Below, piece after piece: positions 1 through 58,106 of a stretch of DNA of 58,106 nt. The notes under the pieces were generated by a model. It saw only the letters and a program-made list of their open reading frames with translations. It searched no databases and was not told where the DNA came from. This DNA is from Synergistaceae bacterium. GTDB lineage: Bacteria > Synergistota > Synergistia > Synergistales > Synergistaceae. The stretch is from the NCBI GenBank assembly GCA_031268885.1, contig JAIRWR010000039.1, positions 1 through 58,106 of the forward strand, given 5' to 3'. Made by a program: the position numbers and the translations under genes. The stretch's first letter is position 1. Every line of letters starts with the position of its first letter.

Positions 1-1
1 T

Positions 2-592
2 TGTTTGAAAACTAGGCCGCCTCTTAAACTGAGGCTACCTGTGAAAACTTTAGTTTTTATAGGTAGCCTCTGGCCCAAGAGTAATATTGAAGCCGTAGAA
101 TGGCTGCTGGATAACATTATACCCTGTTACCTCGATGTTCAGTTTATCATAGGCGGAACAAGACCGAGCGAGCAACTTATGAGCAAGATTAAGTTATATA
201 AAAATGTTTTATTGCACTCCGACTTTGCGGATATTTCGGACATCGTGCCACGCAATGCTCTCTTCCTTTCGCCCACGTTCCGCGGCGCTGGAATGAAAGT
301 GAAAATTGCCGAGGCGTTATTGCTTGGATTGCCTATTGCCGGCACGGACGAAAGTTTTGTCGGGTATGATGAAGTTATGTCGCTCGACGGCATATTTCTC
401 GCAAACAACGCGCAGGAATTCAAGAGCGCGATAGACAAATATTTAACTATGAGCGACGATGAGTTAGCGAAGATTGAAACGCAGAACAGAGAGGCGTTCC
501 TGAAATACTACGAGTACGGCAGAGCGGAAAGAGAGTATGAGAGAGTGTTGGATTCAATGATGTCAGATGTCCGCGAAGAAAATGATAAATGA
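2..592 (+). CDS. Glycosyltransferase family 4/1, C-terminal part (5' cut by window edge)
   Basis: The frame is open to the left edge, so the N-terminal half lies outside the window and the TTG at position 5 need not be the true start. What is visible is the nucleotide-sugar-binding Rossmann half of a GT-B glycosyltransferase: the stretch VFIGSLWPKSNIEAVEWL, then IIGG, then FRGAGMKVKIAEALLLGLP with the acceptor/donor-site glutamate pattern, and a final helix that folds back. Such enzymes move a sugar from a nucleotide donor to a lipid-linked or polymer acceptor on the cytoplasmic face. It opens a cluster with a polymerase, flippase and further transferases, which points to surface-polysaccharide assembly. 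Donor and linkage cannot be read from the sequence. Confidence 0.85.
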   Translation, partial: CLKTRPPLKLRLPVKTLVFIGSLWPKSNIEAVEWLLDNIIPCYLDVQFIIGGTRPSEQLMSKIKLYKNVLLHSDFADISDIVPRNALFLSPTFRGAGMKVKIAEALLLGLPIAGTDESFVGYDEVMSLDGIFLANNAQEFKSAIDKYLTMSDDELAKIETQNREAFLKYYEYGRAEREYERVLDSMMSDVREENDK

Positions 593-640
593 TATTGAGA
601 ATGTTACGCGAATTAAAGCAAGTCACACATGTGATAACTG

Positions 641-1933
641 ATGTTTAATTTTGCGGTAGTCGTTTTTCTTATCCAAGCAACAATGAAAGATATAGTGGAT
701 ATATGCTTTCCTGAAGGCATATTTATGATCGTTAAAATCATAGCTTTCAGTAATGCTGTTTTTTTGTGGGCGTTTATGCACTTGCAAAAGAAAATTGAGC
801 TGACACGACTTGAAGTATACTGGTTGGTATTTGCTGTTGCCATTCTATTATACAACAACGGTGACATCCAAAATGGCGAATGGCCCAGCGCGGTATTTTC
901 CACCGCGACTATTGTCTTGATGATAGTTTTAACTTGCACAAAAGGCTGGATTGATGTTTTTATGGGGACGCTAAAGATTTTTACCATGATAAACGCTATC
1001 GCGACAATACTATTTTTCATTTTTCCTGAATTATATAATGCCTATGAACCATTAATATTTAAGATAAGTAAAGGCCTTTATACTGCCGGATATACTGCTG
1101 GGATAACAAATCATTATTCATTAAATGGAGTTATTCTATCACTAGGCAGCATTCTCTGTTTTGCTGAATTATTATCAAGGAAAAAGGGTAAATTCGAGAC
1201 TATTATCTTCTTCTTTATAGAATTTTTGGCTTTAATTCTCACCACAAAGAGAGCTCATTTTCTTTTTGCAATAGTAGCTATGAGCGCTATATACTTTCTG
1301 CTAAATCGTAAATTTACTACTGCATTAAAAATTATTCTTGGTATGTTTGCTGCCTGCGGGTTATTGTTATTTCTTTCAAATTTCATTCCTGAACTCGGAT
1401 TTGTTATAAATCGATTCTTTGGACAAAGGGACATATCTAGCGGAAGATTTAATATATACAAAGTTGGGTTTAAAATGTTTAGTGAGTCGCCTATATTCGG
1501 ACACGGTTGGAATCAGTTTATATATACATATACAAGCCGTTACCTTGCCCTGCTTATGATTGGAGAGGGTTATACCTATATTCAGATGCATAATGTCTAT
1601 TTGCAGCTTCTTTACGAGGTAGGAATTGTTGGATTTATCCTTGTTGTCTCTCTGCTTGTTAATACCTTAATACATTCAATAAGGTTTCAAAAAAAATTCT
1701 ATATAGACATAAAAAAAATGTCGGAGCGTGAAAATAAATATCTGATTTTTTCAATAGCTTACCAAATATTCTTTCTATGTTATTGTATCACCGGCAATCC
1801 TCTATATGACGCAGTGGTATATATTCCCTATTTCTTTAGTTGTGGAATATATTTTACAATTTTTAAACGGTATTCACGCACATTCGTGTTACATAGCGCC
1901 AAAACCAAATTGCTAAAGCCTTACTCGCGCTGA
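641..1933 (+). CDS. Wzy/O-antigen ligase-type polysaccharide polymerase, multispanning
   Basis: About 430 residues, dominated by some ten hydrophobic segments, with one larger polar loop around residues 245-315 holding RDISSGRFNIYKVG, GHGWNQF and later MHNVYLQLLYEVG. The GRxxIY...GxGW...HNxYLxxLxExG pattern is typical of the Wzy_C/O-antigen ligase superfamily, which joins undecaprenyl-linked repeat units (or ligates them to an acceptor) in the inner membrane facing outward. The ATG at 641 lacks a good ribosome site; an ATG at 725 preceded by GAAGG is an alternative. It follows a GT4 gene and precedes an acyltransferase. AT-rich like its neighbours. Polymerase rather than ligase is inferred from the co-resident flippase. 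Confidence 0.8.
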   Translation: MFNFAVVVFLIQATMKDIVDICFPEGIFMIVKIIAFSNAVFLWAFMHLQKKIELTRLEVYWLVFAVAILLYNNGDIQNGEWPSAVFSTATIVLMIVLTCTKGWIDVFMGTLKIFTMINAIATILFFIFPELYNAYEPLIFKISKGLYTAGYTAGITNHYSLNGVILSLGSILCFAELLSRKKGKFETIIFFFIEFLALILTTKRAHFLFAIVAMSAIYFLLNRKFTTALKIILGMFAACGLLLFLSNFIPELGFVINRFFGQRDISSGRFNIYKVGFKMFSESPIFGHGWNQFIYTYTSRYLALLMIGEGYTYIQMHNVYLQLLYEVGIVGFILVVSLLVNTLIHSIRFQKKFYIDIKKMSERENKYLIFSIAYQIFFLCYCITGNPLYDAVVYIPYFFSCGIYFTIFKRYSRTFVLHSAKTKLLKPYSR

Positions 1934-1968
1934 TTGAAAGATCCTTATGGAATAGGAGGGAACAGCGG

Positions 1969-2514
1969 TTGAAAAACATATTTAAAAAAATCGTCACAGG
2001 CTTGGGTTATGTATTTTTGAACTACTTTGTTAACTGTATTCCCGCATATTGGATTCGAAGATTATTTTATCAACTAGCTGGAATGAAAATCGGCAAAGGT
2101 TCACGGTTGGCGATGAAAGTAATTGTCTTTTATCCGTGGAAAATCAGAATCGGTGAGAACACAATGATAAACGAGTATACTGTCTTAGACGGTCGCGGAC
2201 ATCTTGAGATCGGCGACAATGTCTCCATTTCGATGTTTTCAATTATATACTCCGCATCGCATAAAACACATTCAGATACATTGGAGTATTTCAAAGCCCA
2301 AGTTACGATTTGCGATAATGTTTGGGTTGGCGCGAGGGGTATCGTGTTACCGGGTTCCACTCTATCTAAAGGGACAATTTTAGCGGCGGGCAGTTCTTTC
2401 ACAGGAACGACAGATGAAAACGGGATATATGCGGGCATTCCCGCTACTTTTAGGAAAAAGCGAAACATCAGCGATGCTTACCACTTGGATAAGCATTCAT
2501 ACTTTTTCAAGTAG
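1969..2514 (+). CDS. Hexapeptide-repeat acyltransferase (WcaF/LbetaH type)
   Basis: 181 residues. A TTG start at 1969 sits 10 bases after AGGAGG. The middle and C-terminal parts show the left-handed beta-helix pattern of hexapeptide transferases: IGENTMINEYTVLDGRG, IGDNVSIS, then the catalytic-type histidine in ASHKTHSD, and VWVGARGIVLPGSTLSKGTI. Enzymes of this shape acetylate a sugar hydroxyl or amine using acetyl-CoA in the cytoplasm. The hydrophobic N-terminus (about residues 10-30) may sit on the membrane. Its stop abuts the next glycosyltransferase. Likely decorates the repeat unit made by this cluster; the acceptor sugar is unknown. Confidence 0.85.
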   Translation: MKNIFKKIVTGLGYVFLNYFVNCIPAYWIRRLFYQLAGMKIGKGSRLAMKVIVFYPWKIRIGENTMINEYTVLDGRGHLEIGDNVSISMFSIIYSASHKTHSDTLEYFKAQVTICDNVWVGARGIVLPGSTLSKGTILAAGSSFTGTTDENGIYAGIPATFRKKRNISDAYHLDKHSYFFK

Positions 2515-2523
2515 GTGGAGATT

Positions 2524-3666
2524 TTGAAGAAAATAAGGGTATTGCAGCTATTTCAATACAGTCTCACAAACAGTGGTGTTGACACTGTTATTAAAGGCAT
2601 ATCCTCTCAATTTGATAAGGAACTATTCACAATGGATCTTCTGACCGCGGGACAAGTATTAAATAAATCGTTGAGAGTATTTCTCAAAAACAGCGAAGTA
2701 AAATATCATGAGCTAAACTTGCTTAAAAACGAAAACGGCAAGGGCTCGGTGTTGTACCGGGCTTTCGTAAAGCCGATAAAGATATACCGCGCGGTGAGAA
2801 GATTTTTAAAGAATTCAAAATATGACGTTGTGCATATTCATTATGGAACAATCCTTGCAACAGCCGCTTTAATAGCGGCCGCGCAAGGCAACCGCAAAAG
2901 AATCATCTTACACGCCCACATATCAGACAAAACAAGCGTAAGGCATGAAATTCTAAAATATCTCACTTGGTTTTGGTATAACAGAGTGCCTGACTATTAC
3001 TTCTCCTGCTCGGAGGCGGCAGCCAACTACACTTTCAATGAGAATATAATTATGCAGGATAATTTCAAAGTATTGAAATCGCTCATAAACATTAGCGGAT
3101 TTTCTTTTGATACGGAAATAAGAAGAAGTATACGAGCCAATTTGTGCTTGGACGATAGATTTATCGTCGGAATGATTGGAAGAATATGCTACGAAAAAAA
3201 TAATCTATTCGCTCTGGAAATATTCAGAGAAATTCAGAGGCGTGAGCCAACCGCTGTATTCTTAATCGTCGGAGAAGGTGAAGATGAACGCGCAATGAGA
3301 GAAAAAGTAGTGAAATACAATCTGCGGAACGCGGTAATCTTTTATGGCGTGACGGACAGGGTGAGCGAACTCTATCAAGCTATCGACGTCCTCTTGTTCC
3401 CGTCAAATTTTGAAGGTCTGGGGCTTGTGGCTATAGAGGCGCAGAGCGCGGGATTACCTGTTATAGCATCAACAAATGTTCCGAAAGAAGTTGAGTGTAC
3501 GCGGTTGATTCGATTCTTGTCCCTTGGGCAACCTATATCGGATTGGGCGGAGACGGCACTGGAATTTCGTGATTTTGACCGCAGAGACACAAGCGAAGCC
3601 GTGAAAAATGACGGTTGGGATATAGCGAGTCTCAAACAAATACTAACCGAAGCCTATTCAATCTGA
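2524..3666 (+). CDS. Glycosyltransferase family 4 (GT-B)
   Basis: About 380 residues. I take the TTG at 2524 as start because AGGTG at 2513-2517 gives six-base spacing and the product begins MKKIRVLQLFQYS; a GTG at 2515 in the same frame is the alternative. Both GT-B halves are present: an N-terminal acceptor domain with HIHYGTILATAA, and a C-terminal domain with VGMIGRICYEKNN, IVGEGEDE and FPSNFEGLGLVAIEAQSAG, which carries the EX7E donor-binding signature. It presumably adds one sugar of the repeat unit at the cytoplasmic face. It follows the acyltransferase without a gap and the pyruvyl transferase begins 9 bases downstream. Confidence 0.88.
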   Translation: MKKIRVLQLFQYSLTNSGVDTVIKGISSQFDKELFTMDLLTAGQVLNKSLRVFLKNSEVKYHELNLLKNENGKGSVLYRAFVKPIKIYRAVRRFLKNSKYDVVHIHYGTILATAALIAAAQGNRKRIILHAHISDKTSVRHEILKYLTWFWYNRVPDYYFSCSEAAANYTFNENIIMQDNFKVLKSLINISGFSFDTEIRRSIRANLCLDDRFIVGMIGRICYEKNNLFALEIFREIQRREPTAVFLIVGEGEDERAMREKVVKYNLRNAVIFYGVTDRVSELYQAIDVLLFPSNFEGLGLVAIEAQSAGLPVIASTNVPKEVECTRLIRFLSLGQPISDWAETALEFRDFDRRDTSEAVKNDGWDIASLKQILTEAYSI

Positions 3667-3675
3667 GGTGTGAGA

Positions 3676-4800
3676 ATGAACAGAATTGGCATACTCACCT
3701 TTGTACGAGAGCGGAATGTGGGAGCATCCCTTCAGGCATACGCGCTTCAGCACTTTTTCAGAGAGATAACCGGCAATCAAATCCACATCGAAAACATTGA
3801 TTATTCTTTCAAGTCGGGTGAGCTCGAGTGGCCGAAACTTATCAACAAGGCTATCCGCGGTCTGAAAACCCTGAAAGGTAGAATTTGTAATCCAAATTCT
3901 TTCAAAGCATTCACGAATTTTATTAATGATAATATTGGTTTGAGCGAGCATAAATATACGACAAAAAACATCATAGGATTACGGGATTATTATGATGCCG
4001 TCATAGCCGGCAGCGACCAAGTGTGGAATGGCGATATTGCGGATAAGAGTATCAATGATTTTCTCTTAAATTTTTGCGGTCGATGCCTAAAGTTTTCATA
4101 CGCCGCGAGCTTTGGGTTTGAAAGCACTTTTAATAAATACAAAGATGTTATTCTGCCACAGCTCAAAACATACAGCGCAATATCTCTCAGAGAGCCGATC
4201 GGAAAAGATGAAATCAGGGACTACACAGGACTTGTTCCGGCAATAAACATTGACCCAACTTTACTCTTATCTGAGAATGACTATTCGAGGTTCCTTGACA
4301 GAGCTTATATTCCGCATGAGAGATATATCTTCTTTTACGCGGTAATGCGGCACAATAATATGATTGACTTTGTTAGCGAATTGCAAAGGCAAACAAAGCT
4401 GCCGGTCGTCTTTTGTACCGCGTATAAAAGCGCTGATTTCTCAAAGCTAAAAGACGCCGTTCAAGTAAAGGGAATACACCCCAAGCAATTCCTTAGTCTA
4501 GTCCACAGTGCGGATTACGTCTGTACAACATCGTTTCATGGCACCGCTTTTTCGATTATTTTCAACAAAATGTTCTTTGTAGAACTCAAGTGCTCAAGTG
4601 GATTTAATTACCGAAGTGAAAATTTAATAAAAAACTTGGGGTTAGCAGGCAGAGTTATCGATGGAAACAAAACTGACCTTGACGCGGGGATTGATTATCG
4701 CGCGGTTCTTGAAAAGCTACAATCCCTCCGTGATGAAGCGCGGCAGTATTTAGAATCAATTGTTGATATTGTATCGGAGCGTAACGCCGCTCAATCTTGA
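3676..4800 (+). CDS. Polysaccharide pyruvyl transferase family protein
   Basis: 374 residues from the ATG at 3676, five bases after GAGGTG; a GTG at 3670 is also in frame. Family features are the N-terminal GILTF...NVGASLQAYALQHF segment, the AGSDQVWNGDI motif near residue 110, a central IDPTLLL, and the C-terminal VCTTSFHGTAFSIIFNK motif typical of CsaB/WcaK-like enzymes. These transfer pyruvate from phosphoenolpyruvate to sugar hydroxyls, giving acidic ketals on exopolysaccharide or cell-wall polymers. In many clusters this family is paired with an FrhB-type iron-sulfur protein, as here. Target sugar unknown. Confidence 0.88.
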   Translation: MNRIGILTFVRERNVGASLQAYALQHFFREITGNQIHIENIDYSFKSGELEWPKLINKAIRGLKTLKGRICNPNSFKAFTNFINDNIGLSEHKYTTKNIIGLRDYYDAVIAGSDQVWNGDIADKSINDFLLNFCGRCLKFSYAASFGFESTFNKYKDVILPQLKTYSAISLREPIGKDEIRDYTGLVPAINIDPTLLLSENDYSRFLDRAYIPHERYIFFYAVMRHNNMIDFVSELQRQTKLPVVFCTAYKSADFSKLKDAVQVKGIHPKQFLSLVHSADYVCTTSFHGTAFSIIFNKMFFVELKCSSGFNYRSENLIKNLGLAGRVIDGNKTDLDAGIDYRAVLEKLQSLRDEARQYLESIVDIVSERNAAQS

Positions 4801-4980
4801 AAAATACATCTTGCTCGGGTAGTCTAAATCATGCGCACTGAGACCGGTCAGGAGGAAGTTGCGAAGACAATCCAGGAATTCGGCGCCAGCGGGAAGGAAT
4901 GGAGGTTGATCCTGACGCCAAGATCTATTACAAGCAGTTATGATACGGTGATATGTAAATCGTAAGATGGGGTGGAGATA

Positions 4981-6204
4981 TTGGAATCAGTCTTTTTAAA
5001 TAAAAATTTATGTTGTGGGTGTGGCGTGTGCGGGCAACTCTGTCCAACGGACGCGATCAGAATGAATCCAGATCAGAATGGTTTCTTTTATCCTCTGATT
5101 GATCCAAATAAGTGTGTTGACTGCGGTTCATGCAGCGCGTCCTGTTCGTTCGGCAGACCTTTGCAACCGTCGCGGAAACAGTCTGTATATGCCGCAAAGC
5201 TAGAGGACGTTGAAGAGAGGATGAAAAGCCAATCGGGCGGAGTTTTTTTTGCTCTTGCCAAAAAGATTCTCTCTGAAGGTGGAGTCGTATATGGAGCTGG
5301 GATGGCAGACGACCTAACTGTGCGTCATATGCGAGCTGAGACTCTCGCGGAGTTGGAAACTTTGCGAATGTCCAAATATGTGCAGAGCGATATGAATGGC
5401 ATATTTACAAAAATCGGCGAAGATTTACAATTGAACAAGCAGGTTCTTTTTAGCGGGACTCCGTGTCAGATAGATGCCTTTAACTCATTCACTAAAAATA
5501 AAAATATTGATACTTCAAATTATTATAGCATAGATTTAATATGTTTTGGAGTTGCTTCTCCGAAATTATATGATGATTACCTGAATTATACTCAACAGAG
5601 ATATTCAAAAATTCCACTGGAGAAATTTATATTTCGGGATAAATTAAGTAATGGTTGGCATGGATGTGTTGAGAAAATAATTTTTTCTAAAACTGGAGAA
5701 AATATTTATTATTCAACCATATATGCTAATATTTTTTTTAGCCTTGTAGGACATAGGGCCTCATGTTTTAGTTGCCCATACGCCAAAACTGAACGCTGTT
5801 CTGATATAACTATCGGTGATTTTTGGGGAATAGAGGAAGCAATACCGGATTTTTGGGATGAAACAGGCGTATCAGCGATAATTATCAACACTTCAAAAGG
5901 TGAGGTCTTATTTCATGATTTATCGGGTTTATTAGTACGTGAGAGTAATATTGCCGACTGTAGCAAAAAACAGAAATGTTTGACGGGAGGATTTGACGCG
6001 CCGCGTGATTATGACGCTTTTTGGAGAGATTATCACAGATATGGGTTTGAATATGTATCTCGAAAGTACGGAAAGAATGATTGGCGACATAAAGTATTAA
6101 GAAAACTAAAATACGCAATCAAAAAAACTCTTATTCTATTTTTTCCAGCTCAATTAATTTATAAAATAAAACACGGTATAAAAAAACTCAGGCGGCAAGG
6201 TTAA
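4981..6204 (+). CDS. FrhB-type coenzyme F420 hydrogenase/dehydrogenase beta-subunit family, 2x[4Fe-4S]
   Basis: 407 residues from the TTG at 4981, placed six bases after GGGGTG; a GTG at 4972 is the alternative. The N-terminus holds two full ferredoxin motifs, CX2CX2CX3C at Cys11-14-17-21 and again at Cys45-48-51-55. An FrhB N-domain follows (KSQSGGVFFALAKKIL, then LFSGTPCQIDAF) and an FrhB C-domain with CFSCPYAKTERCSDITIGDFWG. Members inside polysaccharide clusters are not hydrogenases and are thought to act in redox modification of sugars, often beside pyruvyl transferases. Which flavin or deazaflavin is used cannot be told. The 180 bases upstream hold only a short frame with no recognisable product. 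Confidence 0.87.
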   Translation: MESVFLNKNLCCGCGVCGQLCPTDAIRMNPDQNGFFYPLIDPNKCVDCGSCSASCSFGRPLQPSRKQSVYAAKLEDVEERMKSQSGGVFFALAKKILSEGGVVYGAGMADDLTVRHMRAETLAELETLRMSKYVQSDMNGIFTKIGEDLQLNKQVLFSGTPCQIDAFNSFTKNKNIDTSNYYSIDLICFGVASPKLYDDYLNYTQQRYSKIPLEKFIFRDKLSNGWHGCVEKIIFSKTGENIYYSTIYANIFFSLVGHRASCFSCPYAKTERCSDITIGDFWGIEEAIPDFWDETGVSAIIINTSKGEVLFHDLSGLLVRESNIADCSKKQKCLTGGFDAPRDYDAFWRDYHRYGFEYVSRKYGKNDWRHKVLRKLKYAIKKTLILFFPAQLIYKIKHGIKKLRRQG

Positions 6205-6250
6205 TATTATTATTTTATCTGATTATTTTCCGAGAAGATTACTCTTATCG

Positions 6251-7531
6251 ATGATATCTTTAATCAAAAAACGCTTAGCCAGACACTTAGCGTTTTATGT
6301 CTTTTTTTCTTTTTTAAATAAAGGACTGTCATTTCTCTTGATTCCATTGTTCACGAGGTATCTATCCCCGAAGGATTATGGTGTTTACGCTCTCTTTCTT
6401 ACCGGACTGCTTATATCTGAACCTTTTCTTTCTTTTTGTAGCGAATATGCGATAGGAAATGTTTATTATAAGCAATCCCAGTATTCAATTCGTGAATATG
6501 TGGGCACCTTATTGATCTTATGTATTGGTTTCTTTATTATTCAGATTACATGCCTTGGAACAGTCATATTTGCCGTAAAAAGCTTTGTTATTCCAAAGTA
6601 TTTTTTACTGGTACCAATAGTGGCGATGTCCTCTATAATGCTCAATACTCTTGGCTGGATGTGGCAGATGACCGAAAGGCCTATATCATACGGTATATTC
6701 AACTCTTGTTATATTTCATTAAATCTATTCTTTCAGATTATAGTTCTAGTTTTTTTTAAATTAGGGTTAATCGGCATTTTGTACTCTCAGACAATATTAG
6801 CTGTAATAAATATTTTTGCTGGAGTCTATATATTGATAAGGAACAAGTGGCTTAGTTTTTGCTTTAATAAGGAGTGCTTAAAATTTGGATTGAAATTTGG
6901 GATGGGTTATATTCCAAATCTTTTGGCTATGAGAGTGAACGATTCGATTGGAAAATTATTTGTGACGCAAAAATTTGATTTAGTATCAACTGGAATATAT
7001 TCACTGGGTCAAAAGCTAGGCATGGTCGTAAATGTATATAGCATGTCCTTTATTAGCGCGTATAGACCATGGCTGTTCAAAAAATTGTCAGCTGTTGATT
7101 GTCTTGACAAGAGAAAGATAGCTCTCTCAATTGCATTTGCGTATATCTCTATAACCTTATTTGCGTTTGCTGGTAGTTTATGCGTATATTTTTTAAGCGA
7201 TATCTTCTTGGGGAAAAATTTCAAAGGCGCGCTTGCTTACGTCCTGTGGTCCGCCTCCGCTTACGCAATAAATGGCTTATATGGAATAATAGCACAATTC
7301 ATCTATTACACAGGTAAGTCATGGATCCTGTCGTTTCACACTATATTCGCGACTTGTTTGAACGCGTTCTTAACTTTTTTATTTCTAAATAAATTCGGCA
7401 TGATCGGCGCGGCGTATGCTCCGACCATAGCCTGGACAGCGACGCTCATACTCGCTGTTTTTGTTACCTTGAAATTATGGAAAAATAGATTATCTCAACC
7501 TGAATCACACTCAAAGACGCTAGAACTATGA
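6251..7531 (+). CDS. Wzx-type oligosaccharide flippase (MOP superfamily)
   Basis: 426 residues with about twelve hydrophobic helices and little else, the profile of a Wzx/RfbX polysaccharide exporter. The N-terminus FFSFLNKGLSFLLIPLFTRY followed by LSPKDYGVYALF is the characteristic first helix-loop of the family, and GMIGAAYAPTIAW near the end matches its last helices. It would flip the undecaprenyl-linked repeat unit across the inner membrane for the polymerase at 641-1933. The ATG at 6251 has a poor ribosome site. Last gene of the AT-rich cluster; composition becomes GC-richer about 300 bases downstream. Confidence 0.87.
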   Translation: MISLIKKRLARHLAFYVFFSFLNKGLSFLLIPLFTRYLSPKDYGVYALFLTGLLISEPFLSFCSEYAIGNVYYKQSQYSIREYVGTLLILCIGFFIIQITCLGTVIFAVKSFVIPKYFLLVPIVAMSSIMLNTLGWMWQMTERPISYGIFNSCYISLNLFFQIIVLVFFKLGLIGILYSQTILAVINIFAGVYILIRNKWLSFCFNKECLKFGLKFGMGYIPNLLAMRVNDSIGKLFVTQKFDLVSTGIYSLGQKLGMVVNVYSMSFISAYRPWLFKKLSAVDCLDKRKIALSIAFAYISITLFAFAGSLCVYFLSDIFLGKNFKGALAYVLWSASAYAINGLYGIIAQFIYYTGKSWILSFHTIFATCLNAFLTFLFLNKFGMIGAAYAPTIAWTATLILAVFVTLKLWKNRLSQPESHSKTLEL

Positions 7532-7872
7532 GAGTCTCTCTCCTGACGTCATAATCGCGGTATATCACCGACGTCTGTGAGACGCCAAAATCTCCCCCTC
7601 CTCATTCAATAACGCGCTGTTCATTTTTTCCGTTTTTCGAAGCAGCTCACTGTCATACATCGTGGCTTCGTTGACAGCCAGGTTTGAGACATTATAATTG
7701 TTTCAGGGAAGCGCTGTTTAAATCGTCAAAATGAGACTTTGGCGTCTTGGAGTGTGGTCACTCTCAGGGTTTGAGCCTTTACCTTTTGGGTGCTTGAAAT
7801 GAATCAGCGCCTTCCCGGGCATTGCGTGTTCTGATGATTCGATGTTTTTTCGCGAGAATGAGGAGGGTGACA
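7532..7872. other. 341-base gap with a short minus-strand coding remnant (7702-7565)
   Basis: No complete gene is visible. On the minus strand a 45-codon frame runs between two stops (7702 to 7565) and reads like protein, with a charged segment SELLRKTEKMNSALLNEEGE and an arginine-rich end. It has no start codon with a ribosome site and I do not recognise it. It could be the tail of a deleted gene at the junction between the polysaccharide cluster and the older chromosome. The AGGAGGG at 7861-7867 belongs to the next gene. Confidence 0.25.
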
Positions 7873-8829
7873 ATGCGATATAAGGACTTTGGCAAGACAG
7901 GTTTGCGGGCGTCCGTTATCTCCGTTGGGACGTGGGGCATCGGCGGAGACGGCTGGGGAGGCGCGGATACGGATAGCTCCATCGGAGCGATCCGGGCCAT
8001 GATCGACAACGGAGTGAATCTGATCGACACAGCGCCGGCTTACGGTTTCGGACATGCCGAGAGGGTGGCGGGAAGGGCGATAAAGGGTTACGACCGCTCG
8101 AAGCTCTTCATATCGACCAAAGTTGGCCTCACATGGCCCGATGGACAAGAAATGTTCAAAAACGCGTCGCGCGCCAACATAATGAGGGAGATAGACGTAT
8201 CCCTGAAAAACCTCAACACAGACTACATCGATCTGTACATCGTGCACTGGCCTGATATCGACACAAAGGCCCCGGCGTCCGAGACCTTCGGAGCCCTCAG
8301 CGAACTGAAGGACAGGGGCAAGATCAGGTTCATCGGAGTGTCGAACTACAGAATAAAACAGATGGAGGAAGGCATAAACTTTGCCCCGATCGATGCCGAT
8401 CAGCCGCAGCATTCGATGATATGCGGCAAGAACGAGGAGACCATGAAGTGGGCGCACGATCACGGCATTGCGAACATGGCATACGGACCGCTCGGAGCAG
8501 GCATCCTGACGGGCCATTACCGCAAGCTTCCGACGTTCGAGCCTGATGACTGGCGCATTCTGTTCTATCCCTTTTTCAAAGAACCGCTCTTCTCCAGATC
8601 GATGGAACTCCTGAAGACGCTCGACGCCATTGCCGCGGACCATGAGTGCCCGGTGTCTCATGTGACTATCAACTGGAGCGCGCAGCATCCCCTCGTCGAT
8701 ACGGCGCTGCTTGGAGTCCGCTCCGCGAAACACGCGGAGGAGAACTGTGCCGCGACTGAGTGGAGCCTGAGTGATGATGAGATCGGCCGCATAAACGCCG
8801 CGATAGACAGGACTGTCAGAAAAGAGTGA
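7873..8829 (+). CDS. Aldo/keto reductase
   Basis: 318 residues from the ATG at 7873, five bases after a perfect AGGAGGG; an upstream GTG would add an arginine-rich tail without family similarity. It is a single TIM-barrel NADPH-dependent oxidoreductase. The catalytic tetrad is in place: Asp52 and Tyr57 in NLIDTAPAYGFGHAE, Lys83 in FISTKVG, and His125 in LYIVHWPD. The cofactor-site segments IGVSNY and LGVRSAKHAEEN are also present. The sequence resembles the YajO/IolS-like subgroup that reduces small aldehydes and sugars. Stands alone between the polysaccharide cluster and the HAD gene; substrate unknown. Confidence 0.92.
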   Translation: MRYKDFGKTGLRASVISVGTWGIGGDGWGGADTDSSIGAIRAMIDNGVNLIDTAPAYGFGHAERVAGRAIKGYDRSKLFISTKVGLTWPDGQEMFKNASRANIMREIDVSLKNLNTDYIDLYIVHWPDIDTKAPASETFGALSELKDRGKIRFIGVSNYRIKQMEEGINFAPIDADQPQHSMICGKNEETMKWAHDHGIANMAYGPLGAGILTGHYRKLPTFEPDDWRILFYPFFKEPLFSRSMELLKTLDAIAADHECPVSHVTINWSAQHPLVDTALLGVRSAKHAEENCAATEWSLSDDEIGRINAAIDRTVRKE

Positions 8830-8989
8830 GACCCAATGATACCGCCCGAGTTTCTGAACGTTAGATGACAGAGGCATGGCAGGGGTCCGTGTATCCTTCG
8901 GCCTGTCGTATGACGCGGTCTGATATGTCCGCCGCGCTGGGAATTCGAATCCTCTCCACGAAGACTGGCTTCCGCGTTGGACTCTCGCC

Positions 8990-9592
8990 GTGAAGCGGAT
9001 CGCCTTCTTCGACTTTGACGGAACCCTGACTCGGCGGGATACGTTCTGGGATTTCAACGTTTTGTTCTTCGGGAGGCGTCGTGTCACCGCCGCTCTGATT
9101 GAGCTGACGGCGGCGGTGTTATCCTCGCTCAGATTTGACCGGTCATTCATCAAGGAGAAGTTTGTGAGCATCCTCTGGACGGGGATATCTTATGAATCGT
9201 ATATATCGTTTGCTAGGAGATATGCCAGCCGCGAGATAGAGAAAAACCTGCTGCCGGTGGCGATGAAGGTCTTCCTGAGCCACATCGGGCACGGCGACGA
9301 CGTTTATATTGTAACGGCATCGATGAAGGACTGGTGTGAATTTTGGGCGAAGCGCTACGGCGTTCCAGTGATTGGGACCGAGCTTGAAGTGTCGGACGGG
9401 TATCTGACCGGGCACTTGAGCACTCCAAATTGCAGAGGAAGAGAGAAGGTGGCGAGGATCCGCGCCGTGGTGGATCTGAGCGGATACTCAAGGATTTTCG
9501 CCTACGGGAACAGCAACGGTGACAGGGAGATGCTCTCCATTGCTGATGAAGCCGTCTACAGATGGGACCGCATTCCGGACATCGAACGGTGA
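8990..9592 (+). CDS. HAD-superfamily subfamily IB phosphatase (SerB-like)
   Basis: 200 residues, GTG start at 8990. All four HAD motifs are visible: DFDGT with nucleophile Asp8 and acid/base Asp10, the VTAS motif at 108-111, Lys153, and GNSNGDREML with Asp178. The helical C1-type cap lies between motifs I and II. The family (HAD-IB, including phosphoserine phosphatase and PSPase-like lipid phosphatases) hydrolyses small phosphomonoesters in the cytoplasm. The loop after motif I lacks enough landmarks to name a substrate. It ends 43 bases before the Ca2+ ATPase and may share its transcript. The ribosome site is weak, so the start is less certain than the product. Confidence 0.85.
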   Translation: MKRIAFFDFDGTLTRRDTFWDFNVLFFGRRRVTAALIELTAAVLSSLRFDRSFIKEKFVSILWTGISYESYISFARRYASREIEKNLLPVAMKVFLSHIGHGDDVYIVTASMKDWCEFWAKRYGVPVIGTELEVSDGYLTGHLSTPNCRGREKVARIRAVVDLSGYSRIFAYGNSNGDREMLSIADEAVYRWDRIPDIER

Positions 9593-9635
9593 GCGCGGCT
9601 GGTCCGCGAAAATTGAATACGATTGGGGATTTAAC

Positions 9636-12569
9636 ATGACAGAGCAGACTGAAAAAAAACACGCCGAGCAGTTTCAGGGGTTGACCGAACAGGAGGTTGC
9701 GGCGAGCCGGGCCGAGCATGGGGTCAACGTACTCACTCCGCCAGAGAGGGACCCGTGGTGGAAGCTCTTTCTGGAGAAGTTCGAGGACCCCATAATCAGG
9801 ATCCTCCTCGTGGCCGCCGGCGTATCCTTTCTGGTGAGCTTCGCGCATGGAGAGTACACTGAATCGGTCGGCATCGTGGCGGCGATTCTGCTGGCTACGA
9901 CCATGGCCTTCTTGAACGAGTACAAGGCGGGAAAGGAATTCGACGTATTAAACCAGGTCAGCGACGACGTTGATTATAGGGTCATCAGGAGCGGGGATTA
10001 TCGCACCATCTCCAAGAAGGACATCGTCGTCGGCGACATCCTTCTCCTCGAACAGGGTGAGGAGATACCGGCAGACGCGGGTATCCTCCGCTCAATCTCG
10101 CTTCAGATCGACGAGTCCAAGATTACCGGCGAGTCCGTACCGGCGCCCAAGTTCGCGCGGGGCGAGGTACCCGAGGGCGAGGCCGACAAACAGACCGCCT
10201 ATCCAGTCGATCACGTCTACCGCGGCACAATGGTCAGGGAGGGGCACGGGGTCGTCCGTATCACCGCGGTCGGCGACTCCACCGAGATAGGCCACGCCGC
10301 GAAGGAGGCCTCCGAGGAGTCGGGCGAGGAGACGCCCTTAAACCGCCAGCTCAACAGTTTGAGCAAACTCATAGGCGTCGTCGGATTCGGTGTCGCCGCG
10401 CTGCTTTTTATCTCCCTCACAGTGCACGGCGCGACTACGGGCGGCATTGTCATGTCACAGACTCAGTGGATCTTTCTGATCATACTGATAGTCTCGGTTC
10501 TGATAGCGCTCATGCGCGTCTGGCTGCCCATAGTATACGACTTCTTTGATGTTGCGGGCAAACCGAAGGACCGTCCTAAGTGGCTGGAGGACGAGAGCCT
10601 GGCGAAGTGGCTGAAGCAGGTCTGTTACGGAGTGGTCTTCTTTGTCGTCGTCACCGGGATCGCGTGGGTTTCGTCCGTCATACCTGACCCCTTCTCAGCG
10701 TGGCCTAGTTTCGAGGCGGGCAGGCAGTTTCTGCAGTTCTTCATGATGGCCATAACCATCATAGTTGTCGCTGTTCCCGAAGGGCTCGCCATGAGTGTCA
10801 CCCTAAGCCTGGCGTACAGCATGAGAAAGATGACGGCCACCAACAACCTCGTGCGCAGAATGCACGCTTGCGAGACGATAGGGGCCGCGACGGTCATATG
10901 CACGGACAAGACTGGGACGCTCACCCAGAATGAGATGAGCGTGTTCGAGACGAGCTTTCCCTCCCTCGGCGGTAAAGATAGCAAAGATGCCAAAGGACGA
11001 AACGCGGCTCTGATACATGAGGCGATGGCTGCCAACTCCACGGCGCACCTCTCGCGGGGAGAGAAGGTCGAGGCGCTGGGCAACCCGACCGAATCAGCGC
11101 TGCTTCTCTGGCTGGAGGCGAACGGCATTGACTACCGTGCCATCAGAGACGATTTCGATATAATCGAACAGCTCGCGTTTTCCACTGAGCGCAAGTTCAT
11201 GGCAACTCACGGACGCTCCCCCGAAAATGGCGATATTCTGCACGTCAAGGGCGCGCCGGAGGTCGTGCTGGCTAAGTGTGTCTCATTCTTCGATGAGGAA
11301 GGGGAGTCCAGGCAGATCACGGATGAGGTCAGAGCCGCCGTGCTCGGCGGGATTCGCTCGTACCAGACAAGGGGTATGAGAGTGCTCGGTTTCGCTTGTC
11401 GAAGTGGGGATGGGCTGCCGTCCGGAGATATGGAAAAAAACTCTTCAGAGCTAACGTGGATCGGTTTTACGGCGATTGCTGATCCGGTTCGCGCTGAGGT
11501 TCCGGACGCTATCAGAGCCTGCGCGAATTCAGGAATAGGGGTCAAGATCGTGACCGGTGACAACCAGGAGACCGCGAAGGAGATCGGCAGGCAGGTTGGG
11601 CTTCTGGATGAACATGACGACATGAAACAGGTTCACATGACCGGGACGGAGTTCGAGGAGCGGACGGACGAAGAACTGCTCGATGCTGTGCCCAAACTTA
11701 AAATACTCTCCAGGGCGAAGCCGCTTCACAAACTTCGTCTCGTCCGGACGCTCCAAAAGCTCGGCGAGGTCGTGGCAGTCACCGGCGACGGCACGAACGA
11801 CGCTCCCGCCTTAAACCACGCCAATGTCGGGCTCGCCATGGGAAAAGCCGGCACCGCGGTCGCCAAGGAGGCAAGCGACATCATCCTGCTCGATGATTCG
11901 TTCCGCAGCATAGTCAACGCGATCATGTGGGGACGCTCTCTGTATCAGAACATCCAGAGGTTTGTTCTGTTCCAGTTAACTGTGAATGTGACGGCGCTAT
12001 TTATCGCGCTTGTCGGGCCGTTCATAGGGGTCGAGCTGCCACTCACCGTCACCCAGATGCTCTGGGTCAATCTGATAATGGACACGTTCGCGGCCCTCGC
12101 GCTAGCCGCTGAACCTCCCCACCAGGATGTCATGAAGCAGAAGCCGAGGGATCCGGAGGCGTTTATAGTCACCTCAAAGATGTGGCGGCAGATCTTTGGT
12201 TACGCGGCGGTATTCATCGTGGTTCTTGTAGTGATGCTGCTCAAGATACAGAACGAAGGCATTACCAACTACGAGCTGTCCCTGTTCTTCAACGTCTTCG
12301 TAATGCTGCAGCTGTGGAACCTGTTCAACGCGCGGTGCCTGGGCCTCTCTGGGTCGGCGTTCAGCGGAGTGTTCGAGAACAAGGGTTTTGTCTGCATCTC
12401 CCTCGTTATCTTCGCTGGACAGATTCTGATAACTCAGTTCGGCGGCGAGGCATTCCGGACGACGCCGCTCTCCGTCGGGGATTGGGCTCTGATAATAATT
12501 CCGACGTCGGTTGTCCTATGGGTCGGCGAAGCTATGCGCTTCATCCGGCGAAGGAGCGCGGACGCCTGA
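9636..12569 (+). CDS. Calcium-translocating P-type ATPase, PMCA type
   Basis: 977 residues from the ATG at 9636 (the frame is open further upstream into the HAD gene, but similarity starts with MTEQTEKKHAEQFQGLTEQ). It pumps Ca2+ out of the cytoplasm at the cost of ATP. Motifs in order: N-terminal cation-ATPase domain, actuator loop TGES at 164-167, M4 ion-site PEGLA at 381-385, phosphorylated Asp424 in CTDKTGTLTQNE, the nucleotide domain with KGAPE, the hinge TGDGTNDAPAL with Asp718 and Asp722, then a C-terminal cluster of about six helices. Residues about 273-350, between M3 and M4, carry extra hydrophobic segments and a charged loop, longer than I expect for this family. A strong terminator follows at 12719. 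Confidence 0.92.
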   Translation: MTEQTEKKHAEQFQGLTEQEVAASRAEHGVNVLTPPERDPWWKLFLEKFEDPIIRILLVAAGVSFLVSFAHGEYTESVGIVAAILLATTMAFLNEYKAGKEFDVLNQVSDDVDYRVIRSGDYRTISKKDIVVGDILLLEQGEEIPADAGILRSISLQIDESKITGESVPAPKFARGEVPEGEADKQTAYPVDHVYRGTMVREGHGVVRITAVGDSTEIGHAAKEASEESGEETPLNRQLNSLSKLIGVVGFGVAALLFISLTVHGATTGGIVMSQTQWIFLIILIVSVLIALMRVWLPIVYDFFDVAGKPKDRPKWLEDESLAKWLKQVCYGVVFFVVVTGIAWVSSVIPDPFSAWPSFEAGRQFLQFFMMAITIIVVAVPEGLAMSVTLSLAYSMRKMTATNNLVRRMHACETIGAATVICTDKTGTLTQNEMSVFETSFPSLGGKDSKDAKGRNAALIHEAMAANSTAHLSRGEKVEALGNPTESALLLWLEANGIDYRAIRDDFDIIEQLAFSTERKFMATHGRSPENGDILHVKGAPEVVLAKCVSFFDEEGESRQITDEVRAAVLGGIRSYQTRGMRVLGFACRSGDGLPSGDMEKNSSELTWIGFTAIADPVRAEVPDAIRACANSGIGVKIVTGDNQETAKEIGRQVGLLDEHDDMKQVHMTGTEFEERTDEELLDAVPKLKILSRAKPLHKLRLVRTLQKLGEVVAVTGDGTNDAPALNHANVGLAMGKAGTAVAKEASDIILLDDSFRSIVNAIMWGRSLYQNIQRFVLFQLTVNVTALFIALVGPFIGVELPLTVTQMLWVNLIMDTFAALALAAEPPHQDVMKQKPRDPEAFIVTSKMWRQIFGYAAVFIVVLVVMLLKIQNEGITNYELSLFFNVFVMLQLWNLFNARCLGLSGSAFSGVFENKGFVCISLVIFAGQILITQFGGEAFRTTPLSVGDWALIIIPTSVVLWVGEAMRFIRRRSADA

Positions 12570-12718
12570 CTCATGCCGGTCCGAAATCAGGGGCCTGAAT
12601 TTAAGAGATGATGTTATACTCACGGGAGTTTACGGGCACTCGACATTGAGATTGGCTCCAGTTCGAAGGCTGGCTGGCTGGTTCACCAGAAGATAATGAA
12701 GCAAGATGAAAATAGAAG

Positions 12719-12757
12719 CGGCGGAGCCAACAGATATGGGCTCTGCCGTCTTTATTG
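12719..12757 (+). terminator. Rho-independent terminator after the Ca2+ ATPase, possibly bidirectional
   Basis: A 10-bp stem (12719-12728 with 12739-12748, one G-T pair) closes a 10-base loop and is followed by TCTTTATTG. It is the only clear structure in the 302-base gap 12570-12871. Read on the other strand the same hairpin is followed by CTTCTATTTTC, so it could also stop the kinase transcript arriving from the right. I see no gene in the remainder of the gap. Confidence 0.7.
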
Positions 12758-12871
12758 TTCGCCGACAGAGCGGCAAAAACTATTGTGAGTGAGCGGATGG
12801 ACGACCTCGCCACATTCTCTGCGGAGTGGCGGGGGTAAGCCGCGGAACCCTCCGCTCTGCCGGTGTTAATG

Positions 12872-15800
12872 CTATGTCTCCTCGCTTGCGAGGATCTCTC
12901 CAAGACGTTCCGTGATGGCGTCGTATTCGATGTTGCTTATCTGCTCCCCGAGCCAGCCGATGAGATCTGTCTCGTTTTCGTAGTCGAACTCCTCCAGTTC
13001 CACCAGAAGATCCTCCATCTGAGATGTCTTGAAATGACGGGCAGCGGAGAGCATCTTTTCGAGAATCACGCGATCCGGCGCGGCACGGCGAGGTTTCCCC
13101 CTTTGCTTCCCGGAGGATTTTTCCAAGGTGTCTTTCAAAAGTTCCTTCAACTGGGCTATCAGCGTATTAGTCATGTCGATCAAGGCGTCGTGACCGGAGC
13201 GCACCGTCTGCCACTCCCCGGTCCTCGCCGCGTGTTCCAGGGCCTCCGCCATCTTGCCTACGGCGTCCGCGCAGATGCCATAGCTCGATCCTTTTAGCCC
13301 GTGGACAACAGTGACGTATGCCTTCATCTCATCTTTAGTGGGGCTCTCTATCTCTCCGACGGAGAGCTCTCCTATCAACTTGGGCGTATGACGGACATAG
13401 GATCGGATGATCTTCAGGTAATTCTCCTCGCCGTCATAGCGCGCTACCCCAACCTTGAAGTCAATTCCGTCCACGCAGGCGTCGTCAGGTATCATCCGCA
13501 TCCCAGCGATGTCATCCCACCACGTCTGAGCTATCATGCCGTTCGGCGATTTTACTCTCTCCTTCTTGTCAACCCACTGATTCAGTGTCTCATCCAGACG
13601 GTGGATGTCGATGGGCTTTGAGATAAATCCGTTGAAACCGTTCCTGAGAAACATGTCTCGGCTGCCGGAGAGCGCGTTGGCGGTAAGGGCCACGATAGGC
13701 ACGGTACGCGCGTACTCCGTCCCGATCTCCTTGCGGATGACGCGTGTCGTCTCCACTCCGTCCATCCCAGGCATCATATGGTCCATGAAGATGATGTCAT
13801 ACTTCCCGGAGTCGGGGATGTCGTCTGAGATAGCCCGGATGAGACCGATGGCCTCCCTGCCCCCTGAAACACAGTCTACAGTCAGGCCGTACGGCATCAT
13901 CAGCCCCCTTGCCACATCCAGGTTCGTCATGACATCGTCCACGACAAGAACCCTCCCCTGCGGCATATAGGCGCGAACCAGGTCGCGGCGGCCTCGCACC
14001 CGATCTCCCATAAAGCGCAATCTTCGCAGGTTGTCCGCCGTCTCACTGCCTATGGAGGTCTTGTCGGCGATCTTGAGGCGGAATGTGACAATGAAGACGC
14101 TGCCACGCCCGTACTTGCTCTTCACGCTGATCGTGCCGCCCATCAATTGGGCGAGGTGCTTCGTAATGGACAGTCCGAGCCCAGTGCCTTCGATATTGTG
14201 GTCGGGCCGCGACCTCATCTGACTATACGCCTCGAAGAGCTTCCCGATCTCCTCTCTTTCGATGCCCACGCCAGTATCCATCACGGTGAAGCGGACAACG
14301 GCAGAGTCGTCCTCACGGCGGCTGTGGACGCGGAAGATAACCCGGCCCTCGTTCGTATACTTGAAAGCGTTGGAGAGCAGGTTATTCAGGACCTGCTTGA
14401 TGCGCAATTCATCACCGTGGAGTTTGGCGGGTATATTTTCGTCTATCTCAAGGGAGAAGGAGATGTTCTTGGAGCCGATTCTGACGATATTGAGCTGCAC
14501 GATGTCGTTGATCAGGGTAGCGACGTCAAAATCCTTGGGGGTTATCTCGAAGCCGCCCGCCTCGATCTTTGAGATATCCAGGATGTCGTTGACGATGGCC
14601 AGTAGGTTCGATCCAGAGTTGAGTATCTTTTCGAGGTTGCTCTGTGTGCGTTGCGGCAGGTTCTCCCTCAGTTCCACCTCCGAGAGGCCGATGATGGCGT
14701 TTAAAGGCGTCCGCAGTTCGTGGCTCACCGTCGCCAGGAACGCGCTCTTGGCCTTCGTGCTGGAGATCGCTTCTTCTCGCGCGCGAACAAGATTTCGCGT
14801 CGTCTCGTTGCGGACCACGGCATTGCTCAGCAGCAGACTGCCGGAACGCAGGATGCTCTCCTCGTCTTCCGAAAACGCGTGCTCTTCGTGACAGTTATCG
14901 AAGTTGATGAAACCCCAGAACTTTTCCTCCATAAAGATTGGAATCACCAGAAAGGATAAGATGCCATACGGCGCCAACAGATCCTGTTCGGCCCGCGAAA
15001 GATTTCGAAACAAGCCGTTGATACACAGTCCGTCAGATAGCTTCGTCTCCCACGCGGGAATGATTTTGATGTAGGGGAACGCCGTCTTCCAGTCCGAAGA
15101 GCCGGACCGCGGCATTATCTCCCTCTCCAGCCATTCGAATGCCTGAGTGTAAACAAGCGCGCCATCCTCCATACCGCTCTTCCAGATACGGACGCGATCG
15201 ACGCCAACACAGCGGGCCATTCTCTCCATGCCCGCCCTCAGAGTGTCCTCAAATTCACTTTCATCCATCGCGAGCAGCAGCGCGGCCGCGTCGTTGATAG
15301 CGTGCAACAGTTCATCCTGGCGGATGATCTCTCTCGTCCGTTCGAACACGGTTCTTTCAAGTATCTTCCCCTCCTGCCTGCGTCGAAGAAAGAGGACGAA
15401 TAAGAGGGCTATCACGAAAAGCATCAGGATGGACGCGCCGATGAGCCACAGACGCTGTCCTCTCTCCATCTTTCTGCGGTAGTCGAAAACCCGCCGCGCC
15501 CAACGGTTGGATATTCCTTTCACATCCACCAGCCGCATGGCTTTAGAAACGACTGAGGCCAAGATCTTTTCTTCGTAGTTAAAGCCAAAGAAGGATTCGT
15601 AAGACCGCTCAAAGATACGAATGGCCTTGAATCCGGGGCGTTCATAGAAGTTTGTCATGCAGAGGAGCTGGTTGAGGCTTGCCATAACAAGATCGACCTC
15701 TCCGCGTTCCAGCGCGTCGAAGGCCTCTATTGAGTTTGCGTACTCTGTGGCGTTAGCGTGATTCGGAAACCAGTCGCGAAAAATTTCGGCATAAACGGTA

Positions 15801-17077
15801 TCCTTGATAATCCCAATGGGGAGGTGAAGCACCTCGTTTATGCTGATGTCATCATATTCAGCGCGAGAGAGCAGCGCGTAGTGGTCGGACTGATTTGGAA
15901 TATCCGACCACAGAAATCGGCCCTCCCGATTCTGCGAGCGAACCAGCTCCGTGATTATTTGCGTCTCGCCGTTTTCAAGCATCCACAACAGCTGAGGCCA
16001 TTCGGCGAATCTGTCGTTTATCACGACAAAATCCAGATCGGTGAGAGCCTTCACCTCACGAAGCACGTCGAACGCCACGCCTTGCCATTCATTCTCCCGT
16101 TCATTATAGAAGCTGGAGGGATAGTTGTCGTATTCGGCGGCCAATCGTACGCGGCGCCCCGAAACGACACTCTCCCGGACATATTCGCGCTCTTCCCCGG
16201 TCAGCCATGAGAAGAGTTTGTGACGCAGATAATCGTTCTCACCCTGTTTGTACAGCTCGGCAAGCAAGGAGGATGCCCCGTTTTGCAGCGCCTTTTGGAC
16301 GACGGAGATGACAGGCGCCAGTTTGGGATTCCGCGTCGAGAGGGAGACAGGGCCATATATGTGCGGAAAGAAGTCCTCTGCCATCACATCGTCGTATCTG
16401 TCGAAAGCGGCTTCCGCGACACTTTCATCGAAGAAGGCGTCTGCCTCGCCGCTTTTCAGCAACCGGTAGGCCGTGTCGTAATTGTTGATAAAGATGGGCT
16501 CGAAAGGCTCATCCGTAAGATTCGCGACCTGACTGTAAGTCTCGACTCCTTCCAGAAACGCGTAGCGCGGCGGACGGGATTCTTCCGCGTTCGAGACCAG
16601 TTCGCTTCCGGCGATGCGCATGAGCTTAACCGACCGTTCGGCAATGGCATCGGTCATGAAATATGTACCCTTGCGTTCCTCCGTAGCCGTCAGCTCTCCG
16701 CAGAAGTCTATCTCGTGAGACCGCAGTCCGTCGATCAGCTCATCCCACTCATATATTTCTGGCTTGAACGGAATCCCGAACAGATCGGTCAGCCAGCCGC
16801 AGAACAAGGAAGAATACCCCTTAATGCCGCCATCCTGATCGTAAAAAGTCTCGGTTGTCAGGTTCATGCCGTAGACAAAACCGGACGTCTGCCTCCGCAA
16901 GGTTTCTATGGCCAGGATCTCCTCATCCGTCACGCCTGGCACGACGAGGTAAGGCGCCTTTGCCCGGCGTTCGTTTCGCTCCAGAGACAGAGGTTCGCTC
17001 ACGCCTCTGGATGCGCAAAAGAGAAACGCCGCCGCGGCAAAAAAATAGATTATCTTAGTGATTATACGCATACGCAC
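12872..17077 (-). CDS. Hybrid sensor histidine kinase: two SBP_bac_3 domains-TM-GAF-HisKA-HATPase-REC-Hpt
   Basis: 1401 residues. Signal peptide (about 1-27), two tandem periplasmic solute-binding-protein family 3 domains (about 35-285 and 290-530), one membrane helix near 542-565 and a GAF domain (about 590-765). Then come HisKA with phospho-acceptor His786 in SHELRTPLN, an ATPase domain with MDTGVGI and GTGLGLSITKHL, a receiver with Asp1099 in FMDHMMPGMDG, and an Hpt domain with His1259 in VHGLKGSS. A roughly 60-residue conserved tail follows. The layout resembles EvgS/BvgS-type phosphorelay kinases sensing small molecules in the periplasm. No response regulator with an output domain is nearby. 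From HisKA onward it is almost identical to the next gene. Ligand unknown. Confidence 0.93.
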   Translation of the reverse strand: MRMRIITKIIYFFAAAAFLFCASRGVSEPLSLERNERRAKAPYLVVPGVTDEEILAIETLRRQTSGFVYGMNLTTETFYDQDGGIKGYSSLFCGWLTDLFGIPFKPEIYEWDELIDGLRSHEIDFCGELTATEERKGTYFMTDAIAERSVKLMRIAGSELVSNAEESRPPRYAFLEGVETYSQVANLTDEPFEPIFINNYDTAYRLLKSGEADAFFDESVAEAAFDRYDDVMAEDFFPHIYGPVSLSTRNPKLAPVISVVQKALQNGASSLLAELYKQGENDYLRHKLFSWLTGEEREYVRESVVSGRRVRLAAEYDNYPSSFYNERENEWQGVAFDVLREVKALTDLDFVVINDRFAEWPQLLWMLENGETQIITELVRSQNREGRFLWSDIPNQSDHYALLSRAEYDDISINEVLHLPIGIIKDTVYAEIFRDWFPNHANATEYANSIEAFDALERGEVDLVMASLNQLLCMTNFYERPGFKAIRIFERSYESFFGFNYEEKILASVVSKAMRLVDVKGISNRWARRVFDYRRKMERGQRLWLIGASILMLFVIALLFVLFLRRRQEGKILERTVFERTREIIRQDELLHAINDAAALLLAMDESEFEDTLRAGMERMARCVGVDRVRIWKSGMEDGALVYTQAFEWLEREIMPRSGSSDWKTAFPYIKIIPAWETKLSDGLCINGLFRNLSRAEQDLLAPYGILSFLVIPIFMEEKFWGFINFDNCHEEHAFSEDEESILRSGSLLLSNAVVRNETTRNLVRAREEAISSTKAKSAFLATVSHELRTPLNAIIGLSEVELRENLPQRTQSNLEKILNSGSNLLAIVNDILDISKIEAGGFEITPKDFDVATLINDIVQLNIVRIGSKNISFSLEIDENIPAKLHGDELRIKQVLNNLLSNAFKYTNEGRVIFRVHSRREDDSAVVRFTVMDTGVGIEREEIGKLFEAYSQMRSRPDHNIEGTGLGLSITKHLAQLMGGTISVKSKYGRGSVFIVTFRLKIADKTSIGSETADNLRRLRFMGDRVRGRRDLVRAYMPQGRVLVVDDVMTNLDVARGLMMPYGLTVDCVSGGREAIGLIRAISDDIPDSGKYDIIFMDHMMPGMDGVETTRVIRKEIGTEYARTVPIVALTANALSGSRDMFLRNGFNGFISKPIDIHRLDETLNQWVDKKERVKSPNGMIAQTWWDDIAGMRMIPDDACVDGIDFKVGVARYDGEENYLKIIRSYVRHTPKLIGELSVGEIESPTKDEMKAYVTVVHGLKGSSYGICADAVGKMAEALEHAARTGEWQTVRSGHDALIDMTNTLIAQLKELLKDTLEKSSGKQRGKPRRAAPDRVILEKMLSAARHFKTSQMEDLLVELEEFDYENETDLIGWLGEQISNIEYDAITERLGEILASEET

Positions 17078-17164
17078 TCCACTCCCACGCCACTCTTCTC
17101 AATCGATATCTTGTTATCGCACAGGCGTCAATCGAAGAAAGTTCAGCGGGCCGACGCGATAACA

Positions 17165-20100
17165 CTATGTCTCCTCGCTCGCGAGGATCTCTCCAAGGCG
17201 TTCCGTGATGGCATCGTATTCGATGTTGCCTATCTGCTCCCCGAGCCAGCCGATGAGATCCGTCTCGTTTTCGTAGTCGAATTCCTCCAGTTCCACCAGA
17301 AGATCCTCCATCTGAGATGTCTTAAAATGACGGGCAGCGGAGAGCATCTTTTCGAGAATCGCACGATCCGGCGCCGCGCTGCGCGGCTTTTCCTTCCGTC
17401 TTCCGGAACGCTCCGAGGCGCGTTTCAAAAGTTCCTTCAGCTGGGCGATCAGAGCATTCGCCGCGCCTATCAGGGCAATGTGACCGGAGCGCACAGTCTC
17501 CCACTCGCCAGTCCTCGCCGCGTGTTCCAGTCTCTCCGCCTGTTTGCCGATGGCGTCCGCGCAAATGCTATAGCTCGATCCCTTCAGCCCGTGGATGGCT
17601 ATGACGTATGCCTTCATCTCTTCCTGGGCGGGGTTCTCGATCTCGCCGACAGAGAGCTTCTCTATCAGCTCCGGCGTGTGCCGGATATAAGATTGTATGA
17701 TCTTCAGATAGGCTTCTTCGCGGTCATAGCGCGCTATCCCAGCCTTAAAGTCGATTCCGTCCATGAATGCGCCGTCCAGTATCCCCAGAACGCCGTCCCG
17801 CCGCGGCTCGGTCCTCTTCACCGCGCCATTGCCGTCCTGAACTCTTGTGCCCTCCTTCCTGCTCACCCACTGATTCAGGACCACATCCAACCGATGGATG
17901 TCTATGGGCTTAGAGATGAACCCGTCGAAACCGCTCTGAAGAAACATGTCGCTGCTCCCTGAAACCGCGTTGGCTGTAAGGGCCACTATGGGCACTGTGC
18001 GCGCGTACTCCGTCCCGATCTCCTCTCGGATGACGCGTGTAGCCTCCACTCCGTCCATCTCTGGCATCATGTGGTCCATGAATATGACGTCGTACTTCTC
18101 GGTGTCGGAGGCGTTATCGGGGATGGACCTGATGACATCGATTGCCTCCTGGCCGCTCTGGACACAGTCGATAGTCAGTCCGTAGGGTATCATCAGGCCC
18201 CTTGCTACATCCAGGTTCGTCGTGACATCATCGACGACAAGGATTCTCCCCTGCGGCATGTAGGCGCGGATTAGGTTGCGGCGGCCACGTACGCGATTTT
18301 CCATAAAGCGTAATTTTCGCAGGTTGTCCGCCATCTCCCGGCCAATGGGGGTCTTGTCGGCGATCTCAAGGCGAAATGTCACAATAAAAGCGCTGCCGAG
18401 ACCGTACTTGCTCTTCACTCTGATCGTGCCGCCCATCAGTTCGGCGAGGTGCTTCGTGATGGACAGCCCCAGCCCGGTGCCCTCTATATTATGGTCGGGC
18501 CGCGACCTCATCTGACTGTACTCCTCGAAGAGCTTCCCGATCTCCTCTCTTTCGATGCCCACGCCAGTATCCATCACGGCGAAGCGGACGACGGCAGAGT
18601 CGCCATCGCGGCGGACGTGGACACGAAAGGCAACCCTGCCCTCATTTGTATACTTGAAGGCATTGGAGAGCAGGTTGTTCAGGACCTGCTTTACTCGTAA
18701 TTCGTCGCCGCGGAGTTTGGCTGGCATATTTTCGTCTATACCGAGGGTGAAGGAGATGTTTTTTGAACAGATTCTAACGATGTTGAGCTGCACGACGTCG
18801 TTGATGAGGGTTGGGACATCGAAATCTTTTGGTATGATTTCGAAACCGCCCGCCTCTATTTTGGAGATGTCCAGGATGTCGTTGACGATGGCCAGCAGAT
18901 TCGATCCAGAGTTGAGTATCTTTTCGAGGTTACTCTGTGTGCGTTGTGGCAGGTTCTCCCGCAGTTCCACTTCCGAGAGGCCGATGATAGCGTTTAAAGG
19001 CGTCCGCAGTTCGTGGCTTACTGTCGCCAGAAACGCGCTCTTTGCCTTCGTGGCGGCCAACGCGTTCGCGTGCGCCTGCACGAGACTCCGCAGCGTCTCC
19101 CTGCGCGCGATGGCATTTGCCATTAAAAGGCTGCCGGACAGGAGAATATCCTCTTCATCCTGTGTGAATTCGCGCTCATGCAGGCAACTGCCGAAGCTGA
19201 CAAACCCCCAGAATCTCTCCTCCAGAAAGACGGGGATGGAGGTCAAGGACAGGATGCCCGACGAGGCGATCCGCAGGCGATCTTTTTCTGACAGCCTGCT
19301 GCGCAGGATCTCCACGTTTTCGTTGCGGGCGAGCCGCTCTTTCCATCTCGCCAAGCTATCGATGTAGTTACCTTCCGTCTCCAGATCAAGTGGATCGAAT
19401 TTTTTACCGACATCTCCAAGCCAGTTGGCGACCGCTCTGAAATTATGCCTGCCATCCACTTCGTCGTTTTTCCAGATGAAGATGCGATCAATCTCGAAGG
19501 CCGACGCCATCATCCGCATACACTTTTGCAGCGCTTCCTCGAAAGTCTTCTCATCCGCCATCAGGAGCGACACTACGGCTTTGTTGACGATGTACATCAT
19601 CTCGCCCAGGCGCTTGGTCTTTTCAGCCGCGGACCTGGCGGTGGCGAGCGACTCCCTCTCCGCGCGGGTCAGCCTTTTGAAGAAGGCGACGACGATAAAT
19701 ATCATCAGTCCGTAAGCCAGGGCAAGAAGGGTGAAAATGACCTTTGACGACCGGTTCAACGCGATCTCAATATCCGAAAGCAGCTCATTTGACCAGATAT
19801 AGCCTATTACCCTGTCCTGCCTGAAGACGGGCAGCATCGCGTTCATGATGTCCCCGCGGACCATTGTGCCTCTCTCGATCATGGGCGTGTTGGTCATCAT
19901 CACCTGGCGTCCGGGATGATCCTGCGCTATGGATACGCCGACGATGTTTCCGAATTGGGCGGAGGGTCCATATGTGAGCGCGCCGTCAAGATCTATCGAG
20001 TAGTACCCTACTCCCAATCCATCTGAGACCGAAGCCACCTCCTCCGTGGCATCGTTCAGCGCCCTGTTCAAAACAGCGATTTTTTCCTCCCTCGTCGCGG

Positions 20101-20332
20101 ACTCCGCCCCCGCCTCCCTAAGTATCCCATCGTACCCTTCCGCGCCGAGGCGCTGATCCAGCATCCGCGCGAGTGACATCAGGTGCTCGCCCTTCTGCGA
20201 TAAGAACATATCCTGGCTGACATACCTTACCATATACCAGGTGACGATAAACGGCGCGCTCAAGCACAAAAAAAGTATTACGAGAGCTTTTTCGTGAAAC
20301 GGAAGAAACGGCAGCTTTTTCAAAGAGAGCAC
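17165..20332 (-). CDS. Hybrid sensor histidine kinase: TM-extracytoplasmic sensor-TM-GAF-HisKA-HATPase-REC-Hpt
   Basis: 1055 residues. Two membrane helices (about 14-36 and 198-220) enclose a 160-residue extracytoplasmic sensor with Cache-like traits (GYYSIDLDGALTYGPSA), followed by a GAF domain (about 250-420). HisKA has His440, then the ATPase domain, a receiver with Asp753, Hpt with His914 and the same conserved C-terminal tail as its neighbour. It lies upstream of that neighbour on the same strand with an 87-base gap, so the two could share a transcript. Sensor regions are unrelated while the signalling halves are near-identical, implying duplication with sensor replacement. The start, MLSLKKLPFLPFHEK, follows GGAGGAGTGC well. 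Confidence 0.93.
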   Translation of the reverse strand: MLSLKKLPFLPFHEKALVILFLCLSAPFIVTWYMVRYVSQDMFLSQKGEHLMSLARMLDQRLGAEGYDGILREAGAESATREEKIAVLNRALNDATEEVASVSDGLGVGYYSIDLDGALTYGPSAQFGNIVGVSIAQDHPGRQVMMTNTPMIERGTMVRGDIMNAMLPVFRQDRVIGYIWSNELLSDIEIALNRSSKVIFTLLALAYGLMIFIVVAFFKRLTRAERESLATARSAAEKTKRLGEMMYIVNKAVVSLLMADEKTFEEALQKCMRMMASAFEIDRIFIWKNDEVDGRHNFRAVANWLGDVGKKFDPLDLETEGNYIDSLARWKERLARNENVEILRSRLSEKDRLRIASSGILSLTSIPVFLEERFWGFVSFGSCLHEREFTQDEEDILLSGSLLMANAIARRETLRSLVQAHANALAATKAKSAFLATVSHELRTPLNAIIGLSEVELRENLPQRTQSNLEKILNSGSNLLAIVNDILDISKIEAGGFEIIPKDFDVPTLINDVVQLNIVRICSKNISFTLGIDENMPAKLRGDELRVKQVLNNLLSNAFKYTNEGRVAFRVHVRRDGDSAVVRFAVMDTGVGIEREEIGKLFEEYSQMRSRPDHNIEGTGLGLSITKHLAELMGGTIRVKSKYGLGSAFIVTFRLEIADKTPIGREMADNLRKLRFMENRVRGRRNLIRAYMPQGRILVVDDVTTNLDVARGLMIPYGLTIDCVQSGQEAIDVIRSIPDNASDTEKYDVIFMDHMMPEMDGVEATRVIREEIGTEYARTVPIVALTANAVSGSSDMFLQSGFDGFISKPIDIHRLDVVLNQWVSRKEGTRVQDGNGAVKRTEPRRDGVLGILDGAFMDGIDFKAGIARYDREEAYLKIIQSYIRHTPELIEKLSVGEIENPAQEEMKAYVIAIHGLKGSSYSICADAIGKQAERLEHAARTGEWETVRSGHIALIGAANALIAQLKELLKRASERSGRRKEKPRSAAPDRAILEKMLSAARHFKTSQMEDLLVELEEFDYENETDLIGWLGEQIGNIEYDAITERLGEILASEET

Positions 20333-20638
20333 TCCTCCTCCATCCTCTTTAGAAGAGTTGAAGTTATACCCTTCAAGTTATAGGATATGGCCGATTTTTG
20401 TTTCATCGCTAGACTTTATAGTCTTCTCACTTTAGATCGACTCAGATTCAGCGATACCAATATTTTGGGCTATATTGAGGCTTGTTGCCATGAACCCTTG
20501 ATATTGATGGTTCTCATGAGTTAATTCTAAAATCTGGTTTCGCTATTATACTATTAATTTAGTATGTTTAAAAAATCTAAATTTTGACTTTACAACAGCA
20601 TCCTCTCTAAGCAGTTTAATGTTTAAATCGTAACAACA
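20333..20638. other. AT-rich gap upstream of the kinase pair and left of the recombinase element
   Basis: About 300 bases with no gene. The part next to 20332 must hold the promoter of the kinase genes reading left, though I could not choose a convincing -35/-10 pair. The rest is AT-rich, unlike the kinase genes, and ends at the left inverted repeat of the recombinase element. Confidence 0.5.
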
Positions 20639-20707
20639 AAAACCGTTAAATGTTTGCAAAACCAGGGTTTTTTTGACCTCACGGATAATTTTATCATGTT
20701 ACAAAAC
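20639..20707 (+). repeat. Left inverted repeat of the recombinase cassette
   Basis: 69 bases aligning without gaps to the reverse complement of 21460-21528. Best-conserved parts are the outer AAAACCGTT, the core AAACCAGGGTTTT and the inner ATCATGTTACAAAAC. Its crossover-like site (20650-20679) is the least symmetric of the three, with 9 of 14 arm positions matching. Confidence 0.75.
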
Positions 20708-20720
20708 AAAAAACATTTGA

Positions 20721-20750
20721 ATGTCCATAAAACCAGGGTTTTACTGACAT
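20721..20750 (+). repeat. Crossover-like palindromic site L2, next to the recombinase promoter
   Basis: A 30-bp imperfect dyad: arms ATGTCCATAAAACC and GGTTTTACTGACAT (12 of 14 matched) around a central AG at 20735-20736. A 2-bp asymmetric centre in a dyad of this size is what serine recombinases cut. Four bases separate it from the -35 box at 20754, so bound recombinase could also repress its own gene. Confidence 0.7.
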
Positions 20751-20753
20751 GTT

Positions 20754-20782
20754 TTGAGGCATGTTTTTAGGTAAAATATAAA
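20754..20782 (+). promoter_or_regulatory. Sigma-70-like promoter of the recombinase gene
   Basis: TTGAGG at 20754-20759, 17-base spacer, TATAAA at 20777-20782, followed by AGGAG at 20801-20805 and the ATG at 20816. It lies inside the segment between sites L2 and R and would flip with it. Confidence 0.55.
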
Positions 20783-20815
20783 TATAAACTTCGTGATTTT
20801 AGGAGAATTGTTGTA

Positions 20816-21412
20816 ATGAACAACAAAAAACTTGGATATGCCCGCGTCTCAATGTACAACCAAGATTTAGCTCTTCAGTTGGATGCCTTAAAAATTGCCG
20901 GTGTCAAAGATGCCGACATTTACGTTGAGAAGATATCTGGAAGGTTGAGCAAGGCGAAACGGCCGCAGCTCGACGCTTGTCTTAAAAAGCTGAAAGAGGG
21001 GGATATCTTGGTGGTCTGGAAGCTGGATCGCCTTGGGCGTTCGCTTAAAGACCTGCTGAATATCATTCAAGAGCTTGAGGAACGAAAGATCCGCTTCAGT
21101 TCTTTGACCGAGACGATAGATACCTCCTCTCCGACTGGCCGCTTGATATTTCACGTGATTGCCGCATTTGGCGAGTTCGAGCGCAATCTGATAAAAGAAC
21201 GGTCAGTCGCCGGACTTGCCGCCGCCAGGAAGCGCGGCGTTGTCTTCGGTCGCCGCCAAAAACTATCCAGGAAACAGCAAGAAAAGCTCATACAATTTTA
21301 TAAATCTGGCACCCCGATCAAAAAACTTATGGATCAATTCGGCATATCAAAAACATGCCTTTATGATTGTTTGCATACACATAACATCAATTTAAAGAAA
21401 AACGATAAATAG
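20816..21412 (+). CDS. Serine recombinase, resolvase/invertase family (Hin/Pin-like)
   Basis: 198 residues, ATG at 20816 with AGGAG ten bases upstream. The N-terminal catalytic domain (about 1-140) shows the nucleophile Ser12 in YARVSMYNQD, then KLDRLGRSLKDL, the TETIDTSSPTGRL segment and the E-helix FGEFERNLIKERSVAGLAAAR. A short C-terminal DNA-binding domain (about 145-190) has KSGTPIKKLMDQFGIS, a helix-turn-helix. Size and order match DNA invertases and Tn3 resolvases; there is no large-serine-recombinase extension and no N-terminal MerR-like domain as in IS607. Ser12 is followed by Met where Thr is usual. The gene sits between matching inverted sites, so it probably acts on its own cassette. 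No partner transposase is present. Confidence 0.93.
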   Translation: MNNKKLGYARVSMYNQDLALQLDALKIAGVKDADIYVEKISGRLSKAKRPQLDACLKKLKEGDILVVWKLDRLGRSLKDLLNIIQELEERKIRFSSLTETIDTSSPTGRLIFHVIAAFGEFERNLIKERSVAGLAAARKRGVVFGRRQKLSRKQQEKLIQFYKSGTPIKKLMDQFGISKTCLYDCLHTHNINLKKNDK

Positions 21413-21459
21413 ACTTCTTTCTATTATTTTGCTTGATCTTGTTCCGTATGCTTCACTAA

Positions 21460-21528
21460 GTTTTGTAACATGATAATATTGTGCATGATGTCAGTAAAAC
21501 CCTGGTTTAACGGACATGCAACGGTTTT
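21460..21528 (-). repeat. Right inverted repeat of the recombinase cassette
   Basis: Reverse-complement partner of 20639-20707, beginning 47 bases after the recombinase stop codon. It includes crossover-like site R and, on its inner side, the same ATCATGTTACAAAAC block that lies beside the left site. Confidence 0.75.
21488..21517 (-). repeat. Crossover-like palindromic site R
   Basis: A 30-bp imperfect dyad (12 of 14 arm positions matched) with centre CT on the + strand, AG on the minus strand. It differs from site L2 at two positions and is in inverted orientation to it, the geometry that yields inversion rather than deletion. Confidence 0.7.
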
Positions 21529-21644
21529 TTTTCGCCGCTACGGCTGGAGTGTTTAAACGTCTGGATTGTGAGTGATATCCGGACTGCCTTGTAATGTAAA
21601 CTATTCAAAGCTGACAAGATTATAATCGAAAATCACGGCGGTTT

Positions 21645-21674
21645 TTGGCGTTGAGTCGAATTTATATGTATAAT
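21645..21674 (+). promoter_or_regulatory. Candidate promoter for the NYN gene
   Basis: TTGGCG at 21645-21650, 18-base spacer, perfect TATAAT at 21669-21674. It would give a leader of roughly 150 bases before the ATG at 21831, carrying the two hairpins described next. The 418-base gap 21413-21830 otherwise holds the right repeat of the recombinase cassette and no gene. Confidence 0.5.
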
Positions 21675-21691
21675 TCTTGGCAGGGTTACCG

Positions 21692-21764
21692 CGAAGACAG
21701 AGTTGCCTCTGTTTTCGGCGTTCGTTATGATCAACATTACAGCCATCCACGATGGCAAACCATC
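21692..21764 (+). repeat. Two-hairpin leader block with a dispersed 25-bp repeat
   Basis: The first hairpin has an 11-bp stem (21692-21702 with 21707-21717) and loop TTGC. The second region, 21740-21764, holds GATGGCAAACCATC, a 5-bp stem with loop CAAA, inside 25 bases that recur exactly at 50887-50911. The block lies in the presumed 5' leader of the NYN gene. It could be a REP-like repeat or a regulatory structure; there is no T-run, so it is not an ordinary terminator. Confidence 0.5.
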
Positions 21765-21830
21765 ACCAAATAGGGGATATCGACGAAGAACTTGGAACCA
21801 AGATACAGATTTGTTAAGGGAGGAAAGTTT

Positions 21831-22472
21831 ATGTATAAATCGGTAGTATTCGTGGATTTTGAAAACATCCAAAAAATTGACGAAAATATAATTAACTCAA
21901 AGACAAAAGTAATTGTCATGGTTGGGTTAGATCAAAATAATAAAGCGTTTGACTTCGCTAGAAATCTATTTACCGACATCTCTTCAGTAGAATTGATTAA
22001 AGTTAATGGACGCGGGCCGAATGCTTTAGACATCTTTATAGCGTTCTATATCGGCCGCTATTTTGATAGCATAAAGGAATCTGAAATAATTATTTATTCA
22101 AATGATACGGACTATGATCAACTGATAAAACATTTAGATGGTTATGGCATATCTATTAAAAGAATTTGTTTAAACAAATATTCCAATGAGAAGGCAGATG
22201 AGACAAAAGTACCAAAACAGAAAAAGGCGGCGGTTAAACAAAAAAATGGAATAGAGACAGATGACACTCGGACAATCATAGAATTTCTACAAAGACAGAC
22301 AGAGTCACAAAAGAGCAAAAGGCCCAAAAAGTTAACGACGCTTGAAAATTATCTGTACACACATTTTTCTCAAAAAATATCGATTGACAGAGTTAAGATC
22401 GCGATAAGTTATATGGAAGAGAATAAATATATTATAATTATAAATAATAAAATAGATTATAATAATATATAA
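21831..22472 (+). CDS. NYN/PIN-like nuclease-domain protein
   Basis: 213 residues, ATG at 21831 after GGGAGG. The N-terminal 120 residues look like a NYN (PIN-fold) domain: VVFVDFENIQ with Asp9 and Asn12, a middle acidic stretch NALDIFIAFYIGRYFD, and IYSNDTDYDQLIKHLDGYG with clustered aspartates that would bind a metal. A lysine-rich linker follows, then a C-terminal region (about 150-213) with LTTLENYLYTHF and ISYMEENKYI resembling a small winged-helix/HTH. NYN proteins cut or process RNA; the target here is unknown. Strongly AT-rich compared with genes on both sides and adjacent to the recombinase cassette, so probably acquired. Confidence 0.8.
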   Translation: MYKSVVFVDFENIQKIDENIINSKTKVIVMVGLDQNNKAFDFARNLFTDISSVELIKVNGRGPNALDIFIAFYIGRYFDSIKESEIIIYSNDTDYDQLIKHLDGYGISIKRICLNKYSNEKADETKVPKQKKAAVKQKNGIETDDTRTIIEFLQRQTESQKSKRPKKLTTLENYLYTHFSQKISIDRVKIAISYMEENKYIIIINNKIDYNNI

Positions 22473-22626
22473 TATGGGATTTATCGCGCGTAACATTATT
22501 CCATCGCCGAGGAGGTTCCATGTCTCCTGGCGTAGTTTTTAAAGTATTCAAGCCGGAAATTAGGCCTTTGATGCTGTTATAGGCCCTCTGTCGATGGCAA
22601 CCTTCTTAATTGTATTGGCATAAACC

Positions 22627-24354
22627 TCACTCCTCTGTCGCGGCGAGTGATTTTGCCAGTTTCACCAACTGTACGAATTCCGCGCGGTACGGGTCGTTGC
22701 CCTTCGACGAGTTGGCCCACTCCTCTATCTGGCTCCATTTCGCGTCGGAGACATAAGGACTGTTCCTCAGTCTCTGCCCGTATGCCGCCACCGCCGCGGA
22801 GAAACGCAGTCCTGTGCCGGCATCGGAAAAGCTGGCTGCCGACTTGATCTTCAGTATTGGCGTCTCCGACACAGAGCTTTTAACTCCGTCGGGTTCCTTC
22901 CAGCGAAACTTCAGCCACGCTATCTCGTCCGCCTTCATCTCCGTAGGAGTGAACCCATCGTCCTCCGACGCCGGTTCCGGCGACGGTTGATACCGCAAAG
23001 GATCGACGCTCGGTCTGCCTCCCGCCGGCGTCAGTTCATAGAGAATGATCATCCTGCGCCCCGCTCCCACATCCCCCGCGTCTATCGCGTCGTTGTTGAA
23101 GTCCTCGTCGCGGAGGATTCGCTTCTCGTAGCCTATCTGCCTGTACTCCAATATGTTGGCGGGGTTGAACTCTATCTGAGCTTTCACGTCCTTGGCGACA
23201 GTGACGAGGGTTGAGGCCATCTCCTCGCTCAACACCTTTCTTGCCTCGGACATACTATCGACGTAACTGTAATTTCCGTTTCCAACGTTCGATATTCTGG
23301 TCATCATCGCGTCGTTATAGTTGTCGGAGCCAAAGCCGAGGACGGACAGGGTCACTCCTCCCTCTCTCTCCTTGGTGATCATGGATTCGAGCTCTTTGGG
23401 ATCGGAGACGCCGACGTTGAAATCCCCGTCGGTGCAGAGCAGTATCCTGTTGACGCCGCCCTTTATAAATGCCAGGCGAGCCTGTTCATAGGCGAGGGTG
23501 AGTCCGGCGGCTCCCGCGGTGCTCCCTCCCGCGCCCATGCGATCTATCGCCGCGATTATCTTGTCCCGCTCCCTGCCGGGAGTCGCCTCCAGCGCGACCG
23601 CTGTCGAGCCAGCATAGGTCACGAGCGAGATCGTATCGTCGGGGCGCATCTGGCGGCAGAGCGTCTTCAGAGCGGATTTGACCAGAGGAAGCCTTTCAGG
23701 AGGGGACATTGAGCCGGAGACGTCCACGAGGAAGACGAGGTTTGCCCTCGGCGCTTCGTCAAAATCCACTCCCTTGGCCGTCATGGACAGCCAGAGAAGC
23801 GCGTTGCCCTCATTCCACGGGCATGGCGCCAGTTCATACGCTATGTCGAACGGAGAGTCCGCGACGCGGCGCGGGGTCATATCCTGGCTCATGGCCGGGA
23901 AGTAATTGATCAGCTCCTCGACCCTGATGGCGTCCGGGTCGGGCAGCCTGCCGGCATTCAGAAACCTGCGAGCGTTGGCGTAGCTGGTGGTGTTGACGTC
24001 CAGGCTGAATGTGGAGAGGGGGTTACGCGAGACCTGTTTGACCGGGTTGTCCCCGTAAGATTCGTACCGGGCGGTCTCCAGAGGCTGGGCTGGACGGCCC
24101 GGAGATGACGCGCCGGGATAAGTGGAGTATATCGCGCCGCTGGATGATGTGTCGGGAATCGCGTAACCCGGTATGTTTTCGACCGGGTTGCCCACGTAAG
24201 ATTTTTTGTACCGGGCGGTCTCCGGAGGCTGGACTGGACGGCCCGGAGATGACGGTATGTTAGCCGACGGCGCCGACCCCGTCCCTAACATAAAATAGCT
24301 AGCTATGAGAATAATAATTACCAGAGCAAAGACCGTTTCAAACAGTTTTTTCAA
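22627..24354 (-). CDS. von Willebrand factor A domain protein, YfbK-like, membrane-anchored
   Basis: 575 residues if it starts at the TTG at 24354, nine bases after GAGGAGGGA; a GTG at 24408 in frame is less likely. A hydrophobic N-terminal anchor (about 8-25) precedes a proline-rich linker with two copies of a SSPGRPxQPxETARY-type unit. Then come a VWA N-terminal domain (NPLSTFSLDVNTTSYANARR), the VWA domain with MIDAS motif from Asp211 (VDVSGSMS) and CTDGDFNVG, and a DUF3520-like end. The domain order matches YfbK/YfbK-like surface proteins, whose role is unclear but which bind divalent metal and probably protein partners outside the inner membrane. It lies downstream of two pilin-like genes on the same strand. 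Confidence 0.85.
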   Translation of the reverse strand: MKKLFETVFALVIIILIASYFMLGTGSAPSANIPSSPGRPVQPPETARYKKSYVGNPVENIPGYAIPDTSSSGAIYSTYPGASSPGRPAQPLETARYESYGDNPVKQVSRNPLSTFSLDVNTTSYANARRFLNAGRLPDPDAIRVEELINYFPAMSQDMTPRRVADSPFDIAYELAPCPWNEGNALLWLSMTAKGVDFDEAPRANLVFLVDVSGSMSPPERLPLVKSALKTLCRQMRPDDTISLVTYAGSTAVALEATPGRERDKIIAAIDRMGAGGSTAGAAGLTLAYEQARLAFIKGGVNRILLCTDGDFNVGVSDPKELESMITKEREGGVTLSVLGFGSDNYNDAMMTRISNVGNGNYSYVDSMSEARKVLSEEMASTLVTVAKDVKAQIEFNPANILEYRQIGYEKRILRDEDFNNDAIDAGDVGAGRRMIILYELTPAGGRPSVDPLRYQPSPEPASEDDGFTPTEMKADEIAWLKFRWKEPDGVKSSVSETPILKIKSAASFSDAGTGLRFSAAVAAYGQRLRNSPYVSDAKWSQIEEWANSSKGNDPYRAEFVQLVKLAKSLAATEE

Positions 24355-24429
24355 ATGTGGTTCCCTCCTCGTAGTAAATCTCCGCTCCTCGGGACGAGGA
24401 TTGGTCACGTCAATTCTAACATGTATAGC

Positions 24430-24978
24430 TTATCTTTTTCTCTCCGATCTGGATTTGTAGAACAGCCTGGCCGCTTCGGTAAGCGTTCCGGTATGGCTTA
24501 TGAGAACGCTGAGCAATTCCTCCTCTGTTATCAGAATATTCTGGCCGGCCACCGCCGCTTCGCTTTTCAGCGAGTAGTATCTCAAGACGCCATCGTTCGT
24601 GACATCGGAGGGTATGTTCGGTGTAAATCCGGCATTGGAGGCCGCGTACGCCAGGTAGTCCGCGGTTGCGGCGATCTGCAGCTCTACATCCGATCTATCA
24701 AGAAAATCCGCCAGTTCAGTGTAAGAGCTTCTCACATCCGCGCCTGAATTCATGACGATTCTTCCAACCGGAACTCTGCCAGCCCTGAACTCTCCAACCA
24801 ACCAGTCCTCCGCGAATTTAAGCCCCATCATCGCGGTAATCTCCGACTGAGCGCCAATAAACGACTTTTCGTCGAGCACCGTTCCATTCGCCGCCCGCTC
24901 GGCCATGACAGCCGTCATGAGCAGCGCCATCAGAGCGAACGCGGATACAAAGGGCATGAAAAACCCGCCTCGCCTCAT
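24430..24978 (-). CDS. Small secreted/membrane-anchored protein in a pilin-like operon
   Basis: 182 residues, not recognised as a named family. One hydrophobic N-terminal helix (about 8-26, PFVSAFALMALLMTAVMAE) is followed by a soluble domain of mixed helices and strands with no obvious motif. Its ATG overlaps the stop of the upstream prepilin-like gene by four bases, so the two are translationally coupled. By position it could be a PilX- or PilW-like minor pilus component, but there is no prepilin cleavage site, so this is context inference only. Confidence 0.6.
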   Translation of the reverse strand: MRRGGFFMPFVSAFALMALLMTAVMAERAANGTVLDEKSFIGAQSEITAMMGLKFAEDWLVGEFRAGRVPVGRIVMNSGADVRSSYTELADFLDRSDVELQIAATADYLAYAASNAGFTPNIPSDVTNDGVLRYYSLKSEAAVAGQNILITEEELLSVLISHTGTLTEAARLFYKSRSERKR

Positions 24979-25364
24979 CGTCTGCTTCTTATAGACAACA
25001 TCCTCCAGATCACGCTCTTCCGGGGAGGCGCGCCATCGACTGAGACGTTGGACGCTGCCGGTCCGTATGGCTCCCTTACCGTCTCTACGATACCAGAAAT
25101 CCCCATGAAGGAGCCGAAATCCCCCGATAGGACCCCTGAATTTATCTCGGCCGCGGCTGAAGAGATGTTTACTAACGTCTCCCGCGCCCTTCGTCCCCGG
25201 TCTTCTAACGTAAAGGTCAAGTCCGCGACGGCGAGCAGCCCTGCCATCACCGAGGCCAGCAGCATAGATGACATCAGGGCCTCGACTATCGAAAACCCTG
25301 CTCTTGCTTGATTGCGGGTATTCTTTTCCTTAAATTTTATGATTATTGACGACATTATCATCAC
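24975..25364 (-). CDS. Prepilin-like minor pseudopilin
   Basis: 129 residues. A class III signal is plain: a basic leader (FKEKNTRNQARAG) cut before FSIVEALMSSMLLASVMAG, with Glu at mature position 5 and a single hydrophobic helix. Short globular part, as in PilV/GspI-like minor pilins. A prepilin peptidase would process it and a type IV pilus or type II secretion machine assemble it; pilA and pilC homologues occur at 37-39 kb. First gene of a minus-strand set with the 182-residue gene and possibly the VWA gene. Divergent from the AlaX gene across 143 bases that must hold both promoters. Confidence 0.8.
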   Translation of the reverse strand: MMIMSSIIIKFKEKNTRNQARAGFSIVEALMSSMLLASVMAGLLAVADLTFTLEDRGRRARETLVNISSAAAEINSGVLSGDFGSFMGISGIVETVREPYGPAASNVSVDGAPPRKSVIWRMLSIRSRR

Positions 25365-25507
25365 CCAATCGAAAAAAATTAAGTAAGTTAAAGAATTAAT
25401 GGGAAATTTGAATCCGGATGCCGAGACAATGTAGATTATTATCTGATATACTTCGAGTACAGTAAAGAATGAAATATGAGTTTTATGTATATCAGGGGTG
25501 ATTCAAA

Positions 25508-26380
25508 ATGTCAGATCTGGCGCTCGAATCTTTTAAGACAACATTTCATAAGGGCTCTCTAAGAGAGAGGTCCGTCGTGACTTACATCGTTCCTTATGGA
25601 GATTCGCACGTCATTGTGTCGGAGACGACACCTTTTCACCCTCGCGATTATCAGTGGCCGGATCATCCAGCGGACAGAGGATTTATCGAAAATTCTCTGG
25701 GGAGGCGATATGATCTGGCCGACGTCGTCTTTGTCGGAAGAGATCCAGACGGCAATATCTGTGTTGACAGCGGCATACCGGCAAAGAAAAACGATCCGGG
25801 CTGGTCGTTTTGCGTCGGTCATGTCATACTCGGCGTTCGTCCAAATCTTAGCGAGGGAGACCCGATCATCCTTCAGGTGGATAACAGTTACAGATGGAGG
25901 CTCTCTCGCGCGCATTCCGCCGCGCATGTCATGTCGTTCGCGCTGAACCAGTCGTTTGCCCAGAGATGGCGCAGAAAGATTCCGTACATCGACGACATGG
26001 GCAATCCAAATTTCGACGCGGTCGCCTTGGAAAAGTCGAATATATCTCCGTTATCCTGCGTCGATCGCTATCGCCTCGGAAAATCTTTAAAGAGACGCGG
26101 TTTTACGGTCGATGGGCTGAAAGATGACATTAGCCGGTACGAGGAAGAGATAAACCGGATGATCGATGAATGGATGCAAAACGACGCGCCGATCTCAGTC
26201 GAATCAGACGGAGACAACCTGACCTCGATCAAGTGCTGGAATACAACCCTTGATGGAGTCGATGTGGAGATGCCGTGCAACGGAACGCATGTCTCCAGGT
26301 TGTCCGAGATCGGGACGATAATTGTCAATTTTGAAATTCCAGATGAGGAGACTTTGATAATTACGACTAGCGTGAGATAA
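25508..26380 (+). CDS. AlaX-type alanyl-tRNA editing hydrolase
   Basis: 290 residues. The metal-binding motifs of the AlaRS/ThrRS second additional domain are present: HSAAH with His136 and His140, and CNGTH with Cys257 and His261. The N-terminal part keeps the AlaRS-like TPFHPRDYQ...DRG loop. Free-standing AlaX proteins hydrolyse Ser- or Gly-tRNA(Ala) made in error by AlaRS, using a zinc ion, in the cytoplasm. The region between the two motifs is long and somewhat unlike textbook AlaX, so tRNA specificity is open. ATG at 25508 follows GGGGTG by nine bases. The coiled-coil gene starts 42 bases downstream, so it may lead the zapA-cvpA-mutS2 transcript. Confidence 0.82.
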   Translation: MSDLALESFKTTFHKGSLRERSVVTYIVPYGDSHVIVSETTPFHPRDYQWPDHPADRGFIENSLGRRYDLADVVFVGRDPDGNICVDSGIPAKKNDPGWSFCVGHVILGVRPNLSEGDPIILQVDNSYRWRLSRAHSAAHVMSFALNQSFAQRWRRKIPYIDDMGNPNFDAVALEKSNISPLSCVDRYRLGKSLKRRGFTVDGLKDDISRYEEEINRMIDEWMQNDAPISVESDGDNLTSIKCWNTTLDGVDVEMPCNGTHVSRLSEIGTIIVNFEIPDEETLIITTSVR

Positions 26381-26422
26381 TATTACGAGGACTGGAAATA
26401 ACAATTCAGGGGGAGAATGGTA

Positions 26423-26734
26423 ATGATAGAAAAAATAGCCGCCGTCTACGGCATCGTCGAGAAGCTGGAGGAATCGGTCAGAGAGCTTGTCGCCGAGAGA
26501 AACGCTTCGGCGAACGAGATTATGAGACTCAGAAAAAACCTCGACGACAGGGAGATGGATCTGCTTCAGCTTGACGAACGGCTTCGAAACGAGACGGAAA
26601 GGTTTGAGGATGAACTTGCCAGATTGAAGCAGGAGCGGGAGGAGATAGAGAAAAAGTTTGACGAGCTTGCGGAACGCATCAGGTCTATCTTGCCCCTTTT
26701 GCCCGAATCGAAACATGAGGCAAGTGACGGATAA
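26423..26734 (+). CDS. Coiled-coil protein upstream of zapA (ZapB-like role possible)
   Basis: 103 residues from the ATG at 26423, eight bases after GGGGGAG; an ATG at 26417 is too close to it. Nearly the whole protein is a charged heptad-rich helix (about 10-95: VEKLEESVRELVAERNASA, then LARLKQEREEIEKKF), predicted to dimerise as a coiled coil. No enzymatic motif. It sits 33 bases before zapA. In other bacteria short coiled-coil proteins such as ZapB work with ZapA at the division ring, so a division or chromosome-associated role is a reasonable guess from position; sequence identity to ZapB is not claimed. Confidence 0.65.
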   Translation: MIEKIAAVYGIVEKLEESVRELVAERNASANEIMRLRKNLDDREMDLLQLDERLRNETERFEDELARLKQEREEIEKKFDELAERIRSILPLLPESKHEASDG

Positions 26735-26767
26735 AAATTCATCGAAACAGCGAGGAAGAGCGTGCAG

Positions 26768-27055
26768 ATGGAAAGAACACGGTCCGTGTCCCTGCTGGTA
26801 GGCAGAAAGTCGTACAACCTCCTGACATCGATGAGTGAAGACAGGCTGAGGGATATTGATGATTTGCTGCGCGAAGTGGTGCCAAACACGCCTCCCAGGA
26901 TGGAACAGGATGAACGGTTGTTTATCGCTTGTATGACGCTCGCGAGCGAACTGACTTCTGTTGTGGCGCGCCTGAACGGAATTTTGGAGGAGATCGAGGC
27001 TCAAAAGGAGGCGGAGTTGGAGAGGGCAAAGAGGGATAGGACTCGGTTTCGATGA
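26768..27055 (+). CDS. zapA: Cell division protein ZapA
   Basis: 95 residues, ATG at 26768 after GAGGAAGAG; the GTG at 26762 is an alternative. Layout matches ZapA: a short N-terminal beta region with VSLLVGRKSYNLLTSMSEDR, the pattern that carries I-x-G-x-x-Y in the family, then a long helix (about 38-90) with ERLFIACMTLASELTSVVAR that forms the tetrameric coiled coil. ZapA bundles FtsZ protofilaments and stabilises the Z ring. Its stop overlaps the cvpA start by four bases. The order zapA-cvpA-mutS2 is common in Firmicutes and related groups and supports the call. Confidence 0.82.
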   Translation: MERTRSVSLLVGRKSYNLLTSMSEDRLRDIDDLLREVVPNTPPRMEQDERLFIACMTLASELTSVVARLNGILEEIEAQKEAELERAKRDRTRFR

Positions 27056-27717
27056 ACTTGACTGACATTATCCTTCTGCTGACGGCCAGTTATTTTATAG
27101 CGCGGGGAATCTTAAAGGGTTTTTCGGGGGAGGCTCTCTCTTTGATCAGTGTTTTCGGAGGCGCGTTCTGCGCGCTGCGTTTTCACTCTCCCATTTCGCT
27201 CCCGCTCGCCAAGTATCTCGGCCTCGCGTCTACCACCGCGGACATGGTGTCGATAGCCGGCATCTTCGTCTTCATCTGTTTTGTGTGCTATATAGCTGAC
27301 ATCTGTCTCAAAAAGGCGCTTACCACCACAAACCTGACGTGGATGGACAAGACATTCGGGGCAATTGCCGGTTTCCTCAAGGTATATGTCATAGCCATGT
27401 TCCTGCTCGTGAGCGGGATGTTACTTGCCCCATTCGCCGGCGACAGATGGATAAGGGAGAGCGGCGTACTTATAGTTACAGCCAGGACGTGGCCAGTGGT
27501 AAGTCCGTTGCTGGACAGGATGGGTTTGCTTCCGGACCTCACGGATCTTCAGCAGGACGCCAAGGACTACGTTCTGAAGCAGGCGGGGAGGCGTTTATTT
27601 GGCGGCGAAGAGCGGCAGCCGGCAGAGTCTGGAGAAGGCGCCGAAACCCGTCAGGCCGATGAATGGGAGTTCCCGGAGTATGTAACGGGATCGGGAAAAA
27701 ACAAAAAAAATAAATAA
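27052..27717 (+). CDS. cvpA: CvpA family membrane protein
   Basis: 221 residues with four hydrophobic helices in the first 150 residues, starting NLTDIILLLTASYFIARGILKG, the family's typical first helix with an RG turn. The C-terminal 60 residues are polar and rich in Glu, Gln and Arg, presumably cytoplasmic. CvpA proteins are inner-membrane proteins first linked to colicin V production and later to envelope stress; their molecular job is unsettled. ATG overlaps the zapA stop (ATGA). The stop is two bases before mutS2. Confidence 0.85.
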   Translation: MNLTDIILLLTASYFIARGILKGFSGEALSLISVFGGAFCALRFHSPISLPLAKYLGLASTTADMVSIAGIFVFICFVCYIADICLKKALTTTNLTWMDKTFGAIAGFLKVYVIAMFLLVSGMLLAPFAGDRWIRESGVLIVTARTWPVVSPLLDRMGLLPDLTDLQQDAKDYVLKQAGRRLFGGEERQPAESGEGAETRQADEWEFPEYVTGSGKNKKNK

Positions 27718-27719
27718 AT

Positions 27720-30128
27720 ATGAAAATAGACTCATCAACTTATGAATCCTTAGAAATATCAAACATCCTCGATATAATCAGACGTGACTGCCGAAGTGAT
27801 CTCGGCGCGCTCGCAATGGCGAGGATGACGCCAGCTCGCGGCTTGGAGGAACTCGCTCAGCGCCACGAGCTGTTTGGAGCGACAGAGGAGTACCGCGATA
27901 TCAAGGGCGAACTGCCGTGGAATTTTCGGCTCTCGTCTGTGGGGTCAATGTTGGAAGACGCGAAGTCGTCTGGGATGCTCGCGGGGGATGAACTGCTCTG
28001 CGTGAGGAGGCTGTTGGAGGGCGCGGCGCGCGTAAAGGAGGCCTTGGTTGAAGTCAGGTCGGAGTGGCCTGTCTTCTCTCTGCTCATCAAAGACCTGAGG
28101 GATTTTGCCGCCGAGACGGAGGCCCTATCGGTGATCGACGACGACGGCCGCCTGTGCGACCGCGCGTCAGACCGGCTGCGGAGATTGAGGGAGGATATCA
28201 GGAGAGTACGCGATCGGATTCGCGCGAAGGGGAGGGGAATTCTCTCCGACCCGGCGCTATCCCAGATGCTGCAAGAGCGGGTGCTGACGCTTCGAAACGG
28301 AAGGCACGCGGTGCTTGTGCGGCAGGACGCCATGCCGAACTTTCCGGGCCTGGTCATGGACCGCTCGGGTTCAGGCAGCAGCGTCTACATGGAACCGCAC
28401 GCGCTGGTCGGCTTGAACAACGAGCACGCCATCTGCGCGGAGAACGAGAGTACGGAGGAGCGCAGGATCCTCCACAGGCTGACGGAGCGGATACTCGGCC
28501 GTGAGGCTGGAATAATCGACGCTGAGGCGGTGCTGGGAAGGATAGATATGTTCTATGCCATGTCGGAGAAGATAAGGCGTGATCGATGGCGAATGCCGAT
28601 GCTTACGAACTCGCCCTCGTTTCGCTTTCATCTGGCGAGGCATCCGCTCCTGGGTGAGTCCGCGACGCCGATAGACATATCGTGCGGCGAAAAATTTCGC
28701 GTTCTGGTCATCACAGGCCCAAACACTGGCGGCAAGACCGTAGCCTTGAAGACCGCCGGGGTCTGCGTCTGTCTTGGATGGCTGGGCTGCCCGATTCCAG
28801 CTGAGGAGGATTCCTCTCTCGGGCTCATAGACGACATATACAGCGACATAGGGGACGAGCAGAGCATAGAGCAGAACTTGTCCACATTCAGCGCCCATGT
28901 GTCTCAGATAACCAAGATATTGAGCCGTGCCGGCGAGAGATCCGTCGTACTGCTGGACGAATTAGGCTCCGGAACGGATCCGGAAGAGGGGGCCGCTCTG
29001 GGCATAGCCATACTGGACTGCCTCAATGAAAAGAGATCGCTGGTACTGGCCACGACTCATCATAACCCGATCAAACGTTATGCCCTATCATCTCCTGGAG
29101 TGGAGTCGGCATCCGTCGAATTTAACGCGAACACCCTCTCTCCGACGTATCGGCTGCTGGTCGGGATTCCAGGCAGGAGCAACGCCCTGTTAATAGCCGG
29201 AAAGCTGGGGATGCCGAGACCGGTTCTCGACAGGGCGAGGGAAGCTCTCTGTCACAGGGAGGCCTCCATGGAGGACATAATCGGAGAACTCCAGGAGAAG
29301 CGGACCGCCATCGAGCACGAGAATATTGAACTCGATGAGATGAGGGCGAGCTTGGACAGGATGAGAGCGGACTACGAGAGACAGATGGCCGATCTCACGG
29401 AAGAGCGCGACAGACTGCTGGCCGACGCGGATAAAAAGGCCCTTGGGATAGTCGAGAACGCGGAGAACTCCGCAAAGTCCCTGATCCGAACGATCGGGGA
29501 GGAAGCGCGGTCCGCGGCGCGGCGCAAGCTGGAACGGACGAAGAAAGACTTCAGCATGATAAAGGAACAGGCTGAAAACAGAGAGGGCGAGCGGCTGGAG
29601 CGCGCTTACGCCCCGGACAAAAAACCTCTCGAGGCCGGCGACAACGTTGTGATCATGGGAACATCGGCCGTTGGCGTACTTGAGGCCATAGAGGGCGGCA
29701 GAGCTATGATAATCGCTGGCGCGACAAGGATGGAACTCCCTTTGAAGATGTTGCGTTCCGCGGACGCGGAGGAGAATCGGCGGGAGAAGAGATCCCAGAG
29801 AGCGGGGAAAAAGAACGGTATTACCCTCGCGGCGAGGGATGGCCCAGGAGTCAAGATAATTCCGCCCCCATCCCCAACCGGAGTTCCGAGTTCCCTGATG
29901 ATACGCGGCATGACGCTGGACGAGGCGATTCCGATAGCAAGCCAGTATCTTGACAGGGCTTACAGGGCAGGTTACGGCGAGGTGTCGATAATTCACGGCA
30001 GAGGAGAGGGAATCCTCCGCCGCGAGGTCCAATCTCTCTGCGGGAGTCTCCCTTACGTGGAGAGCTTCAGACTGGGAGAAGCAGGCGAGGGAGGATTCGG
30101 CGTCACGATAGTGAGGTTCAGGACATAG
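27720..30128 (+). CDS. mutS2: Endonuclease MutS2
   Basis: 802 residues, the usual family length. An N-terminal helical core/clamp region is followed by the ATPase with Walker A GPNTGGKT at 333-340, the Walker B region VVLLDELGSGTDPEEGAAL and the ABC-type VLATTHHNP switch. A long charged coiled coil occupies about 510-625. The C-terminal Smr nuclease domain (about 725-802) has IIHGRGEGILRREV and ends with SFRLGEAGEGGFG. MutS2 lacks the mismatch-reading domain of MutS, binds branched DNA and limits recombination; in Bacillus it also rescues collided ribosomes. It is in a tight operon with zapA and cvpA. Confidence 0.95.
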   Translation: MKIDSSTYESLEISNILDIIRRDCRSDLGALAMARMTPARGLEELAQRHELFGATEEYRDIKGELPWNFRLSSVGSMLEDAKSSGMLAGDELLCVRRLLEGAARVKEALVEVRSEWPVFSLLIKDLRDFAAETEALSVIDDDGRLCDRASDRLRRLREDIRRVRDRIRAKGRGILSDPALSQMLQERVLTLRNGRHAVLVRQDAMPNFPGLVMDRSGSGSSVYMEPHALVGLNNEHAICAENESTEERRILHRLTERILGREAGIIDAEAVLGRIDMFYAMSEKIRRDRWRMPMLTNSPSFRFHLARHPLLGESATPIDISCGEKFRVLVITGPNTGGKTVALKTAGVCVCLGWLGCPIPAEEDSSLGLIDDIYSDIGDEQSIEQNLSTFSAHVSQITKILSRAGERSVVLLDELGSGTDPEEGAALGIAILDCLNEKRSLVLATTHHNPIKRYALSSPGVESASVEFNANTLSPTYRLLVGIPGRSNALLIAGKLGMPRPVLDRAREALCHREASMEDIIGELQEKRTAIEHENIELDEMRASLDRMRADYERQMADLTEERDRLLADADKKALGIVENAENSAKSLIRTIGEEARSAARRKLERTKKDFSMIKEQAENREGERLERAYAPDKKPLEAGDNVVIMGTSAVGVLEAIEGGRAMIIAGATRMELPLKMLRSADAEENRREKRSQRAGKKNGITLAARDGPGVKIIPPPSPTGVPSSLMIRGMTLDEAIPIASQYLDRAYRAGYGEVSIIHGRGEGILRREVQSLCGSLPYVESFRLGEAGEGGFGVTIVRFRT

Positions 30129-30245
30129 CCAATTTGTAAGCGTTTTCATTCGTATGTTCCATTCCGGCTATCGCGCGGCGTTCGGCATCAAGCGGATAGC
30201 TTGTTGCGTGTTAATGTAGTTTCAGGTATTTGTACCCTACTTATT

Positions 30246-30273
30246 TTGAAAAAAAAAGCTCCTGTGGTACAAT
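30246..30273 (+). promoter_or_regulatory. Sigma-70-like promoter of the tig-clpP-clpX-lon-engB operon
   Basis: TTGAAA at 30246-30251, 16-base spacer, TACAAT at 30268-30273. It lies 47 bases before the TTG start of tig, with AAAGGAG in between. No CIRCE or other heat-shock operator palindrome is visible around it, although the genes encode chaperone and proteases. Confidence 0.65.
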
Positions 30274-30319
30274 TTATTGGTTAGGCGTGTAGCTGGTAAT
30301 CCGAAAGGAGTTGTAGCGT

Positions 30320-31735
30320 TTGAAGTCGGAGATCCTCTCTCAGGAGCGGAACGTTGTTGTTGTAAGGGCCAATTTTGACGCTGGCGAAGTTGACTCAGCG
30401 GTAGGCAAAACAGTGAGCGAGTTGTCGAAAAATGCCAGGATAAAAGGTTTCAGGCCCGGACATATCCCTAGAAAGACACTCGAACTTTTCTTTGGCAGGG
30501 CCGAAATATACAAACAGACCGTCGAGCGCGTGACGCAGGAGGCCATGAAAACCATCATTGCCGAGTGCGACCTTGATCTTATAGCGAGTCCGGGAACCGA
30601 AATAGGCAGCCTCGCCGAGGGTACGCCGCTTGATGTCAAGTTCACCTTCGAAGTCCGCCCCGAAGTGACTCTGCCGGATATATCGTCCCTTGTGGGCGAG
30701 AAGATCATCTACAAGGTATCCGACTCCGAAGTGGATGCGGCATTGAGCCAGATTCTCGAAGCAAACGCGAAGCTAGCGCCCGTCGAAGAGGACAGGCCCG
30801 CTTCGAAGGAGGACACGGTCGAGACCGAGTATTCATCGTTCCTGATCGGCGGAGATGACAGCCTGAAAGAGCTGGAGCATAAAAAAAAGGCCACTCTGCA
30901 CCTCCCGACGATGAGGACGGATATTGCCGATTCGATAGTTGGGCACCCCATCGCCGAGGAGTTCTCGTTCAAAATAAGGCTGGAGGATGACTATCCCGAC
31001 AAGCGCATCGCTGGATCCGAGATACGATATGATATAGAGATACTTCAAATTCTAAAGAGGGTCGTTCCTAAGGCTGACGACGCTGATATCGTGGAGATGA
31101 CGAACGGCAAGCATCAGACCGCTGACGAATTCAAGTCGGAGCTCCGCCAAAATCTGGAGATAAACGCCGCCGAACGCTCTGAGGCAGGCCTTAGGAACGC
31201 GTCGATAAAAGCTCTTGCGGCCGCGGCCGAGGTCTACGTTCCGGAGACTATGATAGAGCGCCAGTACGACGCGATGCGTAAGGAGCAGGATGGCAATCTG
31301 AGACGCAACATGGGCCAATCTCTCTCGGAATACCTGAAGAATAACAACCTGAGCGTGGACGAGTACGACGCCAGGCTGAGAAAGAGCGCGGAGGAGAGTG
31401 TCCGCAATGCCCTCGTGCTAGACGCCCTCGCGGAACGCGACGAGATCAGTTTTACCAGCGAAGATCTGAACGCTGAGATCATGAGAATGTCCACCGTGAT
31501 GAAGGTGAACGCGCAGAGTCTCGCCGATTCGCTCAGCAAGAACAAGGAAGAATTCGCGGAGGTAGTCAACAGAGTGAGGACGCTCAACACTGTAAAACAC
31601 CTGACCTCGTCGGTCCAAGTGAAGGAGACAGATCCCCCCGCCATACCCGCGAAGGCAGAGAGCGCTTCGGAGATCCAGGATACCGGCGGCGAGGCGCAGC
31701 CTGACGGCGAAGCATCCAGGGAGGGGGAGGAGTAA
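30320..31735 (+). CDS. tig: Trigger factor, ribosome-associated chaperone
   Basis: 471 residues, TTG start after AAAGGAG. The N-terminal ribosome-binding domain has the signature loop GFRPGHIPR at 43-51, with Phe44 and Arg45 in the usual places and His where Lys is common. The PPIase (FKBP) domain covers about 150-240 and the helical C-domain extends to about 435. An acidic Pro/Glu/Gly-rich tail of about 30 residues (from DPPAIPAKAE) is extra. The protein binds at the exit tunnel of the ribosome near L23 and shields nascent chains. First gene of a compact operon with clpP, which starts directly after its stop, as in many bacteria. Confidence 0.94.
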   Translation: MKSEILSQERNVVVVRANFDAGEVDSAVGKTVSELSKNARIKGFRPGHIPRKTLELFFGRAEIYKQTVERVTQEAMKTIIAECDLDLIASPGTEIGSLAEGTPLDVKFTFEVRPEVTLPDISSLVGEKIIYKVSDSEVDAALSQILEANAKLAPVEEDRPASKEDTVETEYSSFLIGGDDSLKELEHKKKATLHLPTMRTDIADSIVGHPIAEEFSFKIRLEDDYPDKRIAGSEIRYDIEILQILKRVVPKADDADIVEMTNGKHQTADEFKSELRQNLEINAAERSEAGLRNASIKALAAAAEVYVPETMIERQYDAMRKEQDGNLRRNMGQSLSEYLKNNNLSVDEYDARLRKSAEESVRNALVLDALAERDEISFTSEDLNAEIMRMSTVMKVNAQSLADSLSKNKEEFAEVVNRVRTLNTVKHLTSSVQVKETDPPAIPAKAESASEIQDTGGEAQPDGEASREGEE

Positions 31736-32332
31736 ATGGAGAGGCCGGCGTCTTATCTGGTTCCGATAGTTATAGAGCAGACGGGCAGAGGAGAGCGCTC
31801 CTACGATATCTACAGCCGCCTCCTGAGGGACCGTATAATATTTATCGGCCAGGAGATAGAGGACAACATGGCCAACCTGGTAATCGCCCAGCTTCTCTTT
31901 CTGGAGAGCGAGGATCCGGAGAAGGATGTGTTCTTGTATATAAACAGTCCCGGAGGGGTGGTCACCGCGGGGCTCGCGATATATGACACGATGCAATATA
32001 TCAAGTGCTCGGTCTCCACTATATGCACCGGACAAGCCGCCAGCATGGCGGCTGTGCTCCTCTGCGCGGGCGACAAGGGGAAGCGCATCGCGCTGCCCAA
32101 CGCTAGGATCATGATTCATCAGCCGAGCGGAGGAGCGAGAGGGCAGGCGACTGACATAAAAATACAGGCCGAGGAGATACTCCGCACGCGAAAGATACTC
32201 AACGATATCCTGGAACGGCATACGAGCCAGCCGTTGGAGAAGATCGAAATCGACACAGATAGAGACTTCTTCATGTCGGCGGCCGAAGCTGTGGGGTACG
32301 GGATTGTGGACAAGGTAATAGAGAAGCGGTAG
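31736..32332 (+). CDS. clpP: ATP-dependent Clp protease proteolytic subunit
   Basis: 198 residues. The catalytic triad is complete: Ser103 in [10 protein letters not shown], His128 in MIHQPSGG and Asp177 in TDRDFFMSA, each six residues later than in mature E. coli ClpP. The N-terminal [22 protein letters not shown] axial-loop segment begins right at the start with little or no propeptide. ClpP forms a double-heptamer chamber and is fed by ClpX, the next gene. ATG directly follows the tig stop codon. Confidence 0.97.
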
Positions 32333-32368
32333 TCCGCCTTTTGACCGCGAAGATGGGGGTGTTTATAA

Positions 32369-33646
32369 TTGTTCACTTACGAGGGTAACGGGGAGGGACG
32401 CAGGAGGAAGGTGCGTTGCTCGTTCTGCGGTAAGACCCAGGACGAAGTCCCTAAACTGATAGCCGGCACCGGCGCGTATATCTGCACCGACTGTGTACAG
32501 CTGTGCAACATGATGATACGCGACGAGGCCGAGTCGATGAAAGTTCCGCTCCCATCCACACAGGATAAACTTCCTAAGCCGGAGGAGATAAAAGAATATC
32601 TCGACAGGTATGTAATCGGCCAAGAGAGAGCCAAAAAGGTGCTGGCCGTCGCCGTGTATAACCACTATCAGCGTATCAGGTCCTTTGCTAAGAGTTCGGA
32701 TGACGACACGGAGCTCCCCAAGAGCAACGTGCTCCTGCTCGGGCCGACCGGATGCGGAAAGACGCTGCTCGCGCAGAGTCTGGCCAAATTCCTCAAGGTT
32801 CCGTTCGCGATGGCGGACGCCACAACCCTCACGGAGGCTGGCTACGTGGGAGAGGATGTAGAGAACATCTTAGTCCGTCTCCTCCAGTCGGCTGAGTATG
32901 ATCCAAAGGCGGCGGAACACGGAATAGTATATGTGGATGAGATCGATAAGATATCGCGTAAATCCGAGTCCCAGTCCATAACGAGAGATGTTTCAGGCGA
33001 GGGAGTGCAGCAGGCTATGCTCCGAATGTTGGAGGGAACTGTGTCCAACGTTCCCCCAAAGGGGGGGCGCAAGCATCCGAACCAGGATTTCATCCAGATC
33101 GACACCAAAAACATACTCTTCATCTGCGGCGGAGCTTTTGACGGTCTGGAGCAGGTCATAGCCAGGAGGGTGAATAAAAAGACAATAGGTTTTGGCGGGG
33201 AGATCGTGAGCAGCGGTTCGCAGGCGAACTATGAGCTTCTGAAGGAGGTTCGGCCGACCGACCTGACCGCATACGGTTTCATACCCGAGTTTGTCGGGCG
33301 TCTGCCGATCACGGTGGCGCTGGATGGACTGGATTACGATACCCTTGTCCGAATTCTAAAGGAGCCTAAAAACGCGCTTATCAAGCAGTACCAGAGGATA
33401 TTCTCCATCGAAGACGTCGAGCTCTCCTTTACGGATGCCGCGGTCAGCGCGATAGCCACCAGGACTCTGACTCAGAAGACCGGCGCGCGCGGGCTGAGAA
33501 ACATTCTCGAATCCTTGATGATGGATCTGATGTTCGATCTGCCCTCACAAGCCGCCAAGATATCCCGGGTCGTAATAACAGAGGATTTTGTCAACGGCGA
33601 CGGAGAGGCCGAGATCATGGAAAGGCATTCCAGGGAGGTCGCTTGA
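32369..33646 (+). CDS. clpX: ATP-dependent Clp protease ATP-binding subunit ClpX
   Basis: 425 residues, TTG start after GGGGGTG. The N-terminal zinc-binding domain has four cysteines (17, 20, 39, 42) in CSFCGK and CTDCVQLC. The AAA+ module follows with Walker A GPTGCGKT at 125-132, pore loop in [13 protein letters not shown], Walker [10 protein letters not shown] and sensor [10 protein letters not shown], then the C-terminal D2 subdomain. The ClpP-contacting loop after GFGGEI is present in reduced form. ClpX unfolds tagged proteins and passes them to ClpP. Ends in TGATG, overlapping the lon start. Confidence 0.97.
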
Positions 33647-35985
33647 TGCCTATCGTTCCTGTATTGCCCGTCCGGGACATGGTTATATTCCCAGGGGTGA
33701 TAGCCCCTCTGTTCGTCGGCCGCCCAAGGTCGCTCCGCGGCATTGAGGACGCGTCTTTAAACGACGGAGAACTTCTTGTCGTGACTCAGCGCGACAATTC
33801 ATCGGACGATCCCACCAGGCCGGAGGATCTCTATTCTATGGGCACGCTCTGCAGAGTCATGCAGATGGTGAGGATCCCAGACGGTTCCACCAAGGTTCTT
33901 ATAGAGGGAAACTCCCGGGCTCGTGTCGAAGCGTACGCGATGAGGGGAGATTTCTTATCGGCCGATGTCACTCAGGTGACATTTGAAGGGGATCTGTCGA
34001 GCCGTTCCGAGCCGTTGCGCAGGGCCGTTCTTGAGCAATTCGAGAGGTACGTCAATCTGCATCCTAAATTGCCGATAGAGATAGCCTTCTCGCTTTCAAA
34101 TGTCGAGGATATACTTCTCTTCGCGGATATCATCGCCTCCCATATTCAGATAAAGATAAGCGAAAAGCAGGAACTGCTGGAGCTGATAGACCCGGAGGCG
34201 AGGCTGGACAGCCTGCTCCGGCTGCTCATTCGGGAGACAGAGCTGCTGGAGATGGAGCACTCCATCCACGACAAGGTGCGAAAGGAGATAGAGAAGAACA
34301 ACAAGGAGTACTATCTCAAGGAGCAGCTCAAGGCGATTCAGGCGGAACTGGGACAGCCCGACCCAACGAATGAGTATGACGACCTGATGATCAAGATCAA
34401 AAGATCCAAGATGCCCAAGGAGGTCGAGAAGAAAGCTATTACGGAGCTCGACCGTCTCGCCAAGATGCCCCAGATGTCTGCCGAAGCTACGGTTTCGAGG
34501 ACTTATATAGAGTGGCTTGTGGATGTGCCGTGGAGGAAGCGCTCGAAGGACCGTCTCGACATAGGCATTGCGCGTCAGGTTCTCGACGAGGACCACTATG
34601 GGCTGGATGAGGTGAAGGAGCGCATACTCGAATTTTTGGCCGTTCAGCGGCTCAGCGGCAAGGAGGCGCGCAGGGGTCAGGTGCTCTGTTTTGTCGGCCC
34701 GCCCGGAGTTGGCAAGACGTCGCTGGGCAAGTCGATCGCGAGAGCGCTCAACAGGAAGTTCACGAACTTTTCGCTGGGCGGAATGAGGGATGAGGCGGAG
34801 ATTCGAGGACACAGGAGGACATATATAGGCTCCCTGCCCGGCCGGATAATACAGAAGCTCAAGCAGGCCGGCGTCAGAAATCCTGTCATGCTGATGGACG
34901 AGATAGACAAAGTGGGGACCGATTTCAGGGGTGATCCGTCTTCGGCCCTGCTGGAGGTGCTAGATCCGGAACAGAACAACAGTTTCACGGATCACTTCCT
35001 CGAAGCGCCGTATGACCTCAGCCAGGTTATGTTCATAACCACGGCCAACGTCACCCATACTATTCCGAAGCCTCTTCTCGACAGAATGGAGATAATATCG
35101 ATACCCGGCTATGTGGTTGAGGAGAAGACGCACATCGCGGAACGCCATCTCTTGCCTAAGGTGCTGAAGGACAACGGTCTTGGCGGGATAAAGGTAGCAG
35201 TCTCCGATCAGGTGATAAAAAAGATAATTACAGAGTACACTCGGGAGGCAGGGGTGCGCGACTTAGACAGGCAGCTCTCGAAGATAGCGAGAAAGCTTGC
35301 GGCCAAAATAGTATGCGATAACGAGGGGGGAGGCAGACTGCCCCGCTCCGTGTCGGTGTCGCTAGCGTCGATCAAGAAGTACCTCGGCGCTCCCAAGCTT
35401 CACGACGCGCGCCTGCCACGCAAGGACTCTGTGGGAGCCGCCCTTGGATTGGCGTGGACGGAGTCGGGCGGGGATGTTCTCGTCATAGAGACCGTCGCCA
35501 TGAAGGGCTCGGGCAAGGTTCTGTTCACTGGCAATCTGGGCGATATAATGCAGGAGTCGGCGCAGACCGCGCTCGGCTACCTCCGCTCATGCGCTTCCAA
35601 ATACAGCCTTAGCTCGATAGAATGGGACAAGACCGATATTCATGTCCACGTTCCAGAGGGTGCGATACCTAAGGATGGCCCGTCAGCCGGCGTCACGATG
35701 GCTCTGTCTATGCTCTCCGCCCTGGGAGAGCGTCCCATCAGATCTGACGTGGCTATGACGGGTGAGGTGACGCTGCGCGGTACTGTGCTTCCAATAGGCG
35801 GCGTAAGGGAGAAGATACTCGCCGCGAAGCGCAACGGAATAAATAACGTGATCCTGCCAAAGGATAACGGAGTTGACGTAGATGAACTGGCCGAGTGGGC
35901 GAGGGATGGGATGACATTTCACTACGTTTCGGGCGTATCGGAGGTATTCAACCTAGCCCTGTCCAAGAATGCCAGTGGTAAGTGA
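33646..35985 (+). CDS. lon: Lon ATP-dependent protease
   Basis: 779 residues from the ATG at 33646 inside TGATG; a TTG three bases earlier is possible. Domains in order: N-terminal substrate-binding domain (PVLPVRDMVIFPGVIAPL, about 1-195), a helical linker, the AAA+ ATPase with Walker A GPPGVGKT from 351 and LLMDEIDKV-type Walker B, and the protease domain with catalytic Ser680 in DGPSAGVTM and Lys723 in GGVREKILAAKRNG. It degrades misfolded and short-lived regulatory proteins in the cytoplasm. Placed between clpX and engB as in Bacillus-like genomes. Confidence 0.97.
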   Translation: MPIVPVLPVRDMVIFPGVIAPLFVGRPRSLRGIEDASLNDGELLVVTQRDNSSDDPTRPEDLYSMGTLCRVMQMVRIPDGSTKVLIEGNSRARVEAYAMRGDFLSADVTQVTFEGDLSSRSEPLRRAVLEQFERYVNLHPKLPIEIAFSLSNVEDILLFADIIASHIQIKISEKQELLELIDPEARLDSLLRLLIRETELLEMEHSIHDKVRKEIEKNNKEYYLKEQLKAIQAELGQPDPTNEYDDLMIKIKRSKMPKEVEKKAITELDRLAKMPQMSAEATVSRTYIEWLVDVPWRKRSKDRLDIGIARQVLDEDHYGLDEVKERILEFLAVQRLSGKEARRGQVLCFVGPPGVGKTSLGKSIARALNRKFTNFSLGGMRDEAEIRGHRRTYIGSLPGRIIQKLKQAGVRNPVMLMDEIDKVGTDFRGDPSSALLEVLDPEQNNSFTDHFLEAPYDLSQVMFITTANVTHTIPKPLLDRMEIISIPGYVVEEKTHIAERHLLPKVLKDNGLGGIKVAVSDQVIKKIITEYTREAGVRDLDRQLSKIARKLAAKIVCDNEGGGRLPRSVSVSLASIKKYLGAPKLHDARLPRKDSVGAALGLAWTESGGDVLVIETVAMKGSGKVLFTGNLGDIMQESAQTALGYLRSCASKYSLSSIEWDKTDIHVHVPEGAIPKDGPSAGVTMALSMLSALGERPIRSDVAMTGEVTLRGTVLPIGGVREKILAAKRNGINNVILPKDNGVDVDELAEWARDGMTFHYVSGVSEVFNLALSKNASGK

Positions 35986-36623
35986 GATTGACCTGCTGGA
36001 CAGCCGACCTCATCGGCGCCGCGTACAACAGCGGCCAGCTATCGGCATTCGACCTGCCTGAAGTAGTGGTTGCCGGCAGGTCGAATGTCGGGAAATCGAC
36101 GCTTATCAACGTTCTTTTGAACAGGACAAGCAACAAGGTAGCCTATGTCAGCTCGAAGCCGGGCAAGACCCGCAGCTTGAATTTTTACAGGATAAACCCC
36201 GGAAAAGCCGAAGCTCCTTTTATCATCACAGACCTTCCAGGCTACGGTTACGCGGTGCGCGCGCCAGCGGAGCGCAAAAATTGGTTCGATCTCGTAAACA
36301 GCTACTTTGACTCCAAGCGAGACATCCAGTTTGTGATGCACCTTATAGACTTCAGGCACGGGCCGCTCGCCGGCGATATGGAGCTGACGGAGTGGCTTGA
36401 TGCCATGGGTATGCCGCGTCTTGTTATATTCACGAAGGGAGACAAGGCGCCAAAGGGGAGGGTGAGAGGCATGTATCAGAGATACATGAAGGGTGGATTG
36501 ACGTCGATCCTGCCCCCATTAGTCACAACCGGAAGGAATGACGAGGAGACTGAAAGGCTGCGGGGCATCATCCGCAAGATAATATCCGAGCGGATGCGCG
36601 ACTTGAGAGTTCCAAGTTCGTAA
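35982..36623 (+). CDS. engB: Ribosome biogenesis GTP-binding protein EngB/YsxC
   Basis: 213 residues, GTG start overlapping the lon stop by four bases. GTPase motifs: G1 GRSNVGKST at 32-40, G2 around GKTRS, G3 DLPGYGYA and G4 FTKGDK (commonly TKxDK). Size and the AGRSNVGKS/PGKTRSLNFY pair identify EngB. It helps assemble the large ribosomal subunit and is essential in many species. Last gene of the tig operon; the terminator hairpin is about 280 bases downstream with an intron scrap in between. Confidence 0.94.
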   Translation: MRLTCWTADLIGAAYNSGQLSAFDLPEVVVAGRSNVGKSTLINVLLNRTSNKVAYVSSKPGKTRSLNFYRINPGKAEAPFIITDLPGYGYAVRAPAERKNWFDLVNSYFDSKRDIQFVMHLIDFRHGPLAGDMELTEWLDAMGMPRLVIFTKGDKAPKGRVRGMYQRYMKGGLTSILPPLVTTGRNDEETERLRGIIRKIISERMRDLRVPSS

Positions 36624-36689
36624 ATATCATGCCGCATTCGGTAGGTCGGGATCGCCTCTTGAATCCATCCTGGAACGAATTATTTGCGG

Positions 36690-36901
36690 TATGCCCAAAT
36701 AGGACGGCTGGTTTCCTGTGTATCCGCCTTTCGGCTCTGTGGCAAATAGCCGCCTGTAACCGGCGCGTTTACCTCATGAAGTTCGTGTAGTATTGGACTT
36801 CGCTTTGTTGGGCAAGCTCGTCCGCTTCATACGGCCTTATATGCGCTTTCTGTGCCTGTAGAGGACTTTCACCTCCAAGTTATCACCCATGCCGGGCGCA
36901 T
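36690..36901 (-). mobile_element. Deleted group IIC intron, 5' ribozyme remnant
   Basis: On the minus strand, from 36901, the DNA reads TGCGCCCGGCATGGGTG, GGAGGTGAAAGTCC, then AACAAAGCGAAGTCC and CACGAACTTCATGAGG. This matches the start of domain I of group IIC introns as I recall the Oceanobacillus iheyensis molecule (GUGUGCCCGGCAUGGGUG and AACAAAACAAAGUCC). Compared with it, about 100 bases between the first and second blocks are missing, and there is no reverse transcriptase gene and no domain V. The 5' boundary lies five bases past the terminator hairpin at 36906-36935, which is the known target preference of class C introns. The left limit is approximate. This remnant fills most of the 348-base gap 36624-36971. 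Confidence 0.75.
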
Positions 36902-36903
36902 CT

Positions 36904-36935
36904 AAAAGGAGGGAGGCATCTCTGCCTCCCTCCTT
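36904..36935 (-). terminator. Perfect hairpin terminator between engB and pilA operons
   Basis: A 13-bp perfect stem (36906-36918 with 36923-36935) with loop TCTC. On the minus strand it is followed by a short TTTTAGA, so it mainly ends the pilin transcript; on the + strand the tail GCGATCTTCTTT is weaker but may stop the tig operon. Confidence 0.75.
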
Positions 36936-36971
36936 GCGATCTTCTTTAATATGCCGCTAAAGACTGCCTCT

Positions 36972-37463
36972 TTACTTCATGTACATGTAAATATAGTTTG
37001 GTTGGCCGCCAGTTGGTGAGAAACCCTCCGGGTACCGTCCAACGTATGCTGACGATTTATTTGCACCTGACTCCAACTTTGCCTTTACTCCCGTCGTTAT
37101 ACTTCCTGCCTTCGGACTGATGCCGATTACATAGCGTTCGACAGTGTCAGTCGCTCCAATCGCTATATCCAGATCGTATTTGCCAAGGGCATCGTCAAAC
37201 ATCGGACGGTCGCAGTACTTATCAAGGCTCTTTCTAGTATCTGCATTGTCCTCGCTCGGCCATTCGCCCTCATCGACGTAGAAGAGCAAACTCGCCGATT
37301 TTGCTGAGCGAAGATCATTTATCAACTTTGCCGCCTCAGCGCTGTCCGTCGCGGAACCGGTCGCGATCATCATCATACCGGCCAGGATCGCGATGATCAT
37401 AATGACTATCAACAGCTCAACGAGGGTGAAACCGCTTTTTCTTGCCTTCAATATCTTTTTCAT
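36972..37463 (-). CDS. pilA: Type IV pilin (major pilin-like)
   Basis: 163 residues. A short basic leader MKKILKARKSG is cut before FTLVELLIVIMIIAILAGM, a textbook prepilin motif with Glu5 and a long hydrophobic helix. The globular part (about 40-163) has no cysteine pair loop like Neisseria pilin and ends in the aromatic segment YIYMYMK. Processed by prepilin peptidase and polymerised by the PilB/PilC machinery into the pilus. ATG preceded by GAGGAG. Transcribed with, or separately from, the pilC-like gene 223 bases upstream; the intervening bases hold no gene. Confidence 0.92.
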   Translation of the reverse strand: MKKILKARKSGFTLVELLIVIMIIAILAGMMMIATGSATDSAEAAKLINDLRSAKSASLLFYVDEGEWPSEDNADTRKSLDKYCDRPMFDDALGKYDLDIAIGATDTVERYVIGISPKAGSITTGVKAKLESGANKSSAYVGRYPEGFSPTGGQPNYIYMYMK

Positions 37464-37686
37464 AATAACTCCTCACTTTCTTCGGGCTTTGGCCCGCTTC
37501 TGATTGAAATATCCCCACCCATACCCTTTTCTTTCCTTACAATTCGCTTTTTTATTCTTCAATTTACTCTGTTCTCCCCGTCATCCGCCTCCCCTTATGC
37601 AGTCTCTTCGAAACTCGATAAAAACTCCCTGCTTCCTGTGACGCTCATATCTTTATGACTTCAGGCCCCCAGATTTCAGGCCGGTG

Positions 37687-38931
37687 TTACATCAGCTGCT
37701 GCATCGACTGAATCAGCGGCACGAAGATTGATCCCACCACCAGGCCCACCACCAGGCCGATGAAGACTATCAGAACCGGCTCTATTATGGAGGTGAGGGA
37801 CTTTATCTTTTCGTCAAGCTCCATGTCGTACCAATCGGCGACCTTGGACAAGACCTCATCCACCTGACCGGTCTCCTCCCCGACAGCCACCATATGAGCC
37901 ACCATCGCCGGGAAGAGCTTCTGCTCCTTTATCGTGGCGCTCAGCAGTATGCCGTTCTGCGCGCGCTCCCGCATCATCCTGAACGCGTCCTTCACCACTA
38001 CGTTGTCCGCAACGCCAGCGGACATCTCTATCGAATCAAGTATCGAGACCCCCGCGGTTACCAGAGTGGCGAATGTACGGAAGGACCTCGCCAGTATCGC
38101 CTTGAATATTATGTCGCCGATGAGCGGCGCTTTCACCTTCCGCTTATCCAGGAACCTCCGTCCGCCCTCGCTCTTCTTTATAAAGTGCATCGCCACCCAC
38201 AGAAGTATGAACGGAATCGGCAGGGTGAACCAATATCCCCTGAGAAAGTCCGAGAAGCCAAAGATCGCGGCAGTCATCTTTGGCAGCTCCGACATTCCCA
38301 TATTATCGAACGCCTTGCGGAACATCGGAACGATTACCGCGCTGAGTATGCCCAGAGCCAACATGGTAAAGGCTACCACCACGCTTGGATAGGTCATCGC
38401 CGACTTTACCTTCTTTTGAAGGGCGTACTGCTTCTCCACAAAGTCGGCCAGCCTCGCCATGCTCACGTCCAGGACTCCGCCCTCTTCCCCGGCCTTGACA
38501 AGAGATATCTCCAATCCGGTGAAGATCTTGGGGTAGCGAGACATCGCCGCCCCGAACGTGACTCCTCCGCCAACCGCATCCCTCATGCCTACTATCGCGG
38601 TCTTGAGCGTCTTGTTCTCGGTCTGGTTTGCCAGCAGATCAAGCGTGGCCGCTACGGTTATGCCCGCGTTTACCATGGTCGCCATCTGCTTGAATATTAT
38701 ATTTTTATCCTTCAGCGTGACCTTCTGAGGGATCAGCTCTATGTTAAGATTGAACGACTTCTTCCCGCCTTTTTCGGCTGTGGCGACGGCAAATCCACCC
38801 TGGGCCTCAACGCTTATGGGGGACATCCCCTGTTCTCTCAGCCAGGAGACCGCCGCCTCCTGAGAAGCAGCCTCCCTGCTGCCGGTAGTTATTGTTCCCG
38901 TTGTAGTTCTAGCCCTGTACCTAAACAACAT
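37687..38931 (-). CDS. pilC: Type IV pilus / type II secretion inner-membrane platform protein PilC/GspF
   Basis: 414 residues. The N-terminal FRYRARTTTGTITTGSREA segment and two repeats of the T2SSF domain are present, each with a membrane anchor: about 185-210 (SVVVAFTMLALGILSAVIVPM) and a last helix pair near 380-405. The motifs MVNAGI and SLVKAGEEGG, repeated as LVTAGVSI and MVAVGEETGQ, are the family's paired signature. It is the membrane platform that couples the pilus ATPase to pilin polymerisation. ATG after GGGAGG. pilB/pilT genes are not in the window. Confidence 0.94.
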   Translation of the reverse strand: MLFRYRARTTTGTITTGSREAASQEAAVSWLREQGMSPISVEAQGGFAVATAEKGGKKSFNLNIELIPQKVTLKDKNIIFKQMATMVNAGITVAATLDLLANQTENKTLKTAIVGMRDAVGGGVTFGAAMSRYPKIFTGLEISLVKAGEEGGVLDVSMARLADFVEKQYALQKKVKSAMTYPSVVVAFTMLALGILSAVIVPMFRKAFDNMGMSELPKMTAAIFGFSDFLRGYWFTLPIPFILLWVAMHFIKKSEGGRRFLDKRKVKAPLIGDIIFKAILARSFRTFATLVTAGVSILDSIEMSAGVADNVVVKDAFRMMRERAQNGILLSATIKEQKLFPAMVAHMVAVGEETGQVDEVLSKVADWYDMELDEKIKSLTSIIEPVLIVFIGLVVGLVVGSIFVPLIQSMQQLM

Positions 38932-38994
38932 GAGGAATGCCTCCCATCTGACTTGTTACTTTTTAGCCTCAAGACCTCTGCCTTGATGATCATT

Positions 38995-39022
38995 ATTATA
39001 GGGACAAAAATGATATTTGCAA
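38995..39022 (-). promoter_or_regulatory. Sigma-70-like promoter of pilC (minus strand)
   Basis: On the minus strand TTGCAA at 39022-39017, 16-base spacer, perfect TATAAT at 39000-38995, about 65 bases before the pilC ATG. The gap between the divergent pilC and rpsO genes (38932-39338) holds this, the rpsO promoter and no gene. Confidence 0.55.
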
Positions 39023-39218
39023 TAGGACTTTAGACTCATATTAGGGAAGTTTTTTTGTCTCACGTGGATACGCAACAGCCGCAAAAATGCCGCCAGACTC
39101 GGAGACGAGCGTCAAAGCCAAGCAGCGTTCAAAGCAGGTTCAATATTCATGTCTATACTCCATAAACATTCGATCCGATTCTTTTGGCTTCATGTTATAG
39201 GATGAGACGAAGCCGGAA

Positions 39219-39248
39219 TTTTCGCGGGGCGAGTTCATGTGCTATAAT
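39219..39248 (+). promoter_or_regulatory. Extended -10 promoter of rpsO
   Basis: TGCTATAAT at 39240-39248 is an extended -10 box; the -35 region near 39219-39225 (TTTTCGC) is poor, as is usual for extended -10 promoters. It leaves a leader of about 85 bases before the TTG of rpsO. Confidence 0.55.
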
Positions 39249-39338
39249 CAAGTACCTTCTACCCGGACTGGCGCGTTTGTTCCGACATGTAACGCCAGCC
39301 TGAGTCGCGAGGATAAAAGTGCTTGGGAGTGAAGCGGA

Positions 39339-39605
39339 TTGATTGACAAGGAACTAAAGACACAGGTGATCGAACAGTACAAGACGCACGGAGCGGACAC
39401 CGGCTCGCCGGAGGTGCAGATCGCGATCTTGACGACCCGCATCCGGCAGCTAACGGAACACATGAAAATTCACAAAAAGGACTTCCACTCGCGGAGAGGG
39501 TTGCTGATAATGGTGGGTAAGCGGCGAAAGCTGCTTCAATACCTCAGGAATAAGGACTTCAGCCGTTATCAGAGCCTCATACAGAGGCTTGGGCTGCGGC
39601 ATTAG
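39339..39605 (+). CDS. rpsO: 30S ribosomal protein S15
   Basis: 88 residues, TTG start seven bases after GGGAGTG. The four-helix S15 pattern is complete: [40 protein letters not shown] and the C-terminal [14 protein letters not shown]. It binds 16S rRNA helices 20-22 early in small-subunit assembly. Followed by a hairpin and then pnp, the classic rpsO-pnp order. Confidence 0.98.
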
Positions 39606-39661
39606 TCCCTCAAATAAGGAATACGCCGATTCTCCATCAACTTGATGATATTTAATCAGAC

Positions 39662-39717
39662 GGGTAACGCAAAGCCTCGTGAGCGGTTAGGGTTTTCGCG
39701 TTGCCCTTCGTCTTTTT
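39662..39717 (+). terminator. Hairpin between rpsO and pnp
   Basis: A stem of about 12 pairs with one G-T and one A-C (39662-39673 with 39695-39706) is followed by TTCGTCTTTTT. It looks like a Rho-independent terminator that would end rpsO or attenuate read-through into pnp, as in E. coli. The loop contains a small inner GCCTCGTGAGC fold. Confidence 0.6.
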
Positions 39718-39845
39718 CCGGCGCTCCTATTGCGTCTGACAACCCTCCGCAGATCCAGCCTTCGCTGGGGTTCGGAGTGATTGATGAGGAATTGCCGCCG
39801 GCGGATTGCTACATTTAATGAGATATATAGAGGGGGGTATGAGGA

Positions 39846-42146
39846 ATGGCTGAAACATTTAGCCTCGAACTGGGAGGAAGGACCATTTCGTTCGAGACCG
39901 GCCGCATGGCAAAACAGGCTGACGCGTCCATATTCGCGCAGTGCGGCGAGACTGTGGTTCTGGTGACATCCGTCATGACGGACAAGCCGAGGGAGGGGCT
40001 GGACTTCTTTCCCCTGCTTGTCGATTACGAGGAGCGCTACTACTCGGCTGGGAAGATCCCAGGCGGATTCATAAAGCGCGAGGGACGCCCGTCCGAGTCG
40101 GCGATACTCTCGGCGCGCGTCATAGACAGATCGATACGCTCACTGTTTCCGGAATACATGCGCAATGACGTCCATGTCGTCAGCACGGTGCTGTCCGTGG
40201 ATCAGGTAATAGCGCCGAATATACTGGCGATCAACGCCGCGTCCGCGGCGCTTGCCATATCCGACATCCCGTGGAACGGCCCGATAGGCGCTGTTAAGGT
40301 CGGGTATATCGATGGCAAATTTGTCATAAACCCGACGGAACAGGAGACGCAGCGCAGCGAGCTCGACCTCATAGTAGCCGGGCACAGGGGCGGGATAACC
40401 ATGGTCGAGGCGGGAGCCGCGGAGGTTACGGAAGAACTTCTGATAGACGCGCTCGAACTTGCCCAGAACGAGATAAACAAGATAGTGGATTTCATACTCG
40501 GCATGGCGGAGCGGGTTGGCCAGGAGAAGATAGCCCTGCCGGCCCCGGTCCGCGTCGATGAGATCGACGATTGGGTCCGTTCCGAGCTTGCCGGCGAGAT
40601 CTACAGCGCGATACAAATTCACGGAAAGGCCGAGCGCGCGGTTTCTTTATCCGCTATATCGCAGAAGGCCGTCGAGCGTTTTGCTAAGAGCCATCCCGAC
40701 TCAAAGCCCTACATAGCCGGCCTCATTGACGAGATAACTAAAAAAGAAGTGCGCCGGCTCATACTGGAGGACAAAAAGCGCGCCGACGGGCGCGCGATGG
40801 ACGAACTCCGCCAGATAACGTGCGAGGTCGGGGTACTGCCCAGAACACACGGGTCCGCGCTGTTCACCAGAGGGGAGACCCAGTCGCTTGCGGTGACCAC
40901 GCTCGGCATGGTGGGGACCGACGATCAGATGCTCGACGGGCTGAAGTGGGACGAGCCGGCCAAGCGCTTTATCCTTCACTATAACTTCCCTCCATACTCT
41001 GTGGGCGAAGTTCGCCCCATGAGAGGCCCTGGAAGACGCGAGATCGGTCACGGGGCGCTCGCCGAGAGGGCTTTGCGGGGCATGTTGCCTCCCGAGGAGG
41101 AGTTCCCCTACGTAGTGCGGGTCGTCTCCGATATACTGGAGTCGAACGGTTCGAGTTCCATGGCCAGCGTATGCGGCGCCAGCCTCTCCATGATGGACGC
41201 CGGCGTGCCAGTCAAAAAACCTGTTGCGGGCGTCGCGATGGGGCTGATAGCGGATGATGGAAGATTCGGAATCCTGACAGATATTCAAGGGCTCGAGGAT
41301 CACTACGGGGACATGGATTTCAAGGTGACCGGCTCTCGTGACGGCGTCACCGCGCTTCAAATGGACAATAAGGCCGGCGGCATAACGAGGGAGATCCTGG
41401 AACAAGCCCTCGCTCAGGCACGCCGGGGCCGGCTGTGGATACTGGACAGAATGGCGATGACGATATCGGCGGCGAGGCCCGAGATATCGCCGAACGCCCC
41501 CCGCATACTGACGCTGTGTATCGACACGGAGAAGATCCGCGACGTGATCGGGCCTGGCGGCAAGACAATACGCTCAATAATAGCGCAGACCGGGGCAAAG
41601 GTTGACGTGGAAGACGACGGAAAGGTCTACATATCCGCCATGGAGTCGGCCGCCGCCGAGAAGGCGAAAAAGATGATCGTGGACCTGACGAGAGAGGTCC
41701 GGGCGGGCGAAATGTTCATAGGACACGTGACGCGGCTGATCAACTTCGGCGTGTTCGTCGAGATACTCCCAGGTAAGGAGGGACTGCTCCACGTCAGCGA
41801 GATCAGCTCGCATCACATACCAAAGATCGATGACGCGTTTAAAACCGGCGACGAGGTGCTGGTCGTCGTCAAGGAGATTGACGAGATGAATCGCGTAAAC
41901 CTCTCGCGAAAGAGAGCTCTGGAACAGACCGCCTCGGTGGAGGCGGATCCTCTGCTTGCGCCTCAGCTCTCAGCGGAGAGGGCACGGGACGAACGTTACT
42001 CGGTCCTCCCAAAGGGGGACAGGGGAGATAGGGGAGACGGCCCGGCGAGACGGGACAGGGACTTCCGGCCCGGAGGAGACAGGGACAGAGGAGACCGCCC
42101 CCGAGGCGGCTATCGTCCCGATAGCAGAAGAAGAGACGGCAAGTGA
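39846..42146 (+). CDS. pnp: Polyribonucleotide nucleotidyltransferase
   Basis: 766 residues. Two RNase PH domains are separated by an all-helical domain; the second carries the catalytic region GILTDIQGLEDHYGDMDFKV. A KH domain follows with GPGGKT near 569, then an S1 domain (about 622-690, FIGHVTRLINFGVFVEILP). The last 55 residues form an Arg/Asp/Gly-rich tail. The enzyme degrades RNA 3' to 5' with phosphate and forms trimers, alone or in a degradosome; the basic tail could contact RNA or partners. The ribosome site GAGG lies very close to the ATG at 39846, so initiation may be weak. Confidence 0.97.
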   Translation: MAETFSLELGGRTISFETGRMAKQADASIFAQCGETVVLVTSVMTDKPREGLDFFPLLVDYEERYYSAGKIPGGFIKREGRPSESAILSARVIDRSIRSLFPEYMRNDVHVVSTVLSVDQVIAPNILAINAASAALAISDIPWNGPIGAVKVGYIDGKFVINPTEQETQRSELDLIVAGHRGGITMVEAGAAEVTEELLIDALELAQNEINKIVDFILGMAERVGQEKIALPAPVRVDEIDDWVRSELAGEIYSAIQIHGKAERAVSLSAISQKAVERFAKSHPDSKPYIAGLIDEITKKEVRRLILEDKKRADGRAMDELRQITCEVGVLPRTHGSALFTRGETQSLAVTTLGMVGTDDQMLDGLKWDEPAKRFILHYNFPPYSVGEVRPMRGPGRREIGHGALAERALRGMLPPEEEFPYVVRVVSDILESNGSSSMASVCGASLSMMDAGVPVKKPVAGVAMGLIADDGRFGILTDIQGLEDHYGDMDFKVTGSRDGVTALQMDNKAGGITREILEQALAQARRGRLWILDRMAMTISAARPEISPNAPRILTLCIDTEKIRDVIGPGGKTIRSIIAQTGAKVDVEDDGKVYISAMESAAAEKAKKMIVDLTREVRAGEMFIGHVTRLINFGVFVEILPGKEGLLHVSEISSHHIPKIDDAFKTGDEVLVVVKEIDEMNRVNLSRKRALEQTASVEADPLLAPQLSAERARDERYSVLPKGDRGDRGDGPARRDRDFRPGGDRDRGDRPRGGYRPDSRRRDGK

Positions 42147-42177
42147 CGGATAAATAATCTTTGAGGAGATGATTTGA

Positions 42178-44061
42178 ATGGCTCATTACGATGGACCGGA
42201 CGCGAAAGAGTTTGACCGCGGCGACGCGACAAGCCCGTTCGACCTCTTCGTGGCGTGGGGCATAGACGGCGCGATAGCGGCAACTGAGGATGGAAAACTT
42301 GTGGACCTGCGCGCGAAGCTGACGCGAGGAGGCGCCATCCTGCCTGTCTTTCCCGATACGCCCGAGGGACTCGAAATTCTCCGGCATTCGGCATCTCACA
42401 TCATGGCGCAGGCCATACTTCGTCTGTACCCTGGAGCTAAGTTCGGAGTCGGCCCTACTATAAAGGACGGATTTTATTACGACGTTCTGTTTCCATCTCC
42501 GATATCCGAGGAAGACCTCCAGGCCATAGAGTCCGAGATGAAGAGGATTTCAGACGAAGACCTCGGCGTTGAGCGAGTCGAGGCGACAAGCGCCGACGCT
42601 CTCGAAAGATTCAAGGACGACCGCTTCAAGACGGAACTCATAACGGACATCGGCGCGGAACAGATCTCGCTGTACGGACAGGGGGAGTTCTGGGATCTGT
42701 GCCGCGGTCCTCACGTTCCCAGCACCGGCTGTGTGAAACATTTCAGGCTTCTCTCCCTGGCCGGGGCATACTGGCGCGGCGACGAACGCAACGTCATGCT
42801 GACCCGCGTGTACGGCACGGCATTTGCCGACGGACAATCCCTCGACGATTATATAAAGCGCGTGGAGGAAGCCAAGAAGCGCGATCACAGAAAGCTCGGC
42901 CGCGAGCTCGACCTCTACAGCTTCCAGCCGGAGGGACCAGGATTTCCCTTCTTCCACCCCAAGGGCATGACACTGATGAACACCCTCGTGGATTTCTGGC
43001 GTCACGAACACAGGAAGCGCGGTTACAGCGAGATAAGGACGCCGCTAATCCTCGACGGGGACCTCTGGATCCGGTCCGGTCACATGGATTACTACAGTGA
43101 GAACATGTACTTCACTGAGATAGACGAGCGTCCGTTCGTTATCAAACCGATGAACTGCCCCGGAGGTATTCTGGTCTACAAGACAGCGATACGGAGTTAT
43201 CGGGAGATGCCCATGCGAGTCGCGGAACTCGGCACGGTTCACAGGCACGAGCGCTCGGGAGTCCTTCATGGGCTCATGAGGGTGCGCTGTTTCACGCAGG
43301 ATGACGCGCACGTCTACTGCGCCGAGGACCAGATCGGCGACGAGGTAAAGGCCATCATGGACCTCGACAAGTACGTGTACGGCATGTTCGGCTTCAAGTT
43401 CAGGGTGGAGCTCTCCACAAAGCCGGAGAGCTCCATGGGAGATCCAGCGCTCTGGGAGCTGGCCGAGAACAGGCTCCAGAACGCCCTGGAGGAGACCGGA
43501 ACGCCGTACAGGGTCAACCCGGGAGATGGCGCGTTCTACGGTCCCAAGATAGACTATCATCTGGAGGACAGCATCGGCCGCACGTGGCAGTGCGGCACGA
43601 TCCAGCTTGATTTCCAGCTGCCGGAGAAGTTCGGCTTGACTTATATAGGAAGCGACGGTGGGGAACACAGGCCTGTCATGCTTCACCGCACGGTGCTCGG
43701 CAGCCTTGAGCGATTCATCGGAATTCTCGTCGAACATTACGCCGGCGCGTTTCCATACTGGCTCTCGCCCGTCCAGGTCAGGATAATCCAGGTAAAACAG
43801 GAGTTTGCCCCCTACGCCGCGGAGGTTGAGAACGGCCTGAATGAGATGGGGGTCAGGACGGAGCGGGATTCCCGCGACGAAAAGCTCGGCAAGAAGATCC
43901 GCGACGCTCAGATGGACAAGATACCGTACATGCTCGTCATAGGCGCGCGCGAGTCGAACGACCGGACCGTATCGGTCAGATCGAGGCAGGAGGGCGACAC
44001 CGGCTCCAAGACGATGGACGAGTTCAGGTCCATACTCGCGGCGGAGTTCAGCCCTTTCTGA
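42178..44061 (+). CDS. thrS: Threonyl-tRNA synthetase
   Basis: 627 residues. An N-terminal TGS-like domain precedes the editing domain with RHSASHIMAQ. The class II catalytic core has zinc ligands Cys327 (MNCPGG), His378 (QDDAH) and His503 (MLHRTVLGS), and the anticodon-binding domain closes the protein with LGKKIRDAQMDKIPYMLVIG. It charges tRNA(Thr) and clears Ser-tRNA(Thr). An oddity is RVRCFTQDDAH where the family nearly always has RVRGFTQDDAH. ATG 31 bases after pnp. The gap is far too short for a T-box leader. Confidence 0.97.
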   Translation: MAHYDGPDAKEFDRGDATSPFDLFVAWGIDGAIAATEDGKLVDLRAKLTRGGAILPVFPDTPEGLEILRHSASHIMAQAILRLYPGAKFGVGPTIKDGFYYDVLFPSPISEEDLQAIESEMKRISDEDLGVERVEATSADALERFKDDRFKTELITDIGAEQISLYGQGEFWDLCRGPHVPSTGCVKHFRLLSLAGAYWRGDERNVMLTRVYGTAFADGQSLDDYIKRVEEAKKRDHRKLGRELDLYSFQPEGPGFPFFHPKGMTLMNTLVDFWRHEHRKRGYSEIRTPLILDGDLWIRSGHMDYYSENMYFTEIDERPFVIKPMNCPGGILVYKTAIRSYREMPMRVAELGTVHRHERSGVLHGLMRVRCFTQDDAHVYCAEDQIGDEVKAIMDLDKYVYGMFGFKFRVELSTKPESSMGDPALWELAENRLQNALEETGTPYRVNPGDGAFYGPKIDYHLEDSIGRTWQCGTIQLDFQLPEKFGLTYIGSDGGEHRPVMLHRTVLGSLERFIGILVEHYAGAFPYWLSPVQVRIIQVKQEFAPYAAEVENGLNEMGVRTERDSRDEKLGKKIRDAQMDKIPYMLVIGARESNDRTVSVRSRQEGDTGSKTMDEFRSILAAEFSPF

Positions 44062-44097
44062 AAGAACAAGCCGCGGTGGATTGACCGGATGACTTGA

Positions 44098-44147
44098 GAA
44101 GGCGGATTGATTTACCCTTTAAGGTTTTTAAAATAAAATCAGCCTTC
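44098..44147 (+). terminator. Weak hairpin after thrS
   Basis: GAAGGC (44098-44103) pairs with GCCTTC (44142-44147), and inner TGATTT with AAATCA, around an AT-rich loop. There is no T-run after it, so it is at best a weak terminator or a leader fold of tenA. It has none of the conserved TPP-riboswitch segments. Confidence 0.3.
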
Positions 44148-44172
44148 CGTTGATTTCGAGGAGGTAGCGGAA

Positions 44173-44853
44173 GTGTCGTTTTCGAGGTCGCTGAAGGAGA
44201 GGTCAGGCAAGCGCTGGGAGGAGAGCTACAGTCACCCCTTTGTTCAGGAACTTGGCGCTGGAACGCTCGACCGCGAGTCGTTTAAATTTTACCTCTTGCA
44301 GGATTATATATACCTCGTGGAGTACGCGAAAGTCTTCGCGGTTGGGGTTGTCAAATCGGCGGATGAGGGCATGATGGCCAACTTCACCCGATCTCAGCAC
44401 TCCATCCTGTGCCGCGAGATGGAGACGCACAGGGATTATATGAGAAAGTTCGGCATCTCCCAGAGGGAGATGGAGGAGTCGCGTCAGTCGCTCTTCTCAA
44501 AGGCCTACACTTCAAACATGATGTACACGGCAACAGTTGGGGGTCCCGCTGAGATAATCTCAGTGGTCCTCCCCTGCGCCTGGAGTTATTACGACTACGC
44601 GGCCAGGCTCAAATCGAAATTTTCAGACACGATCGAAGACAACTTTTACAGGTCTTGGATAGACGTATATTCGAGCGAGGAGTACCGCGAATCGTTCGAA
44701 TGGCTCTTTTCGGATCTCGACAGATTGAGTGAAAGCCGTTCCCAGAGGGAGTTGGACGCTCTCTGGGATATATTCCAGACGAGCGTCGAGTTCGAATACC
44801 TCTTCTGGGACATCTGCCATAGGAGGCAGATGTTATACGCCGTCGGGATGTGA
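44173..44853 (+). CDS. tenA: TenA family thiaminase II / aminopyrimidine aminohydrolase
   Basis: 226 residues, GTG start after GAGGAGGTAG. Helical-bundle TenA protein with Asp44 in LLQDYIYLVEYAK, the nucleophile Cys135 in LPCAWSYYDYA and the C-terminal glutamate region SVEFEYLFWD; Asp44 and Cys135 fall at the same numbers as in Bacillus TenA. It hydrolyses damaged thiamine products (formylaminopyrimidine salvage) or thiamine itself. No other thiamine genes lie nearby. The C-terminal MLYAVGM is short. The KDPG aldolase gene begins 39 bases downstream. Confidence 0.92.
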   Translation: MSFSRSLKERSGKRWEESYSHPFVQELGAGTLDRESFKFYLLQDYIYLVEYAKVFAVGVVKSADEGMMANFTRSQHSILCREMETHRDYMRKFGISQREMEESRQSLFSKAYTSNMMYTATVGGPAEIISVVLPCAWSYYDYAARLKSKFSDTIEDNFYRSWIDVYSSEEYRESFEWLFSDLDRLSESRSQRELDALWDIFQTSVEFEYLFWDICHRRQMLYAVGM

Positions 44854-44892
44854 GATAATGAAGGCCGAAATTCAAGGACAGGAGTGAGGCAC

Positions 44893-45858
44893 ATGAACGA
44901 AACGCTTGAAAAACTAGGTGAAATTGGTATCATCCCCGTTATCAGGCTCAATTCCCCGGAGCAGGCGAAGCCCCTTGGCAGAGCGCTTATCGCCGGTTTT
45001 CTGTCTGTGGCGGAGATCACCTTCCGAACGAGCGCGGCCAGGGAGTCGATCAGGATCATATCGAAGGAGTTTCCTGGCATCACAGTAGGAGCCGGGACGG
45101 TACTTTCGACAGACCAGGCTGACGAGGCGATCGAGGCCGGAGCGAGTTATATAGTCACACCGGGCTTCAACCCCAAGGTTGTTGAGCGCTGCGTTCAAAA
45201 AAACGTACCGATAATCCCTGGCGTGTCGAACCCGTCGCAGATAGAGGAAGCCCTTGAGATGGGGCTCGAAGTACTGAAATTCTTCCCGGCCGAGAGTTCG
45301 GGCGGAGCCGGTACGCTCAAGGCATTCGCCGGGCCTTACGGCGACAAGGTTTCATTCATCCCGACAGGCGGGGTGAACGAGCGTAACCTGGCTGGCTATC
45401 TGTCCCTCTCGAACGTGCACGCGGTCGGTGGGAGCTGGATGGTCCCCGACAGCCTGATCGAGGCGGGAGACTACTCCGGCGTCGAAAGACTCTGCAGAGA
45501 GGCGAGATACCTGTCACTCGGATTCTCACTCCTGCACATTGGGATAAACGCTGGAGAGGACGGCGACGCGGGCCCAAATGCCGAGTTATTCTCGTCCATG
45601 CTGGGACTGCCGGTCAAGGATGGCAGTTCGTCCGCTTTTGTCGGAAAGCCGTTCGAGATAATGAAGGCCAACGGACGCGGCAAACACGGCCACATAGCTA
45701 TCGAAACCCTGTCCGTCGAACGCGCGCTCGGATGGTTCTCGGACTTCGGCTTCAAGCCGGTGAGTGAGACGATCAGAATGAAGGATGGACACATTTCATT
45801 CGCGTATGTCGAACCCCTGTTTATGGGTTTTGCCCTTCACCTGAACCGCAGGGGGTAG
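44893..45858 (+). CDS. KDPG/KHG aldolase fused to a VOC-like C-terminal domain
   Basis: 321 residues from the ATG at 44893 (AGGAG eight bases upstream; the GTG at 44884 overlaps that site). Residues 1-205 are a class I KDPG/KHG aldolase: Glu41 in AEITFRTSAA, the Schiff-base Lys129 in VLKFFPAE, and IPTGGVNERN and GGSWMV phosphate-site loops. It cleaves 2-keto-3-deoxy-6-phosphogluconate or 2-keto-4-hydroxyglutarate to pyruvate. Residues about 208-321 form an added domain (LLHIGINAG..., KHGHIAIETLSVERALGWF, AYVEPLFMGFALHL) that looks like half of a glyoxalase/VOC fold. Its function is unknown. SbcD starts one base after the stop. Confidence 0.9.
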   Translation: MNETLEKLGEIGIIPVIRLNSPEQAKPLGRALIAGFLSVAEITFRTSAARESIRIISKEFPGITVGAGTVLSTDQADEAIEAGASYIVTPGFNPKVVERCVQKNVPIIPGVSNPSQIEEALEMGLEVLKFFPAESSGGAGTLKAFAGPYGDKVSFIPTGGVNERNLAGYLSLSNVHAVGGSWMVPDSLIEAGDYSGVERLCREARYLSLGFSLLHIGINAGEDGDAGPNAELFSSMLGLPVKDGSSSAFVGKPFEIMKANGRGKHGHIAIETLSVERALGWFSDFGFKPVSETIRMKDGHISFAYVEPLFMGFALHLNRRG

Positions 45859-45859
45859 A

Positions 45860-47146
45860 TTGAGAATACTGCACACTTCCGACTGGCACCTGGGACGGAC
45901 CCTCTGCGGGAGAAGGCGGGGCGACGAGTTCGAGGCCTTTCTCTCATGGCTGTGTGGCATTATAGAGAGGGAACGGATAGACGCGCTTCTCGTTGCCGGG
46001 GATATCTTCGACACCGGGATGCCGGGCAACAGGGCTCGCGAGTTATATTACCGCTTCCTGCGAGATGTGGCTTCTTCCTCGTGCCGCCACACCGTCATAA
46101 TCGCCGGTAATCATGACTCGCCATCGTTCTTGGATGCGCCGAGGGAACTTCTCGAAATCTTAAACGTGCATATCGTCAGCGGCACGTCGGAAGATCTGGC
46201 CGCTGAAGTTCTGGTAATCGACGACTCCTCCGGAAACCCGTCCCTTATAGTGTGCGCCGTCCCTTACCTGAGGGATCGGGACGTCAGGCTGTCCGTGGCC
46301 GGGGAGGACGCGTCAGACCGGAACTCGCAACTGATTCAGGGCATAGTCGGGCACTACGACGACGTCGCGTCGTTCGCGGCCGCTCGAAGAGACGAGATAC
46401 GCGATACTTCGGGGAAGAGAATTCCGGTCGTGATAATGGGTCACCTCTTTACAACAGGCGGCAGATCCTCCGACGTGGAGCGAGAGCTCTACGTCGGCAC
46501 TCTCGCGCAGGTCCCGGCCGACATGTTCCGCCGGCGCGTCGAAGCGGACTACGTCGCGCTGGGACACCTCCACGTCCCTCAGACAGTAGGGGGCAGCGAG
46601 AGGATGAGATACAGCGGATCTCCCATCCCGATGAGCTTCGGCGAGTCGTCTCAAAAGAAGTTCGTTTATGTCGTGGATTTCGATGAGACCGATAACGCGG
46701 TCAGGCCGATAGAGGTTCCGGTGTTCAGAAGAATAGAGAGCGTGAAGGGCTCGCTCGCCGAGATAGAGGAAGCGATATCGAAGCTCGGGAGCGAGGGAGG
46801 CGAGGTATGGATCGAGGTAATCCACAGCGGCGGGGACACGGCCGCCAACCTCCGGGCGGCCGTGGAAGACTCGGTCAGAACCGCCATGGATATCAACGCG
46901 GACAAAAATTCTATCATAGACGTAATCCGGGTGAGGGACGAGCGGATCAGGAACAAGATCCTGTCGCGTCTGCGTTCGGGCGAGACTCTGAACGAACTGG
47001 ACCATAGCGAGATATTCAGGAGGTTTCTCGATTCCGCCGGTATACAGGGGGCGGACAGAGACGCTCTGACGAGGACTTACGATGAGGCGGTCTTTGCCCT
47101 GAACTCGCCGGACGTCTCCGAGGAAGGGATGGCCGAGCCCACATGA
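45860..47146 (+). CDS. sbcD: Exonuclease subunit SbcD (Mre11-like)
   Basis: 428 residues, TTG start. All metallophosphoesterase motifs are seen: HTSDWHLGR near the start, VAGDIFDTG, GNHDSP, MGHLFTTGG and LGHLHVPQ. The capping domain and C-terminal SbcC-binding segment follow. With SbcC it opens DNA hairpins and resects ends using Mn2+. The end overlaps sbcC by four bases. Confidence 0.96.
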   Translation: MRILHTSDWHLGRTLCGRRRGDEFEAFLSWLCGIIERERIDALLVAGDIFDTGMPGNRARELYYRFLRDVASSSCRHTVIIAGNHDSPSFLDAPRELLEILNVHIVSGTSEDLAAEVLVIDDSSGNPSLIVCAVPYLRDRDVRLSVAGEDASDRNSQLIQGIVGHYDDVASFAAARRDEIRDTSGKRIPVVIMGHLFTTGGRSSDVERELYVGTLAQVPADMFRRRVEADYVALGHLHVPQTVGGSERMRYSGSPIPMSFGESSQKKFVYVVDFDETDNAVRPIEVPVFRRIESVKGSLAEIEEAISKLGSEGGEVWIEVIHSGGDTAANLRAAVEDSVRTAMDINADKNSIIDVIRVRDERIRNKILSRLRSGETLNELDHSEIFRRFLDSAGIQGADRDALTRTYDEAVFALNSPDVSEEGMAEPT

Positions 47147-50100
47147 GAATAGTCGAGATAAGACTGAAAAACCTGAACTCCCTCTTCGGCGAATGGAGGA
47201 TAGACTTCGAAGACAGCGCGTACGACAGCGGCGGGGTATTTGCCATCACCGGCCCTACCGGAGCAGGGAAGACAACTATACTGGATGCAGTCTGTCTGGC
47301 CCTCTACGGTAAAACTCCGAGGCTCGACAGCGTAAGCAAGAGCACTAACGAGATCATGTCGCTCAGAACCCCTGACTGCTCTGCCGAGGTGACGTTCGAG
47401 ACGGGAAAGGGACGTTATCGATGCGTCTGGAGCCAGAATAGGGCGCGCAAGAGGGCAGACGGCAAGCTCCAGGACCCAAAGCGCGAGATAGCGGACGCTG
47501 AGACGGGGAGAGTTCTCGCGACCAAAACCGGAGAGGTCGAAAGAACCGTCGTGGACGTCGTCGGTATGGACTATACCCAGTTTACCCGCTCTATGCTCCT
47601 TGCCCAAGGGGACTTCGACACCTTTTTAAAGGCGGACCCGTCCGACAGGGCCAGGATACTGGAGCGGATAACCGGGGCTGACCTGTACAGCCGAATATCC
47701 ATGAAGGTGCATGAGATCAGGTCGGCGAGTCACGCGAAGCTGGACGGGCTCTCCGCCCGCATCGCCGGCATAAACCTGCTGGAGGAGGATGATGAACGAG
47801 CCCTCCGCGAAGAGCTGGCGTGCCTGGAGAACGAGGAGACACGGGTAAACGCGGACATATCTAAGTGTGAATCCTCTCTCGCGTGGCTTGACGGCATCGC
47901 CCGCATTGAGGCCGACATTGCCGCTGCCGAGACTCGCCGAGCGGAGCTGGAGGCGCTTGCGGACGAGTTAAAACTGGATCGCGCAAGGCTCGGCATGGCG
48001 GCGAGAGCTCTTGAGGCAATCGCGGAATACACCGCGCTGAAGGGGAAAAGAGACGAGCAGGCTCGTGACACGGCGTTCGCCGGGGAGCTCTCTAAAGCTC
48101 TGCCAGGCTGCGAGACAGCTTATGCCAAAGCATCCCGAAATGAACTCGGAGCGCGGGAATTACTGGAATCCGCTGTGCGTGAGAGGGACGAGACTGTTCG
48201 GACGATCCGGCGTATTCGCGAGCTCGACCCCATAATCAGGGAGAGATCCTTGAGGCTGGAGGAGGAGCGCCGTCGCGCGTCAGATCTGGAGCTAGGGCTC
48301 GCCGCGCTGAGAGAGAACCAGGAGGGCGACGGCAAGACGCTGGAATCATCCTCGGCGGAGTTGGCGCTTCTGCGCGAAAAGACGGAGGAGAGCGCGTCGA
48401 GAGATGACCTGAGCGTCACCCTCACCCTGATGAAGGAACGCCGCGAACAGATGAGAGAACTCCGCCGCGACATCGACATGCGGAAGACTGTCGTTAAAGA
48501 TGCCGGAAAGAAGGCCGCAAAGCTCGCCGCCATCTGGGAGAGCAGAGAGATGGAACTGTCCAGGCGACAGCTTAATTTCGAATCGCGCAGGGCGGAACTC
48601 GGCGAGCGAGAACAGAGGCTGGCCGTGACAATACAAGGCCGAACCGTTCAGGAGTGGCGTGCCGCTCACGCTGACGCCCTGTCGCGAAGATCCGTATCGG
48701 AAAGAGCGCTCGCCGCGGCAGTGCTCCTGGAGGAGAGCGCTCTCGTCTCCGACGAACAGAAGATGACGATCGCCAGCCTGTCCGATGAGATAACCGCTCT
48801 GGGTCCGAGTCTGAATGATGCCGAAGCTCTCCTCACAGCGCTTGAGCATGAGGTAAAAGACATCAGGGAAGAGCAGGCCAGGAGAGCGGTCTTCCGAAAC
48901 TTCGAGGATGCCAGGCGTCTGCTGAAAAAAGGCGAGCCCTGTCCACTCTGCGGAGCGACCGAACACCCCTTTGAAGGAGTATCTCTGTCCGCCTCGCGCG
49001 ACGATGCCGAGGAGCGGCTGAACCGTCTGACACGAAAGATCAAAGACACACAGAACACCATCTCCGCGATAAAAATTCGAGAGGCCGAGACAAAAAAAGA
49101 TCTGTCGCAGGCTCAGCGCAGGCTCGACGAAGCATTGCAGAAGAGGGACGCCGCTAATGCCGAGCTTCTCGAACACCGCGAAATTCTGAAACTCGACTCG
49201 GATTCCGGAAGTGCGGCGGTTGCCGCGGCGGAACTCAGCAGGTCGCTGGACGAGAAAATCGACCGTATATCGGCGGTGGTAAAACAGGCGGACGCGTTGG
49301 AGACGGAGATAAAGAATATCGCCAAATCGATAGAATCGTCGAGGGACGCGCTCGATCTCGCGAAACGCGAAGCGCTGAGAGCCGAAAACGAAGAAAGATC
49401 CAACGGCGATCTCCTCTCGCGCGCGAAGGAGGAGCTTGCTTCCCTCATGGAGGAAGTCTCCAAAAAACTGGACCAGATCCGAGATATGCTGTCTCCGTAC
49501 AACATCGCCGAAGTCAGCCGGCTGTCCATGGACGCGCCGAATAGCATAGCCGGGCTGGATCGCGTAATCGCTATCCTGTCCGGGCGTCTCGACGAATCAA
49601 TCGCGAATATGAAGCGGGCGGATAAGCTGGCCAGAATCATAGAAGCGATATCCGCCGGCATGAAAAGCAGGGACGGGGAGATGAAGAGGGATGAGACGGC
49701 CCTCGCCGCGCAGCGTGAACGCCTCGATGGAATCCAGGCCGAATATGACTCGCTGTCAAGGCAGCGCTTCGATATCTTCGGAGACCGGGATCCGGATGGC
49801 GAGGAGCACCGGTTGGCGGAGCTCGTCTCGGCCTCGGAAGCTCGCCTCGAATCGGCGAAGGGCAGGGCAAACGCCTCCGCCGCGGCGCTTGATAAGCTGC
49901 TGGAGCGCATCGGGGAGATGACTGAGTCGGTCGCGTCGCGCTCCGGAGATCTGGCTTCAGCGGGAGCGGCTTTCGAGCGGCGGATATCATCCCTCGGCTT
50001 CAAGGGCGAAGCGGAGTATCTTTCGGCTATCCTCCCGGAGGAAGAGAGAGCACTGCTCAAGTCGCGCGTGGATGAACTGGATGAGTCGATGGCAGCGGTG

Positions 50101-50868
50101 CTGCTAATGGAGGGCGAGAAGCGAAAAGTCCTGTCTCTCGAACTCGGAAAGCGCGTAACTGAAGCCTCGCGCGAGGATATCGGTCTCCAATTGAACAGAC
50201 TTCTGGAGAAGAAGAAGACCATCCACATCGAGACGGGCAGTATATCTCAGCGGCTGCGCGACAACGACTCGAACAGGGCTGCCTACATGGAAAACTCTGT
50301 CTCTTTCGAGAGGCAGAGGGACGAGTACGAAAGATGGGACGCGCTGCACAGACTGATAGGCTCATCGGATGGAAAGAAGTACCGCGACTTTGTGCAGGGA
50401 CTGACATTTGAAATAATGACGGACTATGCGAATGCCGAGCTGACTAGAATGACGGACCGCTATCTGCTCACCGGAAGCTCCGGGGACGATGCCGGAGGAA
50501 GGACCCTCGAACTGAGGGTGACTGATAACTACCAGGCTGGCGAGCAGCGTTCCGCAAAGAATCTGTCGGGCGGCGAGAGCTTCCTGGTAAGCATGGCCCT
50601 TGCGCTCGGCCTTTCGAGGCTTGCGAGCAACAACATAAGGGTGGACTCCCTCTTTCTGGACGAGGGATTTGGCTCCCTCGACGACGACACCCTGGAGACA
50701 GTGCTTGACACCCTGTCAGCAATGCATCAGCGAGGCAAGCTGATAGGCATCATCTCTCACGTCGGCGCTCTGACCGAACGAATCGCGACTCAGATTCGGG
50801 TCGTCCCGCGCACTGGCGGGCGGAGCGCAATCCAAGGCCCAGGCTGTTCTGAGATTGCCAGGGAGTGA
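47143..50868 (+). CDS. sbcC: Exonuclease subunit SbcC (Rad50-like)
   Basis: 1241 residues. N-terminal ABC half with Walker A GPTGAGKTT from 37 and Q-loop in MLLAQGDFDTFLKA. About 900 residues of coiled coil are interrupted by the zinc hook CPLC at 600-603. The C-terminal half has signature LSGGES from 1141 and Walker B/D-loop LFLDEGFGSLDDD. It is the ATPase partner of SbcD and tethers DNA ends by its hook. The coiled-coil stretch is rich in Arg, Glu and Ser, which makes many spurious long frames on the other strand. Confidence 0.97.
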   Translation: MRIVEIRLKNLNSLFGEWRIDFEDSAYDSGGVFAITGPTGAGKTTILDAVCLALYGKTPRLDSVSKSTNEIMSLRTPDCSAEVTFETGKGRYRCVWSQNRARKRADGKLQDPKREIADAETGRVLATKTGEVERTVVDVVGMDYTQFTRSMLLAQGDFDTFLKADPSDRARILERITGADLYSRISMKVHEIRSASHAKLDGLSARIAGINLLEEDDERALREELACLENEETRVNADISKCESSLAWLDGIARIEADIAAAETRRAELEALADELKLDRARLGMAARALEAIAEYTALKGKRDEQARDTAFAGELSKALPGCETAYAKASRNELGARELLESAVRERDETVRTIRRIRELDPIIRERSLRLEEERRRASDLELGLAALRENQEGDGKTLESSSAELALLREKTEESASRDDLSVTLTLMKERREQMRELRRDIDMRKTVVKDAGKKAAKLAAIWESREMELSRRQLNFESRRAELGEREQRLAVTIQGRTVQEWRAAHADALSRRSVSERALAAAVLLEESALVSDEQKMTIASLSDEITALGPSLNDAEALLTALEHEVKDIREEQARRAVFRNFEDARRLLKKGEPCPLCGATEHPFEGVSLSASRDDAEERLNRLTRKIKDTQNTISAIKIREAETKKDLSQAQRRLDEALQKRDAANAELLEHREILKLDSDSGSAAVAAAELSRSLDEKIDRISAVVKQADALETEIKNIAKSIESSRDALDLAKREALRAENEERSNGDLLSRAKEELASLMEEVSKKLDQIRDMLSPYNIAEVSRLSMDAPNSIAGLDRVIAILSGRLDESIANMKRADKLARIIEAISAGMKSRDGEMKRDETALAAQRERLDGIQAEYDSLSRQRFDIFGDRDPDGEEHRLAELVSASEARLESAKGRANASAAALDKLLERIGEMTESVASRSGDLASAGAAFERRISSLGFKGEAEYLSAILPEEERALLKSRVDELDESMAAVLLMEGEKRKVLSLELGKRVTEASREDIGLQLNRLLEKKKTIHIETGSISQRLRDNDSNRAAYMENSVSFERQRDEYERWDALHRLIGSSDGKKYRDFVQGLTFEIMTDYANAELTRMTDRYLLTGSSGDDAGGRTLELRVTDNYQAGEQRSAKNLSGGESFLVSMALALGLSRLASNNIRVDSLFLDEGFGSLDDDTLETVLDTLSAMHQRGKLIGIISHVGALTERIATQIRVVPRTGGRSAIQGPGCSEIARE

Positions 50869-50886
50869 AGCGGGCTAATTTCAGAT

Positions 50887-50911
50887 CAGCCATCCACGAT
50901 GGCAAACCATC
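50887..50911 (+). repeat. Second copy of the dispersed 25-bp hairpin repeat
   Basis: Identical over 25 bases to 21740-21764 and similar for a further seven. It sits 19 bases after the sbcC stop and just before the convergent glycosylation operon. It contains GATGGCAAACCATC, a small stem-loop. A REP-like intergenic repeat is the simplest reading. Confidence 0.6.
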
Positions 50912-50936
50912 GCCAGATCGTTCATCCGCGGAATAT

Positions 50937-52865
50937 TTATCGGCGGCTTGGGGTTAATTTCCTGAGTATCCGTCCTTCGTACCCGCCTGAATCTCTTTCG
51001 GTCTCAGTCCACTCGCCCACTGGCATAGCCGACGCGGCGTCCCAGAATACGTAGCTTATCGACTTTACCTCGGGAAAATAGGCCACCCCGACGGCAAAGC
51101 CGTCTGACGCGTTCATAAACTCCATGAGAAGATCATTTTTAAGCGCGTCGGCTGTAAATTCCAGGCCCGAAAAGAATTTCTCCAGGATGCCGTCGTCACC
51201 CGGCTGAATATCGGCGCCAAGAATGATCTTTACGATCTCCGAGCCGGCGCCGCCAGCGTTGCGCGTATCGGCGGTCATGCCGCCGCGGTTGATCTTTATC
51301 AGGATGGGGAAGGCGAGCATTATGGCGCACAGAGCTGCCGCGCATAACTCTAATCCAAATCCGCGGCCGTCTCTCTCCGGCGGATATCCCCCGTCTCGCG
51401 CCCCGCGGAGCGCAACGCAAGGAAGCGCGATAATAAATGGCATACTGGCCGCGTATACGCGCATCAGAGGCGCGTCCCAGGGCGGCAGGAATGGAACCGA
51501 GAGTATGATCCCTATCCCGGCGGATATCAGAAACCACTTGTAAGCGGACTTGGCCGCCGCCAATCTTATCACGCCGAGCAGAGCCAGAGACGAACTCAAC
51601 AAAAACCACGCGAACGCGGAAGCCGCATAATATATCCTAACCGGTCCCGAATTCAAAAACTCTCTCACAACCTTCGATAGACCTTCTTTTTGGGCGACCG
51701 CGAAATCGTGAAATTCGAGGCTCAGCGCGAGCGGGGATACGACAAAGCTGTACGCGCCAAGCGGCGATATAAAAAATGACCTGTAAGCCCTCAGCGCTCC
51801 CCAGACAAGTGACGTTGGCTGATCCCTCAAGCGTTCGAGCGACATGGCGTAGATGCGCTCGTTGCTATCGGTGTCGGAGAGCTCCAGAAGCTCCGGATGG
51901 TCAGAGTACGCCTGGACCCAGGTCCCCCCGTTCAACAGGCCGTACAGGGTTGGAGCGAAGTTGCCGAACGCCGCCTCCGGAAAACCGAAAGTTTTCAGCA
52001 ACACCCTGTTATATCCAAAGACCAACATGACAACGCAAACTGAAGCGCAAAAAGCTTTAAGCGCCAATATTCTCCGCCCCTGCTTGAGCGAGTGCCATAT
52101 AACAAGCAGGGGAAGGACAAAAAAAGTGCCAGCCCTCGCGATGAGACCGAACGTAAGCAATAGCAGTCCAGACAAAAACGAGACCGAAGTTCTTCCGCGA
52201 TCCGAAATCGCCTTCCATAGCAGAGGATATGCCAGGCAGCCAAAGAAAAAACCGCACTGTTCAGACAGGACCGCGCCAAGAAACGCGCGATAGTAGAAGA
52301 AAAGCAGCACGTGAGCCAACCACGCGGAAGGTCCTCCCATGTATCTTCGGACGCATAAGACGGCAAGGACGGCCGCAATCGAATTCAATGCCGCCATGAG
52401 CGCCATAGCGGACCTCAAATTCTCTCCTGCCAGATACATGTTCAACGAGATCCAAATGGTCGCGACCGGACGCCTGGATGTCCAGACGGTCAACCCATCG
52501 CCGCTCAGAAAACTCATCACTCCGTCGAGATAGGCATTCGCGTCGGAATACGGCATACTTCCCGCCAACAGCGATCCCGACGACAGGCCGAGACGCCATA
52601 TCTCAGAGAGGACGAGCCCGCACGGAATAAGCGTGACGGCAAAGAACAGGGCCGCCCTGACCGGCACGTCGCGTTTTTTCGCGGCATGATGCGCAATCGC
52701 CATGAAAAATGGAATGACGACATAGTCAAATTGCCATCGAAAGGCTGGAAAGGGCGGCTTTAGATAAGCAAGAATAAGAAGATAGCAAGCGATTGATGAG
52801 AGATATATCGCTGCTGAAAAGATCTTTCCTCCCGCCCATTTAATACCCTGCGCTAAACTATACAT
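50937..52865 (-). CDS. Multispanning membrane protein, GT-C glycosyltransferase-like
   Basis: 642 residues with about eleven to thirteen hydrophobic helices in the first 500, then a soluble C-terminal domain of about 130. An early extracytoplasmic loop has SDANAYLDGVMSFLSGDG followed by VWTSRRPVA, resembling the acidic first loop of GT-C enzymes that use polyprenyl-phosphate sugars. No named family was recognised. Last gene of a four-gene minus-strand set with a GT2 protein and a YbhN-like flippase, which supports a sugar-transfer role on the outer face of the inner membrane. The start MYSLAQGIKW is plausible but the ribosome site is weak. Confidence 0.65.
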   Translation of the reverse strand: MYSLAQGIKWAGGKIFSAAIYLSSIACYLLILAYLKPPFPAFRWQFDYVVIPFFMAIAHHAAKKRDVPVRAALFFAVTLIPCGLVLSEIWRLGLSSGSLLAGSMPYSDANAYLDGVMSFLSGDGLTVWTSRRPVATIWISLNMYLAGENLRSAMALMAALNSIAAVLAVLCVRRYMGGPSAWLAHVLLFFYYRAFLGAVLSEQCGFFFGCLAYPLLWKAISDRGRTSVSFLSGLLLLTFGLIARAGTFFVLPLLVIWHSLKQGRRILALKAFCASVCVVMLVFGYNRVLLKTFGFPEAAFGNFAPTLYGLLNGGTWVQAYSDHPELLELSDTDSNERIYAMSLERLRDQPTSLVWGALRAYRSFFISPLGAYSFVVSPLALSLEFHDFAVAQKEGLSKVVREFLNSGPVRIYYAASAFAWFLLSSSLALLGVIRLAAAKSAYKWFLISAGIGIILSVPFLPPWDAPLMRVYAASMPFIIALPCVALRGARDGGYPPERDGRGFGLELCAAALCAIMLAFPILIKINRGGMTADTRNAGGAGSEIVKIILGADIQPGDDGILEKFFSGLEFTADALKNDLLMEFMNASDGFAVGVAYFPEVKSISYVFWDAASAMPVGEWTETERDSGGYEGRILRKLTPSRR

Positions 52866-52916
52866 TATGTGTGTCCACCATTATCTTGTAAGCTTTAAAT
52901 TTTCTGTGTAATACGA

Positions 52917-53645
52917 TCATTTTCTGGCCACAATACAAAGCGATCCGGAAAATTCACGAATCACAGGGATTCTCTCCAGGGCATACCCCAATACTCTTAC
53001 AAAAGGTATCAACAATTCCGGTACCGCCGGATGAAGCCAATCAAAAGGGATTATTTTAACGCTCGAAAAACCGGCTGACTTTAACTGTCTTGACAATTTC
53101 CATCTAACAAAAGCGGTTTCATCTGGAGAAAAATTAGGAAAAAACTGCCTGAATCGGAGACAGAACCACACTTGCGGATTCAGCATGTTTGGCTCACAAA
53201 AACTTAAAACACCTCCCTGCTTAAGAAGATCATATATTTTTTTAAATGCTATATTACAATCAAGGTGATGGAGAACAGATGAGCCTATTATTGCGTCAAA
53301 TGGTCCTCTCGCATCGCATTTTTCAAAGGGGCTTTCGAGAAATTCCACCTGACTGCCTGACAAATTTCGTTTTCTAGCTTCTTCCAACAAATCAGGCGAT
53401 AGATCAACAGCAAGTATTTTTGCTCCATATCCAGCGAAAATTTCAGTGAACAAACCTGTTCCGCAACCTATCTCCAACGCTGTTATGCCATCTCGCAGAT
53501 TAGCTCCGTTCGCGATCAAGCCGCCTCTTCTCTTTGCTCGTCTCTTTCCCGCGGGAGTACCCCAGCCCCACTGATACACGGGATCGTTTTCAACAAGCCA
53601 TTTCCCATGCAACGATTCATTATGCTCTTTTTGATTTTGCTCCAT
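52917..53645 (-). CDS. SAM-dependent methyltransferase, class I
   Basis: 242 residues from the ATG at 53645, eight bases after GAGGAGA. The Rossmann SAM site is clear: motif I ITALEIGCGTGLFTEI, acidic AVDLSPDLLEEA, motif IV FDAIIGSSVLHHLD and the GGVLSFCEPN strand. The C-terminal 90 residues carry hydrophobic segments and probably bind a lipid-like acceptor (UbiE/UbiG-like shape). More AT-rich than the genes on either side. Sits in a glycosylation operon, so it may methylate the lipid-linked sugar or its carrier. Acceptor unknown. Confidence 0.85.
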   Translation of the reverse strand: MEQNQKEHNESLHGKWLVENDPVYQWGWGTPAGKRRAKRRGGLIANGANLRDGITALEIGCGTGLFTEIFAGYGAKILAVDLSPDLLEEARKRNLSGSQVEFLESPFEKCDARGPFDAIIGSSVLHHLDCNIAFKKIYDLLKQGGVLSFCEPNMLNPQVWFCLRFRQFFPNFSPDETAFVRWKLSRQLKSAGFSSVKIIPFDWLHPAVPELLIPFVRVLGYALERIPVIREFSGSLCIVARK

Positions 53646-53685
53646 ATATATTATCTCCTCATAACCAATATATACTCGTGTGCCG

Positions 53686-55122
53686 TCACACAAATTTTAT
53701 CTTAAACGCGGCATAAACGACCATCTTGAGCAGCATCCACCCGTGCCTCCATCGCTGTATATTCGTCTCCCCGTAAATTCTATCACGATATCGCACCGGC
53801 AGATCGACGATTCTGAGGTTTAACTTGGCCGCTCCAAAGAGCAGGTCGAAATCGCCAAAGGGGTCGAAGTCGCCGAAGTAAGCCCTGTTTTCGACTATTC
53901 GCTCGTAGTTCGGCCTGCTCAGAACCTTCGTTCCGCACAGAGAGTCCCTCAATGTCTGCCCAAGGAGCCATGAAAACGAGACGCTGAAAAATTTGTTGCC
54001 GAGGAGGTTGAAGAAGCGCATAGCCCTTCCCTCCATCGGATACACCAGTCTCACTCCATTGACGAACTCGGCGCGGCCCGAGCGTATCGCCTCGTAGAAC
54101 TTGGGCAGTTCCTCCGGCGGAACGGTCATGTCGGCATCCAGGATCATCAGGACATCCCCGCGAGCCTCGGCAAAACCGGCCCTTACCGCGTCCCCCTTTC
54201 CCCTTCCGGGCTGCCTGTACAGGCGGCAGTCCCGGGACGATGCCTTTATCGCGGACTCTATGACTTCATACGTATTGTCGGTAGAGTTGCCCTCCACAAA
54301 TATTATCTCGGTTCCTCCTCCCATGTCCGGTGTTCTTTCAAGTATGGCCTCGATATTGCCCGCCTCATTGCGAGCCGGGACAAGTACGCTGACTGAGGGA
54401 GGCCGGTCGAGCCACTCGGGTCTGACTCGCGGTTTGGGGCGGGCTATCATAAAATTCGCGAGGTCGAAGACCTTGAACGGCCAGATCTTGGCCAGGAGCG
54501 AATTGGAAATGCCGGCGAGCAGAGGAATATCGAACGGCATCAAAAACTCCGTCCAGGAACGGAAGACCTCGTAACCCGAGAGATACAGCAGGTTTACCAT
54601 ATCCTCCCGAGTGAGCCAGTTTTGAGGGAGGGTTTCGTTTGCCAGTCCGATACTTCTGACTAAGTTTAACGGTCCCTTCCACAGATGGCTGAAAAAGTTG
54701 AATATGAGCTTTGTCTCGCTGTGGTACAGGCCGCTAATCCCTGTCAAAATATCCTGAACGTTCCAGACGTCGTTCAGCAGATCCGACATGACAATATAGT
54801 CGAACTCGCCGTCGATCTTCAGAGAGTGGACATCCGCGCAGACAAACCTCAGACCGGGGTGACGCCTTTGCGCGTCGTCTATCATCCTCTGGGAGAAGTC
54901 CACTCCGACACCGTCGGACGGATTCAAAGACGCCAGCAGGTCTCCCTTTCCGCAACCCAGATCAAGAACCCTGGCTCCGGGCGGAATACAAAAACGGTAG
55001 ACCTTGGCCAGCCACTCCCTGTAGTATGCTGTCCACTTCTTTCTCTCCGCCGCCGCTATGTCATCCCACTTGTCTCGGCGTTTCTCGGTATAGCTTTTAA
55101 ACAACGCGTCGCTGAAACTCAA
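53686..55122 (-). CDS. Fusion: SAM methyltransferase + family 2 glycosyltransferase (DPM1-like)
   Basis: 478 residues in two domains. Residues about 40-225 are a class I methyltransferase (motif I RVLDLGCGKGDLL at 51-63, GVGVDFS, DYIVMSDLLNDVW). Residues about 242-478 are a GT-A family 2 transferase: SVLVPARNEAGNIEAIL, DNTYEVIE, the metal-binding DAD at 329-331 and GTKVLSR, close to dolichyl/polyprenyl-phosphate mannose synthases. The GT2 half lacks the membrane helices of GtrB. It would charge a polyprenyl phosphate with a sugar on the cytoplasmic side while the other half methylates a related substrate. The next gene upstream encodes a putative flippase. Confidence 0.88.
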   Translation of the reverse strand: MSFSDALFKSYTEKRRDKWDDIAAAERKKWTAYYREWLAKVYRFCIPPGARVLDLGCGKGDLLASLNPSDGVGVDFSQRMIDDAQRRHPGLRFVCADVHSLKIDGEFDYIVMSDLLNDVWNVQDILTGISGLYHSETKLIFNFFSHLWKGPLNLVRSIGLANETLPQNWLTREDMVNLLYLSGYEVFRSWTEFLMPFDIPLLAGISNSLLAKIWPFKVFDLANFMIARPKPRVRPEWLDRPPSVSVLVPARNEAGNIEAILERTPDMGGGTEIIFVEGNSTDNTYEVIESAIKASSRDCRLYRQPGRGKGDAVRAGFAEARGDVLMILDADMTVPPEELPKFYEAIRSGRAEFVNGVRLVYPMEGRAMRFFNLLGNKFFSVSFSWLLGQTLRDSLCGTKVLSRPNYERIVENRAYFGDFDPFGDFDLLFGAAKLNLRIVDLPVRYRDRIYGETNIQRWRHGWMLLKMVVYAAFKIKFV

Positions 55123-55154
55123 AAAAACACACCGCCTCTATGCCCCGGCATATC

Positions 55155-56135
55155 TTATGCCACCTCTCTAAACTCACGCCGCCTCCCGGCCATAAATACA
55201 ATCGCCGCGGCCGTCGGAAGAAATTGTATCACTCGCATCAGAAACGCTATGCCCAGCGCCTGTTCTCGTTCGACTCCGAAAACGCCAGCGCTCCAAACTA
55301 TGGAGGCCTCGAAGACTCCAAGAGAACCTGGAGAGGACGGGACGAGCTGACCCGCTGCCGAGACGAGAAATATTACGGCCGCATCCTCCAGGGATATCGG
55401 AAAATTCCCGGCAACGACAAACGCGGATGCCGAGTACGCGAAGTAGGTCACCCACACACCCGCGGTGGACACTACAGCCGCGAGGATCTGCCTTTGGGAC
55501 ATGCGTTGCGGCGGAATTATCCGCGGTTCATCGAGATATCTCACGTGCCCGAGCAGAGTAAACAAACCCCAAATCTTCAGGAGAACATCGTGACGAACCC
55601 TGAAGAATACAAACAATGACCAGAAAATAACGAAAAAAGCGCCCGCCCACCACTTGACAGACTGGTTTATCATATCACCTAACACGAGGATGGATAAGAA
55701 GTACAGGCAATTCGCGTCAAGAAAACGCTCCAAAAAGACAGCCGCTGTCGCGGTGGATGCCGGCCGGTTCAGAAACTTACTGACGTACGCCACCTTGACC
55801 ACTTCGCCGCCCTTCGCCGGAAGCACATTGTTGAAACCGAGGCCCACCAGGACTGCCTTCAGAGCGTTCAGAACTCCAAGGCCCGGATCGAACAGCAACG
55901 ACAACCGCAATGCCTGAATCCATACGCAGAGCGCGAATATAAACAAGACAGCCGCCACATTGATCTTCGAGTATTTCAGGAATACATTCCGCAACACGGC
56001 AACATCTACGCCTCTGAGCGCGTAAACCAAGCATATCACCGAGACCGTCACCCGAAGAAGAACTTTAAATAATTTGAAAAATTTTCCCCTGCCCCATCCC
56101 GGCCGATTATCCTCACTCGGTTTGGTCTTTTCCAC
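55155..56135 (-). CDS. YbhN/UPF0104-type lysylphosphatidylglycerol synthase TM-domain protein (flippase-like)
   Basis: 326 residues, GTG start after AAGAGG, with about eight hydrophobic helices. Family marks are NVLPAKGGEVVKVAYVSKF near residue 105 and GQLVPSSPGSLGVFEASI near 270, as in the membrane part of MprF and in UPF0104 proteins. Those proteins lack the transferase domain and are suspected lipid or lipid-sugar translocators. First gene of the operon with a polyprenyl-phosphate-type GT2, so flipping the lipid-linked sugar is a sensible inference. The region upstream (56136-56667) holds an IS scrap and no other gene. Confidence 0.82.
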   Translation of the reverse strand: MEKTKPSEDNRPGWGRGKFFKLFKVLLRVTVSVICLVYALRGVDVAVLRNVFLKYSKINVAAVLFIFALCVWIQALRLSLLFDPGLGVLNALKAVLVGLGFNNVLPAKGGEVVKVAYVSKFLNRPASTATAAVFLERFLDANCLYFLSILVLGDMINQSVKWWAGAFFVIFWSLFVFFRVRHDVLLKIWGLFTLLGHVRYLDEPRIIPPQRMSQRQILAAVVSTAGVWVTYFAYSASAFVVAGNFPISLEDAAVIFLVSAAGQLVPSSPGSLGVFEASIVWSAGVFGVEREQALGIAFLMRVIQFLPTAAAIVFMAGRRREFREVA

Positions 56136-56253
56136 AATTAGCGCCTCTTATTCTTTCTCCCCGCACCGGCGGGATTGTCCCATCTGTCGCTTGACGCCAG
56201 CCGCTGACAACCCTTACCGTAAGCCTGTTTTCAGCGCAACGCAAGGTAAAATT

Positions 56254-56382
56254 ATGGATGCGTGTTCAAACGCGTCAATTTCGAGGGTAGATTTCCGAGG
56301 ATACGATACAGACTTGAGCGAAATGGAATGGAAGAGGGTTGAACCACTAATTCCGGCAGCATTGGAGGGCGGCAGACCGAGA
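56254..56382 (+). pseudogene. IS5-family transposase N-terminal fragment
   Basis: The first 43 codons from the ATG at 56254 read like the DUF4096 start of IS5-type transposases (YDTDLSEMEWKRVEPLIP, then ALEGGRPR). The frame then continues without similarity to a stop at 56553, so the gene is truncated by deletion. Further right, GTGTCTGATAAATTTTATCC near 56645-56665 may be an old IS end. This scrap and surrounding non-coding bases fill the 532-base gap 56136-56667. Confidence 0.7.
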
Positions 56383-56667
56383 AACATTTTAAACTTCCTT
56401 AGATCTTGTTGTTTTAAGAAATGGTGCCGAGGACGAGTAAAAAATAAAATCGACGGAATCTGTAAGAATCACTTTCCATGGAACATAGCAAAATTTCTGT
56501 GTACAAATATGAGTACAAACAATCGTTTGTATCCGCAGTATCAGTCCCATTAGGCGTTTAAGGCCGTTGAATGAATTGGGCAGACACTATCTGACCAATT
56601 GGAGCCGTTTTTATCAGCTTTAATCGCTCGAAAGATTCATCAGGCAGTGTCTGATAAATTTTATCCA

Positions 56668-57444
56668 TCAATTTAGAGTACCGTCAAACGCTTTAAGCAA
56701 CAACAACTCGTCGTCAACGTCGAGTCCGCGCGTCATTGCCAAGGGCAGCCAGGTAATATCCTCCGTTTTTGGTTCCTTGTCACCCACGATTCCTTTGAGT
56801 TTTTCAAACGTTTTGGCGACTGCCAACTGTTCATCATCCTCATCCCGGGCGGTGTTTGACGAAATGCAATTCCTCACCGAACGCTTTACGCAATCGGGAG
56901 CGCTAGCGAACCAAGCCAGCGTCACCTCGATGTCGTATGGGTTGACTTCGTGTTTGAATTCGTCGGGGCCAAATGGAATGAGTTCAGCTTCTCCGTTTTC
57001 GGCTTCCTCAGACGATTTTTCGAGTTTTGCGCTTTCGGACGCCACCTTATCCGCGCTGAATCCCCAAAACGTGACTTCCCAAAGTATTTCAGCCGCGCAC
57101 AGCCATTCGCCGTAATGATCAAGCGATGTTTGCGACACAGGCAGGTCGATGAGGTCTTTCCACGGCAAAAAAGAGAGGGAATAAGTTTTTCCGGCCTCTT
57201 TCAGTGTCACGTCAAAAAACGCATTTTCCCAATCGTCTGTTTTTTCCGCGAAGAAGTCGCAGGACAACTCTCCGCGTATTTCGTCCCGATTGAGCTCGAA
57301 CGCGAGCAACTCACTCAGTGCAACACCGTACAATTCCCGTATCTTGCGGGCTTTAATCGGTTTGCTTTGAAGCTCGTGGCGCATAGAAAGATAATACCAC
57401 AACTCATCCAGCGAAAATTTGCTTAACAGATCGCGAAGCGTCAT
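56668..57444 (-). CDS. Hypothetical protein, 258 residues
   Basis: Not recognised with confidence. The start is taken at the ATG at 57444 (MTLRDLLSKFSLDELWYYL), eight bases after GAGGGTGG; the frame extends a few codons upstream. Soluble, acidic, with no membrane segment or catalytic motif I can name. The N-terminus resembles small Firmicutes proteins of unknown function that begin MTLRELL and follow with a DxVW/Y helix. A linker rich in Glu, Ser and Ala (about 145-165) splits it into two parts. The downstream IS scrap and the adjacent AlbA_2-type gene suggest an accessory region. Confidence 0.6.
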   Translation of the reverse strand: MTLRDLLSKFSLDELWYYLSMRHELQSKPIKARKIRELYGVALSELLAFELNRDEIRGELSCDFFAEKTDDWENAFFDVTLKEAGKTYSLSFLPWKDLIDLPVSQTSLDHYGEWLCAAEILWEVTFWGFSADKVASESAKLEKSSEEAENGEAELIPFGPDEFKHEVNPYDIEVTLAWFASAPDCVKRSVRNCISSNTARDEDDEQLAVAKTFEKLKGIVGDKEPKTEDITWLPLAMTRGLDVDDELLLLKAFDGTLN

Positions 57445-57623
57445 AGAAATCGCCACCCTCTTAGTTTTCAATTAGCAAAAGATTGACTTGAAGAAATTCC
57501 CTCTTTTCGTCTAAACCAATCTTTTCATTTGCACTCAAGCCTTGCAGTGTCTGAGTTCGAGGCTTATTGCAAGAACGCGGATTGACTTAATAATTGGCTA
57601 AAAATTAGCTTCATATCCGCCAG

Positions 57624-58106
57624 TCAATCATTTTTAGTCAATCGCCAAGCTCCAGTGCGATGGTTACCGCTTGTACGCTCAATAGTACCGTCTTTATGCA
57701 TCGACGTAAGAAAATTACGGATTTTATTGCTCTTTTGCTTCTCATCGAATATGTCAGGCAGTTTGTCACCCAAAAGTTCAACGAAATCGCCTTTCGTGCC
57801 CTTGCCCCATTTTTTCAGATAATCGACTATCATCTGTTTGTAATATTCGTCGCTTTGCCCTCGATTCTTTATATATTGCGCTTTTTCGTCGATGCTCTCC
57901 GCGATTGTCGCCGAGACAAAAACATTCGGCAATTTCCCCTCGATCACGCTTAGCGAGCGAAGGTATTTTGTCTGTTCTTTGTTCAGGGGTAATTTTTTCT
58001 GCACCCGGTCTATCAAAAACACCGTTTCGAGGTCATACTCCTGGTGCTCGAATAATAGCCGGGTATAGTTCTCGTCCAATGTTTTGCCGTACACACGCAC
58101 AGCCAC
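57624..58106 (-). CDS. AlbA_2/HATPase_c_4-type putative transcriptional regulator, C-terminal part (cut by window edge)
   Basis: 160 residues, open to the right window edge. The visible part begins inside the ATPase-like region (VYGKTLDENYTRLLFEH, ETVFLIDRVQKKLPL), then KYLRSLSVIEGKLPNVFVSA, and ends in a winged-helix-like segment (KGDFVELLGDKLPD, FLTSMHKDGTIER). This is the usual tail of proteins annotated as ATP-binding regulator or RecG-like with an N-terminal AlbA_2 (schlafen-type) domain, which would lie outside the window. These proteins are frequent in accessory regions and some take part in phage defence; that role is not shown here. Confidence 0.75.
   Translation of the reverse strand: MAVRVYGKTLDENYTRLLFEHQEYDLETVFLIDRVQKKLPLNKEQTKYLRSLSVIEGKLPNVFVSATIAESIDEKAQYIKNRGQSDEYYKQMIVDYLKKWGKGTKGDFVELLGDKLPDIFDEKQKSNKIRNFLTSMHKDGTIERTSGNHRTGAWRLTKND

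What the first reader, a model, noticed from the sequence alone, without database searches (positions are those of the whole stretch)
20639..21528. Self-inverting serine-recombinase cassette with built-in crossover sites
A lone resolvase/invertase gene is enclosed by two 30-bp palindromic sites (20721-20750 and 21488-21517) that are 28/30 identical and face opposite ways, each with an asymmetric 2-bp centre (AG/CT). A third, degenerate site (20650-20679) lies in direct orientation to the first, 71 bases away. Outer 69-bp inverted repeats share a second block, ATCATGTTACAAAAC. The promoter of the recombinase lies inside the flippable segment. Classical invertases flip a neighbouring promoter or gene; here the enzyme would flip itself with its own promoter, changing which neighbour it transcribes toward. 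I know of no described system with exactly this layout.
Basis: partly seen in the sequence, partly recalled or inferred. Interest (0 to 1): 0.75.

Follow-up and report, generated by a model that had tools for sequence, protein, structure and literature searches.

The report
Self-enclosed Hin-type DNA inversion switch
A small gene for a DNA-flipping enzyme sits between the two sites it cuts, so it can turn itself and an outward promoter-like sequence around; this is the layout of Salmonella's classic Hin switch, found here as a small stand-alone unit present in several copies in a group of little-studied bacteria.

Summary
A 198-aa serine recombinase (20816-21412) is enclosed by two 30-bp inverted palindromes that match 28/30 (shuffles reach at most 21), with a third, degenerate site 71 bp upstream. 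It is a Hin/Gin-type DNA invertase: the best solved relatives are Gin, and the sites have the 12+2+12 AAAACC-NN-GGTTTT plan. The claim that the layout is undescribed is wrong: Hin itself lies inside its invertible segment (PMC5903667). New here: (1) the same cassette, site centres 756-778 bp apart, recurs at three other loci (own genome, a congener, another genus), plus a decayed copy and a copy with one clear site; (2) left and right sites share cassette-specific variants; (3) all five two-sited copies carry an outward extended -10 motif (TGNTAnnAT) 7-11 bp inside the right-hand site, where Hin's target promoter would lie, and none inside the left; (4) the window's extra site looks like a relic of a flipped end with its own outward motif. 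In one relative, flipping would place the motif about 50 bp before a secreted-protein gene. Best reading: a Hin-type promoter-inversion switch in minimal, dispersed form. Inversion itself was not shown (no reads).

The parts
20816..21412 (+). serine recombinase gene (198 aa, Hin/Gin-type DNA invertase)
   Evidence: PF00239 150 bits and HTH_7 35 bits; best solved relatives Gin DNA-invertase 4m6f 190 bits and 3uj3 184 bits, gamma-delta resolvase 113-123 bits
20721..20750 (+). left crossover site (26-bp core 20723-20748, GTCCATAAAACC-AG-GGTTTTACTGAC)
21488..21517 (-). right crossover site, inverted (26-bp core 21490-21515; reverse complement GTCCGTTAAACC-AG-GGTTTTACTGAC)
20736..21502 (.). predicted invertible segment, 767 bp between site centres
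   Evidence: positions of the AG/CT centres; inversion itself inferred
20650..20679 (+). degenerate third site (core 20652-20677), direct to the left site
20680..20707 (-). relic of a right-hand cassette end attached to the third site: ATCATGTTACAAAAC block, as in a flipped left end
   Evidence: 73-nt inverted arm; comparison with the simulated flipped junction
21471..21479 (+). conserved outward extended -10 motif TGATAATAT just inside the right site, reading toward the PIN-domain gene
   Evidence: same motif class in all five cassettes with both sites
20688..20696 (-). outward extended -10 motif TGATAAAAT of the relic end, reading toward the histidine kinase gene
20754..20782 (+). candidate promoter of the recombinase, TTGAGG-17 nt-TATAAA; ribosome-binding site AGGAGA at 20801-20806
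   Evidence: read; not listed by the scan; weak
17165..20332 (-). left neighbour, hybrid histidine kinase (GAF, HisKA, HATPase, RR, Hpt), its start facing the cassette
21834..22472 (+). right neighbour, PIN7-domain protein, its start facing the cassette

Best explanation
This is a minimal, self-enclosed Hin-type DNA-inversion switch. Recombinase dimers bind the left and right 26-30 bp sites, pair them, cut at the asymmetric AG/CT dinucleotide and rejoin, so that the 767-bp segment carrying the recombinase gene flips. The AG centres are opposed, so the left/right pair should give inversion only; the third site, in direct orientation, could pair with the left site to delete 71 bp, or with the right site to flip a slightly larger piece. 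The switched output is most likely a short outward promoter just inside the right site (extended -10 TGATAATAT): in the assembled orientation it faces the PIN7 gene, in the flipped orientation it would face the histidine kinase gene. Shown: enzyme class, site pair, recurrence of the whole cassette at several loci, conserved outward motif. Inferred: that inversion happens, that the motif is a promoter, and that the neighbours are switched by it.
For: Site pair 28/30 against at most 21 in shuffles. Gin-like enzyme. The same architecture (gene between inverted AG/CT sites, centres 756-778 bp apart) at G000:C114 (L031), G003:C155 (L033) and G076:C183 (L142), and in a decayed copy at G003:C82 (L166, centres 438 bp apart). 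None of 80 named relatives at 43-52% identity is enclosed like this within 300/900 bp (best 20/26, null also up to 20). Left and right sites match best within their own cassette: the best of 120 pairings. Outward TGNTAnnAT 7-11 bp inside the right site in 5 of 5 and none inside the left. The relic at 20635-20707 resembles a flipped left end. In L033, flipping places TGCTATTAT, a short leader and AGGAGGAG in front of the ATG of a gene with a signal peptide.
Against: No reads or second strain show the flipped orientation. Both window neighbours have promoter-like sites of their own outside the segment (20572-20545 minus; 21645-21674 plus), and the PIN7 start lies about 350 bp from the outward motif, so control of these neighbours is uncertain. 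The motif was noticed after inspection, and three of the five copies are close homologues. -35 elements are poor. One relative (L032) has only the left site clear.
Confidence: 0.72

Rival explanations
1. Self-flipping cassette without a dedicated output: the inversion mainly changes the direction of the recombinase's own transcript or serves only autoregulation, as a near-selfish element.
For: The gene fills most of the segment; candidate recombinase promoter inside it; window neighbours have promoter-like sites of their own; the cassette sits beside unrelated genes at each locus.
Against: Conserved outward extended -10 at the right end in five cassettes; in L033 a gene starts about 26 bp beyond the site, so its promoter must lie in or next to the segment.
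Confidence: 0.2
2. A mobile element whose inverted ends are the sites; the recombinase or another enzyme moves the cassette between loci, and inversion is secondary.
For: Copies at non-equivalent places in three genomes; recombinase identity to a different genus (81%) exceeds that to the congener's copies (64-65%), although polynucleotide phosphorylase is 80% and 82%; a decayed copy exists; hutI in G003 has no cassette after it, unlike in G000.
Against: Similarity between copies stops at the outer half-sites; no target duplications seen by eye; inverted sites do not give excision for this enzyme class; no bare sites elsewhere in the genome. Paralogy and loss could explain the identities.
Confidence: 0.15
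3. A resolvase with a res-like site: the two upstream sites act as sub-sites for resolution rather than inversion.
For: Two direct sites 71 bp apart upstream of the gene.
Against: Enzyme is closer to Gin than to gamma-delta/Tn3 resolvase by about 60-80 bits; the second upstream site is absent from the other cassettes, whereas the inverted downstream site is kept.
Confidence: 0.04
4. Locked or dead remnant that no longer flips.
For: A degenerate third site; one relative with a decayed right site and one with a broken gene.
Against: In the window the reading frame is intact, the residues invariant in the family are kept, and the two sites match 28/30.
Confidence: 0.1

Closest known systems
Salmonella Hin / H segment (hixL-hin-fljBA promoter-hixR)
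   Same: Recombinase encoded within the invertible segment (PMC5903667); two 26-bp inverted sites around about 1 kb (PMC3798978); proposed outward promoter at the end opposite the recombinase start.
   Different: No flagellin/repressor operon beside it; extra degenerate third site; several dispersed copies per genome; dependence on Fis and an enhancer unknown; different outer arms (GTC...GAC).
Phage Gin / Cin / Pin DNA invertases
   Same: Closest solved enzymes (DNA-invertase 4m6f, 3uj3); AAACC-NN-GGTTT core plan (core comparison from general knowledge).
   Different: Those enzymes sit beside a segment that switches tail-fibre genes (general knowledge); here the enzyme is inside the segment.
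Bacteroides Mpi master invertase
   Same: Same broad enzyme class (NCBIfam Mpi model hit at 59 bits, far below its cut-off of 272).
   Different: Mpi acts on at least thirteen remote regions (PMC5903667); here no site outside the cassettes was found.

Membership tests
Hin/Gin-type DNA invertases | small serine recombinase, resolvase catalytic domain plus C-terminal HTH, closer to invertases than to resolvases | tested here: met
Hin/Gin-type DNA invertases | two inverted ~26-bp sites, imperfect palindromes with a 2-bp asymmetric centre | tested here: met
Hin/Gin-type DNA invertases | inversion between the sites | not testable with these tools
   no reads or conspecific strain; only a relic resembling a flipped end
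Hin/Gin-type DNA invertases | Fis-bound recombinational enhancer | not tested
   no enhancer or Fis search was made
Hin-type promoter switch (recombinase inside segment) | recombinase gene inside the invertible segment | tested here: met
Hin-type promoter switch (recombinase inside segment) | outward promoter near one site that drives a neighbouring gene in one orientation | tested here: inconclusive
   outward extended -10 motif in five copies; promoter activity and target untested
Tn3-type resolvase with res site | direct-repeat crossover site with accessory sub-sites, no inverted partner | tested here: not met
   matched inverted downstream site in the window and four relatives; enzyme closer to Gin
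insertion sequence / transposon | terminal inverted repeats with target-site duplication | tested here: not met
   no flanking duplication by eye at window, L033, L142 or L166; similarity ends at the sites

The most novel reading that the evidence does not exclude
A portable promoter switch: a ~770-bp unit of invertase, its two sites and an outward promoter that spreads between loci and genera and places whatever gene it lands beside under random on/off control (secreted protein, methyltransferase, corrinoid operon, histidine kinase/PIN protein).
Probability: 0.3. Interest if true: 0.55.

Novelty: new member of a known kind. Interest (0 to 1): 0.38.

Why it matters
It shows that Salmonella's Hin layout, usually taught as a special flagellar switch, exists as a compact stand-alone unit in unrelated bacteria, two or more per genome, next to different genes. 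If the outward motif is a promoter, these cassettes would be ready-made on/off switches and a simple way to predict phase-variable genes in uncultured species. They also offer an invertase family with clear site-enzyme pairing for studying how sites and enzymes evolve together.

Tried and rejected
Search for bare sites elsewhere: within 3 mismatches none in the own genome; in nine related genomes only the cassettes plus two poor one-strand matches (G001:C283, G070:C153); none in viral contigs. Empty-site test for the window: neither neighbour (HK, PIN7) has a homologue in the congeners, so no cassette-free orthologous locus was found; for the C114 copy the hutI gene in G003 lacks the cassette after it, but the downstream gene differs. 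The L142 methyltransferase has no relative in five other genomes. The permease search for L033 gave only paralogues. A CTERM-type sorting signal for the L033 secreted protein, suspected by eye: no NCBIfam match, so not claimed. The organism was not identified. Transposon and res-site readings were rejected for the reasons given among the rivals.

Full report
Observation. The two 30-bp sites, their opposite orientation, the AG/CT centres, the direct third site 71 bp away and the longer inverted arms are all in the sequence. The 28/30 match is far beyond chance: 200 dinucleotide shuffles reach at most 21. The enclosed gene is a 198-aa serine recombinase with both resolvase-family domains.

What the enzyme is. 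A profile of four recombinases (the window's, its paralogue and two from a congener) finds Gin-type DNA-invertase as the best solved relative (190 and 184 bits), well above gamma-delta resolvase (113-123 bits). The sites follow the 12+2+12 plan with AAAACC-NN-GGTTTT in the middle. This places enzyme and sites in the Hin/Gin invertase group. Relatives at 43-52% identity are very common in bacteria, plasmids and phages.

The cassette recurs. In the same genome, contig C114 holds a paralogue (84% identical) enclosed by the same kind of sites, the left one degenerate. A congener, G003, has one intact copy with both sites (C155, L033), one copy with only the left site clear (C211, L032) and a broken copy (C82, L166) with matching inverted sites around a recombinase with an internal deletion. 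A different genus, G076, has another intact one (L142). In the four copies with an unbroken gene and two sites, the site centres are 756-778 bp apart. None of 80 named, more distant relatives is enclosed in this way, nor are the more distant recombinases of the same taxonomic family that were checked (L034, L035, L143-L145). The close layout is thus a property of this small subfamily.

Sites go with their own cassette. Of the 120 possible left-right pairings among five cassettes, the true pairing gives the highest match (117 against a mean of 98.8). Variants such as GTTAAG...CTTAAC in L166, CAAACC...GGTTTG in L033 and AAAATC in L142 are shared by both ends. This fits sites kept in step with one enzyme, or copied together as a unit.

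Output. Just inside the right-hand site every one of these five cassettes has an outward-reading extended -10 motif TGNTAnnAT, ending 7-11 bp before the site (TGATAATAT in three, TGCTATTAT, TGCTATGAT); nothing of the kind stands inside the left site. Shuffling gives 1-2% per cassette. The motif was noticed after the fact and three copies are closely related, so the joint figure should not be read as a probability. In Hin the target promoter lies on the invertible segment (PMC3535392), at the equivalent end (general knowledge). In L033 a gene with an evident signal peptide begins about 26 bp beyond the left site. In the assembled orientation the outward motif points away from it; flipping would put TGCTATTAT, a short leader and AGGAGGAG in front of its ATG. 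In L031 and L142 the assembled orientation also points away from the one gene that starts beside the cassette, a TylF-like methyltransferase and a corrinoid-protein operon respectively. In the window both neighbours start toward the cassette, so either orientation faces a gene.

The third site. Together with the 28 bp after it, the third site resembles the right-hand cassette end placed on the left, i.e. what the left junction looks like after a flip. It carries its own outward motif, TGATAAAAT at 20696-20688 on the minus strand, toward the histidine kinase. The simplest reading is a relic of an earlier cassette end in the flipped orientation. This is indirect evidence that both orientations have existed; a duplication of the end by another route is not excluded.

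Compared with what is known. A published survey states that recombinases are occasionally located within the invertible segment, naming Hin (PMC5903667). Hin inverts about 1 kb between two 26-bp sites and thereby a promoter (PMC3798978). The window cassette works, by anatomy, like Hin. What differs is the compact stand-alone form, several copies per genome next to unrelated genes, and the relic site. Papers describing such dispersed self-enclosed cassettes were not found in the held library, which is a limited search.

Spread. The window recombinase is 81% identical to the copy in another genus but only 64-65% to the copies in its congener G003, while polynucleotide phosphorylase is 80% and 82%. 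Old paralogues or horizontal transfer would both explain this.

Limits. No reads, no second strain of the same species, no test of promoter activity, and no search for Fis or an enhancer. The organism was not identified.

Noticed in passing
L166:282-745 (G003:C82): Decayed recombinase cassette with an internal deletion and matching inverted sites of a distinct variant (GTTAAGAAAACC-AG-GATTTTCTTAAC), upstream of the histidine-degradation genes.
   Followed up: yes
L033:5626-6711: Secreted protein with a signal peptide and a C-terminal GGCEAG-hydrophobic-KRKR tail, resembling a sorting signal by eye; no NCBIfam or Pfam match.
   Followed up: partly
window:12872-17077 and 17165-20332: Two adjacent hybrid histidine kinases with very similar kinase/receiver/Hpt halves but different sensor halves, suggesting tandem duplication.
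   Followed up: no
G000:C105:7035-7934, G000:C75:16052-17026, G000:C120:4016-4960: Three ABC-transporter permease copies in the genome each contain a single in-frame TGA; pseudogenes or assembly errors.
   Followed up: no
window:22627-24408: Von Willebrand/YfbK-type protein with a second copy (71%) in the same genome on contig C71 and an 85% relative in G001.
   Followed up: no
L032:1593-1618: Recombinase copy with only the left site clear; a possible decayed right site near 2380-2405.
   Followed up: partly
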